Below are positions 1 to 64,000 of a stretch of 64,000 bases of DNA, piece after piece (the first letter of the stretch is position 1; each line of letters opens with the position of its first letter). The notes under the pieces are model-generated. The model worked only from the letters and a program-made list of their open reading frames with translations, had not been told where the DNA came from and did no database searches. A program made the position numbers and the translations under genes. Where the stretch lies: NCBI GenBank assembly GCA_026874595.1, contig CM049308.1:23586367-23650366 (forward strand), read 5' to 3'. The DNA is from Sipunculus nudus. Lineage: Eukaryota; Annelida; Sipuncula; Golfingiida; Sipunculidae.

Positions 1-623
1 ACGAAGAGAATTTTAAAATATTATCAGTTAAATTGCTGATGATACTTTAGTGTAATACATGTGTATATATGTATCATATCATGCAGTTTTATTAATTGCT
101 TAACTATAAAGAAAAGCATTATTAGTTTCAAATGCTGCGGCCATATTCATATTTGTACTTTCCTCTCAATGTATAACATAATATTTAAAGTGACATCGAA
201 CTTTGATGAATATAGATTTATAATTTTCACGAAATCTTACTTTTCATTGTAGACTTTTTATAGTTAAATAATGAATGCATGTGTTCATTAGAAGATAGTT
301 AAACCACAGTTGGACCGGGTGACATTGTGGCGTCTTGGATTGAGGCCGCGGGCAGTTCATAGCTAAACATCCGGGTAGACTGCAAGATAAACTATGATAT
401 CTTTACGGAGTGGTTGCTGGTTTTGCACTGAAAAAACTTCATGGGAAAGTCTTGTTATCTTAAAGATCAAAACTCGTCGGTAAGATCAGGTATTTATATT
501 TTATACGTAGAAGCATTAATCATATTGAGTCTTCGTGCCTATTGCAAGTTGCCAAACAGTTGAGGTAAGTATGATAATTGATAAGAGAAGTCTTTCCTTA
601 TTTTAAATCAGACGTCAGGAGTT
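1..623. other. no gene seen
   Basis: AT-rich sequence. I see no exon with matching splice sites, no RNA gene and no clear repeat boundary here. Short ORFs in it have no coding character. Confidence 0.4.
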
Positions 624-818
624 TTATTTGGGAACTAACTTAACCCATGCAACGGGTCCGATCTCCTTGGCAACATGCCAACATACACGCAAGCAAACTT
701 TCCCAGTCATGGAGGTAAACCAGTACTGTGCCCCTGGCGACACCATGTGGGCAAAAATGCAACCAAACTTCACCTCTTTGTTTTCTTTCTTGTTGAAGCC
801 TGAGTCCGGGTCAGCTTC
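624..818 (-). CDS. possible terminal exon, unidentified protein
   Basis: On the minus strand a pyrimidine-rich stretch ends in TTTACAG at 819-825, followed by 64 open codons ending in TAA at 624-626. An AATAAA signal overlaps the stop. Third codon positions favour G and C, unlike the surrounding AT-rich DNA. The peptide has three cysteines and four tryptophans, with segments such as FGCIFAHMVSPGAQYWF and VCLRVCWHVAKEIG. I do not recognise the family. No upstream exon was found to the right on the minus strand, so this may be an orphan or captured exon, or chance. It is unrelated to the hydrolase genes further right. Confidence 0.25.
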   Translation of the reverse strand, partial: EADPDSGFNKKENKEVKFGCIFAHMVSPGAQYWFTSMTGKVCLRVCWHVAKEIGPVAWVKLVPK

Positions 819-2640
819 CTGTAAAGGAAATGGATGCCAGCACAAAGAACATTATCTTTTGTAAATGAAATATTCATTTATTTATTAAACAATATAATTT
901 CTAATAAGAAAATTTGATTTTTGGTAAAACTTAAATTAATGCAAGTAAGAAATCATGTCTTCCTGTATTAAATAAACCGATATATATATATGTGTGTGTG
1001 TGTCTGTGTGTGTGTGTATTTGTGTGTATGTGTGTGTGTGTGTAAAAAAATCATTACTTTCTCTGGCTGGTTAACCTCTTATGATAGAAACATGATTATA
1101 TATCATGATAAAAAATGATGACTTAGAATTGTTTATCTGTTAATAACAATTTTCTGTTATTTCTCTGCCTAATATTTTTCCCGAATGTGTAATCGAAACT
1201 ATCAAAACTCAAAGTATCTATTCTCCGTCCTTCAGCGTATCATTGCTATAGTACTAAAAATACTGAGGTGACGCCTTTCTTTTATTACAGTGGCCCTTAA
1301 TTGCTATTTAAGATTAAGAGCTGATCAGAGTTACGGTACCACCTTATATATATAATCTACTCTGGACAACCCCCGACTATTGCCATAATATACATCAATG
1401 AATTACCGATTGAAAATACTGGTCGTTAAAACTCCATGTTACCATGACAGAAAAACAGAAGTGAAAGTTTTATCCTCGTGCAAACCGAATTTATTCATTA
1501 TAATGATTATTAACTGGTGATACTTTTTGCACAAATTTTATATGCGAGCAGGATATAGTGAATTTATGTATCAGTACAGATTAATTATATATAAATCAAA
1601 TATGCGAGCTGGACATAATGATTTATACAAAATTAGTCATATTCATCATTGACGGGGTCCCGTGGTCACAGGAAGAGGGCATGGGGGATGTATTCACAAA
1701 GGGAATGATACCCACCGTTCCCATGGTTACTCATGCAGGCGACTTAAAATTTTACATCATATGATTTCCTTTGGAGATCCTTTAATATTCGTTCATTTAC
1801 TCTTCAGTCATAACTTTAATATGTAGGTGTGTAAATGGAAATAAAATAGAAATGTTCATATAATTAGACACATATAAATGATAGATCTTTGATAACAGGA
1901 TATCCATATATACATCTTTATTTAAAGACCTTTAACTAGTTTCAAGATTTTACAAATACATTAAAATAATTTCAAACAATTATAAAATAATCTTGCTACC
2001 AGTTACTGTATTTTAATTGGTAATTTATTATTTATTTTGTTACAGATACACATATACAGATATGTCAAAATTCAACACCACATAGATATATTTCATATGG
2101 TATGCAGATTAAGTGATTATAGTTAATAAAAATAAATGATAACAGTAATAATAAATTACGATAATAAAAAAACAATTTATTGATGTCCTCATTATTGCCA
2201 AGTTTTATGCAGATTTTGCAGTTTGAAAAATCAAAACATTTCAGAATCTACATGAGCACTCATTAATATGCTTTCTGTTTTATTCTCAGCTGGCAGAAAA
2301 AGACATGAAAACAGTCATTTTATGAATTAAATTATTGTTTCCAGGGGCCATATTATTGCTTATTTTAAATAGGGGTAAAGTTATAATGGAGTGTACAGGA
2401 TTATGTAATGCCAAAGAAAAGGAATATATAAACTAGACGACCATAGGTCGAACGCCTTGCCGGAAGATGACATGCAGACAGGTATTGTAAAATTTGTTAA
2501 ATTCATCCAATGAATAACCCATATTCTGGAAGAAAAAAAATCATATGTTTATACAACTTTATCAATTTTGCAAAGTAGATGACTTAAACAGATAGAAGGT
2601 GAACGGAAGGATGAAGGTCAAGGCCAGATCATTAGTTTAT
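819..2640. other. intergenic, (TG)n microsatellite
   Basis: A TG-rich microsatellite lies at about 990-1042. The rest is AT-rich sequence without a supported exon or element boundary. Confidence 0.4.
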
Positions 2641-2679
2641 GTTATGGAAATGGAGAGACGAATGGAGTGAGCTACAGGA

Positions 2680-3062
2680 TGAGATTTTTTCACGGTCGGC
2701 CCCCACATGCACGGGGTGAGCGCTCGGAAGACATGATTGGAAGGCCGTGCCCATCGGCCGTGTTTCACCTACAAACGAGTGCACCTTTCGGGGGTTCCTC
2801 GGCGGTATGACCCAGCAATGGGGATGATTACATCCCAGGGCCCGCAGGTGCGGTAGTCACCGGGACTAGTTATAAAGACTAGGACTAGGATATAAAGAAA
2901 GGAAGCGTGTGAAACTGCCCTGTCACGTAGTCCGAAACGGAATGGAATTCTGCAGAAGTACATGTACTTAGAGTTATGCTAGCATTGAAAAAATGGCGGC
3001 GATTACCTCGACAAAAAAAGTAAAAAAAAAAAAAAAAAAAAAAGAAAAAGAAAAAAAGAAAC
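2680..3062 (+). repeat. SINE-like repeat, copy 1, with A-rich tail
   Basis: It aligns with the body of the tRNA-derived repeat at 37690-38070. Shared blocks are CACGGTCGGCCCC, GGTGCGGTAG followed by CACCGG, GTCACGTAGTCC, and a tail with ATGG, GGCG and TTACCTC. The tRNA-like head seen in the other copy is absent or too diverged. The copy ends in an A-rich stretch (3015-3060) of the kind left by retroposition. ORFs read across it on the minus strand are an artefact of the poly(T) on that strand. Confidence 0.6.
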
Positions 3063-4240
3063 AATTGTGTCCTGTAGAGATTGGAGAGATCGGGGCACAA
3101 ATAACGGGGCATATAGGGAACTGACCGACATGATTGCCGATATCGAAGATTCCGACAAGCAATAAAATACAATTAATTATAAGTATTTGTCATGCTTGCC
3201 TTTTCCGTCTGCAAGATGAACAGTCAATTGAATACAAAAGACAGCTAGGTGGTAGCTGCCCTAGCTGATATTTACTGAGTATTTACGGCACTGTTTATAC
3301 AGAATATTAACGGCCGCCTAGCTTGTATACGGAATGAGATAAGCCATCTGTGCCATGATAGTACTATTTGGTGCACGTATAATTTATCCGGATATATCAT
3401 GTGAAAATGACTGGGCTATTCGTTACACTCAGTTAAACACAATTTCCGATAAGCAGAGACCAGGATGAAAGGAGAGTGAGTACAATTAGGAGAACACGTG
3501 GGATGCTCGGCGTACCGGAATGAACCGGTTAAATAGCTTACTAATCGATGCTTCCTCCTGCACCCGCTTCATCTTCACGGTGATTAACATGTTCGTCATT
3601 AAAGTGAACACACTTAAACAGTTCCCCTATTGCCTTATTAATCTTCATAAAGTAATAAATATTTACAAAATAACCTGAGACAATTTTCCTCCTATGGTGA
3701 TGGGGTACTTAAGTACACAGGAGCTGTTGACCGAGTACAAAATTGCAGAGAACAGGTTATTAGAATGCTGTCAATAAACCAACAACTCTGTCCATTTAAT
3801 GTTCATATAAAGAATATATATATATATATATATTGTGATTACCGTCCTGTTCGCGATATTCGTGCTATGGGAATTATCACGAAAATTAATTCTTCGTGAG
3901 TAAGGGGTGCAATTAAAGAAGACATGCAGTTCATAGGTTAAAAGACATAAATAATAATAAATCTTGTATGTTCAAAGACTGCCGTGTTATGAATTAAATT
4001 CGATCTTTCAAATTATCTGCATATGATGCCTGAACAACAATTTTACTCGGTCGATGTACCTCGATGCAATATTTAAGATTTTGCGCACATTTTATTATAC
4101 ATAACTTAATCATATAATAATGGTTAGACTCTATGTAGGCCTTTTAAATGGCGAGGTCTTAAATAGATTCCTCGTGAAACAGTGATCGCGATATTTTAAC
4201 TATTACAACCACTGCAAAATTTTGTAGCCAACCGTCCCCC

Positions 4241-4351
<111 letters not shown>

Positions 4352-5068
4352 AAGACAAAGAGGAAGATATGGTCTCTATAACCTTAACTGATGTAAGAGT
4401 TGGTGAATTAAAGTGGGATTTATTTGACGGGAACAAAACTTTAAATTTTACATCTCCAAGTCCGTCATTACAGCTGCACATTTTCCGTTTAAAACGGCAC
4501 AAAATAGGGGTCAACTACATCAAAATATATCCTTAAGCCGCCTACACTAAGAAAGAAAGAAAAAATCAATATCCGAGAGTAAACGTGAACTGTGACACGA
4601 ACTTCAAAAATGCACCCTGCAGTGGACGATTTTATAAGCAGAGTTTTCTGAACACGCGGTTTTATGATGATATCAGCTATATCATAGGATGGGCACGTTG
4701 AGGAAGGGTTCTATCATTCGAATATCTTGAATAGGGATGTTCTTCCTGATACATGTTTTTGTAAAGACAGATGATGTCAAACTTAACGGACCGTTCCGTT
4801 TACATGACTATTATGAGATGAGGTGGGTATGTGGAAAGGGGAACGGGAAGCTGCCTTTTAATAGATCACGCAGAGCACGTTCTGTTGCATCTGAATGCAT
4901 TGTACTCAGAAGTACACCATAATTTAAAATTTTTCGGTTTCACTTTGGTACACATTCAGTCATCCTTGTATTTGGTACAATTCTTATAATATCATTTCAG
5001 ACGAAGACGCATTTTTGAATGAAAATTATGCAGTAGCTCAGTAAATGGGATTTAGACACATCTGTCAG

Positions 5069-5070
<2 letters not shown>

Positions 5071-5120
<50 letters not shown>
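5071..5120. repeat. (AT)n microsatellite
   Basis: About 50 bases of uninterrupted AT dinucleotides. Confidence 0.9.
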
Positions 5121-5126
<6 letters not shown>

Positions 5127-7159
5127 TAAGGCGCTTTTTATGTTTGTGTTTTTATTCTAGTCCGTCACTTTATTACACGGCCTCAACGCACGCAAAATCC
5201 ATTTTGATAATACTCATTATGACAAGTGGGTTTTAGAGAATGTCATTTAAATGCTATGTGTGTATTATTAAATATTACGTTCTGCACCTGTGTATTCATC
5301 CATAACAAGAAATGCAGAGTTAAAACGCAGAGTCAAAATCCTGGAAATGCATGGAAGTGTTAAATATTAGGTAGACAGGCATGTGTGTTACAGTTGTACT
5401 TATATATTTTGTATATATCTGTATGTGTTTTGTACTTCAGACTTAAGATTAAGTACCTTTTTGACATAATTTATATTTTGATATATAAAAGCCAAATATG
5501 AGCCCTGTCTAAACGTTCTTGATCTTCGCCCGATAAATATGGCGGGTTCCCAGCAGTTTATGTAATATCGAACGGGCCATCCAAATTTACACGTTATTTC
5601 TGGCGTTACACGCATCCAATTGTCATGGTGTTACGTTTTCATAAATTTATAGATCAGTTCCAAAAGAAAAAAAGTGCCACAATGAAGGAATAAGGCATAG
5701 GCTTGATTTGTTAGAATGAAACCAAAATAATAACTTATATTAAATATTTTAGTAACTGAAGAAAATTAGTCTATGAGAAAACAGTCTATATTATAACATC
5801 TCAATCCCACTGATGAAGGTCAAGGTCACTGGTCATATGCTCAAACAACTACATATTATAGCCGCTGATTGGTTGTTTAGTGTCATAAATATTCTAAAAA
5901 AATGTAACTATCGAAATTTGACTGGAAACCCATGAGATGCGCCACGTCACTTTGCCAAAAGATATAAAAGAACCAGGAGACTGCAAAAAATGTATTGTTA
6001 TTTTTTGTCATGAGTTTTGTATCTCTTTTTATGACTTTAGCCCCTCATCCGCTTTAGTATCAAAATGTGTGGTCATATTTAAGCTGAGTAGAATAATCGC
6101 CAAATTTCAGCAGGCAGCTGCTGGTCGGAAACTGACTACTGTATTGTGAATTTTGTTAAAAGCCTTAAAAGGAGCCATTTATGTATCTTGTGAACAAAAA
6201 TCACACCCGTCTCCATTGGCAGAGTGTCTTATATCTTGCAGTTAAAACATATATATATATAAACTAGTTACCGTCCTACTTACTGCGTTTTATGGTGTGA
6301 TGGGAGAAAAGTATGTGACGTCACGAAGAGAAGATAAGCACGCCATCTGGTTTGCAATGTGTGGACTAAAATACCAGTGTAAAGACTTCAGCTTACCTCC
6401 ACCCCATCTCTCCCCCCCCCCGGAAATCTGAAATCGTTCTCCTGGGGGTAGTCTAAAACTAATTTACCCCCGTACTGTTCAGATTATCCCCTTGCAGTTT
6501 AACTGAAAGATAAATACATCCGCTTTTAACTCATGATATATAATTTCAACCAAGTGAACGGTATGACATTTAAAAGATGGACTCAATCTATGAAAAATGA
6601 AACTGTCGCTAATTTAAAAAAAAATATTATCGGTGGTTATATTATTATTGAATCTTACACTTCACTTAAGATGATGACACATAACATGCAACGTTAGATA
6701 CACAAAGATTCCACCTAATATGGATAATCAGGAAGTAAGAAATTAAACGAACTTTAAGAATATAAGAATATAATGGAACTGTTTTGAATGGATTTTCTGA
6801 AGAAAACGATTTAAACATCCTTGGGGGGCGGGGGAATCTTAAGCAGGGTATTCTGAAATCGCTATACCGACAGCGTACTTCATGCCCCATGGCCAAATCA
6901 ATAAATATTTATAGCCAATTTAACACTGGCAGACTTGCTGGCTGAGACAGGCTTAAACAGGTGGCCCTGTACTTGGACAATTGACGTCAATAGATTGATA
7001 TTTACACCCTACAGGCCTATTATACAAGTCTTGATACTGGCTTAAGCGAGGCCTGTGTGTGTTACATAAAACACTCTTACCTTAATGCACCATCACATAA
7101 CAATATTTAATTATAGAACTATAAAACTCCTTCAGTTTTCTTCATATATGTACAAGAAA

Positions 7160-7316
7160 GGTATAAGTGATTAAATATATAATGATAAGTAACTAATGGT
7201 AATTAATTACACGCAGGTATCAGTGATTTAATATATAATGATAAGTAACTAATGATAATTAATTACACGCCGGTATCAGTGATTTAATATATAACGATAA
7301 GTAACTAATGATAATT
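7160..7316. repeat. 56-bp tandem repeat, about 2.8 copies
   Basis: Copies begin at 7160, 7216 and 7272, each with GGTAT followed by ATGATAAGTAACTAATG and ATTAATTACACGC. The last copy is incomplete. Few differences between copies suggest recent duplication. Confidence 0.85.
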
Positions 7317-9190
7317 TTTATTTATAATGATATTTATTTTTTGGCCTTTAACTTCCCGATTGGTAATGAATCAAACCATTTTGTATTTAAATTTAGCAGT
7401 TACTTACGTGAAAAGCAGTTTGAAATACTTACTTTGATAAATGATGTCATTTCGTGAAGGACATTGTTACTGCCTTGATAATTAAAATATACTTTCACTT
7501 TAGTCATAAAAAAGTATACAATATAACATTATTCTTCGTGTGAGATAGCTCTGTTGCTCTTTTGTTTATATATCATGTGAGATCGGAGATCGGCTATTTG
7601 AAGGAAGGAGATTGTATACGCTGACAGTCCTAAATAAATCGTTAGAACACCCGTTTTCGTTGGGTGCAGACCCAGTTATACATATATGACATTAGAGCTT
7701 ATACATTTTACTGTTAAACGAAAAATCTTAAATGGCTTCAACTGAAAATAAAAAATCAGAATTAAATGAAAATAAAAATGAAATAGGCCGTTATTCAAGC
7801 AGTCTAATAACAACAACAAACTCCAGTAGGCCAAACTCCCCTCCCATAAAAAAATATATTTAAAAATAGTTTCATCTGTGCTCAGTATGTTTACAAAGCT
7901 TGATAGACGCCGTCGTATCCTACTGCTATATATTTGCGGATGAGGGCGCGGTCACCCCCCAAAACATTCCTCAGCCATCTTCTTGGTTGATACATGTCTA
8001 ATGGCCACCAAACTCTCTCTGCAGATATAGATTCCCACATTTAAGAGTGTCTTTGGAGTACTTTTCTGTAGTATCTCCGTGCACTTATCAAATCTCCACC
8101 TTACAAAAATATCGAAACTGCTCATTGAGGCTGTCATTTTGCGTACAGACTGAAACAAGTCGCATGTAACTGTGAATGCCGAAATATTTCTATATTCAAT
8201 ATATATATATATATATGGCATCAAACATGGTCAGTTCCAGATAAACTCTGCTGCTTGTTTGCTCGGTCGTTGACAACTTAGATTTCTTTAAAGGCTTGGC
8301 GTTGAGAATTTGTTGAAAGAGGAAATGGTTTAGTATAGCAGAAGAAACACAAGGTTTATATTTCTAGAAAAAAAATTCTCTTCGCGGATATTAATAATAT
8401 TTTTTTCTGTCAGTCATTTATCTTGTAAGGTATATTTTTAGGTGTAATCTTGGCTAAGAAAAGGTTAAGATCTCATTGTATCCAAATTGGCATGCAATGA
8501 TTGAAACAAGATTTTCTGGAGACGGGAGTAATTTATTATTATTTTGTACTTAATTTTGGTATTGACACAATTGCTTCGTGTAATATCAAATTAGGAAGCT
8601 TTCTATCACAATAATTATAATAGAACTATTATAATCCATTTTTTTTTTAAACGGGGTTCATTATAACGCTGAATGAATAAAAAAGGGACTTGTCAATGGA
8701 CAATTTAATCAGCCTGATAGAAAGGACTAATTTAATGATGTGATTATATTCAAACATGACTTTTTTAGGGTTAATATTACCTTGCAATTTTATAGACAAA
8801 AGAAAAGCAAACAAAGAATGGAAAGGAAACGTGCTTAATGTCGCCCGCTTTTGATGAAATATAATATGCCCTTTAAATTTCCAGGAGCACATATTTGATT
8901 TAATAAATGATCATGCTTTGTTTGATGTTATCTTTATATTCATATATAAACGCTCCATCTTAAGGACTTACACTCCTGTAATATTAAGTGCATGCGATAA
9001 ATTTATCATGTAACACACAATTTCGTGATTTTTTTACAATTATCCAGAGAGTAGTAACTAGGTAACAAGTGGTAATAAATATAAAATCGAAAATGGATAC
9101 CGTCTTTAATTATATATTATACACCAGAATCAGATTAACGTATTTGCATGGTAAGGTAAAGAAAATGAACACTGACTATAAATTATTGAC
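7317..9190. other. intergenic, nothing recognised
   Basis: AT-rich DNA with a short (AT)n near 8200-8217. No exon or bounded element seen. Confidence 0.4.
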
Positions 9191-9348
9191 CTAGATCGAT
9201 ACAAATATCTTTTGCAATAACATAGACTTACACTAATTGACCATTATCTAATTACCAGTTTAACCTATACTAGTTCGATACAAAAATCTTTTACAATAAC
9301 ATGGAATTACACTAATTTACCATTATCTAATTACCAGTTTAACCTATA
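9191..9348. repeat. 79-bp tandem duplication
   Basis: Two adjacent copies, 9191-9269 and 9270-9348, both run from CTAG through ACACTAATT to CCATTATCTAATTACCAGTT and TAACCTATAC, with a handful of substitutions. Confidence 0.85.
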
Positions 9349-12300
9349 CCTAAGTTCTAATCTTGGTACCATATTTTAAACCTGATGAGTCTGGTAGTTC
9401 AGATATTCGATTAACGGTTAGCAGTACTAAAAACCTAAAGAAGGAAGAGACGGCGTTCGAAAGGGCTATAGTTCAGGAAGTCAGGGAACCCCTCTCATGC
9501 AAGCAGTCCGTCAACGAAAAAAGCTAACAGCTAGGTGAACGTTTAACCATATAAAGCACAAAAAAATATCTAACATCAATCCAAAATTTGTTTGAAATGC
9601 ACTATAGATCCTATAAAGTATACATCATTTTTAACCTTGTACAGTGCTCTCTCTGCATGATGGTATACATATTTCTTTTTACTTTTTACTTATTTGATTA
9701 TGATTTTGTGATATTTGAAATATTTATTTTTTGTTAAGCACCCATGTACACTCAGACTATTTTTGTAGAAGAAAAAAGACGAAAACTGTGAGAAAATTGT
9801 TACAAAAGGCGATCTAAGAGCAAAGGTTACTCTGGGAAAAATCAGTGGATGGCAGTTTTACAAATTTACTATTCTTTTAGTTCAAGCAGTGCAGTGTCTT
9901 AATTAAAGCAGGTTATGCCTTGTGCATATAAGACCTGAAATCCAGAGTGCAAAATAATACTATAAATTTGTTATCAACTGATTACCTTCATACTCATTCA
10001 ATCAACAGCGCCACCAACAGGCCATTTGCTTATCATTGAAAAAATATCTACAAATCTTACCAACATTTTCAACTAAAATCCCATGTATGACAACTGTGCA
10101 TATCATGTTGTTGAATGACCTTCATGCGAGATGTTTCGTTCCATTTTCATTTCATTCTTCTAGTAAACACATAATATTTATGTTTTATTTGCCAAATAGA
10201 TATTATAAGGGAACAAAATTCAATAAAGTTCAATTTATTTTATTATAATTAAATTTCAATTGCCTAATCTGTTTAAGGATAATTAAAAAAACCCGTGTCT
10301 GTTTGTATATTAACGACACTGAATGAAAAGTTGATGCATGCGTAAAATATTTGATATTGACATGTACACATACATAAAAAGAGTACAATTTCTTTACATT
10401 GAACACACGATATATCAAATATTAATATATATATATATTACATATTCTTTTATTACATATTATCATAAAATATTACATATCAATACATATGTAGGAATAC
10501 AAGGAACCGTAACGGTTTAGAAAATAATCCAAAGCAGTATTGTATAGATTATACCTACCAAGATAATCTGCATGCACGGTAATTTGTTTATTAGTTCCAG
10601 GAAATGACTTTTTAACTTTTTTTATTCTAGATATAAAAATAACAAACATTTAAAATATAAAATAGCCAGTATTCACTATAGTTCACATAAAATTCTTTCG
10701 CAAAGTTTCGTAGGAAATATCGCATGGCCAGGTGAATAACAATATGGTAAAGCATTAGATATTTTGCTGTATTTTGTTGTAAAGCATCATTGGTACATTT
10801 TTATAGACATTTATAGGAAGTCAACAATCCATTACGGATAACTGTACGATGAAATATTTCGTGAAATATTCTAAAAGGAAAACATATTGGATACACAACA
10901 TGTACAAAAACATGTCTCAAAACTGGCCAAAAAAAAAAACCCAAAAAAACGTTCCGATGAATTTTCATTATGGTTCATTATCTGCCTGTGTTCTGAGAAT
11001 GTTTCTGTTGCCAGCAATGAGTTCCGCTGGAGTGAGTCAACGCCCCCGCTCTCGGACTTGTTGGTTTCAGTGCGCAGGGGTCAGGTCACGTGAGAATATC
11101 GAGAACCCGATGACGCGGAATGAACTCTACTGGCCAGAACAAATCCAATGAGATATCGTTTGGAACGAGATCTGGTTCAATAACAATGTTGTCGTAAAAA
11201 ACAACTGTGCTGAATTATAAAACCATTTATATGTCGGTCAAAAGTTATCAAACATGGACACTGGGTCAGTGGATGTACTTTCCAGACACTGTGTGGGAGT
11301 GTAGTGACAAACAGATGTAATAAAAACAAAGTGAACACATGTCACGTGTAAGTATTTCAATAAATCGCGCAATAAAATTGATAAATGGGGCGGGGGAGGG
11401 TTATGACGACAATAATGCCTGCATGTATGTTATACAAAATATTAAAAAGTTATTTTAAAAAGTGAATTTATTCATTGTTAAGGGATATAATTACGGACAC
11501 AGCATACTTAGTATAATGTGAGAGCTATAATTTAACTCATGAAACATGAAGCGTATTCCAGATATTTTCATATAATAGTAACCCTTTATTTAGCCATTTA
11601 TTACCCCCCCCCCCCCCCCCCGATATGAATAATCTTTGTTATTGACATGCTAATTTTACTGACAATTTTTCAATGTACTCTACATGCAAGAGAAGAAGAG
11701 AAAGAAGAAAAATAACATCTTCAAAGTCGTCAGCTGATATTTATACCAGAGGAAGCCACTGGACAATAACAACTTTGACAAACTAGGCATAGTCCATATT
11801 TATACCGCCGCCAGATGGCACGCTAACATGTTTTAATGACAACCATTGGTTGGTTTGTCTGTGAGGCTTTGTTTGTAAAAGGACCGGTTTTTGTTCTAGA
11901 GCCGACTGGCTGTAATCAAACAATGAAGTTGTGACACACATACGGCTATTCTGTGTAGATAAATGAGAAATTTAATTTAGATCCCATCGGACGTATATAT
12001 ATGTGGGTTCAGACTACGTATCTTATATATTTACAAGATAAAACTACTTTAAATCAATCTTTATCACTTTATCTTAATCCTTATAATATTATTGTGCCAT
12101 CGTCGATATCGACGTCGCCTTGTTAGTTGATATATTATGTTGTGTAAGATAATGTAGGGTGGTTACGCTCAGGGTTTTTTTTTCTTACATCATGTTTGTG
12201 CGAAAAAATGTGCCCCTAAGAGTATTCCCATCATCCCTTCAGGAACCATTTTTTTTCATACACCCACGCTTTCTGATCGCCATATGAAAACTGAGATAAT

Positions 12301-12406
12301 TGACAAGCTCCATCCAGTCAACAATCATATATACCATTCAGGTTCAAAATAATAATGCACAACTTGGAGAAATTGTCAGAATATACACAGGAATTTGTTA
12401 TTAATA
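9349..12406. other. intergenic, nothing recognised
   Basis: No supported exon. There is a C homopolymer at 11605-11621 and assorted A and T runs. Confidence 0.35.
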
Positions 12407-12408
12407 TA

Positions 12409-13331
12409 CAGTGAAACCTCGTTGTGTCGAAGTCGAAGGGACTGGTGAATTTACTTCGACACAACCGGAGTTCCAGACAACCGATGTTCATTATATTCAA
12501 CCTTCTTCAGCCTCGATTATAACAGATAAATACTGCACATGTATAGGGCCTATATCATATAGTTCTCACAAATGTTTACATGAAAGAACAACACACATTT
12601 TTATACAATTTTTTATTAATAATAAAAAAACACATAAGTACCACCAAAATTAGGATTAGGTATATCAAGAAAGGGAAATTAGAGCACATACATGTACGTG
12701 AATAAAAGCACACAAATCAATAAATGATTGGCTCAGATCATTTTTTGTTCAACTTTATCCAAGCCACATCAAAGGTAAGGATTGGATAATGTTTGGTTTA
12801 TCAATAACTTCTCATTAATGCTTTGTCGGCGAGAGAAGAAAGGCATGTTCATGGGTGACTGATTGACCGAACAAGTAAACAACGGACTAGGTATGTTAGC
12901 CATCGCGCGTGATGTGTAAGATTCTTGCCGGTATTTATTTTGTAACTAGTCATAGCGGCCGTATGTATGATTGTTGGACCGTGCACAACTGTTGTCCAAA
13001 CATTAAAGCGCCATGACCTTGAGTCGACAGAGCCATCGCGCTTGATGGGTGAGAGCCTGGTCGGTATTAATTAATTATGACTGGCCATCACGGCCCCATC
13101 ATGATTGACGGGCCTTCCACAACCAATCATGACTTTGAGTTAAGCGATAGAAATATTAGCTGGGGACCAACAAAACACCTCGACACATCCGGTTTTTCGA
13201 CACATCCGACTTCGACACAAGCGGAGTTAAATTAGTAAGATTTTAACTGTTTTTTTGCAGGGACCCCACGTTCCACTTCGACACATGCGGGAATTCAACT
13301 TAACCGAGTTCGACACAACGAGGTTTCACTG
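12409..13331. mobile_element. non-autonomous pogo/Tigger-like DNA element
   Basis: The left end reads CAGTGAAACCTCGTTGTGTC and the right end is its reverse complement. Both are flanked by TA (12407-12408 and 13332-13333), the duplication made by Tc1/mariner-pogo transposases. Subterminal TTCGACACA motifs recur in both orientations and could be transposase-binding sites. The 923-bp interior has no transposase ORF. It does hold a diverged tandem duplication (about 12899-13027 and 13032-13143) marked by GCCATCGCGC and CGGTATT. Confidence 0.85.
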
Positions 13332-13703
13332 TATACTAATTCATTCAAAGATACAAAAACATTAAAAGTTTGAAAAATGGCTATTTTTTGGTACCATGTC
13401 AACATATTTGAAAACCCGTTTGAGAGACTCTTTTTGTCTATCCATATATTCCTTACAGTAGGTCCCCCGTTACAAATTTTCCCAAAAAGTCACGTATTAT
13501 CCCGGGACACTCGATAGGATTCTGCAACATAGAAAAATTGAGTGAGAACATACTAGTATATAATGAAAAAAAATAATTGTCAAGCAGCTTGTTCATAAGA
13601 TGCTTTGAGACCTATTTATAGAACACGTGATGTATTTTATGTTACATTAAACTGATGTATGGGGTTATACAATGTGTGGGGTTTCTATATGCTGTCTGGG
13701 TAT

Positions 13704-13792
13704 TAGACTGGTACCCTGCTTTATTATGGCCCTCAGCCAAGCATAGATTGGCCTAGAGCAGCGGTGCCATAATAGAGCGGGGTACCAGTCTA
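13704..13792. mobile_element. 89-bp foldback MITE with 9-bp target duplication
   Basis: The left arm TAGACTGGTACCCTGC and right arm GCGGGGTACCAGTCTA are nearly perfect inverted repeats, and TTATTATGGC pairs with GCCATAATAG further in. The direct repeat TCTGGGTAT flanks both sides (13695-13703 and 13793-13801). A 9-bp duplication suits a Mutator-like transposase. Confidence 0.85.
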
Positions 13793-14204
13793 TCTGGGTA
13801 TAAACACGTGCGTGACGTCACTGTTGTAGAATCCTCCACAATGACACAGCAATTTTGCAGACGTACGCAGATCAGCTATATTTCTAGGCAAGGTAAAAAT
13901 AGACATCTGTAGCGCATTACGATGGCAATGAACTATACACAGAATTTTCCGGAAATTCGTCTCGCCTGGACTGACTGGAATGTATGGAATTACACGCATT
14001 CTCTCTCTAAGGGTACTACTTTTGGGGGGTGTTTGATAAACGTACCGCGTGGGTCGTTAGTGGAGCCAGAGTCATACAGTAGAAATCACTTCTGTGAGCG
14101 CGAGTGCGGTATTTGTTTCTTTTTTGTCAGCACGTGTCTTCATAGTTAACAGCTGTTATCTGTCTGCATACTTACAGTGCCACTGCATTGTTATAATGAT
14201 GTTA

Positions 14205-14520
14205 ATAATAATAAGAAGAAGAATAGGAATAAGAAGAAGAAATAAAAGAAAAAAGAGAAGAAAACAGAGAAGAAGATATAAAAAAGAAAAAAAAAACAGA
14301 AAAAGAAGGAGCAGGGGACACAGAAGAAAAAAAAAAAAAAATCAAAGAAGCAAAAAAAAAAAAAAAAAAAAAAAAAAGGAGAAGATAAGGGAGAAATAGA
14401 AACAGAAGAAAATGAGGACAGAGAAGGATAAGTAAAGGAAAATAAGAAGAAGAAAGAAGAACCAGAAGAAACAGAAATAGAAGAAGAAGAAATAGAAAAA
14501 GAGAAGAAACTGAGGAGCAG
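14205..14520. repeat. long polypurine tract, GAA-rich
   Basis: About 300 bases are almost only A and G on the plus strand, rich in AAG and AGA triplets with two long A runs. Apparent lysine/arginine and phenylalanine/serine ORFs here are artefacts of the low-complexity sequence. Tracts like this can form triplex DNA. Confidence 0.85.
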
Positions 14521-14599
14521 GTAATGAAAGAAATGAAGAAAATAAGATATGAAAACAGAATCAGAAGGATACGAAAAATTGGACAAGGAAAGAAATGTA

Positions 14600-16562
14600 A
14601 TAACCATATCACAATCTTCAATAATATTAGCTAACTCCAACTGAAAGTGTTACTCGAAGTCTTGGGCATAAGTTTATCTCTTCCTGGGTACTTAGAATAT
14701 TTAGTTTGTGTACGTAAATTTTATTTTTACTAATTTTCAAATATAAAATCAGTTGAGGGGACAGTTGTTACATATTCCATTAGACAGAAAGTGTTATGTT
14801 TAAGCTAAATTTTAGTTAATACGGGGGAAGAAGGGAAAAAGGAAAAATACATGGATTTTTAATTTGGGCGTTTTGATAAGGGATGGTACATTGAAGAGCA
14901 ATGCCTCTTTCCGGACATAAAGAATGACACAGACATGCTGGCGTCTTCATTTTAGCAATTCTAACAATTCTAAATGACCTGGTGTTATTTCACCGTTTAC
15001 ACATAATTCCGACATGCAACCTTTGAAAGCCGGGTTTTAGTCTACAGTTCCATGAGCATGTCGGAGAAACTGATAGAAATAAACCTACCAAGGTTCAATA
15101 GAGCGTGGGAATGAGACGCGAAAGTACTCCGAGGACAGCATGTAAGTAAGAGTCTATCTGCATGCGGAGAGAGTTTGGTGGCATGGGGAGGAGTATCGGC
15201 AAAGTTAACAGCGGAATAACACTTTTTCAGGACACGCCCAAATCCTCGGTTGTATTGTCTTTTCTCGTTTCACGCCCACTTTAGAGTTATACATGTTGTA
15301 ATCATGTAGAATATTTGTTTATGAGAGTTAATGTTGTTTACGAAAGTCGCTGGCCTACGTCATGCAAGTAACCAATTAAAAACTCTGGCGTCGACGGCGC
15401 GCCAATGAATATCACTGACGTCATCCGGGACATCATCAATAGGGAATGCGAGATCACTCGTCTGCTAGAAAGCTGCAGGAGCACGACTGAGTACGTTTAC
15501 ACACCTTGCAGGGTTATATACCTTGTAGCCTCGTAGATATATCCCCTTACCAATGCCGTGAGGCACTAAATATAACGTTGTGATGTAAACATGATAACTG
15601 CCAACAGGTGCTAGCCAGCCACGTAGTTAAGGAAACACGCTACACGCAGACACTATTCGTTTGTGGTTTCTATGATGACGTGGACAGGCCATTTAAACGT
15701 CATACATCAAACAAAATGTATAATTGATGTATTTTATTTACATTAATCGTGTTTTAACTTCTATGCTACAGGATCCGTAGTCACGGTTTGATATAAGATG
15801 GCACTGATAAGGCCAAAAAATAAAGGTCTCGTACACTTTTTTCCATAAATTATTAATGTAATCGTTATATGGATTATAAGGGCCCCTCTTGTAATCACTG
15901 TGCCGTCTATCATGCCCATCATGCAGTGACGCATGTCTGAAAGATTAGACCGTTCTAAAATTCAGATGCAGGGATGATTCGGGCCCTATGGAATTTCAGG
16001 TCTGATATAAAGTCCCGTGAGGGGATTAGTTCTACACCTGTTAGAATTACAATATGACCCCCAGACAACCATCTGGTTAGTCTGTTCGCACACATTATCT
16101 AAAGAACCGTTCAAGCCATGAATGAGCATAATAACATTTCAGCCGTGGCCGAAATCTAGTGTCCTGGCGAGACAGCGAATTCTGAATTCCTTTCAAGCAC
16201 CTACCAAACATGAGAATATGTGCACTATCGAATTTCAGACCTATCTGAAATCCGTTATATATAGCTTCCAAGTAACGATCTTCGAATTCCTTCCATGCAC
16301 ATTATCTCAAATATTGTTCAAGCATTAACCGTGAAAATTGTATCGAAGACTAACACCCATGCATAAACGGATTTCAGACGAATCAAAACTGAGTATAGCC
16401 TCGAATTCTGCCACTTGGGGAACTGGCCATCAAGGGGCCCTAAATGAGGACCTTTGTGGAAAATTCTCTATTTAAGTTCAGAGACCGTCGCCTTATAAAA
16501 GGACATGTTATGACTTCTATATCAGTCCTAGTCTAGATAATATCAAAACCTGAAAACCAGAA
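14600..16562. other. intergenic with one dispersed repeat
   Basis: No exon supported. The block at about 15168-15310 is related to 19145-19280; both contain GAGAGAGTTTGGTGGCA and GCGGAATAACACTT. Confidence 0.45.
15168..15310 (+). repeat. dispersed repeat, copy A
   Basis: It shares GAGAGAGTTTGGTGGCA, AGCGGAATAACACTT and TCTCGTTTC in the same order with 19145-19280. The family is not identified. Confidence 0.6.
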
Positions 16563-16842
16563 GGCTTGTTACCTCCGCCAAAGGGGCGGGGTAATGTTTT
16601 TGCCGGCGTTTATTTGTTTGACTGTTAGCAACAATACTCAAAAAGTTATTAACGGATCTTGATGATATGATCAGGTTTGCTAGGCAATGATACAAGGAAC
16701 AATTGATTAAATTTGGGAGGTGATCTGGTTCACCATCTAGATCCAGGAATATTTTAAAGGAAAATGGAACATTTCTGACAATGCCTTATGGGGTAATGAG
16801 CTGCCTTGGTGGAGGTCAGCGCTCTCTGCGTGCTTTTCTAGT
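16563..16842 (+). repeat. dispersed repeat with GTTACCTCCGCC head
   Basis: It starts GTTACCTCCGCCAAAGG and ends with CTTGGTGGAGGTCAGCGC then CTCTCTGCGTGCTTTTCTAGT. I recall closely similar ends in repeats of several marine invertebrates, but the boundaries given are by eye and only one copy is in the window. Confidence 0.45.
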
Positions 16843-17239
16843 TATCACAATCAATTTTGTTTATCATATTTTGTTGCCTTCATTAATATTGAACAGTCAG
16901 TGTCACCTTTTCTTTAAAAATTCATGGTTGTAGCTGGGTCCATCAATGGCAAAACGTGTATGAATACATAACCACTTTAAAAGTCAAAGAAATAAATTTA
17001 CAAACCCAAGCTTGATAAAATCATTTAACCTCAAAACCAGAGCTATGATCATAATGTAAACCTCACCCGCTAAATACGTGTGAGGGATTCCTGGTATTAC
17101 GGCAAGGGAAACTAATTGGGAAAATATCCGATTAACGCGAATATGCTGAATCAGAAAAAGATAAAAACTGCTCCATTCTACACATGCTTCTGAGATTCTC
17201 GGCATTCCTGCCAGACTGGAGCACGCAGTTGGTCTTCAT

Positions 17240-17712
17240 CAGTGATGTAGGACTCTAGTCCGGAGACGAGTCCACTTTTTTAGGGACTCGGTCTGAAGGT
17301 CCTCGACTCGGACTCGTGCTCGGATTCTGAGGTAAGGACTCAAGAAATCAGGTCGAGTCCATCTCGAATCCAATAGAATACAGCTCTGTCACATATTATA
17401 AAGACTTACGTACATGTGAGAACTACAAACAGAATATTACAAAATAATACCACTATATATACCAAGCGTCGGGAGCCATAAATGTGATTAACCATTTTAG
17501 TAAAAAGGCATGTATGAATTACCTTAAAATTGTACATGAAAATCTGAAATTTCACTTTTATTTGCTTTTTTTCGGATATTTCTATTGGACTCGGAGTCAG
17601 ACCTGGACTCGGGTTCCAAATGACCCGGACTCGAAGATCAAGGAGTCGGACTTGGACTTGAGTGGCCTACACTCGGGCTTGCACTACAAGCGGGGACTCA
17701 CCAACCTCACTG
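17240..17712. mobile_element. hAT-like MITE, ACTCG-rich, 8-bp target duplication
   Basis: The 473-bp element begins CAGTGATGTAGGACTC and ends GACTCACCAACCTCACTG, a short imperfect inverted repeat. The 8-bp sequence GTCTTCAT flanks both ends (17232-17239 and 17713-17720), the duplication size of hAT transposases. Both halves are packed with ACTCG/CGAGT words. No transposase is encoded. Confidence 0.85.
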
Positions 17713-17868
17713 GTCTTCATCAAAAGATTTTTTGACAATTTCCCTGATCACAGAATAAACATTTTTTTATTGTTGTTAAAACCATCATGATGTATTAATT
17801 ATTGTTTAATTATATAAAAAATCTAGTTGGTTTTAATACTTTTCATGAAACTCTATAACATTCTATGA

Positions 17869-18170
17869 GATGATCGATTATTAATTGGTTATTTTATGTA
17901 CCTTCTATAATACCGTGAAATGTGCTGCACATAGAAGTATACTTAAAATAATATCCAAGTGAATTCTGTCTAACTCGTACATTACACTGAAAGGTCAGGG
18001 CCATGGCCGGGTTGTTGACACTTATTCGTAACACAAGGTTAGTGCTGTTTCCTGTCTTATGCCCCGCCATTCGATATGTCTTACAGAACAAAAATACTTT
18101 ATCTATGTAATATAATATAATTATATGATCGATTGAACAAAAATACAATCGATTTAATATATTATATAAA
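17869..18170 (+). repeat. dispersed repeat with CGATT-rich ends, copy A
   Basis: It begins near ATCGATTATTAATTGG and ends near ACAATCGATTTAAT. It shares order and motifs (CGATTATT, TACCTTCTAT, AAGGTCA, GTTGTTGA) with 39700-40015. It has no ORF and is of unknown class. Confidence 0.55.
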
Positions 18171-19144
18171 AAAGACCAATCATTGAGGTAATATTATTGA
18201 AAAAGGATTGAAATAAATCCTTTATAGTCTGATCAAGTTAATATCCCATATGGCCTAAAATCCAAGGGCTAGGACTGTTATATGAATATTGCTGGCTAAG
18301 CTGGTTAAGAGTACAGAAATATATTCATCACAGCAGATCATAAAACACTCAAATCATAACTCTATCTTTCTAGAGCTTTGTGGCTTCTTCCTCTCTGCGT
18401 GACCTGAACAGGCAACTCGGTGAATGTTAGACAGAACCTAAAAACAAACGTTATGAGGTCTCAATTAAGACCACAGGTTATGACCCCTGTTCTTTTTCCT
18501 AGCCCGGTCTCAAAAAACTAAAATCTAGATAATTTTAAATCAAGAGACCCAGGGGAATAACTCATCAAATCATCAAACTGTGTGAAATACTGAATGTCCT
18601 GGGAGACGTCGGTAATAAAATGATTCATTCTAATAAGTGTATTTCAGTTCGTACTTATTCAGTTCCAAAAACTCTGAGGAATAGTTTTCCCCGATATGAA
18701 ATCTGGCGTGTTGATATTTTTGACTTACTAAGGCAAAGGTGGTCTTGCTAGCGGAAAATACATGATCACAGATTTTATAAAATTCTGCACATGCATTTCT
18801 CTCCGTAATTTCATTATGGTAGCTGCAGTTGCCTCTATGATATTCGGTAACAGACGGTGAACGGCATCCGCATCATAGAGAGAACTAAAATTAATTCATG
18901 GTTATGCACTGCCTTCCCCTCCGTGGCACCTTAAGGCCATGCATGGGCCCAATTTAAAATGATTTTATGAAGAAATATAAATCCTATTGAAGAGACAAGC
19001 GGTATACCAATAATTTCAACATACGACTTGTAACATCCGGGGATTAGTGTGACCGTAAATTGTGAACCTTGGAAAAACAAACCTATTAGGGTTTGATAAG
19101 GGCCGAAATAACTCCTAGTATAGCATCCAGGCGAGAACCTATTT
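18171..19144. other. intergenic, nothing recognised
   Basis: I see no gene or bounded repeat. Confidence 0.35.
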
Positions 19145-19280
19145 GTGGAGAGAGTTTGGTGGCAAGGCAACGTTTAAAGCGGAATAACACTTCTTTCGGA
19201 CCAGACCCCATCCTCAATTTTTTAACAGATGTTTGCTCTCGTTTCTAACTGTATCCTTGTGTACATGCTATATTTATTGC
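19145..19280 (+). repeat. dispersed repeat, copy B
   Basis: This is the partner of 15168-15310, in the same orientation and with interspersed substitutions. Confidence 0.6.
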
Positions 19281-22200
19281 TATCTTTGGCAGAGCGACCG
19301 GTTCTTTCTGTCTCCCGTAATACCTTACGCTGATGAAGCGGATCTGTGTCTCTCTGTGCCTGGCGAGGTATATAGTGAAACAACACAGGCTGCCAAACAA
19401 TTACTGCTCACCTTTCCGCATTCTGCCAAACAGAATAACAGCCGTTTTTGTAAGTTTGGTTCACCTTGATTGTCTCCTTACATAAATCCACAACGTGCAC
19501 GTATATAGTCGCGCCTAAATTACAGTTGTTGTGTCGATTGTGTCGATTACCTTGATGACTGTTTTTTTTTCATTTATTCTTGAGGCTGCAAAATTACATC
19601 AATGGTTTCAGTATCTCAGCTGTGCTTACATCAGGTGTCCGAAACCTGGTGTGTTTAATGATTATAACGCCACCTGGATTTTTTTGGTCTCAATTGTGGT
19701 TTCACCTAGTGTGATCTATAAGGTAAAATTAACCAAATTATACTTTAGGATAACTTGTTTACGTGATAACTTATATTTTGGCTTCAAAATTTTGACAAAA
19801 GGTGCAAAAAAGTTCCAAGATCAGTTTGAAAACTTGTGACCTTGACTCTGGTCTTATTCTTTTCTTGTACAACCTGTAAAGACCAGTAATGACTGGATTC
19901 AGTCTTCTTATATGTTGTGACCCATCACGTAAAGAAGAATCCTTTTGACTTCGGTTTCAGGAAGTCAGAGACCAAGATCACATCTGTAGTTAATCCCAAT
20001 TTGGCTTCAGATGATACAGTTCCTGTTGTGAAAGTTGTTAAAAAATGTTATACGAGTCAGCTTAGAGTCATGCCCCATTGGCATCCAAAAATATGTAAAG
20101 TACGTTCTACTTTGCGTAATTAATTATTTTTGAAATAATAGCCTACCTTATGTAATTTTTCTGTAAACATTTTAAAGAGACATTTTATGAGAAACTAGAC
20201 TATTCTGTAGTGACATCCTACCACCAGTCTATGAAATGGGCATGACAGGGATATGGTGATGACGTCATAATAAACGTTAAGCACGAAATAGGCAACCCTA
20301 TTCACGGGACCAATAAACAAGCTGCCGAAGCCTGTTTACAGTAAAACTTCAATGGTCATTTGTTAGAGATGCAATTGACCACGGATTTATATGAAACAAG
20401 TCAACCAGGCCGTAAAGTGAATAATTTTTATATCATAAGCAGGTAGAGTAACCAAAATCACGCATTTTCTTCTTTTTGCAATTGGTGCAAATTTTGTTTG
20501 GCAAGTTTGTCTAACCTGGAGATAATCGCGTAAAACCGGTCGGACGGGGGTAGTGGACGGACTCTACCCGGAACCTCAAGACTAACCGTGAATACGCGTA
20601 GATCAATTAACATTCAAATTGAATACTGAGAGGTTACCATTCAATGCGCTATGGTGGCCGTCCATACCATTGTTACGATATCGGTTGCTAAGATATCCGG
20701 ACGTATGAGAATATAAATAACACGTGGCTTTAATCAACGTTTCCTTTTAATCTCTTGGACAAAAAATGTCTGTCATGACTTGAGTTCGTTCTAGCATGGG
20801 GTTCTAATATAACACCAATAGTATGCACATAATATAGATTTTGTTGACATGATATGACTAAATACCTAAATTGCATTTTCAATAACAATAAGATCACGAA
20901 ATATAATCTGTGAAAGATATCAAGGGAAGCAACTCGGAGGGCCGTCTCGTTTGTCCGACAAGATTCCGGCTTCATTCAATCAGCAACTGCCAACCGCACC
21001 CTAATGATATTGCCTTTAGGAATAACTCGAAACAGTAATTTGAAAGAATATTTTCGGATAACTGTTATTTTGACCAACCCTTTAACGGAACTTGCCGTCT
21101 CGTGAATGCCTGTCTCTCCGTTACTAGTCATTTCTTGGTCATGCAATTTTGCACAGTATGGCAACATCTATATGAGCATTTGAGCATAAATGTACCTATA
21201 TATTATTTAAAGCGCATAACTTGATAATAATTTATGTTGATTCTAATAATTATTAAAATAACACCAGGTATGTCAGAGTCACGAATGTTTTATCCTCAAG
21301 CCACATCGGACCGGCCAAAGCTTCATGAGGTGTCAAGATAAGCGGATTGTCGAGTACATTAGACAGCTCAGCCTGGTCGCAAGCTTTGAACACGGGAGTG
21401 CTCTCTCCTTCTATATTAAACCTTCGTAGTGTTGACCACGCTTATTGGCCGACAAAAATCAACAACCATGTTGGGTGTCCAGTTTTGCTTGTGTTACCAC
21501 ATACAGCCACTCGGCACAGTGTATTCCCCGGTTGGGTGATATAACAAGTATATCTTTTACCCTTCCAGTCACTTATTGAAAACCATCTGATTGATAATTT
21601 CATCAGTGATAGATTTCAAATAATTCTATATAAAAACCTTGTGAGAAAAGTCTCGAAAAAAGGACACAAGCTTTACACCTGGTGGCTAGTTCACACCTGA
21701 CATGATCACGTTGCTGATTTAGGATGCCGGATTTATTTGTTTCAATTTCTGGTGAATTCAATACATTACTAAAATTTATACCACCTAAGTTTAGTTCAGA
21801 GGGACTAAATTTGCGTTAATAAAGAGAGTTTACCAGAACCTCTCTGAATATTAAGTCTGTACGGGTTTTATTGTAACGATCTGTGTTAGTTAGGCATCTC
21901 ACTGTGAGATTTAGTCAAACAAAAGATCAAAGGTTCTTACATTCATTCTGTTTGAAACTATGCATGCAGGAGGGCAGGTAACAGTTTTGGCCAACAAAAT
22001 TTGTGCTTCTTGTGATCCTGATGGTGCAAACTTAAAATAAAGGGGGATAAAGCCTTCTGACTGACAGTTTACCATTATTAATGGTATTGATATATTGAAA
22101 TAATTCACTCTAATTCGCACCCATTTAATTATTTATCCATTCACATCTAATTATGTACAAAAGTTAATTACGGTTGTAGTGTGCAACATTCTCTTGAGTT

Positions 22201-23674
22201 TATACATTTATACATTTTAAATTTCTCATGGGGTCATTTGTGTATGTTTACTAATACAATCTTGTGCATGCGCGACAACTACCAAACAAGAAGAGACATG
22301 ATAGAAGAAACAGACACCGTCTGGCGCTTGAAAAATCTTGATCTGTGAGGTTGCGCTGTACGGCCACCAGGTGGCGTTAGCTATATGTTTATGTTAAGTA
22401 CTACTGATCGCGCCCGATGCAACTTTATTTCCACTCATGTACAGGAGTTAGCAAACGGTTTCAGGAAGGAGTATTGGCAGATACGATTATAATTTAAGAA
22501 CAACACACTATACTGCATACTGCATGTATATTAAATATACCTTAAATATGAGTAGGTCCCTTTAAAGTTATCTGGCTGTTACAAGACAATTGGGGGTGGG
22601 GGGGGGGGGGGGGTGGGGGGTGGGGGGTCGATGATATTTCCATAAAAAAAATGTTTGTTTTATAAATCAGTCAACGTAGCATTCTGCACAAAAAAAGGTT
22701 AAGCTACATACCGGCTCTAATCAATTTTAGCATTTGAAAATGAAATAACAGCAGAAAATTGAGAATTATTTATTAAATTCAAGGAGTAAAAAGTGTACAG
22801 TTCAGGAATATACTCATACTGTGATACATAATCAATTTCATTGCTTTTCCGAACTAACTGATCTTGGTTTTCATTGTACCGACGTGCACAGACTGCTAAA
22901 CATTAGAAGTGTGTCAGGGAAAGTAAAATGTCAAAGTCATTTGAAAAAATGACACCTATCGTATACACTCAAAATACACGTGTTCCAACATATCTGGCAG
23001 ACTCGCACGGCCTTCATGTGCAATGTTGGTCGTATACTATACGCAGGCTTCCTGTGAAAGGTTACTATCACGTGAAACACTTAGGGTCAAAGGTAAAGGA
23101 CGTGACACGCCTCGAATTAAAGGTCAAGGGTGTTTAACAACATGCTGACTATATGCTATACTGCTAAATTACCACCTGGAACATTCTGTGAACAAATAAT
23201 AAGTTGATACATGGTTTGCCCAAAGCATGTTTATATCTTCTCCATAACCTGTATGTTCTATGTTCATAACTTGCTATTTATATTCAATTATAATTGTAAT
23301 GAGAGTTGTCATAGTGTCATTCAACACCTCAGTAATATTAATCCACACCACACAACATGATAAAACCAAAAAAAAAAAAAAAAAAAAAAAAACCAAGGTA
23401 AATACTTTCAGTTTCCTGCTTAGGAAACTCGTTCATCTGTCATATTTGTAGTATGATCACTATATCACTGCTTTTTACTCTGCGCGACTCTCTTAAAAAT
23501 GTGATTGGAATTTGATATATAAATAACAGACTTTAAACCGATCATATAGAGCAAAATGCTTTAAGATTAAAACGACCTACACAACTGTTCAAAATTATTA
23601 AGTAACAGTTACCAACATTCATCCAAACACCCGAAAACATATAATATATAGTCGCCTTGACCTGTAGAGACATT

Positions 23675-23678
<4 letters not shown>

Positions 23679-23726
<48 letters not shown>

Positions 23727-23737
23727 GGGGGGGGGGA
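23679..23737. repeat. (GA)n followed by G homopolymer
   Basis: About 38 bases of GA run directly into about 21 G residues. Confidence 0.9.
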
Positions 23738-24193
23738 TAGCCGCTACAGACACGTGTATAGAAGAAGACGTGTATAGTTACCGGGGTTTTGAGATTCCTC
23801 TTTTACTGAAGCTAAAGGGTACTGTTTTACCCATGTCTCTCCTTCCGTTTTTATTTGTTTTTCTGACTTTGATCTGTTGGTGTACAATAAAGCTGACAAA
23901 ATTATGGATGTATTTTCATGTTAATTACGTATAGATACGTAAATTTACGCTCTAATTTACAAGAAAACCTGGATACGAATATGTACGACCTAACAAATGT
24001 TTGTATGTGGATGGGTTTTAAAAGGGGTTGTGTATTTACAGCGTATGTCTACGTCTCTCATTTTATGACTTCAGACTTCAATATGTTTTGATCCAGACAT
24101 CGGACAAGGTTCAGTTACCGATCTGATCCCAGCACGTGAACACCAAACACCTGTGTGTGATTCTTTTGTAGATTGTATGACTCATCCGTTGTT

Positions 24194-24197
<4 letters not shown>

Positions 24198-24249
<52 letters not shown>
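24198..24249. repeat. (AT)n microsatellite
   Basis: About 50 bases of uninterrupted AT dinucleotides. Confidence 0.9.
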
Positions 24250-24253
<4 letters not shown>

Positions 24254-25077
24254 AAAAGATTGAGAGAAAGAGACAGACACACACATACATACAAACATGA
24301 ATACACTTTTTTTCTATAATTAGGTCCACATTCAGTTACATAAATAATTAAATATTCATAGTATTACGTAGTAATAAATACATATTTGTACATACAAGTC
24401 TACACAAATATATGGTCTTCACGTCATATTTTCTCAGTATTATACAAACATACATACATATATATTAACATTCCAACATAAATATATGAAGACATACATA
24501 TATATATATATTCCATACATTAATATATTACCCTACTTGCTTCACTTCATATTATTTATGAGACAAAATGTTTGTTATATTTGCGCCAAGGTGTTATATA
24601 TTTTGATCGTCATTTTATGGTAGGATTGTCTATAAGCAACCTGACCCAAAACATTGTAAAAGGCCTTTTTTATGAAAGTTTATTAGAGCTAACAAATCAA
24701 GGAAGAATCCTTTAATTTTAAAAGTAATCTTAATAAAAATATGTCTGTGTGAGATATGGTAATCGCTTATTACCTTGAAGAGCGTGAGTAATTCACCGAT
24801 ATTAGGGACCGTCTTTGTTCTGACGTTCAGAGCTGACTTGTGATGCAATGATCAAGTTGGTGAATCGTGACACACACCCGTCTCTCCGCTTGGATGAATA
24901 TAGTTTGATAGGGATCGTGGAAATATTCAGCGGAGGTATACATGCGGTTTTAAACTTCTTTCTTTTTTTCATGCTTAATCCCATTAACAAAAGGGAATCA
25001 TAAGTATATATGAATAAGCTGTCAAATAAGTTTACAAAAAATTATTAAGCATCCACATAAAAAGTACAAACTAAATA

Positions 25078-25265
25078 CAATGAAACCTCCAAATTACGGC
25101 CGCCTATAAAACGTCGATGAAGTAGTCGCATTTTCGTGGTGGATGTCTAAGCGAGGTCTGATATGAAGAGCATAAAAATTTAATTAGGACCATGAAAAGT
25201 GGTCGTTATTTCGTGGTGGTCGCTAAACCGAGTTCGTCGTTGGGCGAGGTTAATTTAACGGTGTC
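25078..25265. mobile_element. possible degraded pogo-like MITE
   Basis: It starts CAATGAAACCTCC, close to the CAGTGAAACCTC ends of the pogo-like element at 12409. The far side has GCGAGGTTAATTT in the opposite sense. Both halves contain TTTCGTGGTGG. No clean target duplication is visible. Confidence 0.35.
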
Positions 25266-28200
25266 TAGTTATTTTTAAACATTATAAACTATATGACTGA
25301 GCATATAAATGTAATGTTAAATAAAAATAAAATGGACCCGAAAGATGTCGCTGAAACAAAACCAACTAATATGTTTACGTAAATACCAATAAAACATTTC
25401 GAATGCGTAATACATATAGGTAAGGTTCTGTGTCACATATTTGCCTGTACATGTTTAAGGTTTATCACCGTAAAAAACAGCAAATCATTTTAAATGCGCA
25501 ATGTTATTGAGGTTCTGTGACAGTACACGTGTCTGTTTATAGCGTGTTTGTGTTTGGTTTCAGGCTGACCTAAGTGCACTAGTATACATATACTTGATCT
25601 GGCCACCGGACACAACAGGAGGTTGATCACCTTTTGTAAGCACTCAACGGTAAATATATATACGCTGACAGGAGCGTATAATAATCATTTCACAATTTGT
25701 ACAGACAGCATGCAATGGCGCGAATCATCTGAGTGCATGGGATCTGGAGTTTTTTTTAAACTAAATAATATAAGGGCTGCATCAAGATATCTTAAAGTCT
25801 AGTAGAATAAAATTTACCAGCCAATATTATAGTATTTTTTTCTCTTGATACAAATTTTGTACCAAGACTGCTGATAGTTTTTCACTGAAAGTTTTCTGAC
25901 TATTTAAAAGTATTCCAACAGTTGGGTCAAACACTCGGTAGGATCTACTAAGTCGATAGTAATGGGACATATTCCGATATCTGCAATAAAAACAAAAGTC
26001 TTGCCACACACAGGATGTTTGGTTTCGTTTATAGCAACTGGTTATAGCATGTTTTACAAGGGGGGGGGGGCTCCAAAATATTTCAACACTTTCAACAGAG
26101 GCATCTTGCGGCAAGTCAGACGAACCATATTTGCATGATAAAATTTGTAATGTCCATGTTTGCTTAACAGGTCACATGATGTTATTTTTTTCAAAATTTC
26201 AAATGATTAAACCTACTAGGGTGGTCGTGTGGATATAACATATATTATAAATGCCCGCCCGCCTGTGTATAAATATGAGGAGTTTTATTCACAAAGGCTT
26301 CATATTCGCGATTATTTACCTTTCGTGAATATTGCAAATTTGAAAACCTCGCGAAAAAATCACCAACAACTGTATAAGGATGCTGTAACGACTAAGTGTG
26401 AAATGTTAAAAAGTTTCAGTGCCTACTACATTGAAAGATAAACATGTATTGCACCTGACTTCGGTAACCCATTTTATGTATAGGCTAACGTGTATACGGA
26501 GCTCGAACTACTTGCATATTTGCAGGTGGGTTGTGAGTTTTACTCTTGGTGCGTCGTGAGTAAAAGAAAGAAACAGCTGAGATCAGAAGATACCTTATTC
26601 CAATTGAAGCCCCTCCAAAAAGCATACTGACGACTCCATTTAGTAGATATTTAATTTGCATCTATAATAAAATTTATATTTCAAACTAAGGCCTGCATGA
26701 TTATCATCCCCTAAACATTACCCGAACTTTGGACAGTTGTGTATCGCAGAAAAATATAAACCTGTACCATAAGACTAACTTTAAGGAAAGGGAGGTTAGT
26801 ACTAAAAATTTAACCTTTATGTTTGGTTACTATAGTCCGTGCAATCAATGGGGGCCCATTGAAATTTGACGGTTATTCTATCATACTTAAATATGATCAC
26901 ACAGTTTGACACTAACGTTTATGAGGAAGTATAAAGGCTAAATGCAAGAGGGAAATTTCATGACAGAAACCATTTATTTTTTTCAATCATCTGGTTCTTC
27001 TATGTCTTGCTGCCATGCAATTGATAGGCCTATGAAGTCTGCCATAAGTTGTCAACCTCCCTTTGATAATTTCATTTTTTAAATATTTATAACTATAAAA
27101 AAATCAGTAGCCTTAAATGTGTGTGTGTGTGTTTTTTTCTCTCTGATATAATATCAGTAGTAATTAAGTTCTTACATTATCACATTAAAACAATATAATA
27201 ATGTATGTTTTGGGTTTAATTCCAGTTAATACGGCTTATTTCTTCTTCCTTCATCGCAACTCACATCTTTATACTGATCAATCATTGATGAAAATATTAA
27301 TAAATCTCAATGTCCCCCCCCCCCCCCCCCCCCCACATACCCGAACATGCTGAACAGGCTTAAAGCGTTGTGCAAGTATTCGACGATAGGTGTCAGTACT
27401 GTGATGGGACCATTCATGCTTACCTTATGCCATGTGTTATAAGGATAGCATAACCTCAATATGACAATCAGTACTGAGATTAGAGACCACGCCCTCTCAT
27501 CCGTATTTCAAAGGTTTACAAGGAAAATGGCTTTTGATACACTAAAACTGATGAGTAAATACCGTGGTAATATAAACTGCAGCCTGCCACAATGGATAAG
27601 ATCTCATGACTTTCTCAGGAGTGTGTTTAAAAATTTTTTCATTTTACCCTGATATTAGCCACACTTTTGCCCGGGAACTCTTGATATGCACATATAAGCT
27701 TAAATGGTCTTTTACTTTATCACGCACTGGTAACACATTTGCGATTCCATGTTGAACTCGAATTCAAAGACAAATGCAGCGTCACAGGTTAACTATATAT
27801 TCATTTCTCAAATAAAAATGAAACAATGACAAATGCAAGTACCGATGCATTATAATTCGAGTACACCTTCCGCCAGAGGTCGTTTCTTCTCAATGCAAAC
27901 CTTTTCAAGTTGAGGTGGGCAAAAGAATACAGGACATTTTAATGATATTTTAAAATGCTATTTCGAAAGGCTGATGTCTATTGTACGGAAATGTGGCAAC
28001 TGTCCCATTAAAACAATTATGACAGCTGACCATATGACGATGGACATACGTCGTGTGCATATGGTCAAAGAAGTCAGTGTCTTGAGATGGTATACTCCTG
28101 CAAGGGGTGTAGGCCCGCAATATCTAGGTATTTCGTATCTAAATTTAGCAAAATCAATTGTGTGATAAAGCAGGTGTTAAACAGATAACCGTGTTTTTTT

Positions 28201-28726
28201 TTCTTTCTAGTCACACATCTACTAGCTTTCATTATAGGAAGTTTATCATGTCTATATCAAAGTGCACATTTAACAAAAGTCTGTCTCTTTGTCTCTCTCT
28301 CTCTCTCTCAGACTTGGCACTCCTGAGACAAACTAGACCAAGCCTGACACTTTTTACGACAGATTTTAGTTATATATATATAGTGATATATTTTAAATAC
28401 ACATACACACACACATATATATATTATTATATGTATTTATATTATTAAAATGTGTTTTCTTGCCAGTGCAAGAATTTACCATTGTGAGCTAGTGTTATAT
28501 ACATTTATTTACACATTCTGAACTTTCAAAGAAATCAATTTATCTGAATATCTTAATCATTAAATATATACGGTATATATTTAATATATCTACCTCTTCT
28601 TATCGTGTTGGTATATGGGAATATCACCAGCGGTTCTTACAGAGACTGACCCTAGATAACCATCCATAAAACCACTCACTGCGTCAATGAAACAACACTC
28701 GCTGCGACGCTCTCTTTAAATTCACA
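25266..28726. other. sequence upstream of the first hydrolase copy
   Basis: No exon supported. It has a C homopolymer at 27315-27334, a short CT run near 28299-28310 and small TA runs. The promoter of the gene starting at 28727 should lie at its right end, but I see no convincing TATA box. Confidence 0.35.
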
Positions 28727-28768
28727 ATGAGGCCACTGTTGTTTCTCATATTTTGTGGGTGTGTTTCG
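28727..28768 (+). CDS. copy 1 exon 1: start codon and signal peptide
   Basis: The exon has 14 codons, MRPLLFLIFCGCVS, a hydrophobic leader, and ends at TCG before GTGAGT. Exon 1 of the tandem copy (60768-60809) has the same length, phase and reading pattern, which supports this start. Confidence 0.7.
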
Positions 28769-28936
28769 GTGAGTGTTAATACGCATCTTCATAAAATTAT
28801 TCAAACAATTGTTGTTATATTCGGTCAAACCACTGAATCACGTATCAACTCATTTACTAATAACGACCGAGGTATCAATGAGATATATTATGTTTAATAT
28901 ATATTACAATACACAACTTGCATGAATTACAATGAA

Positions 28937-29606
28937 CAGTCAAACCCGTCTATCAAGACCATGCTTGACATTCGGAACTCCTCGACCGAATCCGTTGGCT
29001 TCTAGCCTCGGATGCATGTATGACCCGATAAAACACCATCGATTTTGGAGAAGTTCGCCAGAAATCTGTCGGATTGCCATTTCTACTAACTCGTCTAAGA
29101 TAATCTCACAGTTTCCACAAAGAATATTATTGTATAATAATGTGTATTATATAGGCTTGAAATGTAGCTTAACATCAATTATAACCGGGTTCCGACAGTA
29201 ATTTAACTATAAAGTTCAGTTTATAACAAATGCCTCATACATCGCCCTCTCGCGGTGAACTTCCTGGCGTGAATGTATCCTCGAGCGGTCCTGATCAGTA
29301 TACATGGGATCTTCCCCTTTTTTTTTCAGCGATGTCTTATTGCTGTAAAAGTACAATATGTGAGGATCGGCAGTATCTGTACAAAAAATACATTGTTTTC
29401 CTCTTGCAAAGCGCACAACAGATGTGCGGTTGACCTGCCATGCCCTCGACCTTGCCGGAATCCTTTCCATGGCGGCCACCGAATGCACGCATGATTGAAC
29501 CGAAAACACTCGCATCGGTAATAACTGACCTGTCTATTAAGACCACCTGTGAATTAAGGCCACATTTGACAAGTGTCACGGGTGGTCTTTTCACACAGGT
29601 TTATTG
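28937..29606. mobile_element. TIR element inserted in intron 1 of copy 1
   Basis: The left end CAGTCAAACCCGTCTATC pairs imperfectly with the right end, which reads CAATAAACCTGTGTG on the minus strand. AAGACCA occurs just inside both ends, and AAGACCACCTG repeats in the right subterminal region. The ends look pogo/Tigger-like, but no clean TA duplication is seen. About 670 bp, without a transposase ORF. Confidence 0.5.
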
Positions 29607-29664
29607 TATTTTATTGTATTATTATTGTAATTATGTGAACACCTATTAATTATATAATTAAAAG

Positions 29665-29797
29665 GCACAGCCTACGCCCCTGGATGATTACGTCAGACGA
29701 GATGACGCGACCTTCAGCTACCGACTGGTACAAACACGTGAATACTTGGATTATACTGTCTACAGCTTTAACATGACGTCACAAACCTGGATGAATA
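29665..29797 (+). CDS. copy 1 exon 2, splice donor lost
   Basis: It encodes AQPTPLDDYVRRDD, then a segment ending FNMTSQTWMN. Over the 42 aligned residues I count 27 identities with exon 2 of the tandem copy. The acceptor is AAAAG after an AT-rich rather than pyrimidine-rich tract. Where the other copy has the donor GTAAGG, this one reads ATAAGG, so normal splicing out of this exon is not expected. Confidence 0.65.
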
Positions 29798-30111
29798 ATA
29801 AGGAAATGTGACCAATAGTATACCTAGATTACAAGCGCCAGTAATAAGACAAGGATAAATCAATTAACCTTTGGGGTTGATTAAAATTTTGATTAAATGC
29901 CGGTGTATGATTAAGTCATTATAGGGCTCTGTTTCTTTCTTTCCAAGATATTCAAAATGTTCAAATTCAATATTGTTGATAAAATGGCCTTGAGTGGAAA
30001 AATTAGGATTCGTTATTAATAATTAATTAATTAATGTTCCATCATAGCTGTCCCATCTATTTATCTATCTATATTTCACGTACTCCTTCCCAAACTCAAT
30101 TTTCATGTATC

Positions 30112-30114
<3 letters not shown>

Positions 30115-30158
<44 letters not shown>
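30115..30158. repeat. (CT)n microsatellite
   Basis: About 43 bases of CT dinucleotides. Confidence 0.9.
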
Positions 30159-30159
<1 letters not shown>

Positions 30160-30560
30160 AATTTTATAAGTTGGACATAGATGAATGTATGAACTTCTGT
30201 CTGTTTTTTGTTTAAAAAATGACTTAGTTTGTTGAGGAATATGTCAAAAGTGTTGGTGTGTTTTGCGCCCCAGAGGGGAAAGTGTATTAGAGGTGGTCCC
30301 CTTTATCAAAACATGGAAAATTTCGAAATAAATGTGCATAACTTAAATATTTGTCAATGACAATTAAGGTAGTCTTGTAGAAAAAATAAGGAGAAAGGGA
30401 AGGAGTAAAAGTGTTCTCACAAATTTGGAGGACAAAATACTTTTTCAAAAGTACAGAGACACTCATAGTAAACGATTTATTGTCACAATTTTTTTAGACA
30501 AGCTTGATACTCGGCGTTGGCGGAGGTATGCGCTTTCTACAGTTCCTGTTAATTTTAGCC

Positions 30561-30688
30561 ATGGACAATATCAACAGGGGTCCATGGGCAATATCAACAA
30601 GGGTCAATAGACAATATCAGCAAGAGTCCATGGACAATATCAATAAAGGTCAATGGACAATGTCAATAAGGGTCCATGGACAATATAT
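30561..30688 (+). repeat. 23-bp tandem repeat, about 5.5 copies
   Basis: The unit is close to CATGGACAATATCAACA plus GGGGTC. Copies alternate between CATGG and AATGG or AATAG starts, hinting at an older two-unit period. Confidence 0.85.
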
Positions 30689-31397
30689 TATGTGCAGCAA
30701 GCTAAACGGAATTTAAATGTTTCAGGAAAATTCATAAATCCATTCAATTTTACTTTATTCATACGATGAACAGGTTGATCTTACCAAGGAGATAGTCAAA
30801 TTGTAAAGCAAGCTTCTAAATTGCATTAAACAGGAATTATTTAATTTAAGTTTAAAAAAAGACAAAAACAACTGGAAATCTGTTGGACATATGTATTAAT
30901 CCTTCGATGCCATGCCTAAATTTTGTCAAATTGTTTATAGCAATTTTATTCTGAACCTTTCATGTGGTTGATTTTCCGATTCAAATATAATGTGTGTCAC
31001 CAGGGAGCTGTGACTTACACATTGTGTTGCCAGATGATTGTTTTGATCATTTAAATTATTCTGCATTAATATGGAATATAATGTTCATATAATAGCGTGA
31101 GATTGTCGGTTAAAGGACACACGTGTCTCGTTTCATGTTGATTTCAGGGCAGATTAGTTGTAAAAGAGCACACGTGCCTTCTTTGATGTTAATTTCAGTA
31201 CGGTTTAATTTAGACGGCGACGTCTCTGTTCAGGCAATCACTACGGTTTGTTGTAGATTTCAAAGAAGTGCACCTGTGTAAGTTCTCACACACATTTACC
31301 AGAGGCGTTTTCATATTAATATTCGTGCAGTGATTGACGTGTAATTTGGAGTGATGAATGGCCGGGAGGACGATCTGGAGTTGTGACGTCTGCTAGC

Positions 31398-31449
31398 AGT
31401 TATAAGGAGGGCCCGTTTCTGCGTTTGGGGGGAGAACTGCTTGTTCAGC
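31398..31449 (+). promoter_or_regulatory. possible core promoter before exon 4 of copy 1
   Basis: A TTATAAGG box near 31399 lies about 40 bases before an initiator-like TTCAGCAG. The following block to 31990 is less AT-rich than its surroundings and ends at CGTAG before GTATGT, a good splice donor 230 bases before exon 4. If real, it would give exon 4 a new first exon without exons 1-3. The block has stops in the hydrolase frame, so it would be untranslated. Confidence 0.25.
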
Positions 31450-32219
31450 AGTCCGGAAGCACGTCTACATGTTACAGTGGAGACAGCTGAAATGTGGTGT
31501 CTACGAACGTAGTGATTTCTCTGATAAGGACTTCAGACCAAATAACGCCTTTTCCCGACGGACTGGTATTCTGGCGGGAAGATACTTGTTGTGAACGCTT
31601 CCAGGAACAGACCGAGGACTTTATATTTACGCATTCCTGAAAAGGTACAAGATATTGCTGTGTGGAAGCTTATTCTGGTACCAGTTCTGGATGATTCCGG
31701 GAGACATCAGCTTTGAGAAACAGTGATTCAACGCTCAGATAGGATAGTCTGTGCTCGATACGTGGACTGTGAAACGTGATACAGGAGATTGTTACATCCC
31801 GGTGTTTCGTGTGTGCGCATAAGGAAAGTGGTTAGGAGCCGAGTGAACAGGAATTTTGTTGTTTGCCTTATGATTGGACATATTTTAATATTGGTTTAAA
31901 GGAGCGCCTCTCCAGAGAATGGAAGTATTTTTTTAAAAATATATTATTTGTCTGTTAACACAGATCTGATCCTGTACGTAGTGTACGTAGGTATGTGTTC
32001 AGTCAGTTAGTTTGATTCTAACAAGAACCTACACATTCACATCTTTACTGGTGTAACTATGTATGCATTTTTGTCCCTCGACACCTAAAGACTCATTTTC
32101 TTAGTTTCAAGAATATTGTGTAGTATTTTATATCACCTGCTTTAGAAGAATATTCATTGTTCTGATAGCCATGTATTTGTGAATCCACAGCACTTCTGTT
32201 TCTTTTTTTTTTAATTTAG

Positions 32220-32338
32220 CCCACCTGATCCTGAATCAAGCCCTAGACTGGTACAGGGAGTTCGGCTGGCCAGATCAACCAATGCGCCCTTTGCCTACCT
32301 GCGACAGACCCCAAATCAACCAGTTTACTTCACGGTAG
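32220..32338 (+). CDS. copy 1 exon 4: YLRQTPNQPVYF block
   Basis: It encodes PPDPESSPRLVQGVRLARS, then TNAPFAYLRQTPNQPVYFT and V. The start phase matches the two bases left by exon 3 of the tandem copy. Two donors overlap: GT at 32335 would break the frame with exon 5, while GT at 32339 keeps it, so the second is chosen. Confidence 0.75.
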
Positions 32339-32638
32339 GTGCTTGGCATATATTGTACCTACTGTATGATATTCGGAGAATTCCGTGGTTTAGGATCAGA
32401 ACAACGTCTGTTCCGATTAAGGGGTCACACTGGGCGGATTTGTATTTATCAATCTTGAGTCAACACCCGCGTGTGAGCCATATTAGTCGCTATTTTCTAC
32501 ATTTGGTATGATCATATGGCTATTCCGAATTTTATTGGTGTTAAAGATCAAATCTCAATTGTTGGGTAAAGTCTTATACCGTGGTGCCAATGCTATATTT
32601 TTCTTTTTGAGTCGGCCGACTTTTACCACATTCCGAGC

Positions 32639-32818
32639 CAGGGGCGGGTCCAGGATTTAGGAAAAGCAACCCAGGACGACTAATGACAAAACCTCGAAAA
32701 AAGGTTCCCATGTCCCGATAGAGCGGGAGGGATCCAGGCCAGAAAATTTGTCGGAAACCTTTAAAAAAAGTTGCGGCGGCTGAAAAAGAGGTGTCGGGAC
32801 CGCCTGGATCCGCTTAAG
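32639..32818. mobile_element. GGATCC-ended MITE, copy A (intron 4)
   Basis: The left end CAGGGGCGGGTCCAGGA pairs with the right end CGCCTGGATCCGC. Its interior matches the copies at 34790-34965 and 34992-35190 when those are reversed. It is a short non-autonomous element, possibly hAT-like, without coding capacity. Confidence 0.65.
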
Positions 32819-33090
32819 CGACCAAAAAAACCGGACCATCATCTGAATCCAAGAAAGCATATGACAGATCACAGCAGTGAATATATATTACAAAGAACGT
32901 TTGCACCAGATTGCCATGGTTATCTAGTCGACAAGAATCCGGATCCCTGGGACATTGAATGTGAAATCTCTCTTGCAATTCATGTCACCTTTCGAATTTG
33001 ATACTGGTATATTAAGCGGCATTCTTCCTTAAGAACAGCTGTGAAAAATAGGACTAAATACTGACCATGTTCCTCTTCTTTTCCAAAAAG

Positions 33091-33206
33091 ACAATTCTTC
33101 CCGGGGCAGGTACGAGGACGACGCCATCGCCTATACATGGAGACGATTCATAGACGATCCAGACGGTACTAACCCAGACATACTGATGAGGATGCCCATG
33201 ACCAAG
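33091..33206 (+). CDS. copy 1 exon 5: AYTWRRFIDDP block
   Basis: It encodes DNSSRGRYEDDAIAYTWRRF, then IDDPDGTNPDILMRMPMTK, the conserved segment before the nucleophile region. The acceptor is AAAAAG at 33085-33090 and the donor GTAACC. Confidence 0.8.
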
Positions 33207-33903
33207 GTAACCCGGGACATAGTGTTAATTAATATAATTAACCTCGAACTCACTGAAAAACACATGGTATGAGGGGTCCTCGTTAATATTTTTGGTTATT
33301 CACAAAACCCTGCCCTGTCAAAAGTAATGACGTCATGTCATTATGCCTTTTCTATTGGTGTTTTCACTAATAACAATCTATAAAATAATTAATGTCAAAG
33401 TTGTGAATCTAGATTCCTTATCTAGAACCTATCTTGTCTGTCATGTTTAATGGCCCACCTGATACAAAATCCCTTTTAAGTGTATATGAGCAAGACACAA
33501 GTCTAACATACATGCCACATTCTGGAAAGATGTATATATTGGTAATAATGATCTAAGAACAATCTGTAACAAAAAATTCCAATAAGGTGTATATGCTAAA
33601 ATGGGTGAAACACGAGCATATAATGATAAAATCCAAAAAGGAAACTGTATATGCTAATTGTGGTAAGCTGCAAGTTACTGTATCCGCAGATTCTATTTCG
33701 TAGTCATGCATGATGTCCAAATAACCTGTTTCATAATTCTTTAATTTGTATTTTTTTTTCTGAAAAAAAGTCTTTAATTCTATAAAAGGAAGTTTAAAAA
33801 ATCATTAATTTTCAAAACAAATACAAAAATGACACGTGTGAGAGGAAAGTTTATCGTATTTCAAGCTGAAACTTTTACCTGTGATACTTCTGTTGGCCAC
33901 CAG

Positions 33904-33996
33904 GGGGCAGTGATGGCAATGGATGCCGTCATGGAGTTCGCCCTGCTCAGTCTGACACAGCCAATCGGAAGGTTCTTCGTCAGTGGGGGCTCAAAG
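33904..33996 (+). CDS. copy 1 exon 6: nucleophile region
   Basis: It encodes GAVMAMDAVMEFALLSLTQ, then PIGRFFVSGGSK, phase 0 on both sides. The Ser of GGSK is the expected nucleophile of this hydrolase family. Confidence 0.85.
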
Positions 33997-34789
33997 GTTG
34001 GTTCTGTTGTAGATTTTCTTCTACAAAGAAAATACAACGACAAGGCAACTGAATTATAAAACACCCAATATTTGCGAAAGGTCTGTTTGAATTTAGAATA
34101 ATAATCATCATTAGGCCGAAGCCGACTATACTGCCAGTCTTTTAGCTAAACGTGTTAGATACAGCCAAAAAGTTGATTAACGTTTAGACCCTTATCACGA
34201 CATAAATAAGCTAAGTAAACGATTTGTCAAATCGCCATATGATGCACGCCTACGAAACATCCAAGAAAAAAAAATAAGCATGTAGGCTAATCAAGGATCA
34301 GTTATAGTTATTATAGATATAGATCAGTTATAGTTATAGATATGATGTATTCCTGTTAATGACTTAAATAGATAACCAATTTACTTTAAATAAATTAAGT
34401 AGTGTAACATTATCAAATTAGAGCAGATTCTTTAAAGCCTATGGGTGCCACGACTGACAACTACAAAGTAAGAAAAGTTTTGTCAAAGCCAGCCACATAA
34501 TGTCTATAAAAGTGTGACCAACACTACCGAGGTATGAATATGATATTGTTTTAGGCCACATACAACACTAATAGCAATAAAATTCAATAGCATGCACGAT
34601 TACGTTTAGATAAAAAATATGAAGCTTTTTTGAATATGCGCCACGGTCAGGTTCTAGTATATCTCTTAAATAGCTTTGTACATGTTATGAAGTATCTTGA
34701 TATCGGTCATAGGCGCAATCTTCCGGTTCAGAGAACCTTTGATTACGAATTTTAAAATATACAGGCTTTTTGAAACAGCGTCTTTCTAG

Positions 34790-34965
34790 AAGCGGAGCCC
34801 CCCCCCTTTTTATCAGAAACAACGTCTTTTAAGGGCTTCAGACAAAATTTTGCGGCCTGGACCCCCCTCCTTTTCCAGACATGGGGACCTTTTTTTAGGG
34901 TTTTCAATAGTCCTCCTGGGTTGGACTCCCCTTTTTCTTAATCCTGGATCCATCCCTGCTTTCAT
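34790..34965. mobile_element. GGATCC-ended MITE, copy B (intron 6, reversed)
   Basis: It starts GAAGCGGAGCCCCC and ends ATCCTGGATCCATCCCTGC. Read on the minus strand it follows copy A throughout, including CCCATGTC and GTCCAGGCC. Confidence 0.6.
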
Positions 34966-34991
34966 TGTAACATCATGGGCTTAGATGCATG

Positions 34992-35190
34992 GAGCAGCGG
35001 ATCCAGAGGAAAGGTTCAGACCCCACACCTCTATTTTCAGCCACCGTAAAATCTTGAGGGTTTCAAAGCATTTTTAGCGGCCTTGCCAGCTCCCTTTACC
35101 TGACCTTAGGACGACCTTGTTTATGGTTTTCTCATTAACCTTCCTGGGTTTGATCCCCCTTTCCCAAAATTTTGATCCGCATCTGTTACA
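34992..35190. mobile_element. GGATCC-ended MITE, copy C (intron 6, reversed)
   Basis: It starts GCAGCGGATCCAGAGG and ends AAATTTTGATCCGCATCTG. It is the same family as copies A and B and lies immediately next to B. Confidence 0.55.
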
Positions 35191-35595
35191 AATTTTTAAC
35201 TATGGAACCATTGGCGAAATTTGGTGGGGGACATTTGCCCCTCTCTTTAAAACAATGTGATATTTCCCCCTCTAACACTATGCTGTTCAAATGTCATTCT
35301 TCCTTGAAAATGGGCTTTAATTGCAATCGGTGAAAATAAAGAATTTTAAGCAAAATTTGTTCATGTGTTGCAAGTACTTTAAATATAAATGCATTTTAGT
35401 CTTTCAGATCTGAAGAAAATACCAAAATGACTGATAATATGTCATGGTTCACTGGTTTCCACGACATTGTGGTGTCAATCCATTAATTAAAATCATTCAT
35501 GCAGGTTTCATAGGTTAGAATTTTTAGGGAAAGTGTGTTTACTGTTTGTTGTTTTTTAAAGCAAGACTATCCTGATATTTTATAGACATATTGCT

Positions 35596-35790
35596 TCAAT
35601 ATTGGGGGTTATGACAGTCGAGGGGTAAAACGCTCGGCGCTCTCCGCTGGCGACCCGGGTACGATCATCGGTGTGGCTATGAGCGTGGGTTGTATTTGCC
35701 AGTCCAAGGCCAGTGATTTTTCTCCGGGTTCTCCGGTTTCCTCCACCATTACGAACACGGAACGCCACCATCTGAGCCATACAGTATTCC
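35596..35790 (+). repeat. tRNA-derived SINE-like repeat
   Basis: GGGGTAAAACGCTCGGCGC followed by GACCCGGGTACGATCATC resembles the D-stem to B-box part of a tRNA. TTCTCCGGGTTCTCCGG and TTTCCTCCACCAT after it resemble a central domain found in many animal SINEs. Lies in intron 6 of copy 1. Confidence 0.55.
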
Positions 35791-36377
35791 GCGATTAGTT
35801 ATATAATAACTATTTGTACAATCAATGTAAAATAAATAAGTTTATATCAATATTGCTTATATTCTGAACGAACCTTTCCTCACAGAAGAGGGTGGACACC
35901 AACTTCCACGACCAACCACCTCGGCCAATATACATACACTTGACAGTCACGCTTCCTTTAAAATATTACCTTCCCCCGAAAAGGGTTCCACTATAAACAT
36001 TATTATTATTATATTGTATTGAGAAAATAAAAAGGGGGGGGAGGTATTGTGTATAGTATGTGTGTTGTCGAAGGGGGACCATCTGTTAAATGATACCTCA
36101 AGAAAAGACGCGATATAACAGTAGGTCCCTGTGATCTGTGTTTATTTGACCGTGTTGAGCCGTAGTTTGCACGTTTTGGCTTATTATATTTAATAATAGT
36201 TGGTCAGACATCCAGTTTATACACCGCCATCATCATATCATGTTATTTCATTGACCCAATTTGGCGTCATGGTTGCACATACTGCTTATTTACGAAGAAT
36301 TAAGTTAATATATTAAACCCACATAAGCCCCAGATGGGTCTTATAATTTCTCAATACAATGACATTTATTTACACAG

Positions 36378-36476
36378 CGGGGCTGGACAACCTACACTGT
36401 TGCTGCAACTGACCCTGTTCCCGGACGCGTGTTTGCAATAGCGCCAAAGGTAATCAGCATCCTGAACGTGCAGCCG
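36378..36476 (+). CDS. copy 1 exon 7: RGWTTY block
   Basis: It encodes RGWTTYTVAATDPVPGR, then VFAIAPKVISILNVQP. Together with exon 6 it makes the family signature SKRGWTTY. The donor chosen is GTAGGT after CCG; the earlier GTAATC would drop the conserved LNVQP-NFHHH segment. Confidence 0.8.
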
Positions 36477-36936
36477 GTAGGTCAAGGTCATTCTGTATAT
36501 ATGAAAGTCAAGGCCGTTTAAGTTCAAAGGCAAAACCTTAAAACTGTACAATAAATACTAAAATAAAGTATTGCTACGTTTTGCCTTTTTTACTATTGTG
36601 AATTTCACCAAAAAAAAATGATAGGAGAATAAAATATACGTCAAACTTACACGATAAACTGAAGATATAATTTTTTTCAACAATACAGCATATATCGGTC
36701 TCATGTAACAGAATAAATCAGTAATTATACCGGGGTATCTAAAGATCGTTTCATTTTATTCTGATACCAGTACACTGGAACTAGTCCTGGCCAAACTATG
36801 AACTTTAAAATTCGTGAACCATAAACCAAATTCATCCAGGAAAAAAATTCTGTTTTTTTTTATATAAAACTATAAGCTAAATTTTAGTGTGGATAGAAAA
36901 TACTTTATCTATTTATTAGTATCTTTGTCTTTGTAG

Positions 36937-37066
36937 AATTTTCACCACCATCGGCAGTCCCTGGGTGGCTGGTCGTTTGCTCTGAATGATTATTATAACG
37001 AAGGTCTGCTGGGAGATGTGGACCATCCCAATGTGCCACTGCTAGCGTCAATTGTTGACCCCTATA
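36937..37066 (+). CDS. copy 1 exon 8, splice donor lost
   Basis: It encodes NFHHHRQSLGGWSFALNDYY, then NEGLLGDVDHPNVPLLASIV and DPY plus one base. Exon 9 starts with two bases, GT, so the frame needs exon 8 to end at A (37066), giving DPYSY. The six bases there are TTAAGT, one change from GTAAGT. The next real GT, four bases on, shifts the frame to a stop. Confidence 0.75.
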
Positions 37067-37689
37067 TTAAGTGAATGCGTTACGTTATTTTACTCAACAA
37101 TATGACAAGCTATCTGAAGAAATGTTGAATTATTAATATTATTTTGGAGAAGGTTGTTTGATTGCTTATATATACACACTGACAAGGTAATAAACCTGTA
37201 ACATTTGATTTTAATTCCGTTCTGGGTAGCACAGTTTCTCATATGGCCCACACGACCAGCGTACCCGCCATCATGCTCTAGTCTGACCTTTGAACCCCTC
37301 TCCTCTCCAGCTCTTTTATAAAAAGAGAGTCTTGCAGATTTACACAAAACTGAGATGTGTAGAGTTGAAACACGGATTCACCTGGTCAGTTGCTTAGCAA
37401 ATGCTGACCCTGAATGGAGCGGTCTCTCCATGGACAAAAGCATCAACCTGTGCTACGATGGTATATAATCCTGTGAAAAAAATTATATATTTTACGGTGA
37501 ACGGATTGCCAAAGTTATTTGATGTTTCCTTTATGTCACCATAACCGTAAACAAAATTATTATTCAAGTTTGCTAACAGACAAACCAACCAACGAACCAA
37601 GGGAATAACACAATACCCTCCAGGCGGAGGAATGTAAATATAACTGCCTGGCAGCAACGGTATCGTGGACCAACAAATAACAGTTGTAA

Positions 37690-38070
37690 CCGGTTTCTGT
37701 GGCTCAGGGGATAGAGCAAAGGACTCAAAGCCGGGAGGTCGTGAGGTCAAATCTAAGCCGAGGAGCGGTGAGATGTTCACGGTCGGCCCCACCTAGGGCT
37801 CTGCAGGATTAATGGGAAGGCTGTACCCCACAGCCGTGTATCACTCACAAACAGCAATTGGGAAGATAACACACCCAGGAACTGCGGGTGCGGTAGACAC
37901 CGGACCTGGGTGGCACCAGGATATAAAAATACAATGACAGGAAGCAAGTGCTACCGCTGTGTCACGTAGTCCCAAACCAAAAACTTTGCAGATGTAAATA
38001 CTTAGACTAAGTATAAGATAAGTCAGCATAAAAAATGGAGGCGGTTACCTCCACAACCCCCTCCCCTAAA
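37690..38070 (+). repeat. tRNA-derived SINE, copy 2, with tRNA-like head
   Basis: The head contains TGGCTCAGGGGATAGAGC (A-box like) and GAGGTCAAATC (B-box like), followed by a body matching 2680-3010 and ending in ATGGAGGCGGTTACCTCCA. It lies in intron 8 of copy 1 and is a retroposed element, not a functional tRNA gene. Confidence 0.7.
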
Positions 38071-38570
38071 AAAGAAACAGTTGTATTACTTAATATGGAA
38101 CATTTTCAGAGCCATCGATAATCCCAGTTATCCTTTACAAATCTTTCAATAACTGAGTCGGTCATAACTGATCGATTACTGAGGTAGCCCTACCAAACAA
38201 CATACCGAAAGTATGTTGCCCGATTGGCAGTAAAGGGGCTCTGGGAACCTTTACAACAAACCATAACGAAATGGTACATTCTTTAAATATTAGATTTAGA
38301 TATAAACATAGATTTCAGGATTAAACAGGTCATAATCACCTTGGAGTAGAATTTGAAATGTTAAAATTTGATATAAAGAGGGCTTATATTATTTAGTTTT
38401 TTTTTAATCAGACACTTACAGCATTTGATATTCGAACTGAAACCTTATGAAATGGAAAACGTCAAGCATACTTGTACATCGGACACGTAACGCGTGGAAG
38501 GGGTACAGTAGCGCCATCTAGAAGCAGCTTATGTAACTATAATAACCACAGTGAGTTTTATTGTTCTCAG

Positions 38571-38688
38571 GTTATTTATCTCGTCTCACCATGCCCAAGT
38601 TCATGGTCGGCGGCTCATCCGACGAGTTTTTCCTTCCTGACTCTTACCGCCATTTCTGGAATGATGTGTTGGAGCCTAAAACGCTTTG
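38571..38688 (+). CDS. copy 1 exon 9: SSDEFFLPDS block
   Basis: It encodes YLSRLTMPKFMVGGSSDEF, then FLPDSYRHFWNDVLEPKTL. The Asp of SSDEFF is the likely acidic member of the catalytic triad. Acceptor TTCTCAG, donor GTAAGT. Confidence 0.85.
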
Positions 38689-39283
38689 GTAAGTAAAAGA
38701 ACAAACAAGTACATTCATAAACGTTCCTGTTTCCTGTTTACTGACGATTTATTTAATATCATACGAGACATTACGCTCTTCTAGGACTCAAAAGCACATC
38801 GATGTTGAAGCCCGGATAATGTCACATCCCGGTTATAATCATAATTTATGTATCTGTCAATCCGTGTCTGTGTAGCCTACCTCCATGTTTCCCACCATGC
38901 TAAAAACCAATGTGAAACAAGACTAACAATCACCCTTTCGCAAGAGGTCGTTTCTACTCGAAACGAATCTCTTCTTTTTGGGTACTGTTGGAGGGCCGGA
39001 ACTACTTGTCTCAACTTACTAAATCAAAATTTGTTACATTACAAGCAAACACCTTATCTTTACATATCACATGCACATCGATATTTACAAAATAATACTT
39101 ATTCCATAAAACACCTATTTTTATGTGATTTGCCTTGAAACTATTCTTATCCAAAGCGGTCTACATTGTCCTCTTCACTACATTTGTATCTACGCCGCTG
39201 GTGTATAAGAAGCCGGTGCATTCTGAGTGTCAGATTTTGACTTCAACAATTCCTACACATATATATATACACACACGTGTAGG

Positions 39284-39285
<2 letters not shown>

Positions 39286-39338
<53 letters not shown>
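39286..39338. repeat. (TA)n microsatellite
   Basis: About 52 bases of TA dinucleotides in intron 9. Confidence 0.9.
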
Positions 39339-39342
<4 letters not shown>

Positions 39343-39699
39343 TATGGGATTCCAGTATCTAAATTTAATATCTTAATTCCATACATTGTAAGCACTTGCA
39401 TAAAAAACGTCAGTTTGGTTGGGTACAAGTACGGAAGAGTGCATACATTCATACATAAATATATTTTTTTTGGTAGTTTATATAGACTCGATTAGCTATA
39501 CCCTTGCATTGATCTCCTGGGGCGAGTTAAATCGGATTCAGTAAATCCATAGATTCAAATGATCAAACTTTAAATTAAACTGTAAAAGGGAACCAGCTAT
39601 CAGTATTCCATGCCTTTTACCTTTCAATCCTGATATACTAAATTATAGTTGCAATTGTTTGCAAATTCATATGTAATGATTGAAATAAAAAAGACCGGT

Positions 39700-40015
39700 G
39701 GTTAATTATTAATCGATTATTTCATTACCTTCTATGTTATCTTGAATAAATATTATAGAATTATACCTTAAATATTGATATTCGGTTTAACTTGAACATC
39801 ACGCTGGAAGGTCAAGGTAAGGCTCGTGTTGTTGATACTTTATCGTTGCATAAGCATTAACAATTATATTGTTTGTTGTATAGTGCCCTATCATTCTTAT
39901 ATCTCTGACATAATAAGAATAACTTTACTTGATAATATGACGTTTTTGGATGTGCACACATCATAAATTATGATCGGTTATGCAAAAATGCAATCGATTT
40001 AATCAATTATGAAAG
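39700..40015 (+). repeat. dispersed repeat with CGATT-rich ends, copy B
   Basis: This is the partner of 17869-18170. It begins near AATCGATTATTTCATTACC and ends near GCAATCGATTTAATC, in the same orientation. Confidence 0.55.
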
Positions 40016-40696
40016 AAAACTACCGCTCTTTACACAGCGCTTTACCCATAGGCCAACTGCCTATTTCGTAAGCGCTGTTTGTTATGACCTTGTATCCTGA
40101 ATCTCTACACCAGAGGGGAGCACTGTATTTTGGTCCAATCAGATGAGACCCTGTGCTGGAAGCAAAACGGTTTACCAGCCAAGCGAGGAATACACGAAGC
40201 CAATGTAGTTCATTTCGTTTTGGGTGACAGCTCATCGCCCCGGCGACCGTTTGAACAGGCCACAGGCTCAGAGAGAATTGCCCTACACGTGGTTTCTGGG
40301 CGGAGCCTGATGCCTGTCGAGTGTTTGTTGACTTGCATTTGGTTGGCTGATAGTCACATCAGCAGTTTTTAAGCAGGCAGGCCCATGTGCACCACCTGGT
40401 GTTTAAATTTATAATGAAGGGTCAAAGCAGTCAGCGGAAAAATCAGTAGCTTCTTTAGAAGCGCAAGATTTCCGCTGCCTCGGGAGCGTATACCAAACAT
40501 CGTTTAAATCGATTAAATGGCACATCACTACCGAATCCAAGTCCCAGTCCAGGTAATCCAAACGCACAGGGAAAATTTCAATATGGTGAGATCGTTAAAG
40601 ATTTATAAATTTTATAAATGACAGTATTTAACAAACTTTATTAAAGCATCGGCAACAATGAAAAAAAAAAAGAATGTTTAACATTTTCTTTTGAAG

Positions 40697-40790
40697 GATG
40701 GTTGAGAACACCGGGCATTGCACCGCGTGTTCACATCACTTTGATAGCATCTGGGACGCGATGAAGAACTTTTATTTGTTCGCTGCAAGG
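40697..40790 (+). CDS. copy 1 exon 10: VENTGHC block
   Basis: It encodes (W)MVENTGHCTACSHHFDS, then IWDAMKNFYLFAAR. The His of NTGHC is the likely catalytic histidine. It takes two bases, TG, from exon 9 to make Trp. Confidence 0.85.
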
Positions 40791-41483
40791 GTAAGCCAGT
40801 CTTATACTAATACATACTAGTATGCTTTTTATTCAAATTCTAATGTCCGAAATGAGTAGATGTTGCTTGCTTATTATTTATAATTAGAAAGAAAGCCAAG
40901 ACAGGAACCTTCACTTGCAACTGCTCTGGATTCATTTAGAGAACACCCGCATTGAATGTTTTGCATAGTTCTGATTGATTGTCATAATTGAAACTGTGAC
41001 CAGTCTATAAATGTCTTTTTTTATAATAATCAAAAGGTCACATATATTCTGTGCTGATCTGCTCTGAATAAATGCAGCTTTAGTAAATGGTAGGGGACTA
41101 TTTGAAAAAAAAAATGGTTTTGAACTTATAAATCTGTTTTTATACACATGTATAGAGTTCATGCAAATGCAGAGGAGGGTAGACCTATGTCAGTATAAAT
41201 GTATTAATCATATCTGTTCAAGCTTAAGTCATATGATTAATATCTAAATTTTCGAAAATGGTGTAGACCTTTATACGTGTATTACAGTCAAGTTAAATGT
41301 AATTTCTGTGGCACACACTTGAGGTATTTTCTATGTTCTTTAGTGTGACCTTTTCCCGTTGGTCTGTTGTGGGTCATAGTCACAATTACAAAAAAAAAAT
41401 AATATATAACTTTAACTTAAGTGGTCCTACAATGTACAAGGTCCTATTCTTAAATATTAAATAATAACATTTTTTATCTTTAG

Positions 41484-41522
41484 GATCAGCCATATCCAAC
41501 GATGACCTGGACTCATAGTGAA
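41484..41522 (+). CDS. copy 1 exon 11: 39-nt microexon
   Basis: It encodes DQPYPTMTWTHSE, phase 0 at both ends, with TTTAG before it and GTAAGT after it. Confidence 0.7.
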
Positions 41523-41696
41523 GTAAGTATTTGTAGTATACAGTTCATATATAAAGAATAAATAAGTTATAATTAAGAATAACAATTGTGTTCATGTAAG
41601 ATGTAACATAAAAAAGAAAGCTTTGCATTTACCTATAGCTTCATTAGAAATAAGTCAATTATTGAAACTAAATATTAATAATAATTAATAATTAAT

Positions 41697-41697
41697 A

Positions 41698-41752
<55 letters not shown>
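41697..41752. repeat. (AAT)n microsatellite
   Basis: About 18 AAT triplets in intron 11. Confidence 0.9.
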
Positions 41753-41756
<4 letters not shown>

Positions 41757-41907
41757 TGATAAGAAAAGAACGAGGTTACAGTAAATATTGAAAAAAAATT
41801 ACAGTATGTGCTTTGGATTATAATTTTCTAATCTTGCTCGCACACTGAGTGAGCTCTCTTCGTATTGTTACTTTGTCTGTTACAATTGCTTTGTCAATTG
41901 TATAATA

Positions 41908-41908
<1 letters not shown>

Positions 41909-41952
<44 letters not shown>
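41909..41952. repeat. (GA)n microsatellite close to the exon 12 acceptor
   Basis: A GA run of about 43 bases ends about 40 bases before exon 12 begins. Confidence 0.9.
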
Positions 41953-41956
<4 letters not shown>

Positions 41957-41991
41957 TCGGGGGATGACAATGAGTTGATAATTTATTGTAG

Positions 41992-42080
41992 ACAGCTACT
42001 GATGGCACTGTGACGGCCACCGTGAGTGAGGTGCCAGTAGCTATCAGGGCCTGGGTGGCCAACAGTATCAGCACTGTCAG
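41992..42080 (+). CDS. copy 1 exon 12
   Basis: It encodes TATDGTVTATVSEVPVA, then IRAWVANSISTV plus AG. It is part of the C-terminal beta-rich region that follows the hydrolase core in this family. Confidence 0.75.
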
Positions 42081-42419
42081 GTGACTGGACCTTCCTCTGA
42101 TGCAAAGTCACAATAACCAATCAGATTTCAGCAAACGATTTTGATCTCACAGTCATGAGCAGCTTGCGATCAAAATACTGAAGTTTGCTTAATCACGTCT
42201 TGTTTACAATAGAAGAATATAGAACGGAGAATACATTGTGTAAGGCATAAGACAATAAATATAAATATACAACGAAAACCCTTCCCTTTAATCAACAGAC
42301 AAAACAAGAATTATAATGTGAACTAATATTATAAGGTGGAATAGTTAATTCAATTTATGTTAACTTATATTGATTACATTAATAACAATGATTATTGACT
42401 TCGTCATGTTATATAAAAA

Positions 42420-42835
42420 ATAAAATTAAAAAATTGATATTATATTATATTTTATTATTATATATCATGTCATAATATCATGTTATGTTACGTAATGTTA
42501 TATTCCACATCACGTAATGTTATAAATCAAACTGTCAATAAATACTTAAGATTAAAAAATATGATCTTGTATGACATGTGAATAAATTAAATTATATTAT
42601 ATTTAACTATATTATATAACAACATATTAAACTATATTATATTATATTATATTATATTATATCAAACTATATTATATAACATTATATTCTACTATATTAT
42701 ATTATATTCAACTTTATTATATTTTGTTATATTAAACTATAATATAAAATATTATATAAAAGTATATTAAACTATATAATATTATGTTATATATTATATT
42801 ATATTATATTAAATTATATTATATTAAATTTCAAC
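42420..42835. repeat. TATAT-type AT-only satellite
   Basis: Degenerate runs of ATTAT and TATAT words over about 400 bases in intron 12. Confidence 0.75.
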
Positions 42836-42850
42836 TTAACTATCTATTAG

Positions 42851-42923
42851 ACGAGACTTCCGTCGCATGGCTGGATTGCCGCCAACAGAGACCGGGGTCG
42901 TCTGGAACGCGACCACTGTCACG
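42851..42923 (+). CDS. copy 1 exon 13
   Basis: It encodes (R)RDFRRMAGLPPTETGV, then VWNATTVT. The first base completes the AG left by exon 12. Donor GTAGGT. Confidence 0.75.
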
Positions 42924-43415
42924 GTAGGTTGGTACCAGCTGCCATAAAAACATATCTCTATTTCGTTGATTACATTTAATCAAATTACCGGTTATCTAAA
43001 TTATCGGTCAAATAAATAGGATGACTTTGATTAAATTGCGAAGGGTACTCCTCATGATTATATTTACCTGCATTTGATGATAATAACTTGAATTCATGTT
43101 TGACATCGAAAAAATGGGATACAAACAATCTTCTTCTTAATGTAAAAAAAAAAATTCTTCCGATGGGCATGGTATGAACCTATAAAAACTAGACGCAGAC
43201 ACAAAGACCGTTTAAAGTTTTTGCTAAGAGAAAAAATTTGATGGAGGGGTTTCTTCAATTAGAGTTATATGAAAACGGAACATTAATCTTTTTTAAATTT
43301 CTCAGTAACGTTCATATCATTTAGTGAAACATATGTTGTATTCAGCTGTTCCGGTTACCACATATATTTGATGAAGAAAAGTGATATTTTAAATTTTGAT
43401 TTTATATGATTGCAG

Positions 43416-43487
43416 AGGGATGACATTTTTCAATATTCTGTGACCATTCCTAAACCGTCCTCTGGCTGGCGAGCTTTCTACATTGAG
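43416..43487 (+). CDS. copy 1 exon 14
   Basis: It encodes RDDIFQYSVTIPKPS, then SGWRAFYIE, phase 0 on both sides. The following intron is 14.9 kb and is filled by the nested repeats described below. Confidence 0.75.
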
Positions 43488-44093
43488 GTTCGTGAAATCA
43501 TGTGAACACAGTATAATACTTTCACTGCTGTTTGTTGGTTGGTTAGTTAGTTTCATAGTTGGTTCCTTTTTAGGTAAGAAACTTAATTTGCTCCAAGAAG
43601 CTACGTAGTGATTTCGATGAATTTTGTGAAGGATCAGGTTAAATCCGAATTAAATTTTGGAAGTCGCCTGGATCACTCTGTGTTTGTTTATATAATAATT
43701 AAATATTCATTTGTATTAAGGATCTTTGATGCAGCCACAGAGTGTGTTAACAGTTACATAGATTCCATTGGGATTACAATGGCATGTTTCAAGTGTAGCA
43801 TAGACGTGGCTGGGTCATATCTGGCTCTCGGACGATATCAATAGTTCAGTTTATATCTTCAGGTTTTATCTTAAGATATGTTTTAATAAAAACCGGTAAC
43901 CCATGGCTGCTTGGCCTTTTACAGTCAGAGACGCCCAAGGTCTCACAATGCCATTGAACCAAAGTACCAAAAGTAACTATAATAACAAAAATGGTACCTA
44001 CAGGCAATATATATGTATATATGTATAAATATATTTATATATATTATTTAATAATTATCCCTTCGCAAAGAAGTTGCGAAGGGGATATAGTAA

Positions 44094-45255
44094 AGGCGGT
44101 TTCACACCGGATGTGTCCGAACGAATTTTACGTCCGAACGAAAATTTGCTGTACGAACATGTTCTATTTTTTGTCTTTCGCATCGGACAAGAATAGCTTC
44201 TTTTCATCTTCAACACAAAAGAGCTGGAACATTTATATGCAGGCTTTGACATTTGTACGTTACATATTTGATATATAATACTGTACAACGAAGAAATGTT
44301 GTCTCCTTGTCCACTGTTCCAGAATTATGCATTGATAAAAGAAAAATATAAAAAGAGGGATTATTTCTATATCAATTAAATTTATTTGATTTAAACAGAT
44401 ATTTATAACTTTTTTTGCTCAATGATTTTTCCATTAAAAAAAATCTCATATTACTTTTTATGAAATATGTATATTTCCTAAGGGGGGAATAATATTTTAA
44501 TCATAAGGGATTTCAATCGCCGTTTGACCACTTATTTACAATCGAGGACAAAAAAGTCCATTAAACCAGGTTAAGATATAATATTTCATGGTAAATTATA
44601 ATTGTTAATATATTATTTGCAATATATTACAGTTATTCTGTGAAAGGAGGGGGGAGGGATGATTACATTGATCATCCCCCTAGCCCCCCCCCCCCTATAT
44701 TAACGCCCCTGAATATAAGTCAGTCGTATAAGCGATATGTACACTAATAAGCAACGTTATCCAGGACTTGTTCTTTGTTACCCAACCCCTCCCCCGAAAA
44801 TAAATGTTCCGTGATAAATTATGAAAAAAATCATGAAACACTAATTTTTTCATGTGTCATTTTTATTATAACAAAAGTATTATTTTGTGTTAAAAGTTTT
44901 GCATATTAACTGAAGTTTTAAAGCTTTGGCAAGACCATTCTAAATCATATTGGTAAATTTTAAATTCAAATATAATTCAAACTAAAATAGTGATTCAAAC
45001 TTTGATTTAACCTGAAATGCAGGAGTTACAATGGAATCTGTTCTGTTGAAACAACAGGTTGCACATTTATTTTAAAGGCATGTCGAAAAGGTAATCTGGG
45101 AACAGTCAGTGGTATAAATATATTTCACCGGTGAACTCAATTATACATTCATTACACTCAGAGATAAACTTTATTATTAAATATGATTAATTACAAAATT
45201 AATTAGAAAATCAATTAACAGGTTCAAAAAAATATTCGACATTTTTCTGTATAGG

Positions 45256-45310
<55 letters not shown>

Positions 45311-45524
45311 GTGGCAATAAAGCCTATATTGTAGTGCATCCGATTTATTTCTCATGTACCTGTCCAATACGAATTTCGGAGACGACAATTCCTAGGTCGG
45401 AAACCAAAAATATAGTTCGGCTTTGGTGTGAATGAAATTTCGGATGCGACAGGATTTTAGTCGGAACGACAGAAATATTCGTTCGTGTCATATTCGTTCG
45501 GGCGCATCCGGTGTGAAACCGCCT
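44094..45524. mobile_element. PIF/Harbinger-like non-autonomous element
   Basis: The left end AGGCGGTTTCACACCGGATG has its exact reverse complement at the right end, allowing one variable base. Beyond it CCGAACGAAT is also inverted at the two ends. The flanking trinucleotide TAA occurs at 44091-44093 and 45525-45527, the duplication size and sequence typical of PIF/Harbinger. Interior 1.43 kb, no transposase; contains a (CT)n(TA)n run near 45257-45310. Confidence 0.8.
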
Positions 45525-46958
45525 TAACGCCTCCGTTCGTGCGTCCGTCCGACTTTCCGTCCGGAATTGGCTTGTGGATCGATTTCAAGCCAAACCTTTT
45601 GACCAAAACCTTCATCTTGCACATATGGCTCACCCATCCATAGATGAAGAACCCTATCGATTTTGAAGTCATGGGGTCAAAGGTCACGGCCTCAGGGCCC
45701 ACTTCTTGAAAAAGGTTGTGGACCCATTTAAAGCCAAACCGTTAGACCAAAATATTTCATCTTGCACATATAGCTCACCCACGCATCACTGTAAAAAGAA
45801 AAGGTTTTCTAAAGGGTAATAAAAAGGTTTTTATCGTGTCCAAATACAGAAACCCTTAAATGTTTTTTTTGAGAAAACCCATTTCCGAAAAACCTTTAAT
45901 AGGTTTTTTTTAAAACCCTTTAAAGGTTTTATTTAAATTACATCAAACCAAATAACCTTTATAGGGCCATGAAAAAAAAAACCCTTTTGAAAGATTTTGT
46001 TTATAGGACAAACAAGAAATCTATAGGTCATATCACGCAGTACATATTGTCTTCTAGGGTAACTGTGCATAATCTGTAAAATAAAACAAGGAAACAATAA
46101 TTTGCAGAAATCCAGATCTATTTATTTGATATTAAAACTTTACATGAGTATAACATAAACAATTGCCGCTCATGCTAATTCGACTTAAGAACAACATTCT
46201 TAGAAGTCCTACAAGATGCTGTTTTGAAATATTAAAAATCTTGCCAGACTTAACTGAAACACAAACACCTATACAAACAATTACAATATGTTTGCACATA
46301 AGATTAATCAAAAGATAACATAAATGATATATAGAAATCACAACTGAGAATTACGCTTAATAGAAAGCCCATAAAATATATCAGCACTTCATGTCACAGG
46401 ATATCCATTAAAAATTGTCTGAAAATGTAACAAATTCCTCATTACTGGTATTATTTAGGGGGATGGGGGATCGAATTAGACACTGCCTGAATTCAAACTA
46501 TAATAATTTATAAACAGATAGTAACATCAAAACTTTCTTGTATTAAAATGACATCAAAACACATATGTCTTACATGAAATGATGTATAATTTGCAGAATA
46601 GCTCGTTTTGTTATCCACTTTCTTAGCATCTTAAGTTGCAAGCCACTTTGCACATATAATAAGCCTTTTCTGTCAGATAATAAATCAAATAAAATCTTTT
46701 ATTTATCCTTGACCTATATAAGAAAATGATAATAGGTGTAAAATTGTACATTTAAAAACCAGGTTCTTGTTTCTGAATATTAGAATTTAAGATATGTTGT
46801 TCAACATATTTCATACTTTTAATAATGTGAAGACAATGCTTAAATGTAAAAAAACATATAATTCATTATATGTTATTCATGTGAAATAATTTTATGAAAC
46901 CTGGTTACTCTATCTTTTGAAACATAGTTTTTTATAATGGCTTTAAACTTTGACCCAT

Positions 46959-47335
46959 GGGTCACTGTGCTCAGCCGAAGTTGACCTTGAACGTTAAAAT
47001 ATAAAATAAAAACAAATTGAGATAAAATCTGAGAAGAAGTGGTAATATAGGCCATGATTGGTCGAAGAAACTGTTGCAAATAATATTTTTTTATCTTACC
47101 ATGTGTTTCCTAATTTTAAGAATGTATGCAGTTTGTGAATAAAGATCTATATTATTACCATGACCACTGATTGGCTTTTTGATAAGCTGTTGACAGTTCA
47201 GCAGTTTACACATTTGTTCAATTAGATTCTATTTTTTTATAAAACCAATTTGTTCTCTATTTTATCCAATGTTTACAGTTCCCATAACATTAACACTCCA
47301 TAGGTGGAAGGACTTGATGGTTGGTGTAACACCTC
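46959..47335 (+). repeat. internal duplicated segment, copy A
   Basis: It shares GGGTCACTGTGCTC, GTTGCAAATAAT, TTGTTCAAT and AACACCTCTGTAT-like blocks with 52290-52625 in the same order and orientation, with substantial divergence. Both lie inside the 11.1-kb element. Confidence 0.65.
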
Positions 47336-48869
47336 TGTATACATTTTCATTATTTTATAAAAGTTGTGCACTTGCAAATAAAACTATTGTCCAAAGTGCT
47401 CAGGTGCAGGGACAAAGTGATGACAAAGGAGGGGGGGGGGGTGATGAGGGGAGTAACAATTTCCATTGAATATACTTCTTACAGGATATAAAATTTAAGT
47501 CAAATGTGTTTACAGAAAAAAAGGTTATTTATAATAATTAAATATTTAAAAACAGGTAAAAAAAATGGAAAAAGAATCAAATCACTTTAATTCCCATTCC
47601 ATTGAAGCAGGAAAATAATGAACAAATGTTTGCACTAGATCTTCATCTTTTTAATAACATCAATTTTTTTTCAAGTTTATAAATTTTACTATGCATTCAC
47701 CGTATAACATATATATCTGAATATCTAAGTTGATTCATAATTCACAAACTGCATCAAAAGTTATAGCTTATTTGGTCAGGTAACATCACAGTATGTACAC
47801 AGATCTATTTTTATGATATATATTTCTTAAATTTGAAAAACAATAAAAATTTGAAAATAACACGATTTAGAATTCACAATTTTAAGTTGCACCTTCACTT
47901 ATCCATGATTTGGCTCACATATTATCCAAATTATGCCTACTGATGGGTTTAATAATATTTTAATTCGCTAAAATTATTTAAAAGGAGATGCCACATTACC
48001 ACAACACGACATCAACTAGATTACTCTTTGAATAATTATTTCAAGAAAAGTTTTGTACACTGGAATATAAACAGCTTCACAATTAAAGAAATACAGTTAT
48101 TGCAATACACTAGGAGAGGGGGAGGGAGAGGTGCCATAAGAATAAATGTACACCTGTGACAGCAGGGGTGATCGACTAGCGTTGCATCACTGATAAGGTT
48201 ACCCAGGCAGGGCTGATCCACCAGAAGTGGATCTCGACAATGCAAATCATTACAAAAGAGCCTCTGTAGAAAACTTCAATAACTAGTATATTTATTTTTT
48301 AAACTTTACTTTCAAATTTCAGGTTAAATTCTTATGTTTACCTGCTGTGAATATTAAATCAAATGTAAAAAAATGCAATGGTCAATGTTGGCCAAAATTT
48401 AAGGTACTAATTTTATATTTATGCCAATAACATAAAATTTAAAAAAAATCAAGTCTAATTTTAGGTATTCAATAAAATTTTTATTGAATAAAGCCATATA
48501 ACTGGAAAAAATGCTTTAGCTTCAACAATTATCATGTGAAGGGATTCAGCTTTCTTTCCCTATTGTTTTACAAAGTGCATTATGTTTTGGCCCATAAGTT
48601 TCACAAATTACATAATACTGACCTAATTTCTGGCATGTACATAGGAACTATAGATAGAAATAATTATAGTAAATATTAAGGAAAGGAAAGTGATATTAGG
48701 CAGTCCTGAAAGTGTTTAATAATAGGTTTTTAATTGAAAATTCAGGTTTTACCTTAATTTCTCGAAGGAACAAACCTGCAATGACCCAGTGTAGGGTTTG
48801 GTAGGGGGTCTTGGGAACATCTAACAGTATGCTGAATTTTTTATTCGTTGGTCTGATGGTTTCACAACA

Positions 48870-48950
48870 TGCCAGTCTAAAAGGACAGGCTGACGGACAA
48901 CGGACCATTACTGTAGCTCAGATTACTTGTAGTCAGCTGAGCTAAAAATG
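48870..48950 (+). repeat. dispersed motif ending GTCAGCTGAGCTAAA
   Basis: Related ends occur at about 51151, 51494 and 53117, each preceded by a GACGGAC or GGACAACGGA stretch and a TCAGATGACTT-like word, all in one orientation. They look like 3' ends of copies of one repeat family. Confidence 0.5.
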
Positions 48951-49021
48951 TAATATAAATATGGTTACTTAATGCAGTTGAAAATCTTAATTGTAAACTT
49001 TGAAGTAATTTAACATAAATT

Positions 49022-49423
49022 ACAATTTGACTTTTAAAATAAAATATCTCATTGATACACTCAAATGCACAACAAGCTTAAATTTAACAAGAACTAGCAT
49101 TGTATATTAATATTTGGTTCCCAAAGTCTTTGCAAACAAAATGGTCTTAAATCACAATATGAAATGTTAAGTTTTGATGCCCAGGTGTCGACTGTAGTGG
49201 TCACTTTTGTATCCTCTTTGCCAATGGCATACTTTTCTATAAACAAACATGTCTTTTGCAACCTCTGAGCGTAACTGATGCTATACCCAAAGGTTGTGAA
49301 CCATGCTGCCAGGACTAGTGAAAACTACTTTTCTGCCCCTTCAGTAACAAGTTGCTCATCCACTTTCAGCTGGAACTGGCCCTTGCTGTCTTCCTTGATG
49401 GTGGAGAAAGGTGATGTGACATC
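49022..49423 (-). pseudogene. decayed gene in 11.1-kb element: C-terminal exon
   Basis: On the minus strand a good acceptor (TTCCATTACAG) is followed by an open frame reading DVTSPFSTIKEDSKGQFQLK, then VDEQLVTEGAEK, a TAG stop at 49325-49327, and in the same frame FSLVLAAWFTTFGYSISYAQ, RLQKTCLFIEKYAIGKED and TTTVDTWASKLNIS. The frame stays open to about 49022. Coding-like sequence on both sides of the TAG suggests one substitution created it. The pattern resembles the C-terminus of an uncharacterised animal protein family I remember only by its sequence; I cannot name it. Confidence 0.5.
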
Positions 49424-51516
49424 CTGTAATGGAAATACCATAGAAATACTCAAGAGAATTATCAAAATAGCCAATAAGTGATTAAAATGGATGCTCTTAT
49501 AGCTGTAATTGTATGCTGCTTTATAATGTTTATTGTCAGTTACTTTAAATTATAATACAGCTCTAGATTGAACAGAACGAACAAGGGACCTAGGGGTCCC
49601 AGAGCTCAGCTGAAACTGACTCTGAGAACAGTGGCATAATTTCCAAGTGATTGTGTTGACTGTGCACCTTCATGGACTACATGAAAGTTGTGGGAGACTC
49701 ATAATCACATATTTGTGAAAGTTTCAGTATTTCTACTAAGTGATTTGAATATGCATGTAAAAATACACAGAGAACTTATTAAACCCTGTAAAATATAGAA
49801 TACTGGACATGGACCAAAATATAATAATAAACATTAATTCATTAGCTGGTATAAAATGCTGTAAAAAATCAAATGAGCATAAACTAAATTTGACAAGCAT
49901 GTTAAAACAAGCAAAATATGTAATAATTGCATTTGCACTGTGAAATAAATGACACTTTTGGCCTCGAATCTATATCTGGACATGTGTCCTGCATTACTTA
50001 AACTGTATACATTGCAGCTTCAGCAGGTCCACCACCCTATTTGTCACAACAGGTCACAAGCTGCTTTGTTTACCTTTTTGAATGCTCCATCGCGTAAGTT
50101 ACTCATTATATAAATATATCCTTATTCATAGCAGCCTTCAGTGATGAAAACGTCTTCCACAGATAACAGATGACTGTCACTCAGATTTATATTTAACATC
50201 TTAGTCACCCTTGGTGTCTACCTTATTCACTGAAGACATCAAATCTGAGTTTGTTCACAAAACTGGGGACCATGGGTCTTGATGCTCAGGTCAATTTGTC
50301 TATAAAAATATGTTTATGAGCTTTTCAAAATATGGGTGTCAGATATATATATAGATAACTATGATCAGTTTGAAGCCAACCTGTCTACCCATACTTGAGT
50401 TATCATTCATAAACTAATATATCAATTGATGAGTTCTGTGACTTTGAACTTTAACCTAGAGACTCGAAAATCAAGAGAAAACTTCCCCTATTGGCAAGTT
50501 TGAAATGGAAAGTTTGGCACAAAATACATCCACAATCTTTTTAAAAGTGTAGGTCATGTGACCTTGACTTCATGCGTTAGAGATTGGTGAACTATAGGTC
50601 AAATTTGAAATCCATATCCAAACTGGAGTTATCACCAGGAAACAAATTTGACAGACATACAGAAAGATGAACAGATGGACGGACAGGGTGATTAATATAG
50701 GGCATCTCCTTTCTCAAGCGGGGCCCTAATAAATACAAAGGACACAGTTGAAACCACAGTTGCGAATCTGATAGTATCAACATAATTTGGCATTCTGAAA
50801 ATAAAGGAAAAAATGCATAAAAAATACAGGTGGCACCATCAATCTTAGGAACTGAAGAAACATTCCATGACCAATAAGCATGCAAAGAATCATGGAGATC
50901 AATGCATTAGTTATTCAGAAACTGGAGCTTTTGTATCAATTTTTTCATTATTCTGGGGGGTATGTAAGAGTCCCATAGCTCAAAGGATATGGGTAACAGA
51001 GATCTAATTTCAGGTTTCTATGGAGATTTTTCATGGACCTCCCTGGATGTCAAATATAAGATTGTAGGTCCAGCAGTTACGATTTGTGCCTTATTAACGG
51101 ACGGACAAAGAGTGTTTGTTATAGTTCAGATGACTTTTAGTCAGCTGAGCTAAAGAATTGTAAAAATTATGAAAAATACAGGTTGTGCCACCAGTTTTAG
51201 GGAACTGACAAATCTAGTTGTTGTTAACATTCAAGGCAAGATTCATGGCAATCCATGAATACATTATCAATATACTGGAGGTTTTCTACCAAATTTTCTA
51301 TTATTGTGGGGAAGGGGGGGGGGGGGTAACTGCTTGAAGGAAATAGGTTGCAGTGACTTATTTTCATGTTTCCAAGAATATTTTTTATAAACCTACTTGG
51401 ATTTTAAGTAACAAGTTTCCACGATTAGCGGTTACATTTTGTAGCTGGACTGACGACGGACAATGCGCCACTCTTACACCTAAGTTGACTTTCAGTCAGC
51501 TGAGCTAAAACCTGAC

Positions 51517-51705
51517 CTGAATTGTCGGTCTTGTCCTTTTTTGTGGTGTTTCCTCATCTATACTGGTCAAGTTCTTCCTCTTTTGCCCACTCTTTCCTCA
51601 TCTCCCATACTTTGCTTTCGTGTGAGCAGCATCTGGAGTGTCAGTAAGTGGTATTCTTATTGCTTTCATCATGCTGGGAAGGGGTTCCTTCCAGGAATAT
51701 AAATA
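51517..51705 (-). pseudogene. decayed gene in 11.1-kb element: SWKEPL exon
   Basis: The exon of 63 codons starts after TGTGTAG and ends before GTCAGG. It reads YLYSWKEPLPSMMKAIRIPL, TDTPDAAHTKAKYGR, TGA, GKSGQKRKNLTSIDEETPQK and RTRPTIQ, all in one frame. CGA to TGA would explain the stop. It follows the exon at 52019-52091 in phase. The SWK, then basic, then KxKYG pattern fits the same uncharacterised family as the C-terminal exon. Confidence 0.55.
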
Positions 51706-52018
51706 CTACACAGAAATCACTCAAATAAATAATAATACTTGAACCGACTCTTCTAAATCCACCTTTTGCTAACATTTGTTTACCCTGCAGGTAATAATTC
51801 AAAATAAATAACAATTAACAAGTGAAAACAAAAACCATTCTAGTGTACCAACAGAAATATATTTGTGATTGCTTATAGTTATTATTTCCACCAACATCAC
51901 TTACTTCAGGTATCAGACTGTCATTGTCATATTTCTTTTTTAGATATGTTTTAAAATTAAAATAATTCTAAAGTATTGTACAGGCTACAACCCGTTGATC
52001 TTAACAGAAAGTACTTAC

Positions 52019-52091
52019 ATATTTTCCTATATGAGGATACTGATGTAACAGGGCAGTCATTATTCTTTTATATCCTTTCCTGAATGGGCAC
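52019..52091 (-). pseudogene. decayed gene in 11.1-kb element: CPFRKGY exon
   Basis: The 73-nt exon lies between ATCTTTTCAG and GTAAGT on the minus strand. One base plus 24 codons read CPFRKGYKRIMTALLHQYPH and IGKY, without a stop. It ends in phase 0, as the next exon requires. The RIMTALLHQYPHI segment resembles a small helical domain preceding SWK in the same family. Confidence 0.55.
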
Positions 52092-52289
52092 CTGAAAAGA
52101 TTAATATTTGATCATTAAAACATGCAACTCGAACAAAGAGGGAGTGTCTCCTGGTTCCTCTCTCCTTTTCGAGGTGAGCACCTTTATTCTTGACTGTACC
52201 ACTTCTGTTTCCAGTAAAATTCTGAATCTGCCTATATATGATACCACACATATATTACACTGGTAAGTAATTAAAATCAAGGGACCAAA

Positions 52290-52625
52290 GGGTCACTGTG
52301 CTCTGCTGAAGTTGAACTTGAAGGTAAAAATCTAAAATAATATCAAATGGAGATAAAAGGGGAAAAGGCAATATAGTCCATGATGGGTTTGTATTTATGA
52401 GTAAGAAATTGTTGCAAATAATGTTCTGTGACCAAACCATGCATTTCCTAATGTTAAAATTGAAGCATGTGAGCAGGTTGTGAAAATAAGATGTGAATTA
52501 TTACCAAGATCATTAGTTGGCCTTTTGATACACTGTTGAAAGTTCAGTAGTTTTCACTTTTGTTCAATTTGATCTATTTTTTATATATATCATTAATATA
52601 TGGGAGTTACAACATCTCTGTATTA
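52290..52625 (+). repeat. internal duplicated segment, copy B
   Basis: Partner of 46959-47335, about 5.3 kb away in direct orientation, which suggests a segmental duplication or two copies of an older repeat within the large element. Confidence 0.65.
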
Positions 52626-52640
52626 TTATAGTGTACATAC

Positions 52641-52814
52641 CAGGGTTGGGACCAGGTACTTGTATCTGTACCTAGGTATATTCAAAAGTACCTGTACCTG
52701 TACCTATAGGCACTTTACAAAACTGCTGTACCTGTACCTGAACCTGTACCTGACCATTTTTCAATACCTGTTCCTGTACCTAGGTACTGTCACATGTACC
52801 TGGACCCTACCCTG
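52641..52814. mobile_element. 174-bp TIR element rich in GTACCTG
   Basis: The left end CAGGGTTGGGACCAGGTAC is inverted at the right end as GTACCTGGACCCTACCCTG. The interior is a run of TACCTG and CTGTACC words. The 10-base flanks GTGTACATAC and GTGTATATAC differ at one base and look like a target duplication. It is inserted just after duplicated segment B. Confidence 0.7.
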
Positions 52815-53214
52815 GTGTATATACATAGGATTTTCACTTAATTCTACAATGCTTACAGAATAAAAAAGTTCATTTACAATTACTTAATATTTAAAATAGG
52901 AGAGAAAGACTTAGACACACAAAGCTGATAACAAAGAATTTTTTTTTAGTCTCAGTGACCAATTTTGGTAGGAGACTCAGGGGACATCTAACAGTATGCT
53001 GAGTTTTGGATTTGTAGGTCTAACGGTTTCAAAATGTGCAAGTCTAACGGACTGTAAACAGACGGAAAGACAGACAACGGAAATGGACCACGACTATACC
53101 TCAGATGACTAATAATCAGCTGAGCTTAAAATAACAAGTGACTGCATTGCCCTATAAGCTTTAAAACAATTTATTGTGTGTATGAGACTGATATGAGATA
53201 TTGACATTGACATA

Positions 53215-54200
53215 TTATTATGTATGTGTACCCATCTTCACTCGACATCAAATACATGGAGGGGGTGGTGAGGGGGGGGGGGGGGTTTGAGGTGTTGGAA
53301 ATGTCAATGTCTCTCTGTTGAATGTAACCAGCTTCACACAAACGTGTGTACCTGTCTTCACTCGACATCAAATACATGGAGTGTGTGTGTGTGGGGGGGG
53401 GAGGGGGGTGGGGGGTGGGAGTGAGGTGTTGGACAGTACTCTCTGACAAATGTGACTGGCCTCACACACATAGGTATGTGTACCTGTCTTCACTCGACAT
53501 CAAATTCATGGAGTGTGTGTGTGTGTGAGGGGGGGGGGGGGAGTGAGGTGTTGGACAATACTTTCTGTCAAATGTGACTAGCCTCACACACAAAGGTGTG
53601 TGTGCCTGTATTCACTCCACATCAAAAACATGGAGTGGGGGTTCAAGGTGTTGGACAGTACTCTCTGTCAAATGTGACTGGCCTCACACACATAAGTATG
53701 TGTACCTGTCTTCACTCGACATCAAATACATGGAGTGTGTGTGTGGGGGGGGGGGGGAGTGAGGTGTTGGACAGTACTCTCTGACAAATGTGAATGGCCT
53801 CACACACATAGGTATGTGTACCTGTCTTCACTCGACATCAAATACATGGAGTGTGTGTGTGTGTTTGGGGGGGGGGGGGAGTGAGGTGTTGGACAGTACT
53901 CTCTGACAAATGTGACTGGCCTCACACACATAAGTATGTGTACCTGTCTTCACTCGACATCAAATACATGGAGTGTGTGTGTGTGTGTGGGGGGGGGGGA
54001 GTGAGGTGTTGGACAGTACTCTCTGTCAAATGTGACTGGCCTAACACACATAGGTATGTGTACCTGTCTTCACTCGACATCAAATACATGGAGTGTGGGG
54101 GGGGGGGGGGGTGAGGTGTTGGACAGTACTCTCTGTCAAATGTGACTGGCCTCACACACATAGGTATGTGTACCTGTCTTCACTCGACATCAAATACATG

Positions 54201-54234
<34 letters not shown>

Positions 54235-55000
54235 GTGAGGTGTTGGACAGTACTCTCTGACAAATGTGACTGGCCTCACACACATAGGTATGTGTACCTG
54301 TCTTCACTCGACATCAAATACATGGAGTGTGTGTGTTGGGGGGGGGGGGGGGGTGAGATGTTGGACAGTACTCTATGAAAAATGGAGGGGGATGGTCAGG
54401 GGAGGGGGGTTTGAGGTGTTGGACAATACTTTCTGTCAAATGTGACTAGCCTCACACACAAAGGTGTGTGTGCCTGTATTCACTCCACATCAAAAACATG
54501 GAGTGGGGGTTCAAGGTGTTGGACAGTACTCTCTGTCAAATGTGACTGGCCTCACACACATAGGTGTGTTTACCTGTCTTCACTCGACATCAAATACATG
54601 GATAGTGTGTGTGTGTGTGGGGGGGGGGGGGGAGTGAGGTGTTGGACAGTACTCTCTATCAAATGGAGGGGGATGGTGAGGGGAGGGGGGTTTGAGGTGT
54701 TGGACAGTACTTTCTGTCAAATGTGACTGGCCTCACACACATAGGTGTGTGTACCTGTCTTCACTCGACATCAAATACATGGATAGTGTGTGTGGGTGTG
54801 TGTGGGGGGGGGGGGGGGAGTGAGGTGTTGGACAGTACTCTCTATCAAATGGACGGGGATGGTGAGGGGAGGGGGGTTTGAGGTGTTGGACAGTACTTTC
54901 TGTCAAATGTGACTGGCCTCACACACATAGGTGTGTGTACCTGTCTTCACTCGACATCAAATACATGGAGTGGTTGAGGTGAGGGGGGGGGGGGGGGGAG
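53215..55000. repeat. minisatellite, about 14 units of ~110-130 bp with G runs
   Basis: Units are anchored by CTTCACTCGACATCAAATAC at roughly 53235, 53357, 53488, 53718, 53827, 53947, 54067, 54177, 54301, 54577, 54757 and 54944, plus two CTCCAC variants near 53610 and 54478. Most units continue ATGGAG, (GT)n, a run of 8-17 G, GTGAGGTGTTGGACAGTAC and GGCCTCACACACATAGG. All short ORFs in it are artefacts of the repeat. Confidence 0.9.
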
Positions 55001-56249
55001 GTTGAAGTGTTGGACAGTGCTTTCTGCTTATGTGACTTTCTTCACACGGGTAGGTGTATATACTATCTTTTCCCACTAATAAATTAGTACTTTGAGGATG
55101 GGGAGATAGTACTCTCTGTCAGATATTACTTTATTAGTTCAAACATGTATGCATGTACCAGTACTTGGAAGAAGAGTGATGGGTTGGACATTCAATATTA
55201 CTCTCTCACAGATAGATACATTTATACATAAAGAAGGTTGCTATACCAAACTCAAAACAAGGCCCATAGATGTGTATCAAATGGAATTATTTTTTTATTA
55301 TAATGATACCTTAAAAGTGCTCAGTATAGTACTGTACATATTCTGTGATAGATAATTGAAATTTAATTGAAGAACTTACAAACTGTTGAATTAGCAGGAG
55401 GCACATAACAGTTGTAATTTTCAAATTCAACAAGTTGTCACAGAAAAAATGCATGGATGTTCTGTTTTATTTTACTTTTTATGCTGGAAGTTGATCATTG
55501 GTCCAAGTATGTGAAAATATTAATAAAGGTTGCTGTCTGGCCTTTATAAATTATATAAACTGTTGTAAGCTTTTAATCATATCATATATGTACAGAGGCT
55601 ACATCATAATGGTATTGTATATATGCATGGAAGAGGTAGGTAAGAAATCACCATTGCAAACTAATTTTTATATTGAGGCATTATGAAACACACTGCTGAC
55701 AAGGCTCTAAAATAGATACTCCTTTTCAAAATCAGCTGGGTATAATTTAAAAACAAAGTGAGTTGACAATGTAAATTCTAATTTAAAAAAAAATAATTTT
55801 GAGTTTACCAGCACATGCAATGGAATATATGTATAAAAGTAATTTTTGTATTTTTTTTGTAAATCTTAAAGGTTAAATCATTTTTTTTAATATGTTGTCC
55901 TATAGCACCACTTAATATAATCCAATAGAACATAAAATAATTTATGGAAGACATGAACATTCATTAATGTTACTGTTCCTATGTAAGGACTCAGCATTTT
56001 TTTTATTCTTTTGTTAACTGTATTCTGTAACTATATAAATATTAAATATATGTGGCCTGGATGACATCCCAGGCATCTGATTTGGACTGAACAATATTGT
56101 CAATAATAATAATACAACAAAAAATATAATCCGTACATAGCGAAAATGCCCAGTTATGGAATGAGTAAATAAACATGCATGTGTCTGCTGGTAATAACTT
56201 GTACCCAGTATACGTATAACTTGGACACAACACGTTTTGGGATGCAAAT

Positions 56250-56850
56250 GTCGTTTGTTTACATGCCGGGGACGGGGGGGGGGGGGGGGCGGTAGCGCTG
56301 TTAAAGACCGGCTGAGTAATGCTTTTCAAAGTCGTGTTGCTCCTTGATTCTAATGCAATGCGGATTTTTACATCCGGCAGACCATATAGGAATCGTCTTT
56401 TGTAGGTGACATCCGTTAAAAAGCCTTTTCATCGCTAAAACATACCAAGCCACCTGCTTTTGTCATACCGGGCCGCCATCTTGAAAATCCCACTGCACTA
56501 GACGCCGCCATGCGCCTAACATTCCACGGCGTAAAACTAAATGTAGATGTGCCAAGTTGTTTCACCTGTTTACAAGCAATTGCCATGATCATCATGATAC
56601 AAAACTGACTTACCTGAAAGCTTGAATTTCTGAGAGTGACGGATTCTCTGCATAAAAATAGTAATTTGCTGTTGGTCTTTCTGACACCTCATGTCACTGG
56701 TGAAGCCGCCAAGAAGATACACGTCACGCGTGACGTGTTCAGTCAAACGCCGGCAGTGCACCCTCGCGTTAATATAACGAATTAATGACACACTCGCGGG
56801 AAAGGGGTTTTTACGGGAAATACATAAAACAAAACCCATTTACAAGAGGC
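56250..56850 (-). promoter_or_regulatory. CpG-bearing promoter-like block at the right end of the 11.1-kb element
   Basis: This block is richer in CG dinucleotides than the rest of the element. It contains a perfect 20-base palindrome at 56719-56738 (ACACGTCACG and its complement), which holds two CRE-like ACGTCA/TGACGT words. On the minus strand CAAGATGGCGGCC at about 56472-56484 matches the YY1-type ATGGCGGC context. Its place, just inside the terminus and upstream of the minus-strand exons, suits a promoter for them. Confidence 0.4.
56446..56479 (-). CDS. possible first coding exon of the element's minus-strand gene
   Basis: ATG in a strong context (CAAGATGGCGGCC) opens 11 codons, MAARYDKSRWL, followed by G and a donor GTATGT. 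No exon joining it to 52091 was found, so the link is inference. Confidence 0.25.
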
Positions 56851-58430
56851 TACGGGTGAGGGAAGAAAGAACAACCCGTTTATCTAGAAACAACCGTTTT
56901 ATAAAACCCTTTCTTCTTACAGTGATGGATGAAGATACTTTTCGATTTTGTGGTCATAGGATCAAAGGTCACGGCCACAGGGCCCACCTCTTGAAAAAGC
57001 TTGTGGACCCATTTAAAGCCAAACCATTTGACCAAAACCTTTCATCTTACATATCAGGTCATGGGGTCAAAGATCACGGCCACAAGGTCCACTTCTCGAA
57101 AAAGCTTGTGGTACCCGTTTAGAGCCAAACCGTTTGACCAAAACCTATTATCTTGCAAATATGGCACACCCACCCATGGATGAAGACATCTATCGATTTT
57201 GAGGTCACGGGGTTAAAGGTCACGGCCACAGGGCCCACTTCTTGAAAAAACTTGTGGACCCATTTAAAGCCAAACCGTTTGACCAAAACCTTTCATCTTA
57301 CTCATATGGCTCACACATCCATGGACGGAGAACCCTATTAATTTTCAGGTCATGGGTTCAGAGGTCACTTCCACAAAGCCCACTTCTTAAAAAAAGCTTG
57401 TGGACCCATTTAAAGCCAAACCTTTTGACCAAAACCTTTTATCTTGCAGATATGGCTCACCCACCCATGGATGAAGACATCTATCGATTTTGAGGTCACG
57501 GGGTCAAAGGTCACGGCCACAGGGCCCACTTCTTGAAAAAGCTTGTGGACCCATTTAAAGCCAAACCGTTTGACCAAAACCTTTCATCTTACTCATATGG
57601 CTCACACATCCATGGACGAAGAATCCTATTAATTTTCAGGTCATGGGTTCAGAGGACACTTCCACAAAGCCCACTTCTTAAAAAAAAAGCTTGTGGACCC
57701 ATTTAAAGCCAAACCGTTTGACCGAAACCTTTCATCTTGCAAATATAGCTCATCCACCCATTGATGAAGAACAATATCGATTCTGAGGTCACCGGGTCAA
57801 AGGCATGGCCACAGGGCCCACTTCTTGAAAAGTTTGTGGACCTATTTTAGGCCAAACCATTTGACCAACAGATTTCATCTTTAACATGGCTCACCCATCT
57901 ATTGATGAAGAACCCTATTGATTTTCATGTCATGGGGTCAAAGGTCACGGCCACATGGTCTACTTCTTGAAAAAGCTTGTGGACCCATTTAAAGCCAACC
58001 GTTTGACTAAAACCTTTCATCTTGCTCATATGACTCACCCACCCATGGATGAAAAACCTTGAGGTCACAGGAGCAAAGGTCAAGGCCAGAGAGCGCCCTC
58101 CTCATTCTCACACTGGTAATACACCCGTTTAATCATGCCCTCGCGGGGATGCTCCGCTTTGCGGTGCCCTTGTTATACTTTATATCAACGTTATAATTTT
58201 AATTTATCTTTGCATAACGAGGGCCAGTGCATGGGGGCCATAGCCTGTTTTATTAAATTAGTTTATATATAGTTATGTATTATATATACATTCAAATAGT
58301 AACGGCAGGTAAGAGTTTGATGTCTAATAGTGTTATCAATAGCGTCAACGAAAGTGATCAGTATACAAGCAGTGTCAGACCATAATTAGTAAAAGATGCT
58401 GTCATTTCTATTTTTTTCTTGTCGCTGCAG

Positions 58431-58568
58431 GCAGAGTTCGCCGGACTGTTCGGTTCCACGGCGCCAAGTGAACGCTTGTATTTCTCCACAGAGGTCAACA
58501 TCATCCCTGATACTCTACCCTTCCCAAGATGCAGCGGATGGGTAGACTGCCAGGGAACGCTGCTTTAA
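58431..58568 (+). CDS. copy 1 exon 15: C-terminus, stop and poly(A) signals
   Basis: It encodes AEFAGLFGSTAPSERLYF, then STEVNIIPDTLPFPRCSGW and VDCQGTLL, ending at TAA (58566-58568). The acceptor GTCGCTGCAG is strong. AATAAA follows at 58572 and again at 58581. Phase 0 matches exon 14 despite the 14.9-kb intron. Confidence 0.85.
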   Translation, partial: AEFAGLFGSTAPSERLYFSTEVNIIPDTLPFPRCSGWVDCQGTLL

Positions 58569-60767
58569 TTAAATAAAGTAAATAAAAGCATCCATTTATT
58601 ATATCTGAATATTACCATTTCCTTTTGGGGTTTCGAGCTTGTTCTTTAACTCCTCATACTCTATTTGTTTCATTATCACTGTAGTTCAAACATCTTTATT
58701 AATGTAAAGTGTATATTTATATATTTGTGTATGTGTGTGTATGATTGGAAATTTATGTTAGTAATAGAATCAATTAATTCTAGCTCCTCGGCGTGATGAC
58801 CAAGCAGTATTGATAAATTACAAACCCACGACCCACAGATGTTGCAGACATCAGGATTAAAAAAAAAATGACAGAAAATAAGAGTACCGTAGTCCATAAC
58901 CGAACAAATGATGGCGGTAACCTCCATGAGAAACTAAAAAGAAATTTTTTTCTTGGACTATGTGACAAAATATTTTGCCCAGTGTTTTTTTTGCAGTCTC
59001 CAGCTTAAGGAAAAGATGACTTATCTTTAAAAAATAAAATGAAAAAATTGCTTGTTTAATGGCTTCAAAGGTTTGCGTTTGTCGACCTCGCGTTCTAAAT
59101 GTAGAGGGAAATCAGACGATACTAAAAATGTAGTCTTATCAGACTTTACGCCCAATGTCTTCCACCGAGTTGAGTTCAACTTGATCCGTCAGGTGAGAAG
59201 AAACAGCTGTGTTCTATATAAACCAATACTATATGCGTGGTGCGTTTTTACTGTTTATCAAAGGACGAAATAACACTATATCTTTGAACCCTATAAATAT
59301 CACAGTCCCGTGTGTCTCTGATGAAACCCCTGGATTCAGCGTCGGGCATCTCATTAGGGTTATATATACTCTATGCTGACGCGGTACAATGTCCAAATAA
59401 ACTTTTCACAGTTATAGTCATTTTCTGCACAGGGCAATGTTTACCCTGCTTGCGGCAAGAATGACAAGTCACGTGCTCACAAACTTCCATTTCAAACAAA
59501 TTATAAACTAAACATTAAATATTTATCTAAGCTCGCATGGTATGAAGCAGTGAATAAGAAACTACAGTCCGTTCAATACCCAATGAACGTGGGTTTTTCC
59601 AGTGGAATATTTATTTTTTTTTTGGAAAATCCTTGCTGCAAGGAAAACCTGAGCCGCAGAAATAATTTATAACAAGGTTTAAGGAATAACCCTGCATGAA
59701 AAAAAAAAAAAAGAAATCAATCTACACTAAAAGTTACAGCCCCAAATATGGCAGTCGATGTCACTGGTTACATGCAAGAACAGCCAAGTTGACATGTAGC
59801 TGCTGTTTGGATAATGTCATGTAAACACTCCAAAAATCTACGATCAGCTGACACAAAGATGGCTACTCATGCAAGGACACATCTGATCTAATAATTAACA
59901 TAAAGGAAAAGTTAAAGTGGTTAAATATAAACATTTTAAAGGAAATTCTTGATTGTCATGTCCGGTGCAAATCTGTGACCTATAATATATATTGCGCCCA
60001 AAGGTCAGTTCTTGAAAATCGGCCATATTCAAGATCTAGAGCAAACACAGGCAGAAAGAAGTATAAGAACAAATTTGTAATCGATGGTTTGCCACTCGGG
60101 GGGGGGGGGGGGGGGCAATGGACGTGCACCCATACTTTTTAACCAAAATATGGATAAAAATATATACTCAAAAATCCCTATAACTGCTAGGGAGAGACTG
60201 AACAAGAGAATATGAGTGTTACAGTTCGGGGTAAATATAAACACAGTAACTGTTAAAACAGGAATAAATTTAACATTCATTCCTTTAGGTCTGCAGATGT
60301 GTGTCATGCTGATGTTCACGGTGTATAGGTGACAATATACGTGTATATAATAAGTTGTTAAGTGAAAATAATTAATTAATGAATTAATTTCATTTTTGTA
60401 TTTAAGAAAATTTGAGGTAAGAGAGTTCGTGAATAAAAAGTCTGGCCTGATTCCTCCCGATTTTCCCAAGTTGAAATCAGAGAAATAGTGTCATTTTCGA
60501 TTAAATTTATTCCCGACTTGAATTAATATTATGGCTGAGGTAAGGGTTCTAATGAGTTTTAGCTCTGTCCCTCCAGTCCGCCTGATGTAGTAATGCAACC
60601 AATAACATATTCAAGCAAAGCTACGTTTAAACGCGGTATGTGTTGTGAATTTCGCCATCTGGTAAATGTTTTATGACGATCAGATAGTGTCTCCCAAACC
60701 CCCAGTCGGAGGGCAGACCTGAACAAATTTGCATCGTTTATTTAGGGGATCAATTAATTAAATTACC
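58569..60767. other. spacer between the two hydrolase copies
   Basis: About 2.2 kb without a supported exon. A fragment at about 58790-58930 ends ATGGCGGTAACCTCCATG, like the SINE tail, and may be a degraded copy. A G homopolymer lies at 60099-60115. No TATA box is obvious before the start at 60768. Confidence 0.45.
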
Positions 60768-60809
60768 ATGCGAGTGTTACTGGCCCTCGCGCTTTGCGGT
60801 GTCATTTCG
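60768..60809 (+). CDS. copy 2 exon 1: start codon and signal peptide
   Basis: It encodes MRVLLALALCGVIS, a hydrophobic leader, and ends at TCG before GTAAGT. Length and phase equal exon 1 of copy 1, which fixes the start in both. The product should be a secreted PqaA/AprA-like hydrolase. Confidence 0.8.
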
Positions 60810-62796
60810 GTAAGTTAACTTATACATTTTAATTTCCCTATCGCTAGATACTTAAGAATTTAAAGAAAAAGAAAAAAAAAAAAAAAAAAACGAGTGGAAT
60901 CTCAGGCACTTTTTTTTAACAGAAATTAATGCGGGGTATTTAGTGAGGGGTATTTTTTCCTTTTAGGGTTTAGGTATAAAGTCTTACTTCATAATCATTA
61001 TGACGACAGAATTGTCTCGCTAACCAATAAAGCAGAATATGCCTAAGAGAATGTAATTGAAAATTTATTTAAAAAAAAATAAATGTCCTAGCAGCTTGAG
61101 CACAAAATCGATACATTTTTTCTCGAAAATAAAAATAAAAATATTGATTTGGGGTAGGGGTGGTGGCGGCTAAGAAATGTCTTTTTACTGAATATTTCTT
61201 CGTGACAGTAAACTGTCAACAGTAGCCACGAATTGCCCACGTATGTTCTTTACCGCTTACGGCTTGCATGGTGACAATTTAAACGCTAGTGTAAACGTTT
61301 CTCTTCTTTGTGAGCCAATTTCCCTGACAAATTAGACCGACTTCATGATTATGGTGACAAGTTTACATTTTGCCCTTCTGTCCGTGATGGTTTACTATTT
61401 TAGAAATAAAATTCATTTTATCGTCCCCTTGTTTATTTAAGCTGACCAATCCTCTAGGTCATAGTGCGACACTTTAATGAAATTTATTCATGTCAGTTAT
61501 GTTTAACATACCTAAAGTAAATCTTTTCTCATTAGGGTATTATGGTACCTATCTATATTTTGTTCTGAACCCGTCTGCTTATTCCTGTACACAACTGGAA
61601 GTTAACTTACACCGGGCGCGATCAATGGTGCTAAACATAAACATAACGCGCACGCCACCTGACACACGTGGACTCTGTTTACTCACTCGCAGAACCTTAA
61701 TAATGTATAAATCAGGTGAATTAAAGATTCTGGTTGCCGCGATGATTTATTTGGAAACTTTGGTATTCGGCAAAACTAAACTAAAAGCGTTGGTGAGATA
61801 ATTCACATACTATTTGTTAATGTTTATGTAATTTAACCGATGAATCCAGTGGCAGCAGTTCAAGTTTCAATATTGTAACTACAGGAACATGCTGAATCCT
61901 TAAAATCCGGGTAACAGGTCAACCTAAAAATCAGGAGATCTGTCCACAGCACCTCGCATGCAATAAATAGGTCTCGTTGACCCAGTTTGTAGAAACTAGA
62001 TAAGGTACTCACATGTCAGTACATTTTCCTTTTTTAATGGAACAGAAACAGGATTATATTTATGAACAAAATAATAGATGTGGACTAGCCGATGATGTAA
62101 AATAAGGTATTATTGGGGACTTTTCTCATCCAAGTCATCTGGTGATCAAGATAGAACAGCAGCTTGAATTTAATATCAATACGATGCAGTGCAGGTGCTG
62201 CTATCTTTGTGATCCATTCATGACCATTTTTGACGGAATACGCAGACTCCCCCCCCCCCCAATTTAAATTAATGTAGTTTAATTAATGAACAACAGATGG
62301 CGCTGGTGTCTTTACCATATTTAAAATTGAAACTTTTTAAACAGGCCTATCCCGAAACTCCACGTCTATAAAGTGAAGATAATTCCTTGAATCTGTTATA
62401 AGAAAGGCCAGAAAACGCCGATCCTACGGTGTGCAAGCTGTTCATTAGTTTATATCCACGTGCTTATAATATGTATGGGCCCGCCAAGTTCATCCAAACA
62501 CACTCAACAAGGACATCTGGGGCCAAGTTAAAGTTTAATAAATGGCGCTATAACAATCTTTCGTAGTGAGAATCACCAACGTTTTATTATTAGTATGCAT
62601 CCAGAGTAAGCCAAAAATCAAATAATTCTATAAATATGGCAGGTGAATAGCTGGCTTTAAGCTTTCCAATGTGGGCGAAATCATGCTTATACTTGCACAT
62701 GAACGTATACGTGTAACTGACGTAACATTCAAATAATAGTTGATTACATTTATTTGTGTAGTTGTTTTTACGAGGCCTATTTTTTCATCTTGACAG
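60810..62796 (+). other. intron 1 of copy 2
   Basis: Bounded by GTAAGT and by CATCTTGACAG. No exon or bounded element seen inside. An A run lies near 60872 and a C run near 62250. Confidence 0.65.
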
Positions 62797-62938
62797 GCGC
62801 AGCTCACGCCGCCGACACCTCTGGATGACTACATCAGACGACCCGACCCGTCCATGGGATACAGGCTGATGGAAACACGTGAATTCTCCGATCACACGAT
62901 TTATTTCTTCAACCTGACGTCACAAACATGGCTGACAA
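62797..62938 (+). CDS. copy 2 exon 2
   Basis: It encodes AQLTPPTPLDDYIRRPDPSM, then GYRLMETREFSDHTIYFFNL and TSQTWLT plus one base. It is three residues longer near the start than exon 2 of copy 1. The acceptor has a good pyrimidine tract, and the donor is GTAAGG. Confidence 0.8.
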
Positions 62939-63522
62939 GTAAGGAAATAAACGTCCTTATCCTTTTTTTCAATTATAATGTGTTGTATATAGCATGTTTG
63001 AATGGTCAGAGCTTATACGTGTTTGTGTGTGTTTGTTAATAAACTGCAAGTATGCTCCATTTTATTTATCTATTAACATGTAACCTTAGTTTGACGTAGT
63101 TTGCTATTTCGCACTTCCAGCGTTAACAACGAGAACTGTATTCGAATGAATGCAACCCTCCGCCATTTTTGCAATCACTTATTCAGCCCATATTTCCAGG
63201 TTTATTTGTACATAAGTGACCATACATTTGTGAATATTCCTCGTTGACGTTCCTGAATCCGGATCATGTGCCGGATGCACACACCAAAATCTAAATGGTA
63301 CTTCATGAGATTCTGTTCTTGTTTGCTAGAGTAATGATGTGAACAGTAACACAAACACATGTACCCTACACACACAAACACGCACGAACGGGAATGGAAG
63401 CATACCCTCCTGGCGGAGGCAAATACAAAATAGGAGAAACACAAGCGAGCATTTCGTATTGTGAAGAGGACGGGATGCAGCGCCGTCTGATGGTGATAAT
63501 TTGAACTATTTTCTTGACGTAG

Positions 63523-63643
63523 CGGAGGAAGTGACGCAGCCCCGTTGGTGGCACTGGCTGACCCTGGTGGTACCTCACGTGCCGGATCCGACCCTGGATA
63601 CCTGCTTCCTGCACATCGGCACAGGCAACAATCGCCAAGACAC
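63523..63643 (+). CDS. copy 2 exon 3: WWHWLTLVVP block
   Basis: It encodes (T)EEVTQPRWWHWLTLVVP, then HVPDPTLDTCFLHIGTGNN and RQD plus AC. The WWHW-LT-VVP motif and the following glycine-containing loop are typical of the N-terminal part of PqaA-family hydrolases. The two bases left over match the phase of exon 4 in copy 1. Later exons lie beyond the window. Confidence 0.85.
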
Positions 63644-63939
63644 GTAAGTTAGTCAAAGTGCACCATTCTACCGCCAGATGTCCTTTCTACCCAAAACAAA
63701 CCCTTCTGATAACCCTTCTGATAAAACATGTTGCCAATTTTTTAAAGGTCACCAAGCAAGGTCAAGATCATGGCTTTTAATATTACTTTATTTTTTTTTT
63801 CCAGTTTCAGTTCCAACTATCCCTTGACTACAGATCAGACTTTGTCTCAATGGTCAAGAGTTATTTGTTGACATCTTCAATTGGTGTAGAAGAGAGGCGC
63901 TCGTATAGTTAAGGAACATTCCCTTCTTAAATATATAAA
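63644..63939 (+). other. start of intron 3 of copy 2
   Basis: Begins GTAAGT. No further exon of the gene is seen before the window ends. Confidence 0.6.
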
Positions 63940-64000
63940 CAGTGGAACCTCTCTTTCCGGGCACCTCAATTCCAAGGGCACCTCCTATTTATAGCCCCTA
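63940..64000. mobile_element. left end of a pogo-like element, cut by the window edge
   Basis: CAGTGGAACCTCTCTTTCCGG resembles the CAGTGAAACCTC ends of the element at 12409. The repeated GGGCACCTC inside fits subterminal repeats. The other end is outside the window. Confidence 0.4.

Follow-up and report, generated by a model that had tools for sequence, protein, structure and literature searches.

The three exons on the minus strand of the window (the whole stretch of 64,000 nucleotides that was analysed, C3:23586367-23650366 of a host genome of 1.43 Gb in 153 contigs) are very probably what is left of the second gene (ORF2) that a CACTA-type DNA transposon carried. The gene, whose family we take to be SAMD3-like and presume to be spread in fish and invertebrates, occupies the ORF2 position of CACTA elements. 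The transposon is best read as an animal CACTA element whose second gene is SAMD3-like, and the window contains a dead, non-autonomous copy of it. The element ends, the 2-bp duplication, the family of copies, the TGA common to them, the link between gene and termini and, at seven loci, the position downstream of a transposase are all direct observations.

All three exons have splice signals on the minus strand. Exon 1 (52091-52019; CPFRKGYKRIMTALLHQYPHIGKY) is bounded by tttcag before GTGCCC and by gtaagt after AAATAT. Exon 2 (51705-51517, 189 nt), with the SWK motif, KAKYGR and a basic linker, is bounded by tgtgtag before TATTTA and by gtcagg after ATTCAG. Exon 3, the last exon (49423-49094), follows attacag with GATGTC, includes QFQLKVDE and a helical C-terminus, and closes with TGC and a stop codon. 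The preliminary description had proposed these exons from their consistent splice signals, with the first two joined in phase and two in-frame stops each followed by coding-like sequence, and all of this was confirmed: coding-like sequence continues in frame in the window copy past both the TGA after KAKYGR (exon 2, 51600-51598, minus strand) and the TAG after TEGAEK (exon 3, 49327-49325, minus strand). It had also allowed for there being no homologues at all. Exons 1 and 2 have 76 matches in the host genome and exon 3 has 108 (E up to 10), with diverged loci among them, some with open frames, so that the exons are more than a product of chance. In Pfam, exons 1 and 2 had no match and exon 3 matched only DUF7493 (E 0.14, below the cut-off); a PDB sequence search with exon 3 gave 0 matches, and the AlphaFold model of this exon is poor (mean pLDDT 59). 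A weak match on C104 (E 3.5), a contig whose long ORFs are phage-like, was taken as unrelated. Viral contigs gave three matches of 18 residues each, and none when an alignment served as the query.

The gene lies, as had been described, inside a larger element. This element spans 45787-56924 (11138 bp, ends common to its copies), has the ends CACTGTAA/TTACAGTG and is flanked by a 2-bp target site duplication, AT, at 45785-45786 and 56925-56926. The gene's 3'-side terminus (CACTGTAAAAAGAAAAGG..., 45787-45813, plus strand) and its 5'-side counterpart (CACTGTAAGAAGAAAGGG..., 56898-56924, minus strand) form a 30-bp inverted match at 90% identity, 3 flanking bases included. The element was inserted into a host tandem repeat with a unit of ~145 bp, which extends over 56925-58058 on one side and 45572-45786 on the other, and an internal minisatellite with a unit of ~100-122 bp (53219-55063) lies towards the 5' side of the gene. 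Subterminal repeats are typical of CACTA elements, the maize element included, and the first 300 bp of this element (45787-46086) contain 7 copies of AARGGTTT/AAACCYTT, compared with a mean of 0.37 in shuffled sequence (0 of 500 shuffles reach 7) and with a mean of 0.02 and a maximum of 1 in 150 control stretches of 300 bp from the window. Across three subfamilies, that of the window included, the gene-3' ends have 7, 10 and 7 motifs per 300 bp vs shuffle means of 0.37, 0.56 and 0.25. The other, gene-5' end of the window element has only 1 motif, a count reached by 24 of 500 shuffles. No transposase was found among the eight longer ORFs in or beside the element, and a tblastn search of the element with the transposase of a relative (copy E, below) found nothing; the window copy is therefore a non-autonomous derivative. 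An Rfam scan over 44000-60000 gave 0 matches at the gathering threshold.

Exon 2 is present at 34 or more places in the host genome at 77% identity or higher, window included. In six other copies read over 19.8 kb each, the match to the window element starts exactly at 45787 in all six and ends exactly at 56924 in five, the sixth (C16:17.6 Mb) ending at 56783; a further copy at C17:45.7 Mb, read over 9.9 kb, has the same end as the window element, and one of the six, at C5:85.9 Mb, reads CACTGCAA at its start. In all six copies with both ends read, the window copy among them, the 2 bp on one flank equal those on the other (TA in four, AT in one and CA in one). Among the 29 family copies on C1-C15, both termini appear in the pattern lists described below within 25 kb for 22 (3' terminus for 25, 5' terminus for 25); the five copies on C16 and C17 lie beyond the end of these lists and are outside this count. 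With the minisatellite excluded, substitutions relative to the window copy amount to 1.6-2.0% in the seven recent copies measured and to 10-12% in the older relatives L011 and L015.

The lesions are not private decay of the window copy. The TGA of exon 2 is found in all nine recent copies with this exon read (window included) and is absent from the four relatives at a greater distance (L010, L011, L014, L015), which indicates that the gene was already dead in the founder of the family, before its spread. The point-mutation decay of the preliminary description thus stands in kind and fails in place, the TGA being common to all recent copies read. In a motif search of the last exon at 12 loci (L029-L040) the first half was found at nine, and the stop after GAEK at every one of these; among the remaining three, the copies on C16 and at C5:85.9 Mb show this stop and that at C4:59.0 Mb has lost the stretch. 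Unlike in the window, the second half of the last exon in the other copies is in a different frame from the first half.

The transposase missing from the window copy is found beside relatives of the gene. Pfam Transposase_21 (PF02992) has 19 matches in the host genome at E up to 1, among them copy E (C3:51.92 Mb; E 0.007, under the cut-off). In copy E the match falls in a 541-aa frame on the same strand as the gene, which ends 1.9 kb upstream of exon 1, scores E 3.8e-5 and 23.4 bits when scanned alone (below the Pfam cut-off of 28.6), and shows CxxC (KICRMC) and HxxxH (HHYLLH), both motifs given for a CACTA-related group in the part of PMC12730594 available to us. By position and pattern, exon 1 of the window is the counterpart of YPSPTMINQMYRELFRHYPFLGNL in copy E; tblastn gave no direct link between the two. 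Searched against the genome, the copy E transposase has at least 85 matches (80 of 194 candidates scored), the best after copy E itself being three stop-free frames of 837-838 aa with 49% identity, at C4:69.01, C5:5.48 and C2:79.41 Mb. The SAMD3-like exons beside these three frames are also stop-free, with identical or almost identical scores. As known from match coordinates and scores, these elements measure 20942, 20950 and 20991 bp between their CACTGT termini, the second terminus of each having been found by the looser pattern. The terminus CACTGTAAAAAGTAAAGG is common to the three and to a fourth locus at C2:66.85 Mb, whose SAMD3-like exons are stop-free too, with similar scores; this fourth locus has no transposase match and no second terminus among the matches listed.

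Nine of the 85 transposase matches listed, representing seven loci and about five lineages, are accompanied by a SAMD3-like exon at a distance of at most 15 kb. The exon is downstream and on the same strand in all nine, and the other three cells hold 0, with 0.04 expected; the transposase match and the nearest SAMD3-like exon are 1.9-6.4 kb apart. For the other 76 matches listed no such exon was found within this distance, and there may be CACTA lineages without the gene. In copy E an additional, SAM-like exon lies between transposase and gene (Pfam SAM_1 E 0.18, below the cut-off, profile positions 26-64 of 64; 0 matches in a PDB sequence search). Weak matches to this exon at C14 (E 0.01), C4 and C2 (E 0.64 each) are backed by their position, and at C5 there is none among the matches listed. 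Copy E and the three ~21-kb elements therefore share one fixed order on one strand, CACTA transposase, SAMD3-like exons and CACTGT terminus, with the SAM-like exon in between in three of the four. Copy E by itself would not settle the association: the stretch that it has in common with its sister L043 starts 69 bp ahead of exon 1 and includes neither the transposase nor the SAM-like exon. The preliminary description had suggested a tie between the gene family and a transposable element, and the CACTA transposase in some relatives, with the termini at 14 of 41 (below), supports it.

Two further histories of the gene are compatible with its being the ORF2 of these elements. An ancestral CACTA element could have taken up a host SAMD3-type gene and kept it as an accessory, host SAMD3 then being the source; we consider this early capture a real possibility, somewhat short of probable. 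The data fix the present association and not its direction, and some relatives, such as those at C11:66.49-66.50 Mb, have no terminus or transposase nearby among the matches listed. Against early capture, though not decisively, sets of copies with equal scores appear repeatedly among the family matches, a picture closer to that of a transposon gene than to that of a host gene. Somewhat more doubtful is that transposase, SAM-like and SAMD3-like exons form a single transcription unit spliced into alternative or fused products. Their common strand and constant order would fit such a unit, as would the precedent of maize Spm, in which, in the text available from PMC1636069, tnpA and tnpD arise by alternative splicing of one unit; against it, the 1.9-6.4 kb between transposase match and nearest SAMD3-like exon leave room for a promoter.

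The second-gene assignment is also borne out by diverged relatives. Exon 3 matches further loci at 30-39% identity (E 3e-8 to 1e-6), some with open frames, and the five that were read fall into two subfamilies: L041, L042 and L044 (main pieces 95.7-99.0% identical), and L043 and L045 (97.3 and 93.3%). The second of these has two central exons to which the window copy has no match, and L045 has a SAM-like exon upstream, again without a SAM match in the window family. Both subfamilies have CACTGTTA termini downstream of the gene that resemble the left end of the window element. The termini of the L041, L042 and L044 elements are 10.2-17.2 kb apart, with no transposase match among those listed (80 of 194 candidates scored). 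Pfam searches with the relatives' exons gave sub-threshold matches only (SAM_1 0.18, UBA2_C 0.014, GvpG 0.31, AAA_assoc_C 4.8).

In the last exon the differences between subfamilies are concentrated at third codon positions (0.51/0.35/0.69 at positions 1/2/3 over 83 codons in the longest comparison; 0.46/0.26/0.61 over 46 codons and 0.31/0.31/0.55 over 51 codons in two others). Exon 2 is less clear, with a marked third-position excess in three of six pairs and none between the window and L010. Within a subfamily, L043 and L045 differ by 3 synonymous and 11 non-synonymous codon changes over 185 and 700 sites, which looks neutral. This codon pattern fits a protein that selection would maintain in active lineages, while copies, once inserted, decay without restraint. 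It also bears on one-off capture, in which a host gene fragment was taken by a non-autonomous element and spread with no part in transposition. Plant Pack-type elements capture host gene fragments in this way, the fragment being confined to the non-autonomous copies of one family, and the gene is indeed broken in the window-family copies read. The codon-position bias, the same place and orientation of the gene in at least three diverged CACTGT subfamilies and its position downstream of a stop-free transposase frame in three elements make such a capture very improbable, and the Pack-type case was ruled against on the last two grounds. A literature search for CACTA gene capture in molluscs found none.

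Finally, the gene is linked to the termini across the genome. The pattern CACTGTWARAARWAARGGTTTY with at most 1 mismatch has 234 genome matches vs 5 for the reversed pattern, and a looser terminus pattern has 147 vs 5; the 132 termini used are those among the matches listed (the first 100 of 234 and the first 100 of 147). Outside the window family, on C1-C11, at least 14 of 41 last-exon matches have a facing CACTGT terminus 733-1608 bp downstream, and among the termini listed none of the 41 has, within 3 kb, one that faces the wrong way downstream or one in either orientation upstream. By chance 0.007 would be expected for each combination of terminus orientation and side. The 41 exclude matches on C12-C17 (the second list ends in C12), additional pieces of an exon already counted and the matches at C8:72.59 Mb (facing terminus at 876 bp) and C2:37.70 Mb (none). 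With the first list alone and a limit of 8 kb, at least 13 of 51 matches on C1-C15 have a facing terminus. The 14 loci belong to about six subfamilies and are thus not independent events. The remaining 27 of the 41, some of them weak matches (E up to 0.09), have no facing terminus by the patterns used among those listed. The check set in the preliminary description, whether genomic relatives also carry CACTGTAA-type ends, thus came out positive for 14 of 41 by these patterns. Among the other 27 there may be elements that end in different sequences as well as host genes, and host genes may occur among the members of the gene family generally. That segmental duplication multiplied an ordinary host gene family, and that termini lie near its members by coincidence, would agree with the number and diversity of the relatives and with these 27 loci, but is the least credible account given the 14 facing termini vs 0 in each control cell and given ends that are exact, with 2-bp duplications, although the flanks are unrelated.

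With the exons as a CACTA ORF2, a full element would consist of a 5' CACTGT terminus, the CACTA transposase, the SAM-like exon, the SAMD3-like exons (five known) and, at the 3' end, a CACTGT terminus beside subterminal AAACC(C/T)TT repeats. The derivative in the window has neither the transposase nor a match to the two central exons, has stops in the rest and a minisatellite inside, and reached its at least 34 places presumably by being moved in trans by the transposase of its relatives. We infer that the SAMD3-like protein would bind the AAACC(C/T)TT repeats via its basic KYGR..RKRK stretch, would oligomerise through the SAM-like domain and so link the repeats, and would bring the element ends to the transposase. 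By analogy, the protein may work in this way like TnpA, the helper of maize En/Spm, in repeat binding, oligomerising and end delivery, a parallel that we rate as only just short of probable.

The relationship to SAMD3 itself is suggested by alignment. A human SAMD3 sequence, unverified and taken from no database, is colinear with the second-gene product over 310 columns at 22% identity (58.5 bits; maximum of 29.3 bits in 200 shuffles), with the YP..L/W/KYG region, the FP region and the C-terminus in the same order; the SAM piece alone scores 28.5 bits, in the right order and within the shuffle range. Vertebrate SAMD3 is not known to be mobile, unlike the gene here, and as a lead the alignment suggests that it may be a domesticated copy. 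We offer only tentatively the wider proposal that the animal SAMD3-like family is a CACTA accessory gene, a counterpart of TnpA, with vertebrate SAMD3 its domesticated descendant; were this descent true, a human gene would gain an origin and a testable biochemistry (short-repeat binding and oligomerisation). In the literature titles and abstract openings listed nothing was found that links SAMD3 to transposons or transposase, or SAM domains to CACTA elements; a Repbase entry with such a second protein, outside this scope, may exist. Zebrafish Asz1, which came up as holding a sterile alpha motif, is unrelated by its listing.

As a transposon helper, a protein family of animals without known function gains a testable role, and a likely source is given for its many copies in the host genome. 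Annotation would also benefit, such transposon copies being easily mistaken for host genes. Animal CACTA elements can, moreover, have the two-gene layout seen in plants, with a second protein of another kind.

Compared with known systems, the window copy has the CACT(A/G) termini of the CACTA/EnSpm (CMC) elements, with CACTGTAA at both ends, and its target duplication, 2 bp in six of six copies, falls within the 2-5 bp described for the wider CMCT group in the text available from PMC12730594. It also has subterminal repeats at its gene-3' end, as do relatives of two other subfamilies, and its relatives add a Transposase_21-type transposase (below the curated cut-off in copy E) and a second ORF at seven loci; the window copy itself has no transposase. 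In the portion of PMC4158355 available, a full-length CACTA element is a transposase and an ORF2 framed by termini, the ORF2 aiding excision and transposition in specific families, and the available text of PMC1636069 describes the tnpA and tnpD products of maize Spm as both essential. The elements here resemble maize En/Spm (tnpD and tnpA) in their CACT termini and in pairing a transposase with a second protein (PMC4158355, PMC1636069, as far as available), and differ in having CACTG rather than CACTA, a 2-bp rather than a 3-bp duplication and a SAMD3-like second protein. They are also like SmTRC1 and the animal TRC elements of the CACTA superfamily in Transposase_21 and in 2-bp direct repeats (7 of 14 SmTRC1 copies), whereas SmTRC1 has CCC termini and a clone of ~4.7 kb, and the accessible part of its description mentions no SAMD3-like gene (PMC1636069). 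The fungal EnSpm/ESTA transposons with a TET/JBP gene, for which the same partial text of PMC12730594 gives CA..TG ends and 2-5-bp duplications, are likewise CACTA-related elements with an extra, non-transposase gene; theirs is a dioxygenase, by name unrelated to the SAMD3-like gene carried here.

The element is surrounded by an array of ~145-bp tandem repeats (window 45572-45786 and 56925-58058), in the units of which its pre-insertion site is visible. Within the element lies a minisatellite with a 100-122-bp unit (window 53219-55063) that varies from copy to copy, which partly accounts for the differences in element length (11.1-12.5 kb among the six copies with both ends read).

The terminus pattern lists of the host genome (G000) contain six further pairs of CACTGT termini, spaced 6-11 kb apart among the matches listed, on contigs C2 (31118818-31129800), C3 (10932110-10938697), C4 (37576477-37583060 and 52688005-52694063) and C9 (20419262-20425738 and 69564835-69571132), each pair having CACTGTTAGAAAAAAGGGTTTT as one end. 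Comparison with the genome-wide SAMD3-like exon matches placed none between these termini, and the six pairs perhaps represent another non-autonomous subfamily.

Two SAMD3-like exon matches without stops lie 12 kb apart at C11:66491568-66504227; no terminus or transposase occurs near them among the matches listed, and they may represent a copy of this gene that belongs to the host. L009 (C104:16000-25900), the stretch around a weak match to the remnant exons, is a piece of a 56.7-kb contig packed with long, overlapping phage-like ORFs, and this contig looks like contamination in the assembly. On C12, SAM-like exon matches recur on the minus strand, some in tandem (5799036-5830722), with transposase matches nearby at 5773239 (copy E transposase query) and 5842402 (Pfam Transposase_21); this cluster is a broken element that has been duplicated locally.
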